Shown: piece after piece, positions 1 through 64,000 of the stretch
Layout of the letters: every line of letters starts with the position of its first letter
How positions within the stretch are numbered: position 1 is the stretch's first letter
Source: Ciborinia camelliae
Lineage: Eukaryota; Ascomycota; Leotiomycetes; Helotiales; Sclerotiniaceae
Length of the DNA: 64,000 nucleotides
Assembly (NCBI GenBank): GCA_025890175.1
Contig: JANPYM010000001.1
Coordinates: 1,709,004 to 1,773,003, forward strand
Reading direction: 5' to 3'
Notes under the pieces: model-generated
Databases searched by the model: none
Told to the model about the DNA's origin: nothing
The model's input: the letters and a program-made list of their open reading frames with translations, nothing else
Position numbers and translations under genes: made by a program

Positions 1-1189
1 TTGACACAGGAAAAGATACAGATTTAATACAAGGGTATTCCCATTTGTTGCTGCATGGAATGACAACGAATAATAAGTTAGCGGAATGATGGATCGTCTG
101 CCATAGACCATAGCTGTTGCATGGCTGGAGAACGAATTGCGGGCCAAGAAAATGGTGATTGTGAACTTATGCTCCTAGGCCCTTGCAATGGCAGTGGGTG
201 TCTAGACAAACAAGACAAGCTAGACGAACTCATCTCCTGTAACATCTAAAATATTGACGAGAAAAAAAAAATACGATGAATAGACGAATACGATGAGATG
301 ATTCGTCAAAAATCAATACAGATTAGAAAAGTACAGACCAAGATCAACCAAATGGTTAAATGGTTAAAAGGGTTAAAGGGCTAAAGGGTTATTCCTGTCT
401 GCTTACGCCCATGACCTAGTCTCAAGGCGAAACATGGATAAAGAATAAGAACGAACGACTTGATATGTAGAATGGAAATTGAATGCAACCACTCCACCAT
501 TTTTGTCAAATATTAATCCATATTCGATAATTAAACCTGGTCCAGCAGTGATACCCGTTTGCTTCTTTTAGTGTGGGTGAATCCTTCCACAATTATTGGA
601 AAGGGCTTGAGTTCAATCGAACTTATGCATTCGCGCAAGAAATATTATTGGATCATGGGCGCTTAATCAAAAAGTCCCCGCATAACAAACTCTTTGCACC
701 ACAAAAGGGGAATGTCTGGAGGACCAACTTTCATTCTATAACTTTGAGTCCGTTTGACGTTTCATTCGGATTCTTATTTGGAAAGCTCATCATTAGCATG
801 GTTTCTGGGCGTTGTTGGATCATGGAAGAGGTACCGTAAGGTAGTAGTCGTGGGCATCGATACCCAGGCGCCATTGATACTTTTAGTTAGGAGAGAAAGT
901 TACGTTCCAAACAAAGCAATGCGGAAATAGATGAGACGTTAAACCTTGTCGGATGGTGATTCCTGTGCATGAACTCTGTATTTCTGCAAATGACGTGCAT
1001 ATTGTGATGGCGCAGATGGTTCGATATTGGGTCAGAAAGTTTTGCACCGCAAGACACCATTCTATAACCTTATTCCTGACAATGGTGGTATTATATTCAT
1101 CAATCTCCTTCATACAGGCTCCAGCCAAGCTTGGGTGTCTATGCAGAACGAGATCTCGTGGAGTAATGTTTTGATTAGAGTGAAGATGT
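1..1189. other. Intergenic, no supported gene
   Basis: No reading frame here resembles a known family. The short frames around 570-1170 lack domain features and have no clear splice partners. The right part is the 3' flank of the minus-strand adenylyltransferase gene. Confidence 0.5.
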
Positions 1190-2392
1190 TCAGGCGCGAT
1201 CGGCTTTCTGCTTTCTTATTGCAGTACTGCTAATTTTGGAAGCAAAGTCATCCGATTTAGGAACGGTCTCGATACCATCTTGTGCGTCGAGTACATCGAC
1301 TTCATAGACCTCCAGTGCCTTCCAACCCTTCTCAACTCGTTTATCGTTCACTGCTTGTCCACCCGACCTAGTTTCTCCAGATACAACGAGCGCGGTAACG
1401 GTTTCATCCGTGATAGTTGGTCCATAAGCATCTTGAATTTCAACACACTCGATGCTGATTGAGCAAGCCTTCAGTTTCGTATGTATTGCTCGACCATTCG
1501 ACCATTCCAAAGGAACCGTTTGAATGGCTTCCTCCTGACCAGTCTGCGCGAAAGAAAGTATTGATATAAGAAATTCAACCACATAGTTTTGTCGTTCTTC
1601 CCAACTTTGCAAGTATTCGGCATATTTCTTATTCTTCAACAATTCATCCCCTGTAATGCCAATGATCAATCTCCGGGGAGGGTCCTGAGGACCGGCGGCT
1701 GGTTGTAGTAAAAGTGCCGTAGCTGTAAGCAAAAGCTTGTGCCCCGCATGAAGGTGATCAAACGTGCCACCAACCGCTATCACAATATGAGAGGTAGAAG
1801 AATTTGGTTGGACGGACTGGGAAATAGTTTGAAGCATGCTCACTCCACCACTGACCATTTGAAATTCTGCACGTAAAGGAGGACTGATCCCGTTCGCGAA
1901 ATGTAAGAAGTCTCCAAGTAATTTCTGTCCTCCCTCGCCCTCCACCGAGAATATTTTATTCCATTGGCGTCGTGTACTTGCGAATAGAGGGAGTTCAACG
2001 ATAGGGCCTCCCGCCAAAACTCCAAGCTTGACATCACGTCCAGAGTTCTTATTGAGAAAACGAGTAGAATCATAATCCAACAAAACAATGCGGAAATCCA
2101 CAGCTCCAGGTGAGTCCGATGTAATATCCACATCTTCCTTGGCACATATTGAACAAATCAAGCTATAAACACCACCCAATAGCTTCTCTGCCTCATTGTA
2201 TATTTGGGATCTTGGGACTTTCAATCGATCATGGAAATTTGACGATGCAAGGGCTATTGTCAGCTTCGTGCTGGATGAAGAAGTTTTGAGACTTGAAAGA
2301 ACTGAAGATATTGATGAATGGTAAGCCACACTGAGGGTTGCAACTGTTGATGGTGCGGGGTGTTGAGGGAGGAGAAGTAGGGATTGTGACAT
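1190..2392 (-). CDS. cab4: Phosphopantetheine adenylyltransferase (Cab4-like)
   Basis: Predicted to transfer AMP from ATP to 4'-phosphopantetheine, giving dephospho-CoA, the penultimate step of coenzyme A synthesis. It is a single exon of 400 residues. The nucleotidyltransferase core starts near residue 203: GGTFDHLHAGHK at about 208-219 contains the HxGH nucleotide-binding motif, and ISSTAIR near the C-terminus (about 387-393) is the second family motif. The first ~200 residues are a fungal N-terminal extension without recognised motifs, as in yeast Cab4 and the eukaryotic CoA-synthase PPAT domain. I chose the ATG at 2392; a frame opening three codons upstream uses TTG. No dephospho-CoA kinase domain follows, so it is monofunctional. 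The family call is seen in sequence; the Cab4 name is by homology. Confidence 0.92.
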   Translation of the reverse strand: MSQSLLLLPQHPAPSTVATLSVAYHSSISSVLSSLKTSSSSTKLTIALASSNFHDRLKVPRSQIYNEAEKLLGGVYSLICSICAKEDVDITSDSPGAVDFRIVLLDYDSTRFLNKNSGRDVKLGVLAGGPIVELPLFASTRRQWNKIFSVEGEGGQKLLGDFLHFANGISPPLRAEFQMVSGGVSMLQTISQSVQPNSSTSHIVIAVGGTFDHLHAGHKLLLTATALLLQPAAGPQDPPRRLIIGITGDELLKNKKYAEYLQSWEERQNYVVEFLISILSFAQTGQEEAIQTVPLEWSNGRAIHTKLKACSISIECVEIQDAYGPTITDETVTALVVSGETRSGGQAVNDKRVEKGWKALEVYEVDVLDAQDGIETVPKSDDFASKISSTAIRKQKADRA

Positions 2393-3057
2393 GATCGCCA
2401 ACTACGTAGGTATATCGTCAGCACAATGAATAAAGAGTATGTACTAGGTGTGTACACCAAGGTAGAGAAAACAGGTAAAGGGTAAAGTAAGTGATTTTGC
2501 TATCAATGATCAACCTTTCCTTGAAATTGAGAATATGAACGGGGACAGTGAACAGTGAACTGTAGATGGTGAATGGTGAAACTGCGAACAACAATTTGAT
2601 AGGAAGGGTATTTGTTAAGTTGGACCTCGGGAAATACTGCACAGTAATAAGTACTACTCTAGGTAATAGGTGATAGGTAATAGGTATTCCATACCTAGGT
2701 AGGTAGAGCTGGAGGATGTAACTACCTATTGTAAGATGTTATTGTAAGATGTTACAGGGTAAGCCAGTCAACCAGCCTTGTCGGATGTTAGGCTCTAAGT
2801 GCCCAGGTGGACTCTAAGATCTTGAATCTTTAGCGGCCTAATCAAATCAAAGCCCCACGAGCCACGGCCATTAATTATACTTCCAGCCTTTCTATCCCAC
2901 CTTCCCATTCCCACCATTGGGTCAGTCAGTCAGTCAATCAGTCAGTCAGTCAGTCAGTCAGTCAGTCAGTCAGTCAGTCAGTCAGTCAGTCAGTCTTGTT
3001 TCGAAAGCAGGAAAGCAACCATCGATTGCTGACGCCGGATTTAAATTCCCCTGCGCC
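2393..3057. other. Divergent intergenic region with GTCA repeat
   Basis: This is the shared promoter region between the minus-strand PPAT gene and the plus-strand WD40 gene. It contains CCTAGGTAGG-type motifs near 2690-2705 and, next to the WD40 gene, a GTCA tetranucleotide tract. Confidence 0.6.
2921..2996 (+). repeat. GTCA tetranucleotide microsatellite
   Basis: About 18 GTCA units with one interruption (GTCAATCA). On the plus strand every frame through GTCA units reads the four-residue cycle V-S-Q-S without stops, so the tract artificially extends the downstream open frame to an ATG at 2917. Confidence 0.9.
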
Positions 3058-5119
3058 ATGCCTTTCGATTCTTTTAACATTCACTCAAATTCTCGTTCAT
3101 CATCATCGCAACAGAATGCGTCACCTGAATCTTCAACAACAGGAGGGATATTACAAGCTGCAGCAAATCTAGGTAGTTTTGGTATGCCAAATTCTTCCAT
3201 GTCGACCACTTCCAATAATCCCACAATGAATCAGTCTCAACAATACGAAACACCAAGGCGAGCTCGACACGCGGACGAGCTGCATTCAAGTATGTCTGCG
3301 CAACGAGGTCCTTTATCTCCAAGAGATTATGGTGCAAGTGGTCCACGTATAGCCTTAGAGCAAGCCACTCCCGACCCATCCCAATATCAAAATACAGTAC
3401 CACTTCCTGGTGCTTTACAACCAGGAAGACCAGGTGCAGGGTCGACAAATACAGCGCCTTCCTTACCCACGATATCGCAAGACCAGTATTCAGCCCCCTC
3501 ACGAACTACAGGCCTTTCGCACAATTATACTCGATCTAGCCCCGCGGCAGGATTCGATAGCCAAGGTTTCGCAACATTTCAATCGACCACACTGGGAGGT
3601 TCTGAGCAGAATCAATTCTCCTCACCTACACAAAAATATACACCCCAAAACTCACAAAGAACTGTATCCAATACTCCCCTCGGACTTGCAGATATTCGAC
3701 CGCGCGCAGACTCGACACTAGCTGAGGGTTTACCTGGGGCAAACCCATATTCATATGATGGTGCTAGCGCAACGCCTACCAACAGCAACTATCTTGCACC
3801 ATGGGCTTTATATGCATTTGATTGGTGTAAATGGCCAGCGCAAAACAACGACGCTGGGAAAGTCGCCATAGGAAGTTATTTGGAAGACGGCCATAATTTT
3901 GTATGTGTCGATTTCATATTGAACCTGAAACTTTTATGGCAATGCTAATATATTATCTGTCAGATTCAAATTCTCGATTCTCAAATTGTTCCTACCCAAT
4001 CCGAATCCTATGTACCTGGCGGCTCAAAATATGGTCTCGAATTTACAAAGATTGCTGAGGCAACGCATTCATACCCAGTCACTCGGCTCCTATGGGAACC
4101 ACCATCATCCCAGAAACAATCTACAGATCTACTGGCTACTTCTGGTGACCATCTGAGATTGTGGTCGCTCCCTTCTGAAATTCCAGTTGCGTCGCCCAAC
4201 AACACTATCGGAGGACGCTCCACCAATTCCGGCCGAGACCTACCCCCCAGCAAACTTACACCACTTGCCCTACTTTCTAATTCCAAAACGCCAGAGCATA
4301 CTGCTCCTTTGACATCATTGGATTGGAATACTGTTTCGCCGAGCTTGATTATTACTTCAAGTATAGATACTACGTGCACCATATGGGACATTCCTACATT
4401 AACAGCCAAAACACAATTGATTGCACATGACAAAGAAGTTTTCGATGTCAGATTCTGTGCTAATAGTGTAGATGTTTTCGTTAGTTGTGGAGCTGATGGC
4501 AGTGTGAGAATGTTTGATCTCCGAAGCTTAGAGCATAGTACCATCATTTATGAGCCAACTGCGAAGGATGATAAAGGTATGGATTTCGGATATTGTTCTG
4601 GGAATGTCACTAATTGTATTTGTAGATTCAAGCCCTGGTGGTGGAAGAATAAGTCCAACATTAGCCCAGCAAACTATGTCCTATGCACCCCCTCTACTGC
4701 GACTTGCGGCATCACCACATGATACTCATCTTCTTGCTACTTTCTCGCAAGATTCTAATCTTATTCGTATCTTGGATGTTCGGCAACCTGGGCAAGCTTT
4801 ACTCGAGTTACGAGGTCATTCATCACCTATCAATTGCATAGAATGGTCCCCATCTAGGAGAGGCACCCTTGCTTCTGGTGCTGATGATTCGTTAGTCCTC
4901 ATCTGGGACCTACTGAGTCAAAATACTACTCTTCCTGCAGGCCCTAGCATGAACGGTGCACCGGCCTCGGATAATTCTAGAGGGCCCGCTGCCAGCTGGC
5001 AGTGTGATTATGAAGTTGGAAATATTAGCTGGGCACCTCGTAGCAATTTGAACAACAATGAAAATGGCGATTGGCTCGGGGTAAGCGGAGGAAGGGGTAT
5101 CTGGGGGGTGAAGCTATGA
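3058..5119 (+). CDS. WD40-repeat protein, DCAF7/WDR68 (AN11/TTG1) family
   Basis: Spliced model: exons 3058-3900, 3964-4576 and 4626-5119, giving 649 residues. The first ~235 residues are Ser/Gln/Pro-rich and look disordered. Then PWALYAFDWCKWP starts the propeller, followed by blades containing LLATSGDHLRLW, the stretch after LTSLDWNTVSP, VDVFVSCGADGSVRMFD, PLLRLAASPHDTHLLAT and SGADDSLVLIWD. The order of blades and the PLLRLA motif match DCAF7/WDR68, a scaffold for DYRK/HIPK kinases and CRL4 ligases in animals and a relative of plant TTG1. Introns are 63 and 49 nt; the first has a TGCTAAT branch point. I prefer the ATG at 3058, because the upstream ATG at 2917 only reads through the GTCA microsatellite. 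The family call is good; function in this fungus is inferred. Confidence 0.85.
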
Positions 5120-5409
5120 TGGATCATGAGGGGCTTTAAGTCAACTTTTAGACAGGAGCGTAACGTTATCGCATATCAAAGCCTGGAGTTCGGTTTTCTG
5201 GAGATGGCATCTAAAATATCCGAGTATTTATGATATTATGCTCATTGGGGTTTATGTATGATAGGAGTGAGGTGACTATTCGCTTAGATTTGCAAAATAC
5301 GAGCAAATTATTATGCCCGAAATTGAATCTTCAATAAGGGTTTGAACTTCATCAATCATTTGTCCACTTCCAGATAAGATACAAACGTAATTTATCGATA
5401 TGATTATAA
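5120..5409. other. 3' flank, no gene
   Basis: Non-coding spacer between the WD40 stop codon and the decayed oxidoreductase. No feature seen. Confidence 0.5.
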
Positions 5410-6160
5410 CTACAGCTTGGGATATTTCACAACATCCTCAATCATCACTACTGCCTTTCCCAACACTTTACGAGCGCCCAGGTCTTCCAATGCCTTTACA
5501 ACAGTCTCCAACCTATTATACAGTAGATTTATGGTCGAATATAATGGGCTTCACGGAAGCTTTGTTCAACATCGTATTGTTCAATATCATATTTAGCTCA
5601 TTCCATACTTAAAATGTCTCTTCTGGATTCTGAAAGTCTGTCTCTCTAAAACGCTGCAGCTGCAACTATTAGCTCCACCTCGCAAAATCTCCGTTGCAAG
5701 TACCCCCATAGCTGATAATCTTCGTCTGCTTTGAAAGAACTTTACTTATAACTACCTTTTCTAGATTCCCTTCTCTTCCTGCGAACCCAACGACCAGTAT
5801 ACGTCTTTTATCTCTTGAACATTTCAGACTCTGGTCGAATAGTCCTAACAAATCAAAAACTAAACCAATCCGTCACCTTTTGACAGTCTTCCACCATTTT
5901 TGCTTCTTGTGATAGTCCAGAAATTCATGAGCACTCAAATTCAGAGCCACTTCTAGCTTCTCCTTGTAGAAGCAGTAGCTATTACTCTTTGCTCCGAATG
6001 CTTTTGCTATTTTTGCAGCCATCAATCCCACACCTACAGCCGCCGCATACACAAGTACTGTTTCCCCTCTCCTTAAGCCCCCTCCAACTATAAAAGCACT
6101 ATAGCTGTCAGGTTCTATAGCCCTCGGGCTTGCGGAAGACTCGAAGTCCCACGCTTTGGG
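5410..6160 (-). pseudogene. Decayed zinc-type quinone oxidoreductase (MDR family)
   Basis: Read on the minus strand, three blocks of one MDR-superfamily protein appear in the correct order but not in one open frame. First (about 6100-5885) is the Rossmann part, with RRGETVLVYAAAVGVGL and AAKIAKAFGAK, followed by HEFLDYHKKQ. Next (about 5806-5690) is RILVVGFAGREGNLEK, the second nucleotide-fold strand typical of NADPH:quinone oxidoreductase 2-like enzymes. Last (about 5480-5410) is the C-terminus ALEDLGARKVLGKAVV, ending in TAG at 5410. Stops and frame changes separate the blocks, and the N-terminal GroES-like half is not recognisable. I infer an inactivated gene. Introns could explain one break but not the missing N-terminal half. 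Confidence 0.75.
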
Positions 6161-7227
6161 AGTGTGATGGATTGATGGAAGGTGTAAGCATGATTACAAG
6201 TGAGCAAATACATTAGTCCAATAATGGTATGCAGCAAATATGTTTATGGTTTAAAACTTGATAATACATATAGAATACAAATATTATATTTAACTTGGGG
6301 CTTGAAATAAATGCCAAAACTGATTGAAAGTATGTAATAATAAGTACCTAGGGACATTGAGATACAACAAAGGACAAGAATTTTGTGTATGAAAGGACTC
6401 AGGTTTGACCCAGCCTCGAATACCATAGTCACATCCCCGTGCATATACCCCCGTGCATATACAAACTCAAAATAAAAAGGGTAGTGATGCATGAAATGGT
6501 CAATAGGAATATAACCATATTAATGTCAAAATTCAAGATTCATTCATCACTCGATGATAAGAAACACTCCAGGGCACTCCCTCACATAAAGCAGGCCCAC
6601 AAAGTTCACTCCAGCCATTGAACTCATCAGTACAAGTTTAACCCCCAGATGGAAGATGAGGGAAAATGAGGGAAAACAACCTGTATGATTTGAATGAGTC
6701 TGGTACTTCGTCCGTCACTCTTTCATGGGCTGTGGATTAGGAAATATAGGAAGGTCTCCAGCTTCATAATTCCAATTGGTCAGCTATCAGCCAATAACAA
6801 TGCCCACTTAGCAATTTAATGGTCTTGTAAATCGTACCTTTAAAAACTGTTCTACTCACCTTAGACTAGACTTCCTTTCATATTATTACTGCCAAAATTC
6901 TACGAGTTCATGTGAATGGAGTTTTGAATGAATGAATGAATAATACTGTACTATAAATACCAATCATAGGTATGGATACCTAGGTAAGGTTTTCATTGGC
7001 TTAGGTAATTTGACTTGATTACAGGTTATACCTTAATGGGTTAGCTCCTACTGCTTGTCGGGAAGGCTGAGGCCCATTATTTTGAACAAAGGTTCAATGT
7101 TAACTTGCCTTGCCTGAATTGTACTTTATCCATCAACCTTGAGGTTTGTCTTTTCAAATAAGAAACTACAAATACTATCCATCTTGTTTCGAATGCACAT
7201 CTTCTTCTTTCAACCTTTGTATTAAAA
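6161..7227. other. Intergenic and spt5 promoter region
   Basis: AT-rich spacer with no supported gene. CCTAGGTAAGG-type motifs occur near 6978-6988, and the segment up to 7227 is the likely spt5 promoter and leader. Confidence 0.5.
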
Positions 7228-10200
7228 ATGTCTACCTCAAATCTACTGAATAATTCCTTTGAGGATAGTGACGAAGAGGACGATAATTTCAATCCCGAAC
7301 CTGCGGATCTTTCAGACAACGAAGACGAAGGCCACCATCCAACCAGCGCGCAAAGGCAAAATGAAGGTTCGCGCCACCAATTAGGAGATGATGATGACTC
7401 TGAGGACGAGTCTGCCCTCACGAGTGGTAGGAAAAACAGCTCTGGCGGTGCCGCCGATCATGGTGAAGATGAGGACGAAGATGATGACGGCGAGGGAGAA
7501 CTTATTACCGCAGCTGCCCATGATGATGACGATGAAGAAGATGAAGATGATGACGAAGAAGAGATTACGGTGAGCTTTTTTTAAGCTATATATACAATTT
7601 TTCCTTGCTATTCCATCACAATGCAGCGACCGGAACTTCCGCTAATCGCAAACTATAGGGACACCGCCGTAAACGTCGCAGAGACCGTCGCAATGTCTTC
7701 CTCGATGTCGAAGCCGAAGTTGATGAAGATGAGGATGAAAATGAGGATGACGAGGATGAATTAAACGAAATGAAGGATACTTTCATTGCAGACACACACC
7801 CCGATGATATGGCAGACCTCCCAGATGGTGGTGAGACAGATGACAGACGTCACCGAGATTTGGATAGAAGACGCGAAATGGAGGCAAGTCTTGATGCGGA
7901 AAAGCAAGCCGAAATTTTACGACAACGATATGCGAACAAGAATAGGTCCTCAAGGGGCTCTGGAGAGTCAGCAGTCGTTCCCAAACGTCTTTTACTTCCT
8001 AGTGTCGATGATCCTAGTATCTGGGCTGTACGATGTAAAGAAGGAAAAGAAAGAGAGGCCGTTTTCTCGATCATGAAGCGCATCGAGGAGAGAACTGGTA
8101 CCAAGGATGAACTTGCGATTACTTGCGCCTTTGAACGTGGTGGAACACAATCTACAATGAAAGGTTTCATTTATGTTGAAGCCCAACGACAAGCGGATAT
8201 TCTGACTGCTATGGATGGCCTTATGAATGTTTACCCTCGGACGAAAATGATGCTCGTTGAGATCAAGGAAATGCCCGATCTTCTTAGGGTTACAAAGAGT
8301 CCAACTATAGAAGTTGGAGCTTATGTACGACTCAAGCGTCCAGCAAAATATGCGGGTGATCTTGCTCAAGTGATTGAAGTCACTGATACCGGTCTCGAAC
8401 TTCGTGTCAGATACGTACCTCGTCTTGATTACGGTCTTCATGAGGATACCAGTGTAGCAGCGGATGGAAAGAGGAAGCGCCCAGTAGCGGGACCACGCCC
8501 GCCCCAACGACTTTTCAGTGAAGCTGAAGCTAAGAAACGACATGCAAAACATTTGCAAGGCCGACCAGATACAAAAATCTGGAATTACTTCAATGAAGAA
8601 TATGTCAATGGATATTGCGAGAAGGAGGTCAAAATACAGGCCCTTATCACTAAAGATGTCAACCCAACCCTCGAGGAAGTCACAAGATTTGCATCTGGTG
8701 CTGAGGATGGAACTGAGAATTTGGATCTAAACGCTCTTGCTGCTAGCTTGAAAGCAAGTACGGCCAATGCTTCCTACCTACCTGGCGACGTTATTGAAGT
8801 TTACGAGGGTGAACAGAAAGGTGTCGTTGGTAAGGCAGTATCTGTTACAGGTGATATTGTCACAATGGCAGTATCTGAAGGAGCATTGAGGGGTCAAACC
8901 ATCGAAATTCCTATCAAGGGTCTACGCAAACGTTTCCGTGAGGGTGATCACGTCAAAGTGATTGGTGGTAGCAGGTTTAGGGATGAAGTTGGTATGGTCG
9001 TTAAGATCATCGAGGATCGTGTCACTTTGTTGAGTGATCAAGGCAACAATGAAATTACAGTTTTCAGCAAAGATCTCCGGGAAGCAAGCGATTCAGGTGG
9101 AAGCGGTTCGTTAGGAAAGTATGAGCTTTGGGATTTGGTTCAACTAGACCCATCTACCGTCGCTTGTATCATCAAAGTTGACCGCGAGTCCCTTGTCGTT
9201 CTTGACCAGAATGGATCTAACCGAACAGTTATTCCATCTCAAATCTCCAATAAACTTGAAAAGCGAAAGAACGCTGTGGCAACAGATCGTAATGGTGCCG
9301 AGATCAAGATGGAGGATGGTGTGAAGGAATTCGGGGGAGAAGGCAGGTCTGGCAAAATTCTACATATCCATCGAGCCTATCTTTTCTTGAAGAGTTCGGA
9401 ATTGAGCGAGAATGCTGGCATATTTGTTGCACGAACAACCAGTGTTCAAAGCGTCTCTGCTAAGGGAGGACGCATCGCCGGCAATGCTTCATCTTCACCG
9501 GATCTTAGCTCTATGAATCCGGCGATGAAGCTCAATCCTAAGAACAATGGTGAAATGCTTCCACCAAAATCATTTGGTCGTGATAAGTCTATCGGACAGA
9601 CTGTGACAATCCGAAAAGGCCCATACAAGGGCTTACTTGGTATTGTCAAAGATACCACAGATACCAACGCCAGAGTAGAGTTACACACAAAGAGCAAGGT
9701 GGTCAGTGTTCCAAAAGACTGTTTGGGATTCAAGGACAAGATCAGTGGAGCATCAATAGACCCAAGTGGTTTCCGAGGTGTTCCTAGCGGCGGTAGAGGA
9801 GGAGGAGCTCCTAGAGGTCGTGGTGGGTTTGGAGGTGCTACCCCTGGTCCAGGTTGGGATGCGGGTGCAGGTGGACGAACACCAATGCCAGGTGGTCTTC
9901 CTGAACGTACTCCGGCTTGGGGAAGAAGTGAGTTAATTCTGTCTTATTCTCCAAAATCTACTAACCTTTTTTTTAGCTCCTCATGGTGGTGCACAAGGTG
10001 GACGAACACCTGCTTGGAAGTCTGGCGCCACTGATGGTGGACGGACACCTGGTTGGGCGAATGATGGATCTCGAACTGTTTATGCGAATGACGGTAGCCG
10101 GACAGCGTATGGAGGTGGCAATAGAACTCCTGCTTGGTCATCTGGTGCCAAGACTCCGGCTTTTAATTATGGTGGTTCCAAAACTCCTGCATATGGTGGT

Positions 10201-10605
10201 AGCGGTAGTGCCGGAGATGCATGGGGTTCAAAGACTCCAGCCTATCCAGCAAATAATTCAAACGACAACTGGAACTCTGGCCAATCTAGTAACAACAATT
10301 GGGGATCAGCTTACGATGCTCCAACCCCTGGTGGTCCTTTATCGGCACCTACCCCAGCCGCAATGAATGCTCCGACACCAGGTGGATACTCCGCCCCTAC
10401 ACCAACTGCCATGAACGCGCCAACCCCCGGGGCTTATTCGGCTCCAACTCCAGCTCCAGGTTACTGGGGTGCTCCCACACCTCAAGCTATGGATGCACCT
10501 ACACCAGGACAAGGATATTATGCAGGAGCTCCCACACCTGGGGCTTATGCAGCGGAAACACCAGCAGCGAATTGGCAGGATGATGGACCTAGATACGTGG
10601 ATTAA
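7228..10605 (+). CDS. spt5: Transcription elongation factor Spt5
   Basis: Large subunit of the Spt4-Spt5 (DSIF) complex, which rides on RNA polymerase II and controls processivity, capping and termination. Exons 7228-7569, 7659-9927 and 9977-10605 give 1079 residues. In order: a very acidic N-terminus (about 1-175, runs of Asp/Glu); the NGN domain starting at [17 protein letters not shown] (about residue 234) and ending near [13 protein letters not shown]; then several KOW modules, including [53 protein letters not shown] and [19 protein letters not shown] Gly/Arg linker leads to a C-terminal repeat region with TPAW/TPGW units and then APTPG-type repeats. The TPAW units are the CTR substrate of Bur1/CDK9-type kinases in related fungi. 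The second intron interrupts the start of the CTR. Confidence 0.97.
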
Positions 10606-10863
10606 AGGCGATAATTTGCCCGTACACGTGGAAATGCGTGCGTCGGAGGAACTTTATTGATTTTCGAACTGGAGCGACGGAGTTTCTTCTCTTTTATTTC
10701 TTGGGGCTTGTTTTTTTCGTTTGAGATGTTTCAACAGAATGGTAACAAAAGGAAGCCTCGTTTTTCGAGTAGAAAAGTGCATACATGCATTTGGCATATA
10801 AAAATTCACAAAATTAAAGCAAGATTGTTCATAAAAAGTCGTCGTAGACAAATCTAATATACC
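10606..10863. other. spt5 3' flank
   Basis: Non-coding spacer between the Spt5 stop codon and the cupin relic on the opposite strand. Confidence 0.5.
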
Positions 10864-11166
10864 CTATTCCTTCTTCTCCTCACCATCCGTACGAGTACTT
10901 TCCCCCCACCCCACCAAATTTTCCACCATCGGTGTCCTCCCACTGCGCGTGATGATCCACGTCACCTCCATCCCCATGATTTACCTCCTGGTGCTCACAA
11001 TACGCGGGGATCAGGGCGAAATCTCCGGGGGATATTATCATACGTGGCGGGTGTTGGCAACACCTTGATTGGTCACGATGGTGCCGTGTCCCGCGGCGGC
11101 ATAGATGATGGTCGATTTGATGTCCATGGTGGTGGATGTCGGATGAGGTGTAAGGGCGCGCGGTCA
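10864..11166 (-). pseudogene. Frameshifted cupin-domain protein relic
   Basis: Three overlapping frames on the minus strand spell one small fungal cupin. The first contains STIIYAAAGHGTIV. A frame change follows, then ISPGDFALIPAYCEHQEVN carries the conserved cupin strand with the EHQE metal-site region. A second frame change leads to WIITRSGRTPMVENL and a stop at 10864. No GT-AG intron of plausible length fits either change: the first break is a GTATGATA stretch with no spaced acceptor. Nothing recognisable of the usual N-terminal part lies upstream of 11166. I infer a dead gene fragment; two sequencing indels are the alternative. The intact family members are small cytosolic proteins of unknown substrate. 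Confidence 0.7.
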
Positions 11167-13433
11167 TGACTGATGCGCAGATTTGCGAGGATTCGAGGAT
11201 TCGTGGCTGATGGCGGATTTTCGCGTTATGCTGCTTGTTTGGTTTGGCTGGTGCTGGTGTTGAGGGCGCTGGATTGGGTTGTGTGGATTTGGGGAGGGGG
11301 GAGAGGGGGCAGAGGGGGAGAGGGGAAGAGGGGGAAAGGGGGAGAAAAGGGAGGAGATGGAGTGGATGGCATTGTGTGTTTGGGTGAATAAATGAATGGG
11401 TGGTTAGGTTTGGAAAGTGTTTTAGAGAAAGTACGAGTAGGAATTAAAGTAGGAATAGGATCTTCCAAGAATAGATGTTTATTTATTTATTTATTTATAT
11501 ATATATATATATTTATTTAAGTTTTAGATTTGATATTTAATTTTGGAATACTAATAATTATTCTGTATGTATTTGGTAGTATAGTATAACGGTGATTGTT
11601 GATTTGATATGAGATGAGATTTCGTTGCGTTGTGTTGCGTTACGATGCTCCTTGCCTACCTCGTTGTAACAACTAATTAATACTAGGTACCTAATCTTAC
11701 GTCACTGGACTTGGGAGTTGGGTCCCGTCTAGTAGGTTTGTATCATATCAGAGTGTGCATCATTAGCTACCTATCCTACCTATAGGTGGTTCATACTGGT
11801 TCAATTCGTGGGTAGGTAGGTAGTCCTAGGTTATACTCTGTAGGTAGGTAGGTAGGTAGGTAGGTAGGTAGGTAGGTACTTAGGTAGGTATCCTAATATA
11901 AAACTGGCCGGTAGGTATCAATTGCTTTTCTATTTAGATATTCATAGGATTTTATTGTATGTATTCGAATACTATCATGCAATAGGTAGGGACAGTAACT
12001 ACTAGGTATGTATCCTCGAGGATGTATATAGGTACCTACATATACATATACATATACATATAAAACCACGACATTCATTCTTATTCTCCATGATTATCAT
12101 CATCATTAGTAGTATTGAGACTATTGGCACCTTTTCCGTAAGATGATGGATGGGATGGGCATTGATCATCGATGGCGCGCGCACCTTGGAAATGAAATAA
12201 ATGCTGCCCGCTCTTGTGCCAAGGTGGCTACCTACCTCCCTACCTACCTAGTCGGGGTGGCACGGATGAAAGGTGATGCTTGGATACTACCTAGATGGGT
12301 TGGGTTACTTCCGGTTGGGTACCTACCTATGTACCGTGTATGGTGGATGGGCCTGATGCAGGTGATTGTAGGTAATAGATGGATCGTGAATGGTATGGAC
12401 ATACAAGGAATGAATGAATGAATCAGGAAGTGAGGGCGACATCGGAGTTTCATATTTTTTTTACCTACCTTCTAGTACTTATTTTACATACGGTACTTCT
12501 CGAGAGGTGGAATTAGGTAGGTACGGACCTATCGGTACCTACTAGTGAAAGAAGAGATAATCGATGATTAGATAAGTAATGATTAATATAAAAAATATAA
12601 CCCAAAGAGGTTTATTCTAGTTTATTACCTTATTATAAAAATCTCCATTATTATTATCTTTCTTATTTCTAATTTCTTTATTAGATATCTACATACCTGC
12701 TTATCCACCTATAACTTATTATTAGAACAATAATAATAATAACATATTTTCTTTCCTTTATAAACCGATTTACCTTCCTTCTCGAGATCCTTACTTATTA
12801 CCAAAACGTCCCTTCGAAAAGTTGAATCTTCTTCTCCTTCTTATAAACCCTTGTCATCTCAACCTCAACCTATAAAATGCTCTTAAAAAGAAGTAGATCA
12901 CATTAATTTAAGCTTTCTCATCTAGTGCATTGACATCAACCGATGAATATCCATACTGAAATAGGAAGCTCGTCATCACTTACACACACCTGGGCACTGT
13001 ATCATGACTCGTGAGTCGTGCGTGGGCGAGTAACGGACACAGCACTCTAGTTCAGTCCAAGAAAATTCATCATCTTATTAATTGATGATCCAGCCTGTTC
13101 TTCCAGGATATATTTATCATATTATATCACACAAAAAGAGGAAACCTCGCCCGAGCATTGTCAAATGATCAGTCAGGATATCATCATTATTGTCAAATGA
13201 GATATCGAGAAAGTCGTTTTTGAAGCAGATTTCCATCCCATCACATCCAACAACATCTTCTTGCATAATCTACAGAATTACAGTACTGCAGGTTCCATTT
13301 TGATATAGTCATAAGAACAATTACTCCTCTATTCTATTTAAAATCCATTCCACCTTCCAAGTTAGAGGTCCTGCTCGAATCTCGATAAAGCAGAGCAAAA
13401 GAATTTCCTTGCGTTCCATAAAGGGTTGACCAG
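11167..13433. other. Long low-complexity intergenic region
   Basis: About 2.3 kb without a supported gene. It contains a G-rich purine tract at about 11293-11360, a (TTTA)n/(AT)n tract at about 11476-11520, a TAGG microsatellite and many GGTACCTA/CCTACCTA motifs up to about 12540, then an AT-rich stretch. The last few hundred bases before 13434 are the likely promoter of the F-box gene. Confidence 0.6.
11812..11890. repeat. TAGG/GGTA microsatellite
   Basis: Nine or more perfect consecutive TAGG units at about 11842-11877, flanked by degenerate units. The same tetranucleotide appears singly or in pairs throughout the intergenic DNA of this window. Confidence 0.85.
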
Positions 13434-15614
13434 ATGGAGAACAACGAAAAATACTTGCATGGGAGGTTGGATCCTGGCATTGAATCGACTTTACAGTTAG
13501 TCGAGGGCGTGGAAATTCCGGACACGAGTCCTTTTTTATCTTCACAGGAAGAGTTCTCCCCCGAATCATCTCATGGCGAAAATTTGGTATTTCCGGGTAT
13601 GTCCCTCTCTCTGTTGCATGGCATTTGCATGGTGTTCTTGGCTTATGGGTTGCATCTTTACCCTGATGGAAAGGACAAGGTCTTCCATTTGAGCATATAT
13701 TCTAAATATTGACAATTATCGATTGAGAAGGATGACAACTAATAGTAATATTTTCCATCTTTAGATACCAGATCTTTCAGTGAAACTCAGCTCAGTTTAG
13801 CCCGATTTCCGATTGAGCTTCTTCGCCAGATTTCTTCCTATCTTCCACCTCGCGATTTGGTAAAGTTGGGAAGAACATGCAAAACGTTAACTGAAGTGGC
13901 CAAAACGGATTCTCTTTGGCGATGCCTCGTACAAGAGAACGTTCCCGGTATCGATCTTGATCATCCTCGTCCATGCGAGTCTTTTAAGGAACTTTACAAA
14001 GCTCATGATCCTCACTGGTTCCTTCCGAGGAACAAACTATGGTTTTCCGATATTCACCATTTCGGAAAGTTAATGATTTCCAAATACGACCCCGAGACTG
14101 GCTCTATTGGACTACACAGACTTGTAGCAGAAAAGAAGCCACGTCGATTTTCTGCGTGGGGAGACAATAACGAAGTCATCGTTCATTACTTTGAACCAAG
14201 GACATATTTGTCTCGGCACGGTCTGCGATTGGATGTTAATGCATATTCTGACCGATCCCTATCAGATATGGGTGAAGCTGAACGCAGGCTCAAGGGCGAG
14301 ATGCCATTGACCCGAATGGGCGATGGTCCTAATTCTCGTGCATGTTCGAAATTTATGCTGGCAAAATCCTTGGCAAGTAGAAGCCGCTCCATCGCGCCGC
14401 GGGCGGATCAATGGCCACCAGTAAACATACCGGCAAAGTCTCAAGTAGATCGACCTACCATCTCCGACCAGTCCTCTGCAGTTAAATGGTCTCGGCCCGA
14501 GGATCGTTCTCAAATAAATGAGCAATCGTTTCGAATTAGACAATGGTTAGAGATGAATGGACAGGTTCGAATGGCAGAAGAAATGCAAACATGGTCAACC
14601 CTTGACGTGAAGTTATATACTCCGACAGAGTATAAGCCTTATAGAGGTATTTTTGTAAGTTTGTTCTCACTTGCATTATCTTTCTCGATATATTTCGACT
14701 CCGAACTTTCACCGTCGCGCGCATGAGTCGACCGGAAAGTTTGTCTGTTCCATCTTCCGTTTCTCCCCCACAATCAAGCCCGAAATTCCCCAAGTCTTTA
14801 ACCCCACCAAACCTGACTACACCTTATAACCTGCTTCCACATGCGTTCTCAAAGAAAGCTTGGCCAGAGTTTCCAATATTCCGGGATGCACCGACCATGA
14901 AAGATTCTTGATTCTTGAACTTATTTCATATGTTTGATTCGAATTTAGGACAGTATATTCATTTACAACATATCCACCTGAAATAGTTTAACCCTTCCAC
15001 AGGTTCATAGTTTCTGGAATATTGAAAACCTTCAAATTCGACTATTGGATACACTGGTTTGGAAAATTGATTTTAAAATTGAAACCTTTGTTTAACTGCT
15101 AACTCAAATCACAATTTCAGGTCGGGGATTACTCAGGTCATGGCACCGAGTTTTTGTTAATGGATCAACGAGATGGATATGATGAGCCAAATATGTTAGA
15201 GCGGAAAGCAGACGAATCGCCTGAAGCATGGGAAGAAAGGAAAAAACATGCACGGATTTACCAAGGTTCTTTACGCGCGATTAAGTTGACTGGAGATCCA
15301 AATGTACCTCGGGGCGAGTTTTCATGGGTTGCAGATGATATTGGTGAAAAGGGGTTGATTCGTTATGGGAAACACGAGTGGCCTGGTGCAAGAATCGTTA
15401 AGAGTCGTGGTCAAATTGGGAACCATGGTTTTAAAAACCGTATGTATTCCTTCTTCAAGAATTGTATCGAGGTTCTTACTGACTGTTTGCAGCTAAATAC
15501 ATTGAAAGCCAACTCATAATGATATCTCACGATGAGTTGGCGCAATACTGGGTACCTTTTGGACACATTTCTTTCTTCCGTCGAGTTGATATTGACGCTT
15601 TTATTAAACCGTAG
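13434..15614 (+). CDS. F-box protein, FBXO31-like
   Basis: Likely substrate-recognition subunit of an SCF ubiquitin ligase. Exons 13434-13596, 13765-14654, 15121-15439 and 15493-15614 give 497 residues. The F-box starts in exon 2: ARFPIELLRQISSYLPPRDL followed by KLGRTCKTLTEVAKTDSLWR. Downstream, HDPHWFLPRNKLWFSD begins a second conserved domain. Exon 3 carries VGDYSGHGTEFLLM and IKLTGDPNVPRGEFSW, and the C-terminus matches the beta-rich C-terminal domain of animal FBXO31. Exon joins keep the frame in all cases. Intron 2 is 466 nt, far longer than others here, and contains an open stretch at 14723-14911 with exon-like composition, so an extra or alternative exon is possible. Substrate unknown. 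Confidence 0.82.
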
Positions 15615-16211
15615 GTAAATAGGGGAATTGACAAATCGAGGAATAATTTGAAGAAAGACAGATTTTTATGATATCTGAAATATAATATGTGGAAGATTTT
15701 ATTGACCTAGTAGGAATAATATCTAAAGTATCTATGTATAAATGGGGTTTGGAAGTTATAAGTATTTGTTATATCTAGAGGAAGGAGCATGTCTATTTTA
15801 GAAAGATAGTAATAAGATATATTGTATCCCTCACCTCATCTCATCTCCTTCATCTAATCTCTAGGTATATAGACGAATATCTCTATCTGATATTTTGGGT
15901 AATAGTGATTAAATGATTCTTGCGTTTATAGTTCGTTAAAGGACAACCTTTATCTATAGTGATTTTATCGATTGAGGAGAACTATAGGAATAATTTAATA
16001 TATTCCTTCAACTAGATCTAATGTTAAGTACAGCTTTTAGATTTATTTACTTTACTTTATATATAGACCAGATTCGAATAAAGCAAAATGGAATAAAGAA
16101 ATATAATTCCCTCTCAAGGTTTATATTATTTGAGGTAATATTCAACTAGATCCACACTTACTTAATCCCACAATATATTTTCTTCTATCGCCGTCTCGTC
16201 AACAAGAAGTT
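15615..16211. other. AT-rich intergenic spacer
   Basis: AT-rich spacer between the F-box gene and the tRNA gene. No feature supported. Confidence 0.5.
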
Positions 16212-16354
16212 GGATTTGTGGTGTAGCGGTTATGTTAGTACATCCTTATTCCCTACTTATTATCTCTGTATATATACTAACATTCTATTAACAGCACGTT
16301 TCCTTTACAATCGTAAAACGGAAAAGGCCCCCGGTTCGATCCCGGGCAGATTCA
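16212..16354 (+). tRNA. tRNA-Val(UAC) with two intervening sequences
   Basis: After removing two inserts a full cloverleaf forms. Acceptor stem GGATTTG/CAGATTC (16212-16218 with 16347-16353, two G-U type pairs), discriminator A16354, D-stem GTG/CAC, anticodon stem TTTCC/GGAAA, T-stem CCCGG/CCGGG with loop TTCGATC. The anticodon loop is TTTACA-C, giving anticodon UAC (valine). A 9-nt insert at 16310-16318 sits right after position 37, the canonical site for nuclear tRNA introns. A second 61-nt insert at 16234-16294 splits the D-arm just before its 3' strand. The A box TGGTGTAGCGG (16219-16229) and B box GGTTCGATCCC (16333-16343) are intact, and a T6 run at 16370-16375 could terminate RNA polymerase III. 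Whether the gene makes functional tRNA depends on removal of the D-arm insert. Confidence 0.85.
16234..16294 (+). other. Spliceosomal-type intron inside the tRNA D-arm (candidate)
   Basis: The 61-nt insert begins GTTAGT, ends AACAG and has a perfect TACTAAC branch-point sequence with its A at 16280, 14 nt before the end. Length and motifs equal those of mRNA introns elsewhere in this window. It has no run of four T, so it would not stop RNA polymerase III. No target-site duplication is visible. Removal restores the GTG/CAC D-stem exactly. Confidence 0.75.
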
Positions 16355-16369
16355 ATCGAAAAAGAAAAC

Positions 16370-16375
16370 TTTTTT
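16370..16375 (+). terminator. Candidate RNA polymerase III terminator
   Basis: A run of six T starting 16 nt after the tRNA discriminator base. Confidence 0.6.
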
Positions 16376-16388
16376 GTTTTTCTCTGGT

Positions 16389-16453
16389 TTTTTTTTTTTT
16401 TTTTTTTTTTTTTTTNNNNNNNNNNTTTTTTTTTTTTTTTTTTTTTTTTTTTT
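16389..16453. repeat. Poly-T tract with assembly gap
   Basis: Two T runs of more than 25 nt each flank ten N characters at 16416-16425. The gap length is presumably nominal; the true homopolymer length and any sequence between are unknown. Confidence 0.95.
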
Positions 16454-17536
16454 GGTGAAGTGGAAAAGGTCTTTTGAAAATATGTGTGGATTGAGTGAGT
16501 GGATCTGGCTTTCCATATAAGCTAATGAGATCACTGGCGTGTACCTATCTGGTTAGATGTAGTGGGGTGACTTGTTGAGGGGAATAATGGAGCTTCGATT
16601 AATAATAAATGACCCCGCAATATCTATCCATCCTGATTCCTCGCCAACTTCCAAGGTTGTGATGAAAGGAAGATTGTTTTGTTTATTCGTTTTTTCGTTT
16701 CTTTCTTTTTCTCTCTCTCTCTTTGTTTCTTTTGTCGCTTTGTTCGAAAGTAATAAGGTCAATTAATGGATGATGGATGGATGGATGGCCTTTGTGCTAT
16801 TGTCGGGGAGGGGGGAATTTGAGTTTTGGTTGTTGGGTTATTTCTAATACTATTAGTGTTATGGGGTATGAATGCAGTTGGTTTCTTTTTCTTTTTCTTT
16901 TCTTTCGATTTTCTGATGGTTGGCTGGCTACGCAGGTGAGTCTAGCGACTTATAGAGGCGATATATGATTTTTTTCGCTGGGGAGAATGGATTCAATCCC
17001 CGGGGAGTTTTGTATCGATGAGTCTCACTGTGCTGTGAGACAGAAGGGAGGGGCACGGAATATTATTATATTGGGGATGAGGGGCGCTCTTACCGTCTGA
17101 GGGGGATTATGATCGTAAACTTTCGACAACGTCTACAATTTTTTTATGGAATTCTCGAGATCCAGATGTGTTGGCGTTATTGTTACGACAGATTTGATCA
17201 AACTAGTCCGGCATATACATCTTCAATCCGTGGATGTTCTGAGCGAAGCTGGCTGCAAATATATCCTTCATATGAAGAGGGGAGATATCATTTTGGGTTG
17301 GTTGAGACTTCATTTCAATTTTCCAGCTGTATGCTCAGATGTCATAGCAATCGTATCATATCAGATCTCGTCAGGTTCTCCCAAAGTTGGAGACTCAATT
17401 CAAGCATTTTCACCGTCACTTTCAGAAGCATATTTTACAACTCGGAAGAAACTGGTTAAAGTAAATGTTATTTTAATTTAATAGGAAGAAAGTTTTCTTC
17501 ATGTTAACTAGAAAATAAAAATCAAACCCAGGGTAT
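16454..17536. other. Intergenic, one doubtful small frame
   Basis: No recognised gene. An ATG-initiated frame at 17146-17481 (111 codons) matches no family I know and is probably chance. Confidence 0.4.
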
Positions 17537-17950
17537 CTAATACTTCGAACTAGCAGGAGAAAGAGGAGGAAAAGGATGAAGATATGGACAACACGTCGAG
17601 AATGAAGGAGGCTTCGTTCTCGGACTCCATTGCGGACTCTTCAAAACCTCACGGCTTGGCCTTTCCCCGGACCAATCAAGCAACCTCCATCCCCCCTTGG
17701 GTTCTCTAAAACGCTTCTTCCATTTCATCTCCTCGATCTTGATCACATTCTCTCCCCTCGCCCTGGCGGCTCGATTGCAGTTTGCACATTTGTTCAAACT
17801 CCATAGTTTCACTGCTCTTTTGGAATTCGGACAACGCGGTGTGCGGGTTTGGATTTTGCGGTCTTTGACTTTTTGTAGTTGGAGAGCACAACGTCGAGTG
17901 AATGTTGCTGTGTGGTAACAGTCATAATTGGTATGGGTTGTAGAACACAT
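17537..17950 (-). CDS. Small Cys-motif protein, paralogue A (unknown function)
   Basis: Single-exon frame of 137 residues starting MCSTT. The N-terminal ~65 residues follow the layout of two other proteins in this region (starts 18594 and 21056): MC at the start, a Cys near residue 11 (NYDCYH), a middle RRC, another Cys near 40 (PRCPNS) and a terminal CxxC (KCANCNRAA). The C-terminal half is basic then Pro/Ser-rich and not conserved. Spaced Cys/His residues suggest a small metal-binding fold; this is inference. No signal peptide or membrane segment is seen. Related MC-starting orphan proteins are common in filamentous ascomycetes. Divergently arranged relative to paralogue B. Confidence 0.55.
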   Translation of the reverse strand: MCSTTHTNYDCYHTATFTRRCALQLQKVKDRKIQTRTPRCPNSKRAVKLWSLNKCANCNRAARARGENVIKIEEMKWKKRFREPKGGWRLLDWSGERPSREVLKSPQWSPRTKPPSFSTCCPYLHPFPPLSPASSKY

Positions 17951-18470
17951 GGTTTTGTTTGTGGTTGTTATTGGTGGTTGTCTGATGATGGGTGTGTGTT
18001 ATTTGGAAGATTTGGAGTTTTTCTTCTTCTTTTGCTTGGTGGATTTGATACGGTTTTTTCTTATTTGTGAAGGCTGCTTCCTGTATGTGCTGAGTGAATT
18101 TTTGCAAAAGCTCTGTACTGGATATGAACAATACCGTTGTTCTCTGCGTCGCTCTTGTACCTCAATTGAACAAAGAAAACAAAGTATGGAACTAAGTCTC
18201 GAAAATTACAAAGAAGACAAAGAAACTTTTGATAACGTTCCCCAGGAACAATCTCTTCTTCAAAGGTCTTTGTGATTCTCTTTCTACTCTTTCATTATTA
18301 GAAACGATAGCTTTATTTTTAGTTTTGACTAGGAATTTGAGGTATCAGTGTAGATATCACAATTGGGTTGAAGGTTTGAGGATATTGTGATGTTTAGGCC
18401 CACGATGTTGCTTGGGGCAAATAGATGGGTGAATTGAAGGAGAACATAATAGGAACAACACTTTCAATCC

Positions 18471-18480
18471 AGGTATAAAT
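18471..18480 (+). promoter_or_regulatory. TATA-like element of paralogue B
   Basis: AGGTATAAAT lies about 120 nt upstream of the ATG at 18594. The same AGGTATAAA core is found about 100 nt upstream of paralogue C, suggesting the duplication included the promoter. Confidence 0.45.
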
Positions 18481-18593
18481 TTGATATTACCCAATTTTCA
18501 CTCATCACAACTAACAATCAAAACTCAACAACAACAGCAAAAACCCCAACACCACACACACCATTAAACCAAACCCAACAATTACAATTCACC

Positions 18594-19322
18594 ATGTGTA
18601 ATTTCATCATCACCATCGAGGTGTGCCCCATCTGCAGCAACAGAAAAAGCATGACGACGCACGACGTTCGCTGTGAATCCAACTCCGACACCGTCATCCG
18701 CACGCATCCCATACTTTGCAAATCCTACCGCGAACGGGAAAGCACCACGGTGGCCGATTCGCCTTGCATTCGTTGCAGGATAACAAATTCTTCGGGACGG
18801 GCCTCCCCGTTACGGGATCCGTTACGGGATTCGGCCCCAGGAACAAGAACCGTCTCGGAGTTGGAAGTTAAGGCCTTTATTGAGAGGATGAAGAAGTCGC
18901 TGGAGCGATTTCAGCAGGTAAGACCTTTCTCTCCTCCTACGAAGGAGGAGGAAGACACGAAGGAGCCGGAAGACACGAAGGAGCCGGAAGAAGAGATCTC
19001 GAGAGACGAGCACGAGCGTGATGACCCAGACGATGGGTACATCTCGGACGTTTCGGCGCTCTCAGATGCAGATGAAGCAAACCAGGATAACGTCTCGGAC
19101 GTCTCGGCGCTCTCGGATGCAGATGAAGCAAACCAGGATAACGCCTCGGAAGTCTCCGACGTCTCCGATGCACATGAAGCAGATGAAGCAGATGAAGATA
19201 AAGATGAAGACAAAGATGAAGACAAAGACAAAGACGAAGTCTTTTCCGACGACGAGAGATCGCATCATGAAACGAGAACCGAGCAGCTCAGGAGACTTGC
19301 CTGGGTGTATGGTGACACGTGA
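18594..19322 (+). CDS. Cys-motif protein with acidic repeat tail, paralogue B
   Basis: Single exon, 242 residues. Residues 1-63 form the Cys module shared with its neighbours: MCNFIITIEVCPICS, then VRCES, ILCKSYRE and SPCIRC. From about residue 115 the protein becomes strongly acidic, with a repeated ISDVSALSDADEANQ unit (two close copies and a third degenerate SEVSDVSDAHEA), then an EDKDEDKDEDKDKDE run and a basic end. The Cys module probably binds metal and the acidic tail is probably disordered; both are inferences. Function unknown. Paralogue C, 1.7 kb downstream in the same direction, shares the N-terminal module and promoter layout but not the tail. Confidence 0.65.
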   Translation: MCNFIITIEVCPICSNRKSMTTHDVRCESNSDTVIRTHPILCKSYRERESTTVADSPCIRCRITNSSGRASPLRDPLRDSAPGTRTVSELEVKAFIERMKKSLERFQQVRPFSPPTKEEEDTKEPEDTKEPEEEISRDEHERDDPDDGYISDVSALSDADEANQDNVSDVSALSDADEANQDNASEVSDVSDAHEADEADEDKDEDKDEDKDKDEVFSDDERSHHETRTEQLRRLAWVYGDT

Positions 19323-19801
19323 GAGGTCCGATCCGGTCGATCGTTGAAGACTTCTACTCTCCGAGAGAGAAAGTTGTTGAGAGATAAAAGACATAAGACA
19401 TAAAGACATGACTTTAACTTATGACAGATTGAGTAGATTGAGATGAGCTTAGATTCGCATCTCCCCCATAGCAAATACAATTTTATTTTTAGTTTTTTCC
19501 TTGAAAATTTTGTTCCCAATTAAGAGATAATGTATATGGTAAATATGGAATGTATATGGTAAATATGTAAATGTGGATATAAAATGGATACGAAAAGTGA
19601 TTTTAAAGAACCTGGAATAATGTGACGTCCTAAAAAACGAACGGCTGAAAATCAAGCTTAAAAGGATTGTTCCTTCCCCCTTCCCTTGGATATTTAACAA
19701 TAAGGTAAAAGGTACTAGACAAATTGGAGCGAAGAGCTAATCCACCTCGAAAGATGAAAGCCCCGATATTTTCGAAACCGAATAGATAAAATTGGTAAGT
19801 A
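19323..19801. other. Intergenic spacer
   Basis: AT-rich 3' flank of paralogue B with an imperfect direct repeat GTATATGGTAAATAT near 19530-19565. No gene. Confidence 0.5.
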
Positions 19802-19914
19802 AACCCTATTAAACAACCCTATTAAACAACCCTATTAAACAACCCTATTAAACAACCCTATTAAACAACCCTATTAAACAACCCTATTAAACAACCCTAT
19901 TAAACAACCCTATT
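19802..19914. repeat. 13-bp tandem array (AAACAACCCTATT)
   Basis: Nine CCCTATT cores spaced exactly 13 bp apart (19804 to 19914), with essentially no divergence between units. A single further ATTAAACAA occurs near 20083. It is not telomeric (CCCTAA) and has no spacer variation. Confidence 0.95.
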
Positions 19915-21055
19915 TGTCATACACGTCACCTAGGGCATGTGGGAATAGCTTCAGGATCTGTAATCTGATAAAAGAACTATGCTAAAGAGGAAAGGGGTCC
20001 TCTTCGGGATCGCTACCTTATATAAAGAGGGTAGCCGTACTAGTATGTTATTCACTATAGGCAGGGCCTATGCATGACACTATTAAACAAAATTGAAAAG
20101 AAGGCCAACTTACGCGCACCCCGAACATTTTTAAATATCAGATTTCTCTACCCCAAATAGTTTTGAAATGAAAGTTACGTGATAACACATTTCCTATTTT
20201 TTTGTCTGGCCGCACTTAGTGATACTAACAGATATTTCGGGATTCCACATTTGGAAAATGGCACACTTTTCAACCTAACCTATAAATATGAATAAGAATA
20301 TTTAAGACCACAACCTTCTTTTTTGTATAAAACCGTGATGATTTATTTCAATGGGATACGATATATCTGATGAATCGGATTGGCTTTGATCGATTGGTAT
20401 ATAGATTAAGATGAATCTTCGAGTGAAAATGGTGAACATATTCTCGTTGGTTTTTGGTGTATATAACGGAACCATCCACCGAACCGGCTTTCCCTACCAC
20501 CCATTGGCACATAGAAAGTTCATTCGTGGGAAGGTAGGTTCAAGAATTTGCGCCTGGTACCCCAAGGGTATTGTTTTGTGTGTGTTTACTATGCATTCAT
20601 AGAATCACATCACATCCACAAGGGTTTTTCACATGTAGATTCAAAGTAGTCAATGAATAGATGTCCTCTATACTTATTTGGTCACAACGTGTTTGCGTTT
20701 TGGGTATCACCTTGGTGGTATTACTAGTGGGCCACTCTATATTGTGAAATAGTATGGATAGTAACATTATAATCGATCATTAGGTTGTCGAGTTGGATCT
20801 AGGCGCATGGTCACGTGCCTATACCCACATCTCTCCACGCAAGATACTCCCTTATATCGGAACATGCGTGTCCAGACTCTCTGGACAATGGTTGGCCATT
20901 ATAAGGGGAGGAAACGAGAAGAACAATATCGGAATAATACCTCATATCTAGGTATAAAACTAATTGGATCCATCAATTCTCAACGTTTAACAATCAAAAA
21001 CCACTAAAGAAATATCTGGTAAAATCATCTCAAATTCAACCGACTAAGTAGCACC
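19915..21055. other. Intergenic and promoter of paralogue C
   Basis: No supported gene. TATAAAAC at 20953-20960, inside AGGTATAAAAC, is a likely core promoter element for the gene starting at 21056. Confidence 0.5.
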
Positions 21056-21586
21056 ATGTGTTACTGCATCATCACCATCATGGTATGCCCCACTATGGGG
21101 TGCCTTGAGACACTTTCCAGCAACACACACGTTCGCTGCCCATCCAATTCCAACCCCACCACGCAAACGGAACCCGCCTGTTGCAGACGCTACAGACGAT
21201 ACTACAACACCGTCGTAGGCGATTCGCCATGTTGGGTCTGCGAGGCGTTCGCAAAGGCCGACTGGCACTCGATTAAGGGCATCATGAAGATGTACCGGAA
21301 GTACCAATTTTTGAAGGAGCGAAAGGAGAAACGCATGAAGGATTTGGAAGCCTCGGAAGACGAGCTTTTCTTGAACACCTCACGATCCGCGTTCCTCTCG
21401 ATCCTCCCGGACGAAAAGAGAAAGAAGTGGGAGAAGTATTTCGCTCGACATCCGGGAGCGAAAGTACCAAAATCATCCTCCGGAAAGCGAAGACGACGAT
21501 TCCCACGCTCCCGACCAATTAGGATCAGAATGGACAAATTCAAGTTCCTAAGACCGGCTCGGATCCCAAAACAAACGGGCCCATGA
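21056..21586 (+). CDS. Small Cys-motif protein, paralogue C (unknown function)
   Basis: Single exon, 176 residues. The N-terminal ~67 residues align with paralogue B by eye: MCYCIITIMVCP, then HVRCPSNSN, ACCRRYRRYYNT and GDSPCWVCEAF, with the same CxxC near position 60. The rest is rich in Lys/Arg/Glu and ends very basic (SSGKRRRRFPRSRP), which could act as a nuclear or RNA-binding tail; that is speculation. No signal peptide. It lacks the acidic repeat tail of paralogue B. A shared TATA layout and the IIT(I) segment after the first Cys indicate local duplication followed by tail replacement. Confidence 0.62.
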   Translation: MCYCIITIMVCPTMGCLETLSSNTHVRCPSNSNPTTQTEPACCRRYRRYYNTVVGDSPCWVCEAFAKADWHSIKGIMKMYRKYQFLKERKEKRMKDLEASEDELFLNTSRSAFLSILPDEKRKKWEKYFARHPGAKVPKSSSGKRRRRFPRSRPIRIRMDKFKFLRPARIPKQTGP

Positions 21587-24461
21587 CCCCATGAGCCCAG
21601 GAGATCATCGAGGCCGAGAGAGGACATATTCGAGAGAGGAGATGCGAGGACTCGCTTCTCCAGGTTAAAAAAGAAAATTGAGTCATCGAGGGTTAGACTG
21701 TCATGCCTGTCATGCCTAGGTCCTCATCAAATATAAATAATAAATAATAAAATTTTCCTTTGAAAATATTGTGCCAGTTAAAAAAAACATGTGAATGTGA
21801 ATTGGGAAAAAAAAAACCAAAATCCCAAATATTGAAGCCGAAAAAGTGATAAATCCGACCTAAAAATATGAAGATAAAAAGAAAAGATTGGAGAGAATCC
21901 TCATTCCTTCCGATATTCAATTTTGAACAGAGATGTGAGATTTAGTGCCTGTCACTTGGCGGGGAATAAATTCCTGGGGACTTTCCCATCCTTCCAAATA
22001 CACTGGGAGGGGGGTACGCGGAAACGAGAGGGAAACCATAGGGGAAGGGGTCCATAGGTTCTTGATATATGACTTCTCAATCTGGTTTGCAACTCCTTCA
22101 AATCTTGTTTACCCAAGACGTATTCTGCCCATCGTGTCACCAACAATATCTACTACAAGTGTGACTGACAAGAGTATGTAAAATTGATATATGCAACATC
22201 GGGAAGTTGGGTAAGAGCAATGAACTAGTGAGGATTGCTATGAAGGAGATGGATCGATCAGTAAAATGCCAGTAAACCCGGTAACTCGCCAGCATTTCCT
22301 TCGATGGCCCTTGAAACGGCAACTGTCAATTAACCTAACTAACGGTATAGTGACGAAAACTCAAATGTGAGACCCCACGAGAATGGACTGCAGTTTTCTT
22401 CGCTAATGCCAGTCATATAACCTTAGTGAGTGTTACGAATGTGTATATAGAGGACTCAATTGCGAATTGCGATACAAGATATGCAATGGAAGAGATATTA
22501 TACGATCCACAATGAAGGGAATCTACTTTGACACTGTAGATCAGCATGCATGGAATGGATGGTTGGTTGTACCATAGGATGTTAACAACTGACACGCAAT
22601 CTAGTGCCGTTGATCCGTATGAGATTGAAATTTCCAAGTGAACTAACTAATCTCATCGCAAGTTTCAATGTGAATGTTAATAATGTTTAGGGTAACCTTA
22701 ACCTAACCCCTTGCTCTTACTCTTACCTCGAGTCATCTCTTACTCTCATCACAAATTCAGAATCTTGAGTCGACACGTTTAATCTATCGGTGTACTCCGG
22801 AGTCCGTACCAGTCAGTACTCTCCTCAGAAAATTGTTCAAATAATATAAAAGTTTTTTTCTTCTTTCGTCTTTGGACCGTTTAGTTTGTTAGCACGGAGT
22901 TTTATACGCACGAGTACATTACTCCGACATGCCAACACAGCACGTGCCACAAAATCTCTAAGAGGAATAGTTTATAACTTCCCGAGGGGCCGCCGTGGTC
23001 CTTAGCGTTCGGAGTTTTATACTTTTTGGGCGCTCGAGGTTCACATTTGAAGATTGCCCCCATATTATATACCCCATACTAAAGTTTGAATCCTGAATCC
23101 TGAATCCTGATCAGATCTGATCTCACAGAGTTTTTTTTTGCCTGCGGGGTCTCAGATCGCAGCAAATGCATTCATGTTTGTGAAGTTGTGTATGGATTGT
23201 ATATGGATTGTGTATGGATTATGTATGGATTGGGTGTGAATTGTGTATGGATTATGTATGGATTTCTTTTCATGACTGAATCCGAACTCACCGAGCTCTT
23301 CCGCTATCAAAAACTTATGGAAGCATAATATCTAACCTATCATATATCCCTGGGATTTTCTTTTACAAATCATTTGGAATTTCAATTACAGTACAGTAAC
23401 AGTACAGTACCAGCACAGTACATACAGTAGAACCTGATATTGCCAAGGAAATTCCAATCCTGGTTGATTTGTTTGCGGACGCCAGATGGGGAGACGGAAC
23501 TCCTTCAATACATACAGTACTACAGTACTAGTCTACTACCTAGGAAACCATAGGGCGTCTATTATTGTTGAAGGGAGGGGGGCCTTGAGGATTACCAAGA
23601 TAGTACACACACCTACCTACACACACCTACACACACCTACACCTACATAACACACACAGTCTTTTCAATAGTGTTATAATCATTATTGGAAACCTCGAGC
23701 CTTTCCCCATGGGTTCAAGATATACATACATACTGCAGATCGATGACTGGCATGATACCGTCAAAACTCAATTATCAACTCAGTACCTAGTATCAACTAT
23801 TTAGGTAGTTAACGTAGGGAGGGAAGGTAGGTTGATATCTAATAATAGGTAACAACTGAAGAGAATACCAGAGTTTCAAACCATGCCATCGTGATAACTT
23901 CATAAGGTTAAGTGACGGGCGGGCTTTTCCTTATCCACCGACATCTGATATCCGGGGGTCCATCCATCCATGCATGATATCCCCATCCGTTGATTCGTTG
24001 AGGTCCTGTGGAGTTATCCCATTTCTCTTGTTTTTTCCTTTTCCTTGCAACTGAATCCTGATCCATCTTTCAAGTGCGCGAATCATTCATCCCAGACCGC
24101 TCCTCAGTCCTAAATTCCAAGTCCTCAAGCTGTGTTCTGATCCCAATAAGGGTTCCCGGAACCATACACATTCTTCTATAAACCCCTCATTAAGTTCAAA
24201 ACCATGGGTTGAAACGTGGTTCCGGGAAACATCACTAGAATCAAGAGCGGTCTGGGTTGGGTGGCGCGGAATCCAAAATGGGTTACATTCTGAATATAGG
24301 TTAGGAAGACTCTCATAGCTCAATCGATTATGTCTTTCCTTATAAAGACCCAATGCCCCGTTGATTGACCTTGGCAAATGCTTAGTACAACTTGATTTTC
24401 ACACATTCGCACGTTTACTTATCTTATTCTTATTGACAAGCAAGACAAGCAAGACAGAACC
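21587..24461. other. 2.9-kb region without supported gene
   Basis: Contains short direct repeats: TGAATCC units at about 23090-23110, a TGTATGGATT array at about 23185-23270, CAGTA units at about 23390-23430 and ACACACCTAC units at about 23610-23650. No frame resembles a protein family. The rightmost few hundred bases are the promoter of the MFS gene. Confidence 0.55.
23185..23270. repeat. Imperfect ~12-bp tandem repeat (TGTATGGATT)
   Basis: Seven or so copies of TGTATGGATT or close variants in tandem; units differ by single bases. Confidence 0.8.
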
Positions 24462-26132
24462 ATGGGGCAGACAGAGATTCTGGATTCCGATCCTTCCAAC
24501 ACGAGCGATACGGATATCGAGAAGGTGGAGGACAAAGTTCGTCACGATGACCTTCAACGAGATATGGATTTGGTCGAATTCCTTCCTGTCGACCCTGAGA
24601 ATCCTCAAAATTGGACATCGTTGAAAAAATGGACAATTGTTTTATCGTTGACTCTCGCAAATTTTAATTGCCTATGGTACTTGCTTCACCCTCAAGCCAT
24701 TACGATGACTCAAGTCTCAAAATATTGTACTAATGTTTACTCTACAGGGTAGCTTCAGGTTACTCACTTGCAATTCCCGAATTTATCGAAAAATTTGGCA
24801 CTTCAGCTGAAATTGCTACTCTGCCTTTGGTTATCTATGTGATTGGTTTGGGGTTCGGACCTATGCTTTTGGCACCTCTCAGCGAGTATTATGGACGAAC
24901 TCCAGTCTACTTGGCCAATTTCTTCTTCACTGGAGTGTTTTTACTCGGCACTGCTTTAGTGGACAATACTACGGGGTTCATAATCTTGAGGTTTATCACG
25001 GGATTCTTTGCTTCTGCATCAATCAGTCAGTACCTCCAACCATCGAATGCATATTATTGTTTACTAACAACTCGCAGCGAACATCGGAGGGACAATCGCC
25101 GATTTATTCCATCATGAACACACTGGTATGCCATTGGCAATCTACACCGTGACCGCAGCGGGAGGGTCTGCAAGTGGAATCTTTGCCTTCTCTTTTATCG
25201 CCCAATTTCATGGACTTCCTGGGGTCCTTTGGGCGATGTGCGGAGCCACGGCCGTATTTTTGCTCCTTCTATGCGTCTCGCTCAGTGAGACCCGTCATTC
25301 CGTGATCCTGCGTCGCCGCGCAGCTCGTCTCCGTAAAGAAACGGGCAATCAAAATCTCGATGTCCCGGTCGACATGCGTACACAGCCTGCTACCCAGGTT
25401 TTCGCCACCGCTCTCACTCGTCCATTTCACCTACTCTTCACCGAGCCTGTCATTCTTTTCACGGCTGCTTACAATGGATATCTCTTCGGAATTGCATTTT
25501 TATTCGACGGTGCATTTACCATCGTCTTCTCGGATGGCTATGGCTTCAATACTATTCAAACCGGACTTGCGAATCTAGGCGTTTGTGTCGGTGCACTTAT
25601 AGGTCCCGTCACCCATGTCTGGCAAGAGAGATACTATCTCCGCAAAGTCACAGCGGCCGATGGAACGATCAAAAATATACCCGAGGCAAGAGTTCAACTG
25701 AGTATCCTGGGCTCAGTTATATTCCCCATATCTCTCTTCTGGTTTTCGTGGTCTGCGCAGCCGGGAACCGTCCATTGGATTGTCCCCATCATCGCATCGG
25801 TATTTTATGGCTGGTCCTTCTATACAATTATCCAGATGACGTTTATGTATATCGAAGATACATACAAGGTGTATGCGGCCAGTGCGCTAGCCGGGGTATG
25901 TTTTGCAAGAAACATTATCGGGGGTACGTTTCCTTTGTTTGGCACGCAGATGTTTAACGCTCTGGGTGTACAATGGGCGGGGAGCATATTGGGATTCGCA
26001 GCGATTTTGTTAATGCCCATTCCGTATGTGTTGAGCAGATACGGGAGAGGGCTGAGGATGAGGAGTCCGTGGGCGAGGGTGCATATGGATGATTTGGGAG
26101 ATGATGAACTGGCCAGTGTTACTATAGACTGA
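24462..26132 (+). CDS. MFS multidrug/polyamine-type transporter (DHA1)
   Basis: Proton-coupled plasma-membrane exporter family. Exons 24462-24676, 24748-25025 and 25078-26132 give 515 residues. The N-terminal cytosolic region contains DPENPQNW, the usual lead-in to TM1 of fungal DHA1 drug transporters. LAPLSEYYGRTPVYLANF is the loop 2-3 signature (G-x-x-x-D/E-x-x-G-R) and ETRHSVILRRRAARLRKETG is the central cytosolic loop characteristic of this group. About 12 hydrophobic segments are present. The exon 2-3 junction uses a GTCAGT donor; it restores STNIGGTIADLF, close to the expected GxxGGTIGDLF. Substrate cannot be told from sequence. No biosynthetic partner is adjacent; the next gene is a mannosidase. 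Confidence 0.88.
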
Positions 26133-26995
26133 GATACAGATCATTTACTGGCTGTGCAAATTGGAATGAGCGACGAAGGAAGCGGCATTTTTTGGAGTTG
26201 GAATACCTGTTGATTTTTTAGGGCGCTTATGTTGGTTTTATGGACATGGAAACGATAGTAGCGACACTGTTAACTCTTAATGATTAGATGAGATAATATG
26301 ATTTATTGGAATGGCTCAAAAGTCTTTTTAAATTCCTTGAAGATTTTACCTAGTACGCCAGCTATTGATCTTGGGGGGCTCACACAAACACATCACCAAA
26401 ACTCGCACCGAGCCCTGATAAATTTCACTTACACTTACACTTTGATTTTCGCATTCCCACACCCATTCCCATTCCCATAGCCATACCCTGAAAACTATCC
26501 TAACAGTAGAGACCTATGAAAACCTTTGCAATGCAATCTTGCCCGAGATGCTTGGAATTGATAGATACGTGAGCACTGAGAAGAGACAGACTAGAAATGC
26601 TGGAATCCAGTTCTTGCCTGTGATGCCACTGTTTCCGGAAAATAACAGATCGATGCAAGGAAAGCTACAAAAGAACCGATGAGATCTCTAGCGAGATGTG
26701 CAAAATATCAAAGATTTTTAAGAGTTATATGTAGTTGATGTTTTGTTCATATGGCAAGCAGTTGGGATTGAACAAATCGACGAGTTTACCACGCGTCCCT
26801 CATTTGTTCTTGGTAACCTATACAGTGTTCGGAGATGGGTAATTATTAGATTCTTCCATTGCAACCTGTGAAATTCGCTGTGGTATTGATATACTATAAA
26901 AAACCATCATAATGCATAATTGCTAACCTTATCATTCCCATCCTCATGCCCGCACTCAATCCATCTCTCATAACTTCGTCATATCAGCCCCAAAC
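26133..26995. other. Convergent intergenic region
   Basis: 3' flanks of the MFS gene (+) and the mannosidase gene (-). No feature supported. Confidence 0.5.
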
Positions 26996-29900
26996 CTACA
27001 ATTGCAACCTGAACGTGCCAACCTCAAACGGCTTCAAAGTGATATCAATTTTTCCTCCCTCAACTTTAAGTTCCTCTTCGTCATCCTCCAAAACATTCGT
27101 CTTCCAAACCCTCTTCACATCTAGTGTCGTCTCAATCTTACCTCTACTAGTTCCACCTAAACTATCATAAATTCTCAGGATAATACTTTGTCCCTTCCTC
27201 TTCCTCAACTCGCCACGACTAACATCCTCATCATCTTCACCTCTCTTGACAGTATCTAGAATCAACGATGAATCTCCCGTAAGTTTGATTGGGCTTTCAA
27301 ATGCGCTGGCCTGGATATCTTTGGAAGCTTTGCAAACCTTTAATGGGTTGTTGAAGTTAAACGCTGTGCGGACAGTAGTTGATCCAAGAGTTCCCTGATG
27401 AGGTAAAATAGCCCAACGAATACGATGGCGACCCATATCTGCATGTGCATCTGGAGCTTTTGGGGCTCGCAGGAGTGATAAGCGCATCGTATTACCACAA
27501 GTAGCAAAACCGTATTTGCTATCATTCAAAATGGAAACACCATATCCATTCTCTGAGAGATCTGCAAATTTGTGACAGCATACCTCGAACTTGGCCATAT
27601 CCCAGCTATCTTAGTTAGTTATATATTCTAGGAATAGAGGTAATTCAAACTTACGTAGTGTTATAGTGGGTAGGTCTTTTTATGATACCGAATTGTGTCT
27701 CATAGGATGCTTCGGTATTTCGAACATCGACGGGGAATTCGACTTTGAGGAACTTCATACTTTCCCTCCATTCAACCTCACTTTCAACCTCAACATAAGA
27801 TTGTTGACCCTTGAAAGCGACCGAAAGACTAATATGAGTCTTCACCCAGCTATCTTCGCTAATCTTTGTTTCGGTCACGACACTGACTCTATGAGCATCG
27901 CTCTGTACAATCTTAGTATCTCCTGGAGGCAACTCCTTGCGTGATGCCAAGTGGAAGACCTCCACATCCCAAGCTTGCCAGTAAAGAGGCTTATCATCGA
28001 AGATAACAAGCTGGTTAGCTTTACCTCCTTTGGCCAGGACTTCTCTCTCCGCTTGTAGATCATACAAAGATGTAATAACTCCGCCTTCGACTTGGACTTT
28101 GAGTTGTTCGTTTTTTAACTCAAAAACACCTCTCTTGATCTCTTTGACAGTAACTTCTGGGGTATCGGCAATCTTGAAAGTTTTGATATTCAAGAGACTG
28201 CCTTGACCGCAAGCAACTCCCGCAGTATTATTACCAAATGAGACAATTTCTCTCCTGTGCCATGGCATGGTGTTCAGGGCCACAAGGTTATCATCCTTGG
28301 ATGAGTCTTCGGCTTCCTTCACACCTAGAGTCTTGTAAAGCTCCTTGAGAATCTTCTCGCCAGTCTTGAATACTTTTGCATACAGCTATTGCTTGTCAGT
28401 ATTGTATAGAATTGAACCTAAGCGCAGTTCACGTACCTCATCACTGTCATCGTAACACATTTCAATGGATGATCCGGGCAGGCAGTCGTGGAACTGGCAC
28501 AACAATACAGCCTCCCACATATCATCGATATCCTCTTTAGGATACTTAAAGTCCTTACTTTTAAGACTTGCGATTGTTGAAAGGAGTTCAATATTGTGCA
28601 ACATAATCTCCGAATTTCTGTTGTTGCGCTTATTGTTCGCTTGTGTTCTGGGCGATGTCAGAACAACTTGTAATGCGGATGGAATAAAAACTTACGTGTA
28701 GGTTCCACGATGAAGCTCAAAGTACAATTCACCGTACCACGTCACCAAATCTAGACCTTCAGATACCCTCTTCTCTAGGCGATCAAAGAAATCGTCTACA
28801 GAGTCACCCATATGAACTCTCGGCAGAAGTCCAACAGTATCACTCATTCCACGAAGACGTCTGAGCTTCTCAATCATCTGCCAAGTTGGTCCTCCACCAC
28901 CATCACCTTTTCCAAAGACAAGAAGTGAGGTCTCGTCTTGATCCATAGACTTATGCTGGGTTACTGACCTTCTGACATCACCGAAATCGGCATTCGCAGT
29001 GTATGTTTCTGAAGGAGCCATATGGCAAATGACTTGACTTCCATCAAGAGATACCCAATTGAATGTGGTATGCGGGAAGTTGTTGATGTTGTTCCAGCTA
29101 AGCTTTTGAGTGAAGAAACGGTTCATTCCCGCAAGACGGCACAACTGAGGAAGTTGACTGGAGTAACCGAATGTATCTGGTAGCCAAAATGTCTTGCTTC
29201 TTTCTCCAAAATTGCTCTCGAAGAATCTTTGGCCATATAAGAATTGGCGTACGAGGGACTCGCCACTGGGCAAATTGGTATCATGCTCGACCCAGCTGCC
29301 TCCAACAGGCTGAAATTTTCCCTGTTTGACCTTTTCCTTGACTCGGTCAAACACATATGGATAATACTCTTTCAACCATTTATATTGTTGAGCCTGTGAG
29401 ACGGCAAATCGATGCTCAGGGTAACGATCCATAAGATCGCACTGATTCGACCAAGACCTAGCAACCTTTCTTTTGGTCTCAGCCCATGGCCAAAGCCAAC
29501 AGGTATCAATATGGCAGTGACCGATACCATAAACAAGAGGCTTTGTACCAGTCTCATAGACCTTAGAAGAGCTGACATTCTCCCCCAAATATTCTTGTGC
29601 GATTTTTCGGCCTTTTATAATTGAGTCTTGGTTTCCTAACTCGAAAGCATCGATTATTTCATTTGCGACCCTCAATGCTTTATGTTGCTCCCATGAGTCC
29701 GATGGGAATTCTCTAGCAGCATCTCCAATTTCCCAGATATCAATCCACAAGGCTCGGGCCTCTACGTTTACAGCAACAATCTCAGCTTTCGACAGTTGGA
29801 AATATTTATTCGGGTTCGGAGGTTGAATGGAATCTCCACCTGGAGCATTACCAAACATTCCATTGCAGGCTGTGTTGGGAGTTAGCATTTATAGACATAT

Positions 29901-30490
29901 CAATCAACATGTGCATCTTACCCATCTCGATGTAAATTGTATGTTCCTTCCCATCGCGGAACTTGTCCGGCAAGATCCACTCAACTCTCTCACCACCTCC
30001 GGTCAATCCTTGAAGAGGGTTGCCGTTCTCAGTCCAAACCATACCTTCATTGTTCGCATCCCAATGTAACTCTAATAGGTCCTTCTTCAGAAACTCTGAA
30101 GGGACAGTTATTTGTACTTTGAACCAATGGGTTGACCATGAAGGACCAAAGGATTCACCAATATGTGTTGATCTGAAGTCATGGCTTGTGGCATCTTTGA
30201 AAGTAGGTCGAGAAAGGTCCGGCGCGTCCCAGACCGAAAGTTTGATATGTGGTTCTCCGGATACGATTCCCTCGTCCAACATACTATCCACGCGGATCCA
30301 TTAGCAGATGGAAAAATCAAGAGACTCAGATGGCATACGCTCGTAAGTTTTTCCCTTCATATTGACCACCGCCATAGAATTGGCCAATTCGATCTTTGTA
30401 AAGATTAGGTATCCATTTGCCCTTCGGTCCCTCGGACCTGACAGGATAAGAGCTCTTAAACTCGGTCCTTGGCGTAGTTTCACCACCCAT
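26996..30490 (-). CDS. ams1: Vacuolar alpha-mannosidase (GH38, Ams1)
   Basis: Hydrolyses terminal alpha-mannose from free oligosaccharides. In yeast Ams1 reaches the vacuole by the Cvt/autophagy route rather than through a signal peptide, and none is seen here. Six exons on the minus strand: 30490-30339, 30283-29922, 29869-28696, 28647-28437, 28385-27656 and 27606-26996. They give 1079 residues, close to yeast Ams1. Exon 1 holds NLYKDRIGQFYGGGQY, typical of the N-terminus. GIGHCHIDTCWLWPW carries the zinc-binding His and Asp, and FWLPDTFGYSSQLPQL contains the nucleophilic Asp. QFHDCLPGSSI gives a further active-site His/Asp. The C-terminal beta domain includes WDMAKFEVCCHKFADLSE. All five introns are 49-55 nt and keep frame. 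Confidence 0.95.
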
Positions 30491-31477
30491 AATTGGCAAT
30501 TGAATGACTTTATTGATGGACTCTCGATGATTTGAACTGAATGAACTGAACGTAGCAAAAGGTTGTAATTAGTAGCAGGTTGTTGAAGGTGGTTGAATGT
30601 TGTTTCAAGCAGCTCCGGGAAAGTGGTCCTTCATGGTGTTTACCTACTACGCCGCTTGTCACGTAGAAGTAGAAGTGGAGTTTAGACAGGGATAAGCTTT
30701 AGGAAAGTGCGGGGGACGGAGTGCTGAAAGCTATGAAACTGGCACGTGAAGGGGTTGGCAGATCAACAACTTACCTCGACATCATTCCCGGACCTGTGGT
30801 CACATTACAATCATAAATATGGTTTAAAGTCTGATTATCAATAGGTAGGTATATCAAGTGGAAAGAAGGCAAAAGCTGAAAAGAATCATATGAGGAATGG
30901 AGTCATGAGCACATTGAATACGAAGTTATATTGTATTCCAAGCCTTTGTGAGAGTGGTGAGGGTGGCAGAAAGATGCGGGGTTGAAAGCTGCAGGTACGG
31001 TATTTTTACGTTATAAGCATTGGATGCCACCATTGCCACCATAGAATATGATTCGCCGGTGGCAGAGTTATCTCTTTCTCTTTCTCTTCATATTTGTGAT
31101 GAGAATGAATTTGAAATGCATATTATCCGGGACATTGGGTATGGAGTATGGAACTACTAGGCAACTTGCAGCAAACCCCCAAATCTCATCCAACCAAATG
31201 TACATATGAAAGGGAGTCCTGTAGAGTATATGTTTATTATTTCTTATTTTTATTAATCTAGAACATCTAATAAATAGATATCCAACAAAAACTCGGCCTT
31301 TGTCTGACCTTTTCGGGAACCATCCATGTATTAAGCAATACTATGTTCCAAAGATAGAACTTCAGCAAGTTCTCAGAATTAGCCCACCCTCCACAAAAGG
31401 ACTTTTCGACCTCTGATGAAACCATCCATTACTTTTGGATTATGTCCTCTTATATTCGTACAATCTTGTACCCAAAA
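30491..31477. other. Intergenic spacer
   Basis: Promoter side of ams1 and 3' flank of the next minus-strand gene. No feature supported. Confidence 0.5.
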
Positions 31478-33484
31478 TCAAAGCCATTCGGATGCCCTTC
31501 CGTCTATCCACAAAAACAATTAGTATTGGGTTCTTGAGAAAAGAATATAAAGAAAAAACACATGAGAGAAATTGGGAACAAACCTGGAGTCTGATCCATA
31601 ATCCCAACCACCACAATTTGTTTTTTCAATTCCCTTCTCCTTCTCTCCTTCTTATTGATACTTAATTTTGCCTTCTCTATCACCTCGTGAATATGTTCAT
31701 TACCCTTTTGTATCACATCCGGAGCCCCTTTAATCCCCATGAATCCCGATTTTTTCGGCATGGGTGTATCTGGACCTGTTGGGCTTCTCTTGGCATTCGA
31801 AATTACTTCATCCCTTTCAGTCGGCGATGTCTTCGTACCAGACAGTCTTTTTAAAGCGCCTGAGAATTTTTCTCCCAGCGTTCCTGTTGATCCTCTTGAT
31901 TTTGGAGATTCTGGTGTTTTAGGAATTGAGAGAAAAGGAAAAGGACTTTTGAGGGGGTGTTTACCACTTGAAAATTCTCTCTTTCGGGTTTTCTTTGGTT
32001 CAGATGTAGTTATGTTTGGTGGTGCCATGGACGGTGTAAATGAGACTGTTGAGGGTCTATGAATACTCTGTTGTTGTTCACCAGCGAAGAAAGGGGCAAC
32101 AGGAGTGCGTGGTTCCCGATCTTCCGGGCTTTCGCTGAAATAGTCTTGTCGAATTTTCTTTGTTGGCACTACTAAGGGTGGTGGCATGAGTGCCATATCA
32201 TCATTTCGAAGCCCATGTCCTAGTGGATTTTCACCTCTGCTTTGATGTTCGTACCTTACTCTTTCTTGGTCTATCAAGTCCTCAAGGCTTGCATTGTAAG
32301 GCGAACCTCGATTTCCATTTGGTTCTTCTAAATGTCCTTGCATAAACCTTGATACACGTTCCTTGTATTCTGGTGACGTTACTAACGATTTCCCCGGCGA
32401 GCTGGCTGGACTTGATACATTGCTAGTGTTGTATTTGGAATGCAAATGCATTTCATCCTGCTGCATCGGAGAAACTGGGGCAGAATCAATAGGTTGGCTC
32501 TGTTGCGCCACTGTTGAATCCATGCCATCTTCCTGACTGTAGCTGCTTCCAGAACTGTCAGAGTCATCTGTAACTATATGTAATGATGACTGTCGGCTTC
32601 TTCCCTCTCTTATTTCCATAGTAGGGTCATAACCCGTTCTCTGCATGACTTTCGTTGCTGATTTTGTCATGGGTGGCTCAGGGGGTGGAGGTAGTGTTCT
32701 AGTTTCAGGCGAAGAATGAATTCTTGAGACTGTCTGCATAGTTTTATTTTCCTTTGTCAAAGCACCATCGTAACTAATCGAACCAGAAACATCCATGCTA
32801 GGCCTTGGAACCGGATCCCCATACTCACTCAACCTCCCATCGAGCCTCCTACTCCCCCTACCTAACCTCTTCATGAGGACACTTGGAATCGCCGGCAGTG
32901 GATCTTTACCACCAAAACTATACTCATCTCCCATCGTTACACTATGCGTCACTTTCGACCGCTTCAGAGTATCCAAACCATTTAGAGAAGCCGAAGTATG
33001 GCCCCACTGTGCCCATGGCCCTAACCGTGCATGTACATTTGACTGTAATTGAGATTGAGAGTGAGAGTGCGTGAGGGAATGTCGGCCTGATTGAAAAGTC
33101 GATGGTAATGTTGTTCGGAACTGTCTTTTGGCTGGAGATTCGTACGCCATAACGACTTCGAAAGCGGACGCAAACGGAGTGGCATTTTTGTTTTGAGAAA
33201 GGGTAACATAGGCATTTTCCGCAAAACGAACCCTGGCCACTTGACTAATATGGAATTATCGAGACAAAGACGAAAAGGAACCGATGCTAGATGAAGTATA
33301 GAAGAGGAAATATTCCAGAATGAAAGAAAAAGTTCTGAGGGTTGTTTGTGGAGTGATATTCCCGTGAAAGAAATCAAAACCTTTTTATAGCACGGAGGAT
33401 TTGCTATGAATTCTTTGCGAGGGAGTATTAAGAAACAAAGAATCGGGTCGAGAACTCACACCACTGCCGAGAGATGGATGACAT
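31478..33484 (-). CDS. Conserved fungal protein of unknown function (Ser/Pro-rich)
   Basis: Model on the minus strand: 33484-33462 (MSSISRQ and two bases), 33244-31584 and 31503-31478, giving 569 residues. The N-terminus reads QVARVRFAENAYVTLSQ; the middle ~400 residues are Ser/Pro/charged-rich and probably disordered. The last ~60 residues are dense in Lys/Arg (INKKERRRRELKKQ) and lead to IVVVGIMDQTPDGRASEWL. That C-terminal motif is recovered only when the 80-nt intron (31504-31583) is removed; without it the frame runs into an unrelated hydrophobic tail. I recall closely similar C-termini in other ascomycete orphans, so it is likely conserved, but I know no function. Exon 1 is the least certain part (217-nt intron, GTGTGAG donor); total length fits the frame. 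Confidence 0.65.
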
Positions 33485-34654
33485 ATACGAAACAGGAACA
33501 GGACGTTAATGAAAGATAATTAAATACTCGGCATCGTTAAACTACCAATGTTAAAGAATATGCTGATATACTGAGTAGAAAAAAAGATGGGAAGAAATCA
33601 ACAAAGGGCCAAAAAAGAAAACAACATCAAGATAGTCAAAATCCCCCATGAATAGAACGGGCTGATAGAGGAGTGGAAGAGTGGAGGAGTGGAGGATCTC
33701 AAGTTCTTTGGTGAGTGGCACTAGCATGTTGAGTGGAGGTGGACGGGTGGAGATATTAATTCCAACCGCAAATGGGACTGAGTGGGGGAGCTGAGGATTC
33801 TACTACTACCTCCCTACCTACCTAGGCAGGTTGTATGTAGTACGTTCTGCCTCCATATTATTATATACCTCGTGATCAAAAGCATCAATTACAAATGATG
33901 CTGTAAATTGTATGTTGGTTTGAATCAGCGCGTCCAATATTTTTGATTACCTAATCCAAAATATTAAATCTATTTCAAAACAATAGACTCATTTCAAATA
34001 AGGTTCATATATCCATTTTCAAACAATATATCTACTTCTCTTTTCAAATATTGAAAACTTGAATCTGGTCTACTAGTCCGGACTACTGGATGGACACCAC
34101 GCCGGTTGGTTTGTTCTTCAAGCAACAAATATACGGCAGCGGCTAGAGGTCCATTCCTGACATGATTGTGGATACAACAACGTGAATTGCATGTACTGAG
34201 CTGCATTTCTATGCGGCGTTTTCTTGAATGGTTGATAGATCCGAAATACCCGGACATCAAGCTCATTCAGGAGTCCAATCGGTAAACGGATAAGCTTAGA
34301 AAGCCCGGCATATAAATTAGCAGAACTGACATCAATACCCCATATCATTTTCGTGATATAAACCCGCAAAATACAGCGCTCTTCTTATCTTATACTGGGG
34401 GTTTAAGAGTGGATTCTGTGGGTTTCCTGTCCTTAATTTCTTTGTCATCACTGATCACTTTTCGGGATACTAGGTATACCGAGGGGCGAGTAGTATACTA
34501 TACCCATTCTTGTCATTACTCTACTTGTTATGGTGATATCCATAAGACCCATTTTCTGATTCAAAATGTATAAATATGGTTGTTATCTTTGTTATTCTGT
34601 TGTCAAGATGCGAAGATACTATCATTTCCATATCTTGTAAATACAAGTGAAAAG
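33485..34654. other. Divergent intergenic region
   Basis: Shared 5' region of the preceding minus-strand gene and the amidohydrolase gene. It contains CTACCTACCTAGG motifs near 33815. Small minus-strand frames at 34000-34370 resemble nothing known. Confidence 0.5.
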
Positions 34655-35797
34655 ATGAAGATATATACTCCGAACTCAATATCATCATGCCTCCTTGCTC
34701 TTTCTTTGCTTCCCACACTTCAGGGACAGCAAATTCCCGTCATTGATCGACCGACTTTCACATCACTTCAGATGTCAACACCAGGAAAAATTGCACTCGA
34801 GGAACATGTCACCACTTCAATCTTCAATGTTTCGTATACGACACCGTACTTTCCCCTCACAGACGAGATTCCTTACACTGCGGAGTCTTATCAAGGAACT
34901 ACCGGTCCCCGCTTAGATGGCTCAGCATCCAGTATTGCCACACGGATTCAGGAAATGGACAATGCAAATATTTCAATCAGTATTCTATCCCTTACCGGAC
35001 CCGGTATTCAAGGAATATTCAATACCACTTATGCCATCTACGCAGCTTCAGCAGTTAATAACGAGACAGCAGCAACCTACAAAACTGGGAACTACTCGTC
35101 CCGCTTTGAGTTTTTCTGCCAGGTTCCTCTACAAAATGCGGTAGCTGCAGCTGCCGAAGCAGAACGGTGCGTAAAGGACTTGGGTGGTGTTGGAATTTGG
35201 GTTAATGGATATACCAACAATAACTCCGCGAATGCGCCTATATACTTGGATCATCCTATGTATGAGGTTTTCTGGGAGAAAGTGCAAGATTTGAATGTTC
35301 CAATCTACCTGCATCCCCGCGAACCGATCCCAGAGCAGCAAACGTCGTATGTCGGCTATGAGTTCCTAGCTGGTTCGGTGTTGGGCTTCAGTATTGAGAC
35401 TATGACTCATGCTCTCCGCATCACATTATCGGGAGTGTTTGACAGATATCCGGATATCAAATTTATCCTGGGGCATTGTGGAGAGGGGCTTCCTTTTTAT
35501 ATCGCTAGGATGAAACAGAGGATGAGACATATGGCTTCTGGGTCTTGGGAAATGAAGTCGGATCTACTTACGTACTGGGAGAAAAACTTCTGGGTTACCA
35601 CTAGTGGAGTGATGAGTTCAGCGACGATCAATGCTGCGATTAGTTCGATCGGAGAAAAGAAAATTATGTTTTCCGTCGACTACCCCTTTGAGGATGATGT
35701 AGAGCAGGCGGGATGGTTTGATGGGTTGGAATTGCCGAAGAATACGAAGGATATGATTGCATTTGGGAATGCAAAGACTTTGTTTGGTTTTACTTGA
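34655..35797 (+). CDS. Secreted amidohydrolase-2 family enzyme (decarboxylase-like)
   Basis: Resembles the 2,3-dihydroxybenzoate/gamma-resorcylate decarboxylase branch of the amidohydrolase superfamily, which decarboxylates aromatic acids at a metal centre. Single exon, 380 residues from the ATG at 34655. Motifs in order: KIALEEHVTT (first metal-ligand region), LDGSASSIATRIQEMD, GIWVNGYTN, IYLHPREP (metal-binding His), FDRYPDIKFILGHCGEGLPF and IMFSVDYPFED (catalytic Asp region). The start of the protein, MKIYTPNSISSCLLALSLLP, looks like a signal peptide ending near LQGQQ. Several N-x-S/T sites (FNVS, NTT, NETA, NYSS) follow. Most characterised family members are cytosolic, so a secretory form is notable. 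Substrate is unknown; aromatic acid breakdown is an inference. Confidence 0.85.
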   Translation: MKIYTPNSISSCLLALSLLPTLQGQQIPVIDRPTFTSLQMSTPGKIALEEHVTTSIFNVSYTTPYFPLTDEIPYTAESYQGTTGPRLDGSASSIATRIQEMDNANISISILSLTGPGIQGIFNTTYAIYAASAVNNETAATYKTGNYSSRFEFFCQVPLQNAVAAAAEAERCVKDLGGVGIWVNGYTNNNSANAPIYLDHPMYEVFWEKVQDLNVPIYLHPREPIPEQQTSYVGYEFLAGSVLGFSIETMTHALRITLSGVFDRYPDIKFILGHCGEGLPFYIARMKQRMRHMASGSWEMKSDLLTYWEKNFWVTTSGVMSSATINAAISSIGEKKIMFSVDYPFEDDVEQAGWFDGLELPKNTKDMIAFGNAKTLFGFT

Positions 35798-36463
35798 TGG
35801 ATGTATTGATGAGACGAGAGCATGTCTTGAGTAGAGGAGGAGGGAGAAGTGTGATTAACACGTGATGTTTAACAAAAAAGAAATAGTATTTTGGTCGTAG
35901 AGAGTTGCGGATTAGAGGGTGTTGAGGAGGTCTAGGTGGCTGGGGGCTTGGGGCGGCACGGTCTTATACCTCAGACAGTACAAAAACGTGTCTGCTCTGA
36001 CTATTGCTTGGAATATAAGATAGAAAGAGAATATCATTACAATAAAACATATTCTTTAATAATGTTCAAGCACCTAGCTCTATCAAGATATCCACCCAAC
36101 TCGAGAACCTGATGAAGTTGCAACATCTAATCCACTCCAGACATCCAACTCCGCCAAGAAACTGATCTCTGTTCAAACATCAAGCAAGATTCAAACATCG
36201 AGGAAACATTGAAAAGCGTCAGCTTAGAACTACATGTCTATTACGCGGAAGCTCACCAATCGAAGCTCTAAAGATATTCAGCAAAAGATAGGTAGTGCAA
36301 GTATATGGATATGATTCGACCTCTCTGAAACGCGAATATATCTAATCTACACTTCTTGAGCTTAATCTTTCGCCCTGTTTAGAGATTTGCAAATCTAATA
36401 GCACCAACGAATTTTGCGGCCATAGCCACGCTTGACAAGTATGAACTTGATAAGTTAAAAAGT
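35798..36463. other. Convergent intergenic region
   Basis: 3' flanks of the amidohydrolase (+) and GNAT (-) genes. No feature supported. Confidence 0.5.
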
Positions 36464-37477
36464 CTAGCCAATCTTCATAACGGGCAGTTTGACCTCACTT
36501 CTACTCGCCTTCGCCAACACCTGATCTACCTGCCAGGGTGTCTGCGGCTTCCCTTCTTCAAATACTCCTCCAACTGGCCTCCAATTAATATAAAAATGAA
36601 ATGACCTCATTTCATGCAGCAACCTTTTCCATTCCCCACTTGCATTTTTCTTTTCTAGGCTCATTGACAATTTCATGAGGGTTCGGAATCCGTGTTTTTC
36701 ATAAAGACCACGGCCGCTGTCGGATGCCTGGGATTTGTCAGAAACTTAGTATGTCTTGGGGGGCTTTTACGGATACCAGGAAAAGCAAGAGAGAGAAATT
36801 AATTTGAATCTTGCCTACCTCAATGAATCCTTCCAATCCTAACTCATCTGCTTTGTCGGTGCCCCACTTCATCAGAATTGCACCAACACCCTTTCCTCTA
36901 TACTCTGGATGAACCGACGTTTGATTCAAAGCTATATCAGACCATCTAGATTAGAGTGGATGCAGGAAATACAGCCTAGGAGTAGGCGGATGTTTGCATA
37001 CCTATATGAGGTCTATTCATCCATTGCTGCCGTGGTGCATAACACTGTCTCACAAACTCAGTTGCGAAATCTCTACCTTCTCCTTCAGGCCACCAAGTTG
37101 CAACGATCTTGGGAAGTTCGTTGGGCCACGGTGTTTCGGTAAATATAAGCCACTAGATTTGTCTATTATCAGCATAACAATGATACTAACAATAAAAGGA
37201 AAAATACCTGACAAGCACCAATAATCGCCCCATTACCCTCATCAACTACATAAACCCAATGGCTAACACCCTCCTTGTATGCCAAATGAGTATTCCACGC
37301 TCTCTCCTTATCAGCCAAGATCGCTGCCTCGTGATCTTGAATTGTGGGACCAAATACTGGATGGAAGATTTGGAAAGCTGGTGTGTAGGGTTCGTGCCAA
37401 GCAATCCAAGCTAGATCGACAATTGCGTCCGATTCAGCCCGGGTCGTAGCTTCATGGAGTGTGTAGGTAATGGACAT
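36464..37477 (-). CDS. GNAT-family N-acetyltransferase
   Basis: Predicted acetyl-CoA-dependent acetyltransferase. Four exons on the minus strand: 37477-37208, 37152-37002, 36931-36819 and 36727-36464, giving 265 residues. Exon 1 begins MSITYTLHEATTRAES and covers the acceptor-binding part (YVVDEGNGAIIGACQ). Exon 3 carries the acetyl-CoA signature SVHPEYRGKGVGAILMKWG (motif A, R/Q-x-x-G-x-G/A), and exon 4 continues with ASDSGRGLYEKHGFRTL (motif B, conserved Tyr). The domain organisation matches the fungal GNAT group with a long W-rich insertion between strands. An upstream in-frame ATG at 37540 would add 21 residues; I chose the one that directly begins the domain. Substrate (amine, antibiotic or protein) cannot be told. 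Confidence 0.85.
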
Positions 37478-38131
37478 CTTGCGTACAGTCGAGGTGGTGT
37501 GAGAAGAATTCTCCTTTGGATCTACCGAGTAGATACTCAAATTTGAACTGAAAGAACCAATGCCTAGATTCTAATTTCTCGGGGAAGTGATACTCACGGA
37601 GTACTCATGCAGTCTTTATCCGAGATCTTGTACCCCAGAGAAAGGGGTAGATACTGAGATGAAGGATGTGGATTAAAGATCTAAATACGGGCTGCTTATG
37701 CCTGAAACGAAGTGGAAGGGATTCGGGGCAGGAGCAAAAACGACTCCTTCACTTTACAATTCTTATGTAATATGTCATATGATTTGTTATATGATCGATA
37801 CATGATGCGGCATACATATTTTAATCTTATCAATTTTCCGTATCGCAATCGATCCAACCGGTCCAGGATCTCCGAACGCCGGAGGGAAGGGGGGTTGCGT
37901 ATGCGCCTCCCCAAGCTATCTAGATAGTCGGATATATCTAATGGGTCCGCCCACGCTTGTATAACCCATTTCCTAAGCTAATTCTACGCTAAGCTAGTGC
38001 TTATATGACTTGATAAAGTCCCCTATTACTACCTCCTCCCCTATTCCCTAGCTTTAGACAATTTTTATCTCTTCTCTATAACATATATATTTGAAAACAT
38101 CTTATTAATTATATAAAACAAATACTGATTG
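37478..38131. other. Transition into the AT-rich accessory region
   Basis: Upstream flank of the GNAT gene, then increasingly AT-rich DNA with CTAGC/AGCTA dispersed motifs. No gene supported. Confidence 0.5.
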
Positions 38132-38247
38132 AATTATTTAAATATAAGGCTCTACAAGTTGTATAATACAAACTGTAAAAGAGATTGTAAAGGATTGTAA
38201 CCAATAATAAGAACGAGCTATAAGCGAGGGCTATTATTGGTCGGCCC
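38132..38247 (+). repeat. Inverted repeat B, left copy
   Basis: About 116 bp homologous by eye to the reverse complement of 41239-41358. Shared landmarks are AATTATTTAAAT, CTACAAGTTGTATA, AATAAGAACGAGCTATAAG and ATTATTGGTCGGCCC. Many differences are C/T or G/A changes, as expected of RIP. Confidence 0.75.
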
Positions 38248-38275
38248 GAGCGGCCGTACTCAAAGCTCGCAATCT

Positions 38276-38462
38276 ATATGTTATACATATGCTACACATA
38301 TGCTACATATATGCTACACATATACTACATATATAATCCTTATACTACACATATGACCTGTATGCTACACACATGACCTGTATATTGTACATATGACCTG
38401 TATGCCACATATGACCTATATACTATATATATAATCTGTATACTATACATATAACCTATATG
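38276..38462. repeat. Degenerate minisatellite (ATGCTACACAT type)
   Basis: Tandem units of 11-17 bp around TATGCTACACATATG and TATGACCTGTATGC, degenerating rightward. Extremely TA-rich. Confidence 0.8.
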
Positions 38463-38583
38463 CGTAGTATATAGAAAGAAACCACTAGTATAGTATAACT
38501 AGCATCTTTATACTACACAAATAAAATAGCTTTCTGCACTAACAACATTCTATAATCATAATACTATAGTATCATAATGTATT

Positions 38584-38697
38584 TGTTGGTATCACTATGG
38601 GTGGTGAAGACGGATTATACTATAGTATGGAATATTATTCGACTTGTTTTCTAAAAGTGCTATACTACAAGTTGAACCTATATAAGCCCGCTAGCGC
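38584..38697 (+). repeat. Inverted repeat A, left end (TGTTGG...)
   Basis: Starts TGTTGGTATCACTATGG and is homologous for about 113 bp to the reverse complement of 48122-48235, including GGTGGTGAAGACGGAT, ACTATAGTATG, TTTCTAAAA and CTATATAAGCCCGCTAGC. It is preceded immediately by ATT; the right copy is followed by ATT. Confidence 0.8.
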
Positions 38698-38699
38698 AT

Positions 38700-39628
38700 A
38701 CTAGCGCCGTACATCCAACGCCCAGCGCATGTCGTAATCACGTAATTATTCCCATAGTATTCGACTTGTTTTTTTAAAGCTTTATTTATAATTATTATAT
38801 CTAGGCCTCTCCTTAATGAATGTCATTTAACTAGTTACGTATCTAATTACACTCAGCTCTATATTAAATGAAGATACTCTAAAGAGAATTCTTTTCTTTT
38901 TAGTATAGTTCTTTTATTAGATTACTATATATCTACGTTTCGATCTTTATTATTCGATGTAATAAATATAGCGGAGTTATATTCTATTAGAAGTATTAGT
39001 ACTTCATAGAGGCGCGCGCTACGCTAGGCTAGACTACGTTGGGATCAGTCTAATCTATTCATATAGCAACCGTTCCTTTAACATTCTCTATAGTATAGTA
39101 GTACTAGTAGTACATATAATTTAAATCAAAATCAAAATTAAAATTTTGATTTTTGAATTAATGTATATATATATTCACTTACACTGTGTAAGCGCCGTAT
39201 CGGCACCATATAGCGGTTCCGTATATCTCCACTAAGGTATTGTGGATCAAAGTGACAACTTTATACCGGGCAACACCAATACCAACGGAAACTCAATCGC
39301 AAAATTTCCTTCTGTCTGTTTAAAAAATTAGGATGCAGAGTCACAAGAGCCAATGGATAGAGCCAATGGCAAGGTCATCGAAACTCAACAGTGTCATGCA
39401 CATGCACTTCAATTTAGCTATTGAAGTCTTTGCCTTTCATAGTGAAAGTCCCAAAAAGTCTCTATGCAGCAGGTGGAGCAAGTACTTCCTTATTGCCACA
39501 CCCGTTCAAGATCCATAGAAGACAAAAGACAGAAAAAAGTCCCCCTCTTTGTTTTGGAACATCAACTTCTTTCTAGCCCTCCACTTTCTTTCTCCAAGAC
39601 AGGGCGCTTGGATTACCATTGAACTGCT
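38700..39628. other. AT-rich degenerate region upstream of the ustYa-like gene
   Basis: Looks like a RIP-degraded repeat relic (TA-rich, no open frames) up to about 39200. ATCTCCACTAAGGTATTG near 39218 resembles the end of the 51.4-52.2 kb element. The last ~300 bp are the likely promoter. Confidence 0.55.
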
Positions 39629-40551
39629 ATGTTGAAACAGGAGTCAAATCAACACCTTCTTGAGGAGGAGCATCTGGACTTTGAGCACCAGGCGCAGCCT
39701 CGATTCAAACGATCATGGTTTCACCGAGCTCGTTATCTTATAGCAGCATGTGCGATGAGCTGCTCCGTCCTCTTGAATATATATCTTACTATGAACAAAT
39801 CCCATCACGAACTCGAAGATAATGTTTCCAAGTACGGTATGAATAACACTTAAAACTAGCATCCACTATGCGAATAGTGCTAAGACTCTGCATACAGCTA
39901 AACTACCAAGCGACGTAACGCATACCTATCAATTTTACACTGATTATTGGGGAGAAAATGAGACTCTCGTGGATGAACTATGGGAGAACATCAACGTCGA
40001 TCCAGTCGCTGTTGCGTTGTCAAGTTCTTACGTCAAAGAGCACCAGCTAGAACCATCAACACAGTACCCTTGGAACCCCGACAAAAGCATCTACTTCCTC
40101 AAAGTTTACCATAGCCTGCACTGTCTTGTATGAGATCTCCAGACATAGAGCAGAGCCGAGCCTAACGCAATCACAGAAAGTTATGCGAAAAGCGTTCAAA
40201 GATCTTCTAGCAACTCAAGAAAACAAGATTGAGATGCATCATGTTTGGCATTGCCTCGACTCTTTAAGACAAGATTTGATGTGTAGAGTTGACGATACCC
40301 CAATGCCCATTCCACCAGGTCAAGGAAATGTTGTCGGCAACACACAAATGATGATGTGTCGCGATTTGAATAAGCTTCGTGAGTGGTCACAAGAGGGAGA
40401 GCGAAATGCGTGCTATCGGGAGGTCAATGACTATCGTCCTGTAGCTCATTCGTTGGAACGACACGCATTCTGTCCAGAGGATTCTGAGGATTATCCAGTC
40501 ATGAAAGCGTATTTTGATTTGCATGGGCACAAACCCATGTTTGCAGATTAA
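39629..40551 (+). CDS. UstYa-family (DUF3328) oxidase
   Basis: UstYa-type proteins install oxidative cyclisations in fungal RiPPs (ustiloxin, asperipin) and act in some other pathways. Exons 39629-39836, 39898-40127 and 40177-40551 give 270 residues. A cytosolic N-terminus is followed by one membrane segment, YLIAACAMSCSVLLNIYLTM (about residues 36-55), giving type II topology. The two family HxxHC motifs are present: YHSLHCL at the end of exon 2 and HHVWHCLDSLRQ in exon 3; both are intact. Further conserved parts are VALSSSYVKEHQL, MCRVDDTPMP, MCRDLNKLREWS and HAFCPEDSEDYP. Introns are 61 and 49 nt, the second with a CCTAAC branch point. The neighbouring Kex2-repeat precursor 1.4 kb downstream makes a RiPP role plausible. 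The gene appears intact. Confidence 0.88.
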
Positions 40552-41238
40552 TCAGACATCCTGGCTCAAAGACTCGGTGTCTGATCTAGGCGGGAGTAAT
40601 TGCATGGGTTTTCTCGGTCGATGAAGAAGTTGGTATTCTGCTTATATTACTTGATTTTATTAGCTTTTTAAATTTAATTAAGTACTTCGTACATTACTAC
40701 GCCTCTAGACTCGCGATTTGATACTACCTAAGGTATTATCAGCATTTCCATGACGTGCCCCAGGCCCTATTTTCCAAAACCGAATCATGCCATGCCCATC
40801 ATTTTCAACTACCGAGATTCTGTATGCTCCAGTTATTCTTGAGAGACTACTCGAGTACAACTGACAGAGGCCTGCATTTCTGGGTGCCATCGCAATGTCC
40901 GTTATAATTCCAAATACCTTGAGTATACGAAGTGTGGCTTAATGAAGAAATATCTCCAGGTTTCAGTGTCCTTGGATTCTTATTGCCTGTTACCAGAAAA
41001 ACAACATATTTGGGACTTGCTGTACCATATTTGTGTTTCCTTCCTATTGCAAGGTGGTAATAATAACGAAATAGTTGCAAAAGTGTTGCAATTTTTAGCC
41101 AACTTTTTGATCAGACTAGAATTCTGGGAACATGTCAGGTGTGACAATAAATGTCGTTACAGTCGTTATGGTCCGTACGTTGCTTTATAATCATCTCTAC
41201 AAAAATATACAATTTATAAGCTTTAAGTACAGCCTTTT
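40552..41238. other. Intergenic spacer
   Basis: 3' flank of the UstYa gene. Short minus-strand frames at about 40700-41080 match nothing known. Confidence 0.45.
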
Positions 41239-41358
41239 GGGCCGACCAATAATTACAGTCCTCGCCTATAGCTCGTACTTATTATTAGCTATGTCTCTTT
41301 ACAACCTCCTTTATAGCTTGTGCTATACAGCTTGTAAAGCCCTATAAATTTAAACAAT
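41239..41358 (-). repeat. Inverted repeat B, right copy
   Basis: Reverse-complement partner of 38132-38247, starting at GGGCCGACCAATAATTAC. Together the pair brackets the UstYa gene and the left end of repeat A. Confidence 0.75.
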
Positions 41359-41981
41359 TAATAATATATTAATAATATAATTAGAACTATATGTTCTTAG
41401 TTGTTACTTAATTAATTTAGTATTTTAGAATATATTATAAAAGAGTAAAGATTAGTAGATAGATTATAAAGTTAGTCTTCTTTATATTATATAAGAATTA
41501 ATAATAGTAACATAAGAGGAAATGTTTGTTAAGTTTATATAATAGTAGGGTTTATAAATAATAAACTTAAGTTTAGTATATAGAATTAAAATATAGTTAA
41601 GAAACATATGAATTGCGTTTGCATTAGTTTGGGTACGTACACATTCAGCCTGATGTAGGTCATCTTTTCATGCGATATTTGCAATTCCCTTAACGGGATC
41701 TTGTTTAGCTCGTAAGACTCAATATACACATAGACGGTTGTGTCCGTATCTCATACTAAATATTGGACACATGAAGGTCACTGCAGATACCTTCCCCTCT
41801 TATTTTCTTTTACTGTAGAAAGGATTGCAATATAAATAGAACTCTATATTCCCGTCGAAGCTCTGGGACCAGGCTCGCCGCACAAAGCTCACCGCACAAA
41901 ACCCACCAGCCATCATTTTGAGCCTACCGAACAAATCCTTCCAGATCCTGCCAAAGCCCCCCAAAACCCACATTTACCACC
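41359..41981. other. AT-rich spacer and precursor promoter
   Basis: AT-rich to about 41600, then more balanced sequence leading to the precursor gene. TATAAATAG near 41832 is a plausible TATA element about 150 bp upstream of the ATG. Confidence 0.5.
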
Positions 41982-42347
41982 ATGAAGTTGACATTGCCTG
42001 TTTCTATTGCAGCTTTGGCAATTTTAAGTACCGTCATTGCTACCCCGGTTAGTAATGGAGGGCGAGCCTTACGAGGAGTCGAGAACAATCTCCGCGACCC
42101 TGGATATATCGGAAGTCCAAATGTAACCACCCTTCCTGACCCGGGAGCAATCGGAAAGCGTGCAAGTCCAAATGTCGAAACTATCCTTCCTGACCCAGGA
42201 GAAATCGGATCGCCCAACAGTCACAATTTCGCAATCGGAAAGCGTGCAAGTCTAAATGTCGAAACCATCCTTCCTGACCCAGGACTAATCGGATCGCCCA
42301 ACAGTCACAATTTCGCAATGAAACGAGCCGCGGAGCGCATGACATGA
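41982..42347 (+). CDS. Secreted Kex2-processed repeat precursor (candidate RiPP precursor)
   Basis: Single exon, 121 residues. Residues 1-20 form a clear signal peptide with cleavage expected after VIA. Three Lys-Arg pairs at 59-60, 87-88 and 114-115 are Kex2 sites. The peptides between them (61-86 and 89-113) are near-identical repeats differing at few positions: each has NVETILPDPG, then a variable residue, IGSPNSHNFA. The motif DPGxIG occurs four times (39-44 Y, 53-58 A, 71-76 E, 99-104 L). No Cys, so it is not a disulfide effector or an alpha-pheromone of the usual WCxxPGQ type. The layout is that of dikaritin precursors such as UstA: signal peptide plus Kex2-separated cores. Only the first repeat has Tyr (DPGYIG), so the modified residues are unclear. 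Confidence 0.7.
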   Translation: MKLTLPVSIAALAILSTVIATPVSNGGRALRGVENNLRDPGYIGSPNVTTLPDPGAIGKRASPNVETILPDPGEIGSPNSHNFAIGKRASLNVETILPDPGLIGSPNSHNFAMKRAAERMT

Positions 42348-43241
42348 TTTGAAGCCGAGGCGATACAGATCGAATCTTCTGAAGACCTTGGCGGGCATTG
42401 GTCGGGTGGTACGGAGCAGATAAGCTTTTGATGATGCGGGGGTTTATTTGATTTATAAATGCGAATGGAAATTGTTATTCGCTTCTTCACGTTGCTTAAT
42501 TCAGGGCTTTAGCATCAAGCTAAGATCTTATATGTATACCTTAGGTCCGCTATACTTTAGTAACAGAGGTGGTTTTATCAAGTTACATGGGTACTAGACT
42601 AGCGTAGTATTAGCTGAGGATCTAGCTTATAAGCAGCCATAGTTTAGATCTTCAATCAACATCCCTTTCTGGCAAGACACACGTATTTTCTTATATCTCC
42701 ACTAAGGCATGTATAGTCACCTACAACGGCTCATCATTCACCCACGTAAGCATTGTGACCTATAGATAAGGTAGGATGTGTAGATTTTGAACCCCCACGA
42801 GTTATTTTTTCCAAATAAGATTGGTTTTCAAATATCAGGTTCTACCGATCTTCACAGCTCATCCCCCTTAATCGACATCTGTTCACTCACCTTCTCCATT
42901 TCATCAAGTCAAGGAGTTGTGCCCCCTGTGCCCTTTCTTGTTGTGCCACACCGTATCCATGGCTGATTGTTCTTCAACAGAATGCTCCGGCGTGAAGCAA
43001 ATTTCAGTAGGCTGCTGAATATGATTGATGGGGACAGCCCAAAACTCGTTTCCTGTTGATTCGACGAGCAAGATAGCAAATTTCCTCATGCATTCCTGCG
43101 GCGAATTTTCGAAGATATCTTTCGAGGGAGGATTGGTTATTTAGTCTGATCTTGGAACGCAGAAGGAGGAAGTTTATCTTATTCATTCTGATTTCAATCC
43201 CGTTGTGGGCTCGACTCTCGTGACGACTCTCCACAGTCAGC
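42348..43241. other. Intergenic spacer
   Basis: Contains TATCTCCACTAAGGCATG near 42695, similar to a sequence at 39218, both in the same orientation. No gene supported. Confidence 0.5.
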
Positions 43242-44588
43242 ATGTCTTCAAATGGGGCGTCAAATTTTGTGGGCATAGTTTCCTGGTTCTTACAAATATG
43301 CTCCGGATTTGCGGTGCTTGCTCGACTCTCAGCTAGGTTTGCAGTTTTTAGAAAGCTTGGATTGGATGATAGCTTCTGTGTGATCTCCTTGGTATGAAGC
43401 TCTCGCTGAAACATTCAAATGCCATAAAATACTGATTCGGACTATAGTTATTCAATATAGGAGCTGGAGTTGCGGTAACTGTACAGTGTGCAAATGGTCT
43501 GGGCACATACAACAACATTCTACCTCAAGAAATAGTGGAAAAGTTCGAAAAGGTAGCAAACCCACCGACCCATCGAGCATGTACTGATGGGAGATAGGCG
43601 ACCTTCGCATTGGAAATTCTTTACATAGCAACGCTCTGTTTTGCCAAGTTGTCTATCATGTTTCTTCTGAAGAGACTATCGCCAGACTACCATCACCAAA
43701 GAATTGGAACGGCGATCGGCTGTCTCGTCGGGCTGTGGGGATCAATTGCAGTTTTAGTGCTTGGATTTCAGTGTAGAGTTCCAGCGACATGGAAAAGCAT
43801 TAATGGCAAGTGTATGAACATTGTAAGGAAGATACAAAGCCATCTATGAATTTACTGTTTACCTGCTGATCACTTATATCCCCCAGAGCGCTTTTTGGGA
43901 CACTGCAGGTGTTCTCAACATCATCACCGACTTATCGCTCATTCTCTACCCAATTTACATCGTGAAAAGCTTGCAAATGCCTCGGAGGAGAAAATTAAAA
44001 GTGTTGCTTTGCTTTGGGACAAGGGGTTTGTAAGAAAGCCAGTAGTACCCCTTTTAAGCATCTCTGACTTGTACTAGTGATGTCGTTGCTACCTGCTTCC
44101 AACTGGCTTATACTAGAAGAAGCTTTTCTTCATCGAATTTGACTTCAACCATTTGGCCTTGGGTTTTAATGGCTCAACTCATTCAAACGATCAGTATCAC
44201 GACATCTTGCATTCCTTATTTACGACCATTGCTTAAGGAATACCCATCAGGTATGTTTCTGGTTGAGGAAACTAGACGTGGCACAGAAGCCACTCTCCCG
44301 GCCCAAAACCCCAATCAAATTTACATACTACGAGATAGACAACAAAGTGTGCAATCAACAGATGAAGCCAGAGCCAACCGTAGGAAGCAGAAGGATTATG
44401 GTTACCTTGATCTTGAGAGTCGTGTTGTTGGTGATGGACCGGCATTCGAGGCTGCTGCCCAACCATCAGAAATGGGAAACGAACACGAGAATATAATGTG
44501 GGACTCCAGCAGTCAAAAAAGCCAAAGTAGGATTATCAAGGCAGTTACTACCATCCAAACAAGCTGGTCAGACGCAAGAAGGAAATGA
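43242..44588 (+). CDS. Fungal rhodopsin-domain integral membrane protein
   Basis: Belongs to the large PTH11/SAT5-like fungal family with seven membrane spans and a Pro/Ser-rich tail. Such proteins are often found in secondary-metabolite clusters or act as surface receptors. Exons 43242-43391, 43448-43552, 43598-43822, 43887-44029 and 44078-44588 give 377 residues. Family features: KLGLDDSFCVISL (from TM2), NGLGTYNNILPQE, ALEILYIATLCFAKLSIMF, CRVPATWKSINGKCMN (loop Cys pair), SAFWDTAGVLNIITDLSLIL and PRRRKLKVLLCFGTRGF. TM1 is short and the N-terminus may be truncated relative to the family. The cytosolic tail has no motif I recognise. All junctions restore the expected family sequence. Confidence 0.78.
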
Positions 44589-45495
44589 GAGGCATTGCAT
44601 CTAGGTTGGTGCCACTGAGCACAAAGGGAAAATTGTAAAAAATCCGGATCAAGAGTACTGTAATGCATATCTGGTGTAATTCCAACCCTGTTCAATTCCC
44701 ATTTGAGAAGTGAAGGCATAATAAGCCATGCTCACACTAGGACAAACATTAGTTCTTTATGTCAGACAAATTCCTCCCCCTTTGAAATCACCCTTGCAGG
44801 TGTCACCGTTCGTGTAGATTTTATCTTTGTTCTGTCACTTTTCGTCGTTACCAGGAGAAAAAGCTCTCTTCAGCTGAAGTTCACGGGTGTGGGGTATAAA
44901 GAACAGGTATTGACACGAACACAGTATGAACCTTGACATATTAGGTCCATGTGGCCTGTTTGTCCGGGGTTATTAGAATTTGTTATAACCAATCGGACTG
45001 TTACAGTAAAAGTGTGTAAGAAGGACGAAGTTCTCATTATGCTACCTAGAATGACTACCTATGTACTGATTGTCTCTATACAGCTAGTATTAGCGTAACA
45101 CAGTCCGACATATCAGAACTTCATTTTCTAGTAGAATAGTCTTATAGAATATAACTTTATCTTATAAATCCATAAAATACTTTAAAAGTTCAATAATATC
45201 TTATTACGGTTATAAAAATTCCAATTCGACTTTATAATAATTATAAAATTAATTAATGTAATATAGATTCGTATTAATGAAAATCTAGATCTTAGTTCTA
45301 GAAGAAGATATAGAAGATCTAAACCTTATATAGACTTCGATTCGAGTCGCTATACTAAACTAGCGCTAATGACTAGTATTATGTCTACCTAGGGCCTAAT
45401 ACTACAGCTACAACCATATTCACTGTCGTAGCACGTGATCCGTACCCCTTTAACTTCGTCACACTAATATATATAGATTAAACTTAAAGGGTTAT
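44589..45495. other. Intergenic, AT-rich relic
   Basis: From about 45100 to 45480 it is strongly TA-rich and resembles the degraded DNA at 38.8-39.1 kb. No gene supported. Confidence 0.5.
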
Positions 45496-45571
45496 TGTTG
45501 GAATCACTATAAGTGGGGAAGAGGGATATACTATAGTATATCCGTCTTCACCACCCATAGTGATTCCAACA
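45496..45571. repeat. 76-bp palindrome made of two repeat-A termini
   Basis: TGTTGGAATCACTAT at the left is the inverse of ATAGTGATTCCAACA at the right; the arms pair almost throughout, meeting at TATACTATAGTATA. It looks like an element deleted down to its two ends, or a very short MITE. Flanks (TAT and GTA) show no clear duplication. Confidence 0.85.
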
Positions 45572-45981
45572 GTATTAAATGTATAGAACGGAATTATATA
45601 GATCATTTTGCGGAAAAGAAAAGGAAGGATTATTAGATGGATTTTGACATCCAAACGAGCCCCAAGACACCCAGAGTAACCTTGTAAAAGGATAGAGGCA
45701 ACTGTCAAAAATTGTGCCGTTCAGATCACCCATCTTCCATTTCTGGTCTCGGGTCAGACTCTTCCTTCCGCTTCGGAAGGATGAGATATTATGTCGAGCT
45801 CTAGCTTCTACCTCAAACACCAACTTTGTACCCGTTCCATGTGGTATTCTTGCTTTAAATATAGCCTCTCAGGTATATATCCAGAGCGCGCTGTACTTGA
45901 TTTTTGTAAGTCCTATACAGATTGCGGTGTTACGCGACACTTTTTATTTTCCATCGAAACAACAAGCTCATTCAATCAATC
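45572..45981. other. Promoter region of the permease gene
   Basis: No other feature seen between the palindrome and the permease start codon. Confidence 0.45.
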
Positions 45982-48044
45982 ATGACGTCTGTTCATGAGC
46001 TGCAACCTGTTGGAGGAGCACCTGACAAACCTTCATCGGATATTCACGTGACCCAAGCTAGAGAGTTCCAAGACCAAGATGTTATTGAACTCGCTCGAGC
46101 AGGAAAGAAACAAGTTCTGAGGGTATAGAGACTAGATTTCCTATGCAGGACTTGATGCTGACTGCTTCAAGCGTAGATTTGCACTGGTCAGCATGATTGG
46201 TTTTGCATGTAGCCTCATGGGAACTTGGGAGGGTGTTTTGGTGTAAGCATAACCCAACTCTTGCAAAGATCGAGGTGTTCTCCTGTTAGAACGTAGCGCT
46301 ATACAATACCCATACTAACATAAAACAGAGTGTTCTTACTCGGTTATCAGAAGTGGGTCTCTAATGCAGCCTGCTGTCTTTCTAATATTGACAACCGCCT
46401 GGTGCTAATGCTACTTCTAGTGGAGGGCCTGCCGGTCTCATTTATGGATTCCTTGTCATATGGTTTGGTACCTTTTGTACGTTCGTTACTATGAGCGAGT
46501 TAGCATCCATGATTCCTACAGCCGGAGGACAATATCACTATGTTGCAATCCTTGCACCAACATCTTCAAAGAAATTTCTGAGTTACGTTACCGGTATGTA
46601 TTTCTCACCATAAGCTAATGCCCACCAGCTCTCTTAAATATCTGCTTGCGTGTACTGATTTTAAGTTTCGTCTAGGATGGGCTACTGTAATGGGATGGAT
46701 TACAGCGACAACAGCTGGCGCTTTCTTTACAAGCGAACTGATAGAGGGGCTCGCCATTCAAAACAACTCGGAATACGTTCCTACAGGTTGGAAAGGGACA
46801 TTAATATTTTGGGCAGTGCTATTTCTCTGTGTCGCGATAAACGGCTTCTTGAGCCGCGCGCTACCAATCCTTGAAGTTGCTATCTTGATTATTCACATCC
46901 TGGGGTTTTTTGCAATAATCATACCCTTGGTTCATCTCGGACCTCACGGTAATGCCAAAGAGATTTTCACTACGTTCGTGAATACTGGATGGGAATCCCA
47001 GTCGCTCTCATTCTTTATTGGTCTGAACGGAAATATTGCGGCGTTCACTGGTAAGGTTTCTGCCCATCCATAGACAATGTTGTACTAATCGTCTTCTTTA
47101 GGAGCCGATTCTGCTATCCATGTATGTTGACCCAATAAAACTGTAGGGATCTTTATTGATTAATCTATAATAGATGTCAGAAGAAGTAAAGCATGCTTCG
47201 CTCAATGTCCCACGCTCTATGCTGCTGTCAGTCTTCATGAACGGCCTTCTCGGTTTCGGGATGCTTCTCGCTGTTCTTTTCTGCGCTGGCGATCTTGACA
47301 AAGCAGCAGAAAGCCCAACTGGATTTCCATTCATCGCCATTTTCACGAATGCTGTTGGGTCTTCCAAAGGAGCTAATACTATGGTGAGCATCGTCGTCTT
47401 GATGTCACTTGCTGGGGCTATAGCGGCCTTAGCTTCTGCCAGTCGGATGATGTGGTCCTTTGCACGAGACCGGGGCCTTCCATGGGCAAGTAGGCTCAGC
47501 AGTGTATGTATTCCATTGAAATAAACAGGGTATCCGACTTCTTGGCTGATCATCATAGGTACATTCCAAAACAGCAATCCCGTTGATAGCTATTTTTGTA
47601 GTTACAGTTTGTAGCGCCTTAATAGGGATCATTAACATTGGATCTTCAGATGCTTTCAACGCAGTTGTATCCCTGGTGGTCGAGGCATTTGCAACCTCTT
47701 ACCTGGTTCCGTGCTCTTTATTACTCTATCGCCGGCTCAAGGGCCAGATTTTGGAGCCAAAAGGTAGCTTCGATGTAACATCGACAGACAAACAGCTGAA
47801 ATGGGGCAAGTGGAGAGCCAAGGGATGGCTGGGAACGGCATCTAATGCTATCACTTGTGTGTATCTCTCCATCGTCTGTTTCTTTGCCTTCTGGCCCGCT
47901 GTAAAACCGGTTACTGCTGTCAACATGAATTACAGCTCGTTGGTTCTGGGCACGGTGGTCATCGCGAGCCTTACGTACTATCTCCTTTGGGCCAAGAAAA
48001 TTTACCAAGGTCCAATTATGGAGGTCAGTGTGCACGTATTGTAA
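45982..48044 (+). CDS. APC-family amino acid/GABA permease
   Basis: Twelve-span plasma-membrane transporter of the fungal GABA/choline permease branch (Uga4/Hnm1 type). Exons: 45982-46122, 46172-46242, 46329-46352, 46421-46593, 46676-47050, 47102-47121, 47174-47503 and 47559-48044. They give 539 residues. Family landmarks: ALVSMIGFACSLMGTWEG in TM1; GGPAGLIYGF, whose QNGGPAG is assembled only by joining the 24-nt third exon; SELASMIPTAGGQYHY; the GADSAIHMSEEVKHAS helix, assembled through a 20-nt exon; and SRMMWSFARDRGLPWA. Two micro-exons are unusual but both joins regenerate conserved motifs. The C-terminus ends soon after TM12. In a RiPP-like locus it could supply or export small molecules, but coupling is speculative. 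Confidence 0.85.
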
Positions 48045-48121
48045 AGGTTCAACACTTTGCTGCTGCGAGCGTGGGAATAGCTTGAGGGTATATTGAGATG
48101 AGTATAAGATCACGTGACTAC

Positions 48122-48235
48122 GGCGAGCTAGCGGGCTTATATAGGGGATCATCTGTAGCATACTTTTTAGAAATCGAGCCGAATACACTGCATACTATAG
48201 TATATCCGTCTTCACCACCCATGGTGATTCCAACA
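48122..48235 (-). repeat. Inverted repeat A, right end
   Basis: Reverse complement reads TGTTGGAATCACCATGGG, continuing with the same GGTGGTGAAGACGGAT and CTATATAAGCCCGCTAGC landmarks as the left end. It is followed directly by ATT (48236-48238). Confidence 0.8.
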
Positions 48236-48238
48236 ATT

Positions 48239-48906
48239 AGTATAACATTTTAATTAAAATTTATAATAAAAACGACATTACAATCGATATAAACTATACG
48301 CTGGCGTCATAATCACTATTGAACTATATAATTTATACTATATTCCCGGCTTTCTACCCTTAACTATCGCAGATGTTACGATAAAAGGTTACACACAATA
48401 GCTGTAAGCTTTACCACTGCATCACGCACTCAATCTGTCCCAAAAAGGCACAGAATCATAATTCACTTCTATATATACCTTGTTCGTAACAGCAGATCTC
48501 TGATTGGCCATCTCAATTGGTGAGTGTTGGAACCGTTTATGCATGCACGTTGGGCGGCCGGTCCTGATAATCTGCTTAGCCATCAAGATTCATTGGTATC
48601 TGCCGATGAGCAATTTAATGTCTGAATATGGTAGGTACTACAAGATACGCTGTAGAAAGTGAAAAAGATTACAAGTTAAAATTGTATAGGTAGGTTGTTG
48701 CGCGTGTGTAGCGCGGTTGCCTCAAGCGACCACGCTATTTTCACGTCTTCCCTATCTCATGTTGTGTTTTAACATATAGGTAGGTACTGGTACCTCATGT
48801 GGTCAATAAATACTTCGAACTGTCGGAAGTAATTTCTCGAATCCAAGAGCTTTCTTTCGTTTCCAGTTTTGTTCTTTTTCTGTGTTGTTAAGCTCGGGGA
48901 AAGACT
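48239..48906. other. Intergenic and MFS promoter
   Basis: AT-rich to about 48370, then unique sequence with GGTAGGT motifs near 48630, 48690 and 48780. No gene. Confidence 0.5.
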
Positions 48907-50731
48907 ATGCCAGACAGAATTCTAGAAGACCAAACCGATTCCGGTGGTCTTTCCGGGTTGGCTTCTTCTTCAGAAAAAGATGGCGCCACCCAACAGCCCA
49001 TGGTCGATGGCTACGACCCGAATATCGTGGATTTTGATGGCCCCTCGGACCCTGAAAACCCTCTGAATGTATGCTCCAATTTTATCTTCAATACACTGCC
49101 TTATCCTCCCTCGACCCACACTCTAAAGTAACCATATCAACGAAGTTAATATATAGTGGTCGTGGAAATATAAATGGACTATAGTAGCTCTAGTCTCTTT
49201 CGAGAATTTGATGGTGTGAGTTCTCCTCGATTGTGATTCCATGACCACATTCATAATTGGCACCTAACTAATGATGCATCAATGACTCGAAGTAATCTTG
49301 CCACCATAATCTGCGCACCAGCGACGCCGCAGATTCTCCAAGAGTTCCATAGTAACAATAGCCTCGACGGACCCATCATCGTTTCGATCTGGGAGCTCGG
49401 AGAAATCTTGGGACCACTGATGATAGGTCCATTATCTGAAATTTACGGTCGTCTTTACATTTACAATATTGCAAATGTCTTCTTTACTCTCTTTTCAATG
49501 GCGAGCGCTCTCAGTACCAGCATCAACATGCTCATAGGTTTCCGATTTCTGAGTGGTATAGCTGTCGCCTCCACAACTCTCAATGCAGGAACAGTCGTCG
49601 ATATGTTTCCACAATCACAACGAGGAACGGCCATGTCTATCATAGGGTTTAGTCCTTTAGTAGGTGTCATCTGTGGACCTATTCTAGGAGGCTATGTCAG
49701 CGCCAATCTCTCTTGGCGTTGGGCATTCTGGCTGGTGGCAATTGTAGCCGGAAGCCTTGAAATCGGCTTCTTGCTGTTCTTCCGCGAGACTTACGCTTTT
49801 ACCATCTTGGAACGAAAGGCAAAACGTCTTCGTCGGGAGACGGGTAATGCTAATCTGCGCTCTAAATATGACCAAGGGAAGTCAGCTAAAGATCTATTCA
49901 AGAGAGCAATTGTCCGCCCTGCAAAGATGTTAATATTCTCGCCCATAGTCATGATGTTAACATTGTACAATTCTCTCATTTATGGATATTTATATCTTGT
50001 CATTACGATTCTGCCAAGTGTTTTTCAAGACGTCTATCATTTCAAGCAAGGACCGGTAGGGCTTACGTACCTCGGCATTGGTATTTCATTCCCATCTCTT
50101 TTCTCAATTGAAATTCTTCTCTAGCGCCCCCTTGAAATTCAATATTCTGTTTCACTCGGATGTTTCTGCATATCATGCTAAGAAACAAAATTTAGGCATT
50201 GGCATGACGTTAGCCGTCATTCTCTGTAGATTGACCCTTGACAGACTCATTGAACGTCAAGCGGCTAAACTAGCTCAGCATCAGGACGGCAACAATCTTG
50301 AGGCTGATCAGACGGTATTTATCGATCCAGAGCATCGCCTTCCTCCGATGTTATTGGGTGGAACGCTTCTTCCTCTCGGACTTTTCCTGTACGGTTGGAC
50401 AAGCCAGTATCACCTTCATTGGATCGCCCCTATAATTGGAACTTCATTATTAGGCTTTGGCCTCATGGTGACCCTAATCCCAACATCTACATACTTGATG
50501 GATGTTTACACAATATATGCAGCTTCCGCTTCTGCAGCAAATTTATGTCTGAAGAACCTTTTTGGTACCGTTTTGCCATTGGCAGGTCCCCCCCTTTACA
50601 AAACGCTTGGCCTGGGGTGGGGAAACTCGTTATTGGCTTTCCTAGCTCTTGCCTTCGTGCCAATCCCCTTGATTTTGATGAAGTTTGGGAAACAATTGAG
50701 AAGTAGTGAGAAGCGACGATTGGTGTTGTGA
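48907..50731 (+). CDS. MFS drug:H+ antiporter-type exporter (DHA1)
   Basis: Exons 48907-49068, 49157-49215, 49293-50080 and 50196-50731 give 514 residues. The N-terminus is acidic and ends DPENPLN-WSWKYKW into TM1. NLATIICAPATPQIL and GPLSEIYGRLYIYN (loop 2-3 signature) are typical of fungal DHA1 exporters such as those next to toxin or metabolite clusters. GVICGPILGGYVSANLSWRW is motif C, marking antiporters. RETYAFTILERKAKRLRRET is the central loop. A fourth intron (115 nt, 50081-50195) restores TYLGIGIGMTLAV. Its position just outside the right repeat-A end and 2.7 kb from the rhodopsin and RiPP genes makes it a candidate exporter for that locus, an inference from position only. Confidence 0.87.
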
Positions 50732-50912
50732 CCTGGGGTTTTGCTATGGTGTATATGTTTGTCTATTGGTCTAATCTGACAGGTGATGCTAGGAGTCAGG
50801 TCGGTAAGGCTCCGATCGCACTCAGATCAACTAGCGGCAGGGTGATTGGCGGTTGGTGACATTTAGGTGATCATGTTAATCTCTTGAAGATGACCCTTTC
50901 CTTTTCAGAATA
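50732..50912. other. MFS 3' flank
   Basis: Short non-coding spacer before the MITE. Confidence 0.5.
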
Positions 50913-51274
50913 CAGCAAAACCTCTCTATAAGGATCCTCTATATAAGGATAACCTCTCTATTAGGATTAAATTTTGGGTCCCGTTGGATTTTAGGTGTAG
51001 AAAATGCTTATATCCTTATATCCCCTCTATAAGGATTATCCTTCGTAGTTGAGGGTCCCAAAATTGAAATCTAGCCTATCATAACCCTCTATATAAGAAT
51101 ATTTTTTTAAGTATAAAATATTTATAAAAATTATACTAAATTTATGCCCGATCGAAATTAAATTTAAACCAAAATGCTATCCCACCGGAATTAGCCGGAA
51201 CTCTATAAAAGGATACCTCTCTATATCCTTATATTTGGCGCTAAAAAAAACATCCTTATAGAGAGGTTTTGCTG
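50913..51274. mobile_element. 362-bp MITE with TA duplication (pogo/Fot1-like ends)
   Basis: Terminal inverted repeats CAGCAAAACCTCTCTATAAG and its complement at the right end are perfect over at least 22 bp and flanked by TA on both sides (50911-50912, 51275-51276). Internal copies of CCTCTATATAAGGAT occur in both orientations, so it can fold on itself. No coding capacity. The TA target and CAG...CTG ends fit the Tc1/mariner superfamily, pogo/Fot1 group. Confidence 0.88.
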
Positions 51275-51452
51275 TAGTTCTTTAATTTGATTGCTGATAC
51301 ATGAAGCTATTCCCATAAGCTGACGTGACGCGTGTAACAATCTACTCCACTATCCTGCATTAGTAAAGAGTGCCAAATTAGCCTAATATAGTAGTACAAA
51401 AGCCCTGTATCCTTAACAAAATTTCCCCATCCATCTCTCATATATATATATA

Positions 51453-52215
51453 CCTTAGCGGAGGTATCAGGTATTAAGAAACCATTAATATACTATATTT
51501 ATTATAAAAAGCTATATTTGAAAATTATAATCATGATTTCGAAAATAAATAATTTATAAATATAAACTAAATATAAATATAAATAATATTTAATTATAAA
51601 TTATATTTTAATAAAAAAGTCGTATTTAAATCAAAACATTGTTTTTGAATCAAAACATTGTTTTTGAAAATAAATCGTTTTTAAAAAAAAAACATTTTTA
51701 AAAATAAATCATTTTTAAAAATAAATTATTTTTAAATATAAACCGTTTTTGAAAATATTTTAATTATATAATTTTATTTATTTTCAATTTAATCAAAACA
51801 AAATATATTTTTTATAGTGTAATGATAATGTATTTAATTTGAATTTTCAAAATTGAAAAAAAAAAATTAATTGAAACTTGAAACTTGAAATTTAAAACTT
51901 AGAATATGAAATATCTTGATTGATATTTCTTTTTATTTTTTTTAAATTAAAAATATTTAAAAACAATTTATATTTTTAAAAACGGTTTTTTTTTTAAAAA
52001 CATTTTATTTTCAAAAACGTTTTATATTTTCAAAAACGCTTTATATTTTCAAAAACGTTTTATATTTTCAAAAACGTTTTATTTTTAAAAACGTTTTATT
52101 TTTAAAAATACTTTATTTTTAAATATAATACGAATACTTTATCAACTGAGATATAATTTCTAAACTTAATCATAATGAAATTATTGTTTCTAAACCCCTA
52201 GTACCTCCGCTAAGG
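51453..52215. mobile_element. AT-rich element with CCTTAGCGGAGGTA inverted ends
   Basis: CCTTAGCGGAGGTA at the left is matched perfectly by TACCTCCGCTAAGG at the right, each bordered by TA. The 760-bp interior is almost only A/T apart from repeated AAAACGTTTTATTTT units on one side. It looks like a RIP-degraded transposon remnant or a non-autonomous element. No frame survives. Confidence 0.75.
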
Positions 52216-52248
52216 TATATACCTCCATACCCAACATTCCCTAAAAAC

Positions 52249-52400
52249 ATGCCACCCACAATCATATTTATCTACGGCGCATGGCACGGTCCCGAGGTCT
52301 TCGACCAAGTAATCGCCATGCTGAAACCCTTCGGGTACCCATGCATCACCTTAGCATGCCCTCAACCGGCATATTATAACAATCTTAACATTAACCTATT
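52249..52400 (+). pseudogene. 5' fragment of an alpha/beta-hydrolase gene
   Basis: Begins MPPTIIFIYGAWHGPEVFDQ and continues through MLKPFGYPCITLACP, the first strand, oxyanion GxWH loop and first helix of the salicylate-esterase-like alpha/beta-hydrolase group. Similarity ends near 52375. The nucleophile Ser and the later catalytic residues are absent from the following kilobase. Its ATG lies only 33 bp from the right end of the AT-rich element, so insertion or associated rearrangement may have removed the rest. Truncated and presumed non-functional. Confidence 0.65.
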
Positions 52401-53071
52401 GATCTGGGCAGTCAATTGGATGGCTTTGGCGAAAAGACAAAGACAACTTGTGACATTTGCAAAAAGATGAGACGAGAGACTCTGAATAACTACCTAGGTA
52501 ACCTAACATATCGAGCGATAAAAAAGAATAATGAGACGATGAGCATTTTGATGCCTTGTTGGGTCGGATCATTTCTCTTCACTCCCAACCAAATTGACCA
52601 AGACCAGACCAAGACCAAGACCAAAGACCGAATTGGAGAACGAATCCTAATCCTGTCCGTAGGTAGGTATGTATGTTATGTTAGCCTAACTCACCGACAT
52701 ACGAGAAAAAGGGTCGGAAGATGCAGACAATGAGGTTATCATCGAACCACAGGTATGAAAACACAACTGGCGGATATAGCCAAGAAGCGATACAATGTTC
52801 AAGTTCAAAAAATGTTAATTTCTTGGACTTTGGTGATCGGAACACTCAGTGGTGTGATTTTGTCAGCCCATAAAAAGCACGAGAAAGAATTACCACCAAA
52901 GGCAAGGAGTGTATTTTGCATAAAGGAACCCAAGTAATTATAGTAGGTTTGAATTCTGATATTTAAGTCTTGCTATCTCATTCCATTCAATATTTATATT
53001 TGTCTTATTGTACGCATCATTTCGAATTCGACGTAAGATTCTCTTCAACGCAATTCTTGATCTCCCTGACC
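52401..53071. other. Intergenic spacer
   Basis: No gene recognised; repeated AAGACCAAGACC units near 52595-52625. Confidence 0.5.
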
Positions 53072-54000
53072 ATGCCATTTGATATAACCATCAAAAAGGT
53101 CGCTTTAGCTGGTGTTCGTTGGCCCCCTCTCCCCTTTATCATGACCATCCTCGAATAACAAACTCCCAGGCATCCGGCCCAGTAGGCCAAGCAATTCTTG
53201 CCGAGCTCCTAAAGTCAGAACTCTTTGATATCACAATCCTAACTCGGGATTCCACCACCTACCAATCACTCTTCGCCCCCGCCCCCAAAGTAATCCAAGT
53301 CGATTACACCTCCCTCAACTCCCTAATCCACGCCCTAACCGATCAAGATGCCCTCATATCCGCCATCTCCCCCAGTGCCATCCCCGTCCAGAAACTTCTA
53401 ATCGACGCTTGCATCCAAGCCCACGTGCACCGTTTCCTTCCTTCAGAATACAGCTATGATTTCTGTTGCCCCTCCATCCGCTCTCTCCCCATACCTCTCT
53501 TTGCCCAAAAAATCGCCATTGAGGAATACCTCCAAAGCCAAGCCACCAAAACCTCTCTAAGCTACACCCTTGTATTCTGCAACCCGATCCTCGAGCTCAG
53601 CCTAAAAAACAACCTCTTTTTCAATTTGCAAACCCGTACCGCGACCGTCAGCCCCATAACCAGGACGGCACCCATCTCCCTAACTACCCTTCCAAGCCTC
53701 AGCAAAGCCGTCCGCAGAATCCTAACCCACCCACGCGAAACTGCCAATCGACCCATCCGAATAAAAGACATCGACATCTCCCACGAAAAACTTCTGTCCA
53801 TCGCCCAATCACTGACACCCGGACAAGAATGGGATATTCACAACATTGAAACCACTCAAGCAGAGTCTTCCTCAGAGGTAAATTTTGCTTTTGGGGGAAA
53901 GTTTGAGCGCGTGCATAATAGTGTTTTTGGGATTAAGGAGATGACGCCGGAGGATCTGGAGGGGTTGGTTCTAGTCACATGTGGATTGGAAAAGTCCTAA
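53072..54000 (+). CDS. NmrA/isoflavone-reductase-like NAD(P)-binding protein
   Basis: Atypical short-chain dehydrogenase of the NmrA/PCBER type. Exons 53072-53113 and 53170-54000 give 290 residues. Exon 1 (14 codons) supplies KKVALAG and exon 2 continues ASGPVGQAILAELL, so the intron splits the GxxGxxG dinucleotide-binding motif, which is restored as GASGPVG. The donor is GTTCGT. Conserved downstream parts: DITILTRDS, VDYTSLNSLIHALTDQDALI, LIDACIQAHVHRFLPSEYSYD and FAQKIAIEEYL, where the Lys of the last motif matches the catalytic Lys region of isoflavone reductases. Fungal homologues act as oxidoreductases or redox sensors in secondary metabolism. Substrate unknown. Confidence 0.85.
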
Positions 54001-54650
54001 GTATTTACGTCAGGAGCTGCGATGTAGGGATTGGTGTATCTATGATTCTATGTATCGAAGATTGTGTTATGGGGACTGCGTTATGGAGACTGCGTGGGGT
54101 ATTGTATTTGAAATTTTGGATTGGATCTCTTTGAAAACCTATCTACAGTGATGACACCCAGGTCTCAAAATAGCTTTGGTTAATTCCACTGGTTCGTTAT
54201 ACATATGTATGAATCATGTCAGTAATGATGAACTCATTTTCTCTCGGTGTGAATTGTCATCGCAATGAAATTCAAGCAAAGATCACAAATCCGATACATG
54301 CCAAAAAAGGATGAGAAACAGTTCAATCCAGAATTAAATATTGCGTTGGGATCGTTAATCTGACAAAGTATACTACATGATCATTACTCCCGTTTAACTC
54401 ATGTTCCTCCTCCCTTCCTCCCATTTCAGTTCAGTTTCATATCATCCAATCCTCATAAAAACATCATCTGCATATCCCACCTAATCTTATTGCATGAAAG
54501 GCATACATGATATAGAGAACCGAAAGGGTATATTGCAGATGGATAACACTCCTTGCAATGCGGGCTTGCCCATAACTGACAACAAAGAAAAGAAAGTTTT
54601 AACATTGTCTATGTGACAGTTTATCCTAGAGTAATCATAGCTATAGTCTC
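54001..54650. other. Convergent intergenic region
   Basis: 3' flanks of the NmrA-like gene (+) and the CLIP-170-like gene (-). No feature supported. Confidence 0.5.
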
Positions 54651-57376
54651 CTAAAATGCGTCTTCAAACGGACAATCAATGCTATCATGCCCATCTCGTT
54701 CACATACACCGCACCATTTGTCCATATTGATTACTCCGCTTTCCTTCCCTGGGGCAGCACCTGGTTCCATGAGGTTGGGGATGGTTTTGATGGGCGAGGC
54801 ATCAGGCGACTTCATTGCTGGTACTAATGGTGCTAATGGTGCTGGGTTGAATTCTTCATTGGATGATTTGGATGAGAGTTTGAGTCCTTCCGTGACAACA
54901 TCTTTTCCTGTTCGTTGTTGTTGGGTAGACTCATTCTTAGAATGGCTGGTATTACCATTGGGGCCGAACATGGGGCAATGTAGAACATCGTGGCCTGGGG
55001 AATCGCACAATTCACAGAAATCCTCTGCTGCAGAAGAGTAACTGTCATTCTCTGGCATTGCGTCCAAATTGTTATGGTGAGCATCTGATGTTCCTTCCCG
55101 GTCCCGCCAGCTTCCAATTGTGCTTTTAGAATCTCGGAGGGAATTTTTATCCTGGGTTACCGTTCCACTGCTAATGGCACTAGTACGATGGGTAGTAGGA
55201 TTGCTGATACTTCCCCTTCGTAGCCCCTCTAATTCGCGCTCCATTTGTTCTTCTTTGTTGCCTTTGCTTTCTACTACGGCACGAAGTTCATTCACTTCCC
55301 GTTCTAACTTCTCCCGGATACGGCGCTCCTCCCCCGAAACCGAAGCACTGTCTGTACGGCTTCGATTGAGTCCCGGTCGTAAAATACTTGGTGTTTTTTC
55401 ATGATCCGAGGAATTTCCATCAGGTATGGCATCTCGGCTAAGCGAGTGGATGATGGCCTTCAATCCACGAATCTCGTCATCTCTTTGCGCAATCTCTTTG
55501 GAATGTGCTCCCGCATCTACACTTGTATGAGGCTTTGCGTTACTAAGAGCTTCGGCAGTCTTCTCCCGCTCACGACGGAGTTCAGATCGAGTTCTTTCAA
55601 CCTCTCCACGCAAAAACTCCACTTCACCGCGAGCTTCGGCTTCACCACGTCGTGCATCTTCGAGACCTTCCTCAAGCTCCTGAACAAGCTCTTCAAGCTG
55701 TTTTAGTTGTACAGCAACATGCTTGACATCATGATTGTCCTCCTCCATTGCCCTGAGCTCAAGCACAAGATGACTCATGCGCTCTTCATATACTCGCTCG
55801 GTTTCAACACCGGCCATCTCGAGTGTGTCTATTGTACTTCTGAAATCAGCTCGATGCTGGTCGAATTCAGCAGTCAGCATGGCGATTTTTTCGTTCTTTT
55901 CACGCAGTGCCGCTCTCAATTGTGATGCGTCTTTATCCTCCATGCTTCCCCGACTATGTCTAAGACCACCGGTGCTCTCATGGGTGTGCTCATTGGTGTT
56001 CTCCATCAATGAATTTGCTTCGCTGACAGCCTTTTCCATTTCTGCTATCGCGGATGCTTGATGTCTTATTTCTCTCTCCCGATCCTCCAGTTGACTTCTC
56101 AATCGTTCAAGCTCGTCTTCGGTAGCTCGGGACGTTGCACGCGATGCGGATCTTGATGCAGGTCGCATCTTTGCGTTGAAGGAAGAGACTGAGCCTACGC
56201 TTCCATTTGTTGCCGTACGTGCAATTCCTGCGGAAGGCATATCTTCATCACTGAAGTTCATCACTCCTGATATATTTCCTGTTCCAAGTGATGAAACACT
56301 TCGCGGGGGGACTGGTGTCTTCATACCATTTCTTGGTGTGTAGCCAACTTTCTTACTTGGATCTCTGGAATCTTGTGTTCCCTTAACACTCTGTCCAAAG
56401 TTTGCAGGTGCGGGGCTTCCATATCGAGATGTAACTCTCTGTGCAGGTGTATTTAGTGATGGTCTACCAGCGGCTGCTCTTCGTACAGGAGACTCTGGCC
56501 GTGATGTGCCTGGTGTAGCCATTGATGGGCGGGTCTTCTGAACATATGGACTTGCTTCTCTCCCAGGGCCAACTGATTGACTGAACTTTGGTAAGGATGG
56601 TGTTGGAGTGTGTAAATCTGATCCCAGCCCCAGTCTACCGACCCTGTTACTCATGGATGGAGATGACAGTGAAAGGGGAAAAGAATCATCATGCGATGGA
56701 GTACTGCGCCTTGTTGCTCTGCCGACTGGAAGAAAGATTCCAGCACCATCAATTGTTGTCGAAAAGTAGTGAATTCTGTATTTTTCATCAATCAGTTCAT
56801 TGTTTACTTGCAAAGGTAGCTTGGCTGTATGTCTCACCCATCAACATCACCATTGTTTTTCCCTTTTGAAGCAAACTGTTCACTCAGCTCCACTCCAGCG
56901 AATACACCCTTTTTGCCTTGCACACTGCCCACAAATTTGACAGTACCGTACATGTTACCAGGTACATCAACTATATCACCGACCTCCAATTCATCTGGCC
57001 CACCACCAACTCGAGAAGGTGTATAATGTAACATGTTGTCTATTGTCGGTATATCCTCATCAAAAACTGTTGAAAGAGGGTATCTTTTACTTGCATCTGG
57101 GATTGTCGCAAGTGAACCTGAGGTAAGGGACGTAAGTGAGACTTGTCGGGATGGCCTCGACTTAGGATTGTTTAGTCCGAAACTCTGACCATTAATAGAA
57201 GGATGTGCCGGAAAAGCTGTAGCCCCTGAAGCCCCTGAAGCTTCCGAAGCTTGTAACAATGCCGAATTGTATGAGGCGTTGAGATTGGGTGTTGATTTGG
57301 TGTTTGAAATTCCAATCTTGACGAAGGTTGGTTTTTTTGGTGACCTTTTCGGAGTCGAGATTTGAGTAGTCAACAT
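54651..57376 (-). CDS. CLIP-170-like microtubule plus-end protein (CAP-Gly)
   Basis: Homologue of CLIP-170/Tip1/Bik1, which tracks growing microtubule plus ends and helps dynein loading and polarity. Exons 57376-56838 and 56775-54651 on the minus strand give 887 residues. A Ser-rich N-terminus leads to the CAP-Gly domain: VGDIVDVPGNMYGTVKFVG, GVFAGVELSEQFASKGKNNG, then across the intron DVDGIHYFSTTIDGAGIFL; the GKNNG signature binds EEY/F tails. A basic Ser/Pro-rich linker follows, then a coiled coil of about 300 residues (from EDELERLRSQLEDRERE). The C-terminus has two zinc knuckles, CELCDSPGHDVLHC and CGVCERDGHDSIDC, ending in EDAF. In CLIP-170 these bind dynactin and auto-inhibit by contacting CAP-Gly. 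Start chosen at the first ATG in frame. Confidence 0.93.
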
Positions 57377-59272
57377 TGTACCGACCACCAAACCGTACCT
57401 CCAATTTTATTTTATTTTTTGTATAACCACCCTTAAGAATTCACCAATATCAACCAATCAACGTTATTGATTTATATGATAGCACCTCCTATTCAATTCA
57501 CTTCAATTCTTTTATATATAATTTTTTTTCGGGGGGGGATAATGCTGAATGGATGGACGGTTCAATTGGATTTTAACAGTGGAAGTTCTGAACCATGCTG
57601 GCTGGTATGGGCAATGAATGATTTGTCGTCCTTTTCATTGATTTATGTCGTTACTCGTTACTCGGAATCATAAAGTAACATCGAATGCTAAGGAGAGAAG
57701 ATGAAAGGAAGAAAGGAGTAGATCAATGAACGTATTAGGAGAGAAGAGGTGAGATAAGGCAAGTCAAAGTGAAAGTGGCAGGGACGAAGAAGGAAGAAGA
57801 AAGAAGGGAGAAGGGTAGGGTGAAGGGCATGCCTCCTTTTTCTATAGCAGATAGAAAGCTAGAAAGCACCAACTGTTGCACACTTGGGGAAAGCAAGTTC
57901 AAATGCAGTCTGCAGGAGAGAGGGAGAGAGAGCTGCAATGCCGGTACATACCTAGGGAGAATCTAGATACTGTACCTAGGCAGGTCTGGTAGGTAAACAC
58001 ATTCATCATATCCTTGTAATGAAGGCGTACTGGCTGGTATCACAACCTAACCTCCCTATGAACCTGAGAGGCTGAGAGTTTGAGAGTCTGGGAGTCAAGA
58101 AGATCAAACATGATCCATGAAGGCTGGGGATTAAAATAGTCAGTAGCTAGTAGCTAGTACCTACTGAGAAGGTAGGTATCATTCAAATACCTAGCTACCT
58201 ATCTAGGTATGGAAATATAGCCAATCACATGAATTATCCTCAAATTGTACCTAGGTAGTTGTAGGTTCTTCATTCCTTCCAGGTTGTTCTATGATTTATC
58301 GGTCATCTCATTCAATCCACTATTCTCCTATAAAATGTATAAAGCAGCTAGTCCTCATCATTAAACAGTATCAGCGTACCTAGGTAGGTAGATAGGTAAC
58401 AAAAAGTCTCATTGACATTCTATATAAGCTTCAGTTACCTTAGTTAATGCTTCACTTCTATTTTGGTTCTATTGAACTGATGAATATGAAATCAATGATT
58501 AAAAAAGGACCAGTATTATACTAGGTATCTAATACTGAGTGGATTGATATCAAAAATATAAAGCACAACCAGGACTGTCTATCGACTACTACCTCCTTGT
58601 AGGCCCAAGAAAAGGAGCTACTTCATCGATAGAGAAGAAATCCCAGTTCTAGGAAATCTTCCATTCTGTTGCTTGTCCAACATTGTTTTGATGTCAGGAT
58701 AATAATCCTGGTCCCTGCATTTCAACGCAGGTACAGGTGAGGCAATCCGTCATCTTATTACCCTAAGTTACCTTAAGTGAGCATCCAGGTTGTAACATGT
58801 AAAATATATAAGGCCATAACCTAATTTGAGTATTTTTATAATTTTATAGTTTTATAAACTCTTTTGTTCTTTCACAAATGAATTCTCTGTTCCCGTAGCC
58901 TCAAAGCTATGGATTATATACTCTCGCAATTTCGAGGCGGCCGATAGCTCTACCCTTGCCAACCCTAAACTTAAGCAATGATGATTCCTAAGAGCTTAAT
59001 ATTTATAACCGTGAAGCCATGGAACACTATTTTCGCGGTGCTCCGTGTTCAAGTTCACACACAGGCACATACGGTGGTGATCTTTCAATGGCTATTTCCC
59101 AGGTCAGTCAGTGGTTTGTTGATTTGAAAACCGCAGGGGCGAGACAATATCGTATATTGTTGATCCAATATAAACGTACCTTATGATCTGACTATATAGG
59201 TTGCTCGAAACAAATTTTCTGACGCTACCTAAAAGTCATTTCCTACCTTCTTCCCCCAAGGGAATTTTTCCT
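57377..59272. other. 1.9-kb intergenic region
   Basis: Promoter side of the CLIP-170-like gene. Includes purine-rich DNA at about 57690-57830 and many CCTAGGTA/GGTAGGTA motifs at 57950-58530. No gene supported. Confidence 0.55.
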
Positions 59273-60298
59273 TCATTCCGTAGATGCCCTAAGTCGTTGT
59301 TGATGCTCATAGATATCACCTCTCTCAAGTGGTCTCGTGCCGTCGTTTAGAACCATAGCTTCCCTATGACGCCTCCTGAGATGCTCTTCTGCCATACTCT
59401 GATCCCTTGGTCTTCTTTCAGCAAAAATTCCTTCGAAATCTTCCAGGTCTTGATCCTCACTCCCTTCCATCGCAAAATTCCTTGCGGCAAAATCGGGTCT
59501 TGCTGCTAGAAGCCTCGCCTGTTCTAACCGTTTCCTGCCCATGTCATCATTGAACAGTGGCATGATCACCCTATTTAAGAGCTTCTCCTTTTTGAGCGAG
59601 TCCATGAAATTGATAGAACGTTCTTCGGCAGTTTTACCCCAAGGCTCTTTCGCCAGCCAACGTTCTATAAATCCAGCCTTCAAAAGCTCATCAACATCGT
59701 ATCTGCAAACCAATTCATTTATTATTCTAAGGCAGCTTGTTTCTGCCACGTCGCGAAGGTACCAGTTGTCCCAATCTGGATCGTATTCATGGTGCTCGTA
59801 ATCATCCACAGAGTATTCCAAACTCTTAACCAGTGCTTCGTATGTTTCGGGCTTGTGTATCCGAGAGATAGTTGCTAAAATAATGAGTTAGCTTAAGGTA
59901 ACAATAGAAATATTAGGAACACAGTACATACAGCTGTTCATAATCATAATCAAAGCTCTAATAGCTTTCCCGCGTCGATCATATTCTGGTTGACTAATCT
60001 CATGAAGTAAGGTATTGATGGCGAATTCGTTGTGAAGTGCACGTTCACAAACAATGATCGAGGCAGTCTCTTGAATTCCATAGTTTGGGTTGTTCAATAG
60101 TTTATTCAACGTATTGAGTCGTAACGAATCTTCGGTCTTCTGGTCGATGAAATGCGACTTGTTCTCGGCGGGTGAAATTGTAGCTTCTTCACGAAAATGA
60201 ATAAGGCGATGGCGCACAAAGGCCACAATAGCACAAGTTGTAATTCCCAGGCCTAAAAATAACAGCCGCTCCTGTCCTGTTGGCGATATTATCGCCAT
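59273..60298 (-). CDS. ARM-like repeat protein with N-terminal membrane anchor (unknown function)
   Basis: Exons 60298-59932 and 59874-59273 on the minus strand give 322 residues. A hydrophobic segment near the N-terminus (LLFLGLGITTCAIVAFV, about residues 12-28) is followed by basic residues, giving a signal-anchor. Helical repeats follow, with ARM-like segments such as LNTLNKLLNNPNYGIQETAS, INTLLHEISQPEYDRRGKAI and VAETSCLRIINELVCRYDVD. The C-terminus is charged (RRPRDQSMAEEHLRRRHRE). I think it is a conserved ascomycete protein but do not recognise a named function; a short anchor plus ARM repeats would suit an outer-mitochondrial or ER membrane adaptor. The 57-nt intron restores frame (SSTISRIHK). 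Confidence 0.75.
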
Positions 60299-61115
60299 AG
60301 TTGGTTGGTAATACTACATCCAGTAATGGAAGTGGTAATGTTGTGAACTAGGTAAGGTTATTTTGCTTGGGATAGTAGTAGGACATGCATGCGAGCTACA
60401 GATTCATCATATAGGGCGGTGACGGATGGCAATTTATATCGCCTTGTGGGGGAAACCCTGGTTACTACGAGTACCTAGTGTCGGGATTATCCTTTGCGGG
60501 GTTTGGGCCTTGGCAGGTCAGAATTTAACAACCTTTATCAAGTGTACGTACTACTAGGTGCTGGGCAGGTACTAGTTTTTTATATAGAAAAAACAGAAGA
60601 AAAGACAACCCCGATTGAATTCAACAAGCTCATTCACAACATCTAATTTATATTAATAGTCAATTATCCAGACTCTTTCAGGGCCGTGATAGTTCACTTC
60701 CACACATTACTACAAGCCCTATAAGCATGCAACCACTTCGTTTGCCTCCAATACATCCGCATTCGTTCTCCTTAAGCTATCCTACAAAAAGATGGCAACG
60801 CTTCTAGGACAAGAGATACTAAAACGGAGGTCACATATGTCAGAAAGATTTCAAAAATCACATCATCGAATCGGCTAGGTTAATCACTTACTCTATTGGA
60901 CTTGAGTCCAGATTCGAAAACTTTTAATCTTCAAGAACCAGTACAGGTTGATGACAGAAATGAGTTGATGTTCAAAATAGATTCAAAGTCAAGAGTCTTC
61001 GATTGTCAAACTGCAGTCCGGACTGCTGGAAATTCTGTGCACAGAGTTAGTAAATGAGACGAGAGCGATTGCCTAAGATAAAACCATCCTACCTGTGAGA
61101 GTTTATGATCAAAGC
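60299..61115. other. Intergenic spacer
   Basis: Promoter of the ARM-like gene and 3' flank of the surface-protein gene. No feature supported. Confidence 0.5.
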
Positions 61116-62223
61116 TCACGAATTCTCCGGCATCTCCACCAAATGATGATGATCTGCACTCATTTCATAAGTTCTGTTCTCTTCTAACTCCACTGGTCTA
61201 TCCATATCCTGAACCCTATTTTTCTTGTGAAATGCAGCCGGCTCTTGACCTGCCTGGCTTACATCATTTCCTATTATTTCTCCCCTAGACATCTTTCTCT
61301 TCTTCGCCCACATTCTAAAGAACACCACTGCCGCAATAGCAATCGACACTGCCGCCAAAACCCCCACTACTATCCCCGCAATTACTCCTCCGTTTATTTT
61401 CGTACTACTAGTTGAGCCCCCAGCTGATGTACTTCCCGGGACTGGCATTGTTGTAGGTGCTGGAGCCGTTGCGCTAGTAGCACTTGCGGAATCTCCCGTC
61501 GCTGGACCCAGTCCTAGACTCTCTAGTACCTTCTGGTCACACGCTCTCCCAGCCTTTGCCCCACAAGAAATCATTCTCTTTGGGGCAGTCGTCGAGTTCA
61601 CATTGTCATTTGCGGCAACCACATCGTCAGGCAAAGAACCAGTCATATTGGTGAGAGTAAATCGGTCCGAGTAGGTTGTAACCCAAATAGATTCATTGGA
61701 GGTGAGGTAGGATCGGTAACCGAAGAAACTATTTTACTTCTGTCAGTGCTATTCAGGGGGGCAAGAACAGACATCTTACAATTTGTTTTCTAAATTCGGA
61801 GCTGATTGGTTCCTAATATTTACTGGAGGGGACTGAGTTGTTGGATCCGTCATTTTGTATCCTGATAACCTGTATTCGTAAAGCTCATACTATACATGCA
61901 AGATTTAGCATCAATTCATCAATACTCTTTCTCGCTCTCATCTTCTCTGTGACACTCCTCCCCCCGTCCCCACCCCCCGAGCCGACGCAAGCGGAAATAA
62001 AACTTACCGGAGTAGTATCATTTCCAGTAAAAAGGACCACTTCCCAACTCGCACCATCAAATTGCCTGAGTGTGGGTACTATCCCACTATCTGCCGCACG
62101 TATTTTATATGGCCCTGGATCAACTATTTCTCCCATGGAAGGAGACTTGAAAACAATTTCCGCTCGACATACTGCTACCATTATTAACTGGAGTAGAAAA
62201 TCTCGAAACGCTATCATATTCAT
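61116..62223 (-). CDS. Single-pass surface glycoprotein (Knh1-like ectodomain, unknown function)
   Basis: Exons 62223-62008, 61889-61780 and 61728-61116 on the minus strand give 312 residues. Order of features: a signal peptide (MNMIAFRDFLLQLIMVAVC...), an ectodomain of about 140 residues with IVFKSPSMGEIVDPGPYKI, WEVVLFTGNDTTP and several N-x-S/T sites, a Ser/Thr/Pro/Ala stalk, one membrane span (VIAGIVVGVLAAVSIAIAA) with a KKRK stop-transfer, and a cytosolic tail of about 60 residues. The layout resembles fungal Kre9/Knh1-like N-terminal domains and wall-stress sensors. The tail ends in EMSADHHHLVEMPENS. Both introns were placed by frame continuity (PYELYEYRLSGYK; NKFFFGYRSY). A cell-wall sensor role is an inference. 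Confidence 0.75.
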
Positions 62224-63363
62224 AGTCTAGGTAAAAAAAAATCCAATAAGATGAGACGAGAAAGGAGCGCAACGAAAGAAAGGGAAAAATGAAAATGAAA
62301 CAATTGATGGCAAAGAGGATGTTTGACGGCCATGGTTATAAGAAGAATAGTAAGCACCATATAACCATATATAAGCACATATAGCACTAAAATACAAGAA
62401 ATGGTAATTGTAATACATAGAGGTTTGAGGTAGATGGAGATCTTATTTAAACCTAGCCTAATCACCGACAAGCAAAGCGATCCTCCATGTACTTGGCACC
62501 CAAACGAGAGAACAATATTCAGCTTCCGCTGCCAGGCTGCTTAGCACTGAAGAGGAATTGGTTGTACAGTATAGAAAGAAGGGAATAGCTAAGAGCCTCA
62601 ATATAATCTTTAAATTGTGATTGAATGACCACAACTTATAGGATCCAAAAATGTTGGAAAATAAATTACGAACAATAGAATATTGGCCTGTACGATCCGA
62701 TTTCAACCATTTTGGACACTGGCTAGGATGGAATTCCTACACTGCACCTCATGAAACGCACCTATTGCCAAGGTCTTTGTAGCGAAATAGACAAGTGAGC
62801 GGTAGAATTAGAGAACAAATAGGAATGGATTGTCGGACAGCAAAGCATGCTCAAGCTGAAAGGTTTCAACAGGCACCCGTCTCGAATTTTGTGTATCTAC
62901 TGGATGGCTAGATTAAACATAGATATCCTAGAGAACAATCGATTTGCCCCCAGAAGAAAACTCCTATTCACCAGACTTCCTAGTTTCAACGGAAAGATCA
63001 TCTTGGCTTCGGGGGCAACATTCAGTCTTCGCTCATGATTTTGATATGTTCATTTCTGGTGTTTATTTATTGTAAATAAAGCTTATTGTATACCAGGTAG
63101 ATCTCATAGAGCGCCCGCTTCATTAGGATGTGTTCGTTAGGTATTGACCAGCGAGGAGTATTGTAGGTATTCCATACTCAACATTATAATGGTGGCTGGT
63201 GAGATTTAACCGATGACTTTGCCGAAGGAAAGTCACAGTACCTTAGAGCATTAGCCACAAAAGGTTGGCGATAAGCGATAAAAAAAGTTGTGTCGAAAAA
63301 AAAGTTCTGGAAGTGAAATCATAGTTACAGAGATGATTTGATTTTCACTGCAATTTCATCAAA
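62224..63363. other. Divergent intergenic region
   Basis: Shared 5' region of the surface-protein gene (-) and nop14 (+). Short frames at 62458-62706 and 62847-63038 resemble nothing known. Confidence 0.5.
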
Positions 63364-64000
63364 ATGCCGCCATCCCAGCTTAAGAGATTAAAAGCCTCTC
63401 TCAGAGAGCAAGGGATTGTTGGTCCTCAGCAATCAAAAAAACAAAAGAAACAGAATGCACAGAATGGCGCAAACAAGGAGAAGAAGATCAAGAGGAGTGT
63501 CGCGCTCAATGGAATTCGAGACCAATTCAATCCGTTTGAGATCAAGCAGGCCAAAGCCCCAAAATTTGAAGTCACAAGCAATAAAACACTTAGCGGAAGG
63601 ATCTCTAAAGGTATCAAGAAACCGGGCGTCGCGAGGGGTCTCGCTGAAGAAAATGTGAGTTTATCCAAGAGGAAGTTTGACATCTGCTAATATTTTTTTC
63701 AGCGCCGCAAAACATTACTTGTGGAAATGCAGAGCAGGAACCGAGTGGGAGGCATAATAGATAAGCGTTTTGGAGAAAATGACCCTTCAATGGCTCCTGA
63801 GGACAAGATGCTCGAACGTTTCACGCAAGAGAAGCAGAGGGGCCACAAGAATAGCTCGGCATTTGATCTTGAAGACGACGAAATAGCTGGCGAGCTTACG
63901 CATATGGGACAATCGCTTTCTCTAGATGGGCCCACAATCCGGGATGACTTTGACGATGAGGGTTTAGAACTGTCGGATGCTGAGGACCATGAGTCTGACG
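63364..64000 (+). CDS. nop14: Nucleolar complex protein Nop14, 5' part
   Basis: Nop14 is a component of the small-subunit processome needed for 18S rRNA maturation and 40S export, acting in the nucleolus. Exon 1 is 63364-63654 and exon 2 runs from 63703 past the window end; the 48-nt intron has a TGCTAAT branch site and a T-rich acceptor. The visible ~196 residues include a Lys-rich start (MPPSQLKRLKASLREQGI), LNGIRDQFNPFEIKQAKAP, and RRKTLLVEMQSRNRVGGI followed by DKRFGENDPSMAPEDKMLER, the most conserved N-terminal motif of the family. An acidic region follows. The helical C-terminal Nop14 domain lies outside the window. Confidence 0.95.

Follow-up and report, generated by a model that had tools for sequence, protein, structure and literature searches.

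In fungi, the nuclear gene for 18S rRNA is said to contain an mRNA-type intron, described by Rogers et al. in 1993 (cited in PMC11782384). Among small structured RNAs, U3 and U6 were reported in 2017 to be the only ones known to be often interrupted by introns (PMC5832005). In fission yeast, an intron is spliced out of U6, which is made by Pol III (PMC10484740). Fungal U3 introns are described as having GT-AG ends and an RCTRAC branch, and some genomes, those of Botrytis cinerea and Sclerotinia sclerotiorum included, carry one intron-bearing and one intronless U3 copy (PMC5832005). Eukaryotic tRNA genes, in the published accounts, have one intron, and tRNA splicing is free of the spliceosome (PMC8450103; PMC13149111). 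For Cyanidioschyzon merolae, introns of the D- and T-arms are supposed to be removed before the anticodon intron (PMC9602550).

The gene studied here lies in the window, by which we mean the whole stretch of DNA analyzed (64,000 nt, C1:1709004-1773003), which comes from the camellia-blight fungus Ciborinia camelliae (Sclerotiniaceae, Helotiales). It was originally predicted, from its letters, to be a tRNA-Val(UAC) gene split in the D-arm by what looked like an mRNA-type intron. Its parts, all on the plus strand, are as follows.

16174..16178, +: TATAT at –38 of the gene, within the range of TATAW in many native tRNA genes
16212..16354, +: tRNA-Val(UAC) gene with two inserts, mature length 73 nt (sequence; ARAGORN on joined exons)
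16212..16233, +: 5′ exon (acceptor 5′ strand, D-stem 5′ strand, and D-loop, to position 22)
16219..16229, +: A box TGGTGTAGCGG, uninterrupted (by eye)
16234..16294, +: putative spliceosomal-type insert, 61 nt, between D-stem positions 22 and 23
16234..16239, +: GTTAGT donor of the insert
16275..16281, +: TACTAAC branch motif of the insert (fits RCTRAY); presumed branch A at 16280
16290..16294, +: AACAG acceptor of the insert
16295..16309, +: middle exon (D-stem 3′ strand, anticodon stem 5′ strand, anticodon UAC at 16306-16308, to position 37)
16310..16318, +: ordinary anticodon-loop intron ATCGTAAAA, 9 nt, SEN type, after position 37 (ARAGORN)
16319..16354, +: 3′ exon (anticodon stem 3′ strand, T arm, acceptor 3′ strand; ARAGORN on joined exons)
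16333..16343, +: B box GGTTCGATCCC
16370..16375, +: T6 run, probable Pol III terminator of the gene

Re-reading the sequence gave the same 61-nt insert, GTTAGT donor, TACTAAC motif, and AACAG end that the original prediction had named. The longest T run within the insert is 2, so that the claimed lack of a T4 run holds, and both promoter boxes are intact as described (the A box by eye). The second, 9-nt intron after position 37 was likewise recovered: ARAGORN on the joined exons returned tRNA-Val(TAC) with a 9-nt intron at 37/38. Removal of the insert does restore the D-stem, although as three pairs (10–12 with 23–25) and a U13-U22 mismatch, not as four pairs. On the raw sequence ARAGORN called no tRNA at this gene nor anywhere in the 64,000-nt window, and Rfam at the gathering threshold matched nothing in the window, this gene included. 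The donor region ATGTTAGTA (16232-16240) is perfectly complementary to the branch region TACTAACAT (16275-16283) of the same intron. The two can pair over 8–9 bp in a possible donor-branch stem; the fold is no better than that of shuffles (z –0.65), and the complementarity was not seen in the paralogous Val gene on contig C26. Upstream, the neighbor of the tRNA is an F-box gene that ends near 15611 and whose protein matches NHQ30_000476 of Ciborinia camelliae at 99%. Just past the tRNA terminator lies a poly-T tract with a 10-N gap (16388-16453), and a similar poly-A/10-N gap adjoins a tRNA-Gly gene in locus L047.

At least three tRNA genes elsewhere in the genome carry inserts of the same kind, again in the D-arm.

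C26:853614-853562, –: second Val(UAC) gene, with a 53-nt insert GTGAGT...GCTAAT...AAAAG and a 19-nt anticodon intron
C9:703516, –: Leu(UAA) gene (locus L122), with a 59-nt insert GTAAAT...CATACTAAC...CATAG after G19 (19/20)
C1:4880443, –: Ile(UAU) gene (locus L124), with a 58-nt insert GTAAGT...CATACTAAC...CATAG at 13/14

The insert of the second Val(UAC) gene sits at 22/23, the same D-stem site as in the window, and with its 53 nt removed ARAGORN calls Val(TAC). A genome search for a Val(UAC)-type anticodon arm followed by a B box matched 20 places and a relaxed pattern matched 38. Stems were checked by script at 21 of the 38, and the other 17 were assessed visually on their matched letters. 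Two of the 21 script-checked matches, the window gene and the C26 gene, have complete anticodon and T stems flanking UAC, and no Val-like arm was seen among the other 17 by that reading of matched letters. These pattern searches (20 and 38 places) thus found no insert-free Val(UAC) gene in the genome. The original prediction had left room for intact copies elsewhere; the sole other Val(UAC) gene found has an insert of the same type at the same position, and no intact copy was found. The wider tRNA census of this 46.2-Mb, 27-contig genome was partial, with RF00005 scored on 62 of 2182 candidates. Four pattern searches for this census counted 200, 199, 186, and 101 places, numbers inflated by repeated ends of the same site, with about 100 among the matches listed. 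No Val(AAC) or Val(CAC) gene was found in this partial census, possibly owing to a different B box; the one ARAGORN call of Val(cac), at locus L106, resembles the Leu(CAA) genes.

Both the Leu and the Ile insert contain the branch motif TACTAAC. The Leu gene has a paralogue on contig C5 without the insert, which reads GCCGAGTGG-TCTAAGG against GCCGAGCGG, the 59 nt, and then TCTAAGG in the interrupted gene. MAFFT alone places the gap a few bases upstream with more mismatches, and the GT-AG placement leaves one mismatch. In their 3′ parts the Leu and Ile inserts have a TCCATACTAACA block in common, and both end in CATAG; the local score was reached by 2 of 300 shuffles (one of six comparisons), and the block possibly reflects a common origin or a mobile intron. 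ARAGORN on unmodified sequence missed all four genes, and the Rfam tRNA model, run on the loci of the three genes outside the window, found the Leu gene despite its insert (35.1 bits) and missed the C26 Val and Ile genes at E 0.01.

The fetched loci contain 134 distinct T-arm sites, 107 of which ARAGORN called as native tRNAs. At the other 27 we tested GT-AG deletions of 40–130 nt (847 candidates), and a tRNA was restored at five, four of them credible (window Val, C26 Val, Leu, and Ile). The fifth, C1:3739509 (L029, s33), was rejected: it needs a 125-nt deletion and gives a poor Ser reading, and Rfam returned nothing above cut-off, with two weak matches elsewhere in the locus. That site (L029 around 1500, minus strand) has a B-box-like T arm, a T-run terminator, and an A-box-like sequence upstream, and may encode a different Pol III RNA. 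When the deleted segments had one of three other end pairs, no tRNA resulted at Leu or Ile but some did at both Val sites and L029, which shows that ARAGORN is permissive. In a negative control, 99 real tRNA 3′ halves (from position 26) were each joined to ten random 5′ window sequences, giving 990 contexts and 24,181 GT-AG deletions. An ARAGORN match of some kind was obtained in 100 of the 990 contexts, and one with a branch motif in range in 5. The corresponding figure among the tested sites is 4 of 27, to be read with the fact that these 27 are a nonrandom set (the window site was known beforehand, and motif patterns had been used to fetch some of the loci). Plain B-box patterns also retrieved the Leu and Ile sites, which were first read by eye, then by script. 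GT-AG ends alone are not independent evidence, because the scan required them.

The motif string by itself does not make the case. Counts of a branch motif, AG, and B box in order were not above those of the reversed control: 4 versus 7 (CTAAC, short distance), and 20 versus 58 and 17 versus 49 (ACTAAC). The genome-wide ACTAAC patterns returned three of the four genes (C26 has GCTAAT) along with an ordinary Ile gene with ACTAAC just upstream, and the remaining matches of the sets of 20 and 17 were not tRNAs (by eye, from matched letters). A chance motif string was thus set aside as the whole basis of the finding: with pattern counts below control, the case rests on the tRNA context. Its weight comes from an otherwise complete tRNA, the same insert position in a diverged Val(UAC) gene, and two further tRNA genes.

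For comparison with mRNA introns of this genome, proteins P0121 (own species) and P0001 and P0153 (Botrytis relatives) were aligned to the window with a splice-aware script. This gave 11 introns after one artefact was dropped, of which 9 short ones were kept and those of 168 and 348 nt left out. The artefact was a 42-nt "intron" in SPT5 proposed by the aligner, at a place where the relative's protein aligns without a break. The tRNA inserts match the short mRNA introns of these three genes in length (53–61 versus 48–89 nt). An RCTRAY motif occurs in all four inserts, starting 16–19 nt from the 3′ end, and in range in 8 of the 9 mRNA introns; the range given for the fungal consensus RCTRAY is 6–36 nt from the acceptor (PMC5832005). 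All four inserts have GT...AG ends, with donors GTTAGT, GTGAGT, GTAAAT, and GTAAGT. Exact GTRNGT is found in two of these donors, the other two being off by one base, versus 5 of 9 short mRNA donors. A YAG end is present in 9/9 mRNA introns versus 3/4 inserts, the C26 insert ending in AAG. TTTT occurs in none of the four inserts versus 5 of 9 short mRNA introns, a difference in the expected direction that is not significant (Fisher P 0.10). Each of the four genes has in addition an ordinary SEN-type intron in the anticodon loop at 37/38 (9, 19, 12, and 28 nt). A self-splicing group I or II intron was rejected, since the catalytic core of such introns is well over 100 nt versus 53–61 nt for the inserts, and the window has no Rfam match at the gathering threshold. 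A recent repeat insertion was likewise rejected as the origin of the window insert, whose only match in the genome is itself. In length and branch motif, and in its recurrence in a second Val(UAC) gene, the window insert is consistent with the mRNA-type intron originally predicted.

We find that the tRNA structure has been kept while the sequences diverged. Of the 20 stem pairs, 9 are not the same in the two Val genes, and 7 of the 20 are changed on both sides and still paired (hypergeometric P 0.0008); the others are pair 11-24, U-A to U-G, and pair 4-69, which is C-A in C26. In Leu, pair 3-70 is C-G in the insert-bearing gene and U-A in its paralogue. One C-A mismatch is found in the acceptor stem of each of two genes, C26 Val (4-69) and Ile (3-70), and these might reflect decay or editing. 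The two Val inserts have no detectable similarity to each other (27 of 300 shuffles were as good), so that the argument for their common origin comes from position. That common position suggests, without proving it, that the Val intron predates the divergence of the two Val genes, in which case the paired changes arose with the intron present.

The four genes also retain signals of Pol III transcription. A T run follows each of them, at a distance of 15 nt in the window gene, 1 nt in C26, 7 nt in Leu, and 4 nt in Ile; among 110 native genes called by ARAGORN, TTTT lies within 20 nt in 83 and is missing from the first 45 nt in 12. By eye, the A box is whole in the window, C26, and Leu genes and is split by the insert in Ile, and the B box is present in all four. 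TATAW occurs at –70 to –20 in 63 of the 110 native genes versus 23.4 expected from mononucleotide shuffling, and 88 of 105 native occurrences fall in the bins from –60 to –36. An upstream TATA therefore seems to be part of the tRNA promoter in this genome. Among the insert-bearing genes it is found at –38 (and –90) in the window gene, at –34 in C26, which is the edge of the native range, and at –47 to –43 in Leu; Ile has none in the usual range. Pol III transcription of the window, C26, and Leu genes is thus likely from these signals.

Three other explanations of the inserts have to be weighed. The introns could be real spliceosomal introns of a Pol II transcript in which the tRNA sequence is an exon, so that the spliceosome would not encounter a Pol III transcript at all. 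Pol II RNA is the usual setting of spliceosomal introns, and the Ile gene, with its split A box and no TATAW in the usual range, would suit such a precursor. Three of the four A boxes (by eye) and all four B boxes are intact, however, T runs begin 1–15 nt after every gene, TATAW lies upstream of three, and TTTT is missing from all four inserts. Moreover, no protein-coding gene was identified over the window gene, the downstream side being judged from mechanical ORFs only. We consider this explanation improbable. Even less probable, in our view, is that the genes are decaying tRNA copies hit by insertions, with no splicing and with splice-like motifs that are chance or the remnant of a mobile intron. 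The C-A acceptor-stem mismatches in C26 Val and Ile fit decay, as do the insert-free Leu paralogue and the possibility that wobble covers GUA and AUA. A 2014 review, too, describes noncanonical introns of eukaryotic tRNA genes as rare, mostly found in one of many synonymous genes, and supposed to mark pseudogenes (PMC4090602). Decay does not readily account for an insert at the same position in two Val genes that differ by seven paired double changes, nor for full splice signals in four inserts when 5 of 990 control contexts had them. It also sits poorly with the finding of no insert-free Val(UAC) gene by pattern searches of the genome, and the window insert, matching only itself, is no recent repeat.

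The remaining explanation is that the tRNA splicing endonuclease removes the inserts as ectopic tRNA introns, cutting at a bulge-helix-bulge in the way known from archaea and Cyanidioschyzon merolae. It has a precedent in D-arm introns of that kind, one of them in the C. merolae tRNA-Ile(UAU) (PMC9602550; PMC3978253). If the bulge size is left free at 0–3 nt, the central helix reaches 4, 3, 3, and 4 of 4 pairs in the four genes, but with 16 registers per gene allowed; with the standard 3-nt bulges, the central 4-bp helix has only 2, 2, 2, and 0 pairs, and the ends and branch motifs fit mRNA introns instead. We regard it as highly improbable. On the sequence evidence, then, we conclude with good though not complete confidence that the window insert is a spliceosomal intron (GT-AG, U2-type) interrupting a functional nuclear tRNA gene, and that this genome has at least four genes of this type.

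If the inserts are spliceosomal introns of Pol III transcripts, the internal A and B boxes and the upstream TATA would direct Pol III to transcribe the whole unit as far as the T run; the insert, having no TTTT, would not end transcription early. The spliceosome would recognize the donor, branch, and acceptor in the uncapped precursor and join position 22 to 23, as it is known to act on one Pol III transcript, fission yeast U6 (PMC10484740). The D-arm could form once the insert is gone, and SEN, measuring from the folded tRNA body, would then remove the anticodon-loop intron together with tRNA ligase. In yeast, Sen54 is described as contacting the D-arm and holding the catalytic subunits at a distance from the body of the tRNA (PMC4090602; PMC3978253). 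Since the insert prevents the D-arm from forming, spliceosomal removal is expected to precede the SEN step. The introns would have originated through insertion into tRNA genes that already existed.

GUA is probably readable by Val(IAC) through wobble, and AUA could be covered by wobble too. The idea that the cell depends on this splicing is weaker than stated, since this wobble reading of GUA is probable and one Leu(UAA) copy lacks the insert. For the same two reasons the affected tRNAs may be partly dispensable, and selection on them may thus be weak. We lean slightly toward a broader model in which, in Sclerotiniaceae and perhaps in Leotiomycetes more widely, certain tRNA genes must pass the spliceosome and then SEN. 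Such introns would have been gained repeatedly at several sites of the D-arm (13/14, 19/20, and 22/23), and ordinary tRNA finders would for the most part overlook the genes. All tRNA-Val(UAC) in this genome would be supplied by two of them, which would tie decoding capacity to splicing capacity.

Should the mRNA-type reading be right, these genes would contradict the one-intron and spliceosome-free views of eukaryotic tRNA genes, extend the action of the spliceosome beyond U6 to other short, uncapped precursors made by Pol III, and offer a natural test of how introns enter structured RNA genes. Intron gain and retention are directly testable on the two Val genes and on the Leu genes, one of which has the insert while the other lacks it. 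Insert-bearing genes may also explain "missing" tRNA genes in fungal annotations, given that ARAGORN missed four of four and Rfam found only Leu among the three loci tried. We found no report of spliceosomal introns in nuclear tRNA genes in the open-licence papers searched, which does not in itself prove novelty; the available text of the 2014 review of tRNA introns does not contain the string "spliceosom" (PMC4090602).

Several described systems resemble the present one in part. In nucleomorph genomes (Guillardia theta and others), eukaryotic tRNA genes have insertions of similar location, in the D and T arms, but those introns are given as 3–24 nt long versus 53–61 nt here, where they carry mRNA splice signals (PMC4090602). 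In C. merolae, as here, nuclear tRNA genes are interrupted both in the D-arm and at 37/38, and tRNA-Ile(UAU) is affected in both organisms, with the intron at 12/13 there and at 13/14 here (PMC9602550). The C. merolae D introns are described as bulge-helix-bulge introns, and GT-AG ends or a branch motif are not invoked in the available text (PMC3978253). The canonical SEN introns at 37/38 occur in the same four genes as the D-arm inserts, which lie elsewhere, are longer (53–61 versus 9, 19, 12, and 28 nt), and have mRNA splice signals. The fungal 18S rRNA intron is, as here, of spliceosomal type and in a structural RNA gene, but rRNA is transcribed by Pol I. The introns of fungal U6 snRNA and U3 snoRNA are likewise mRNA-type introns in small structured RNAs. 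Unlike these, the hosts here are tRNA genes that also have a SEN intron, and the intron breaks the D-arm.
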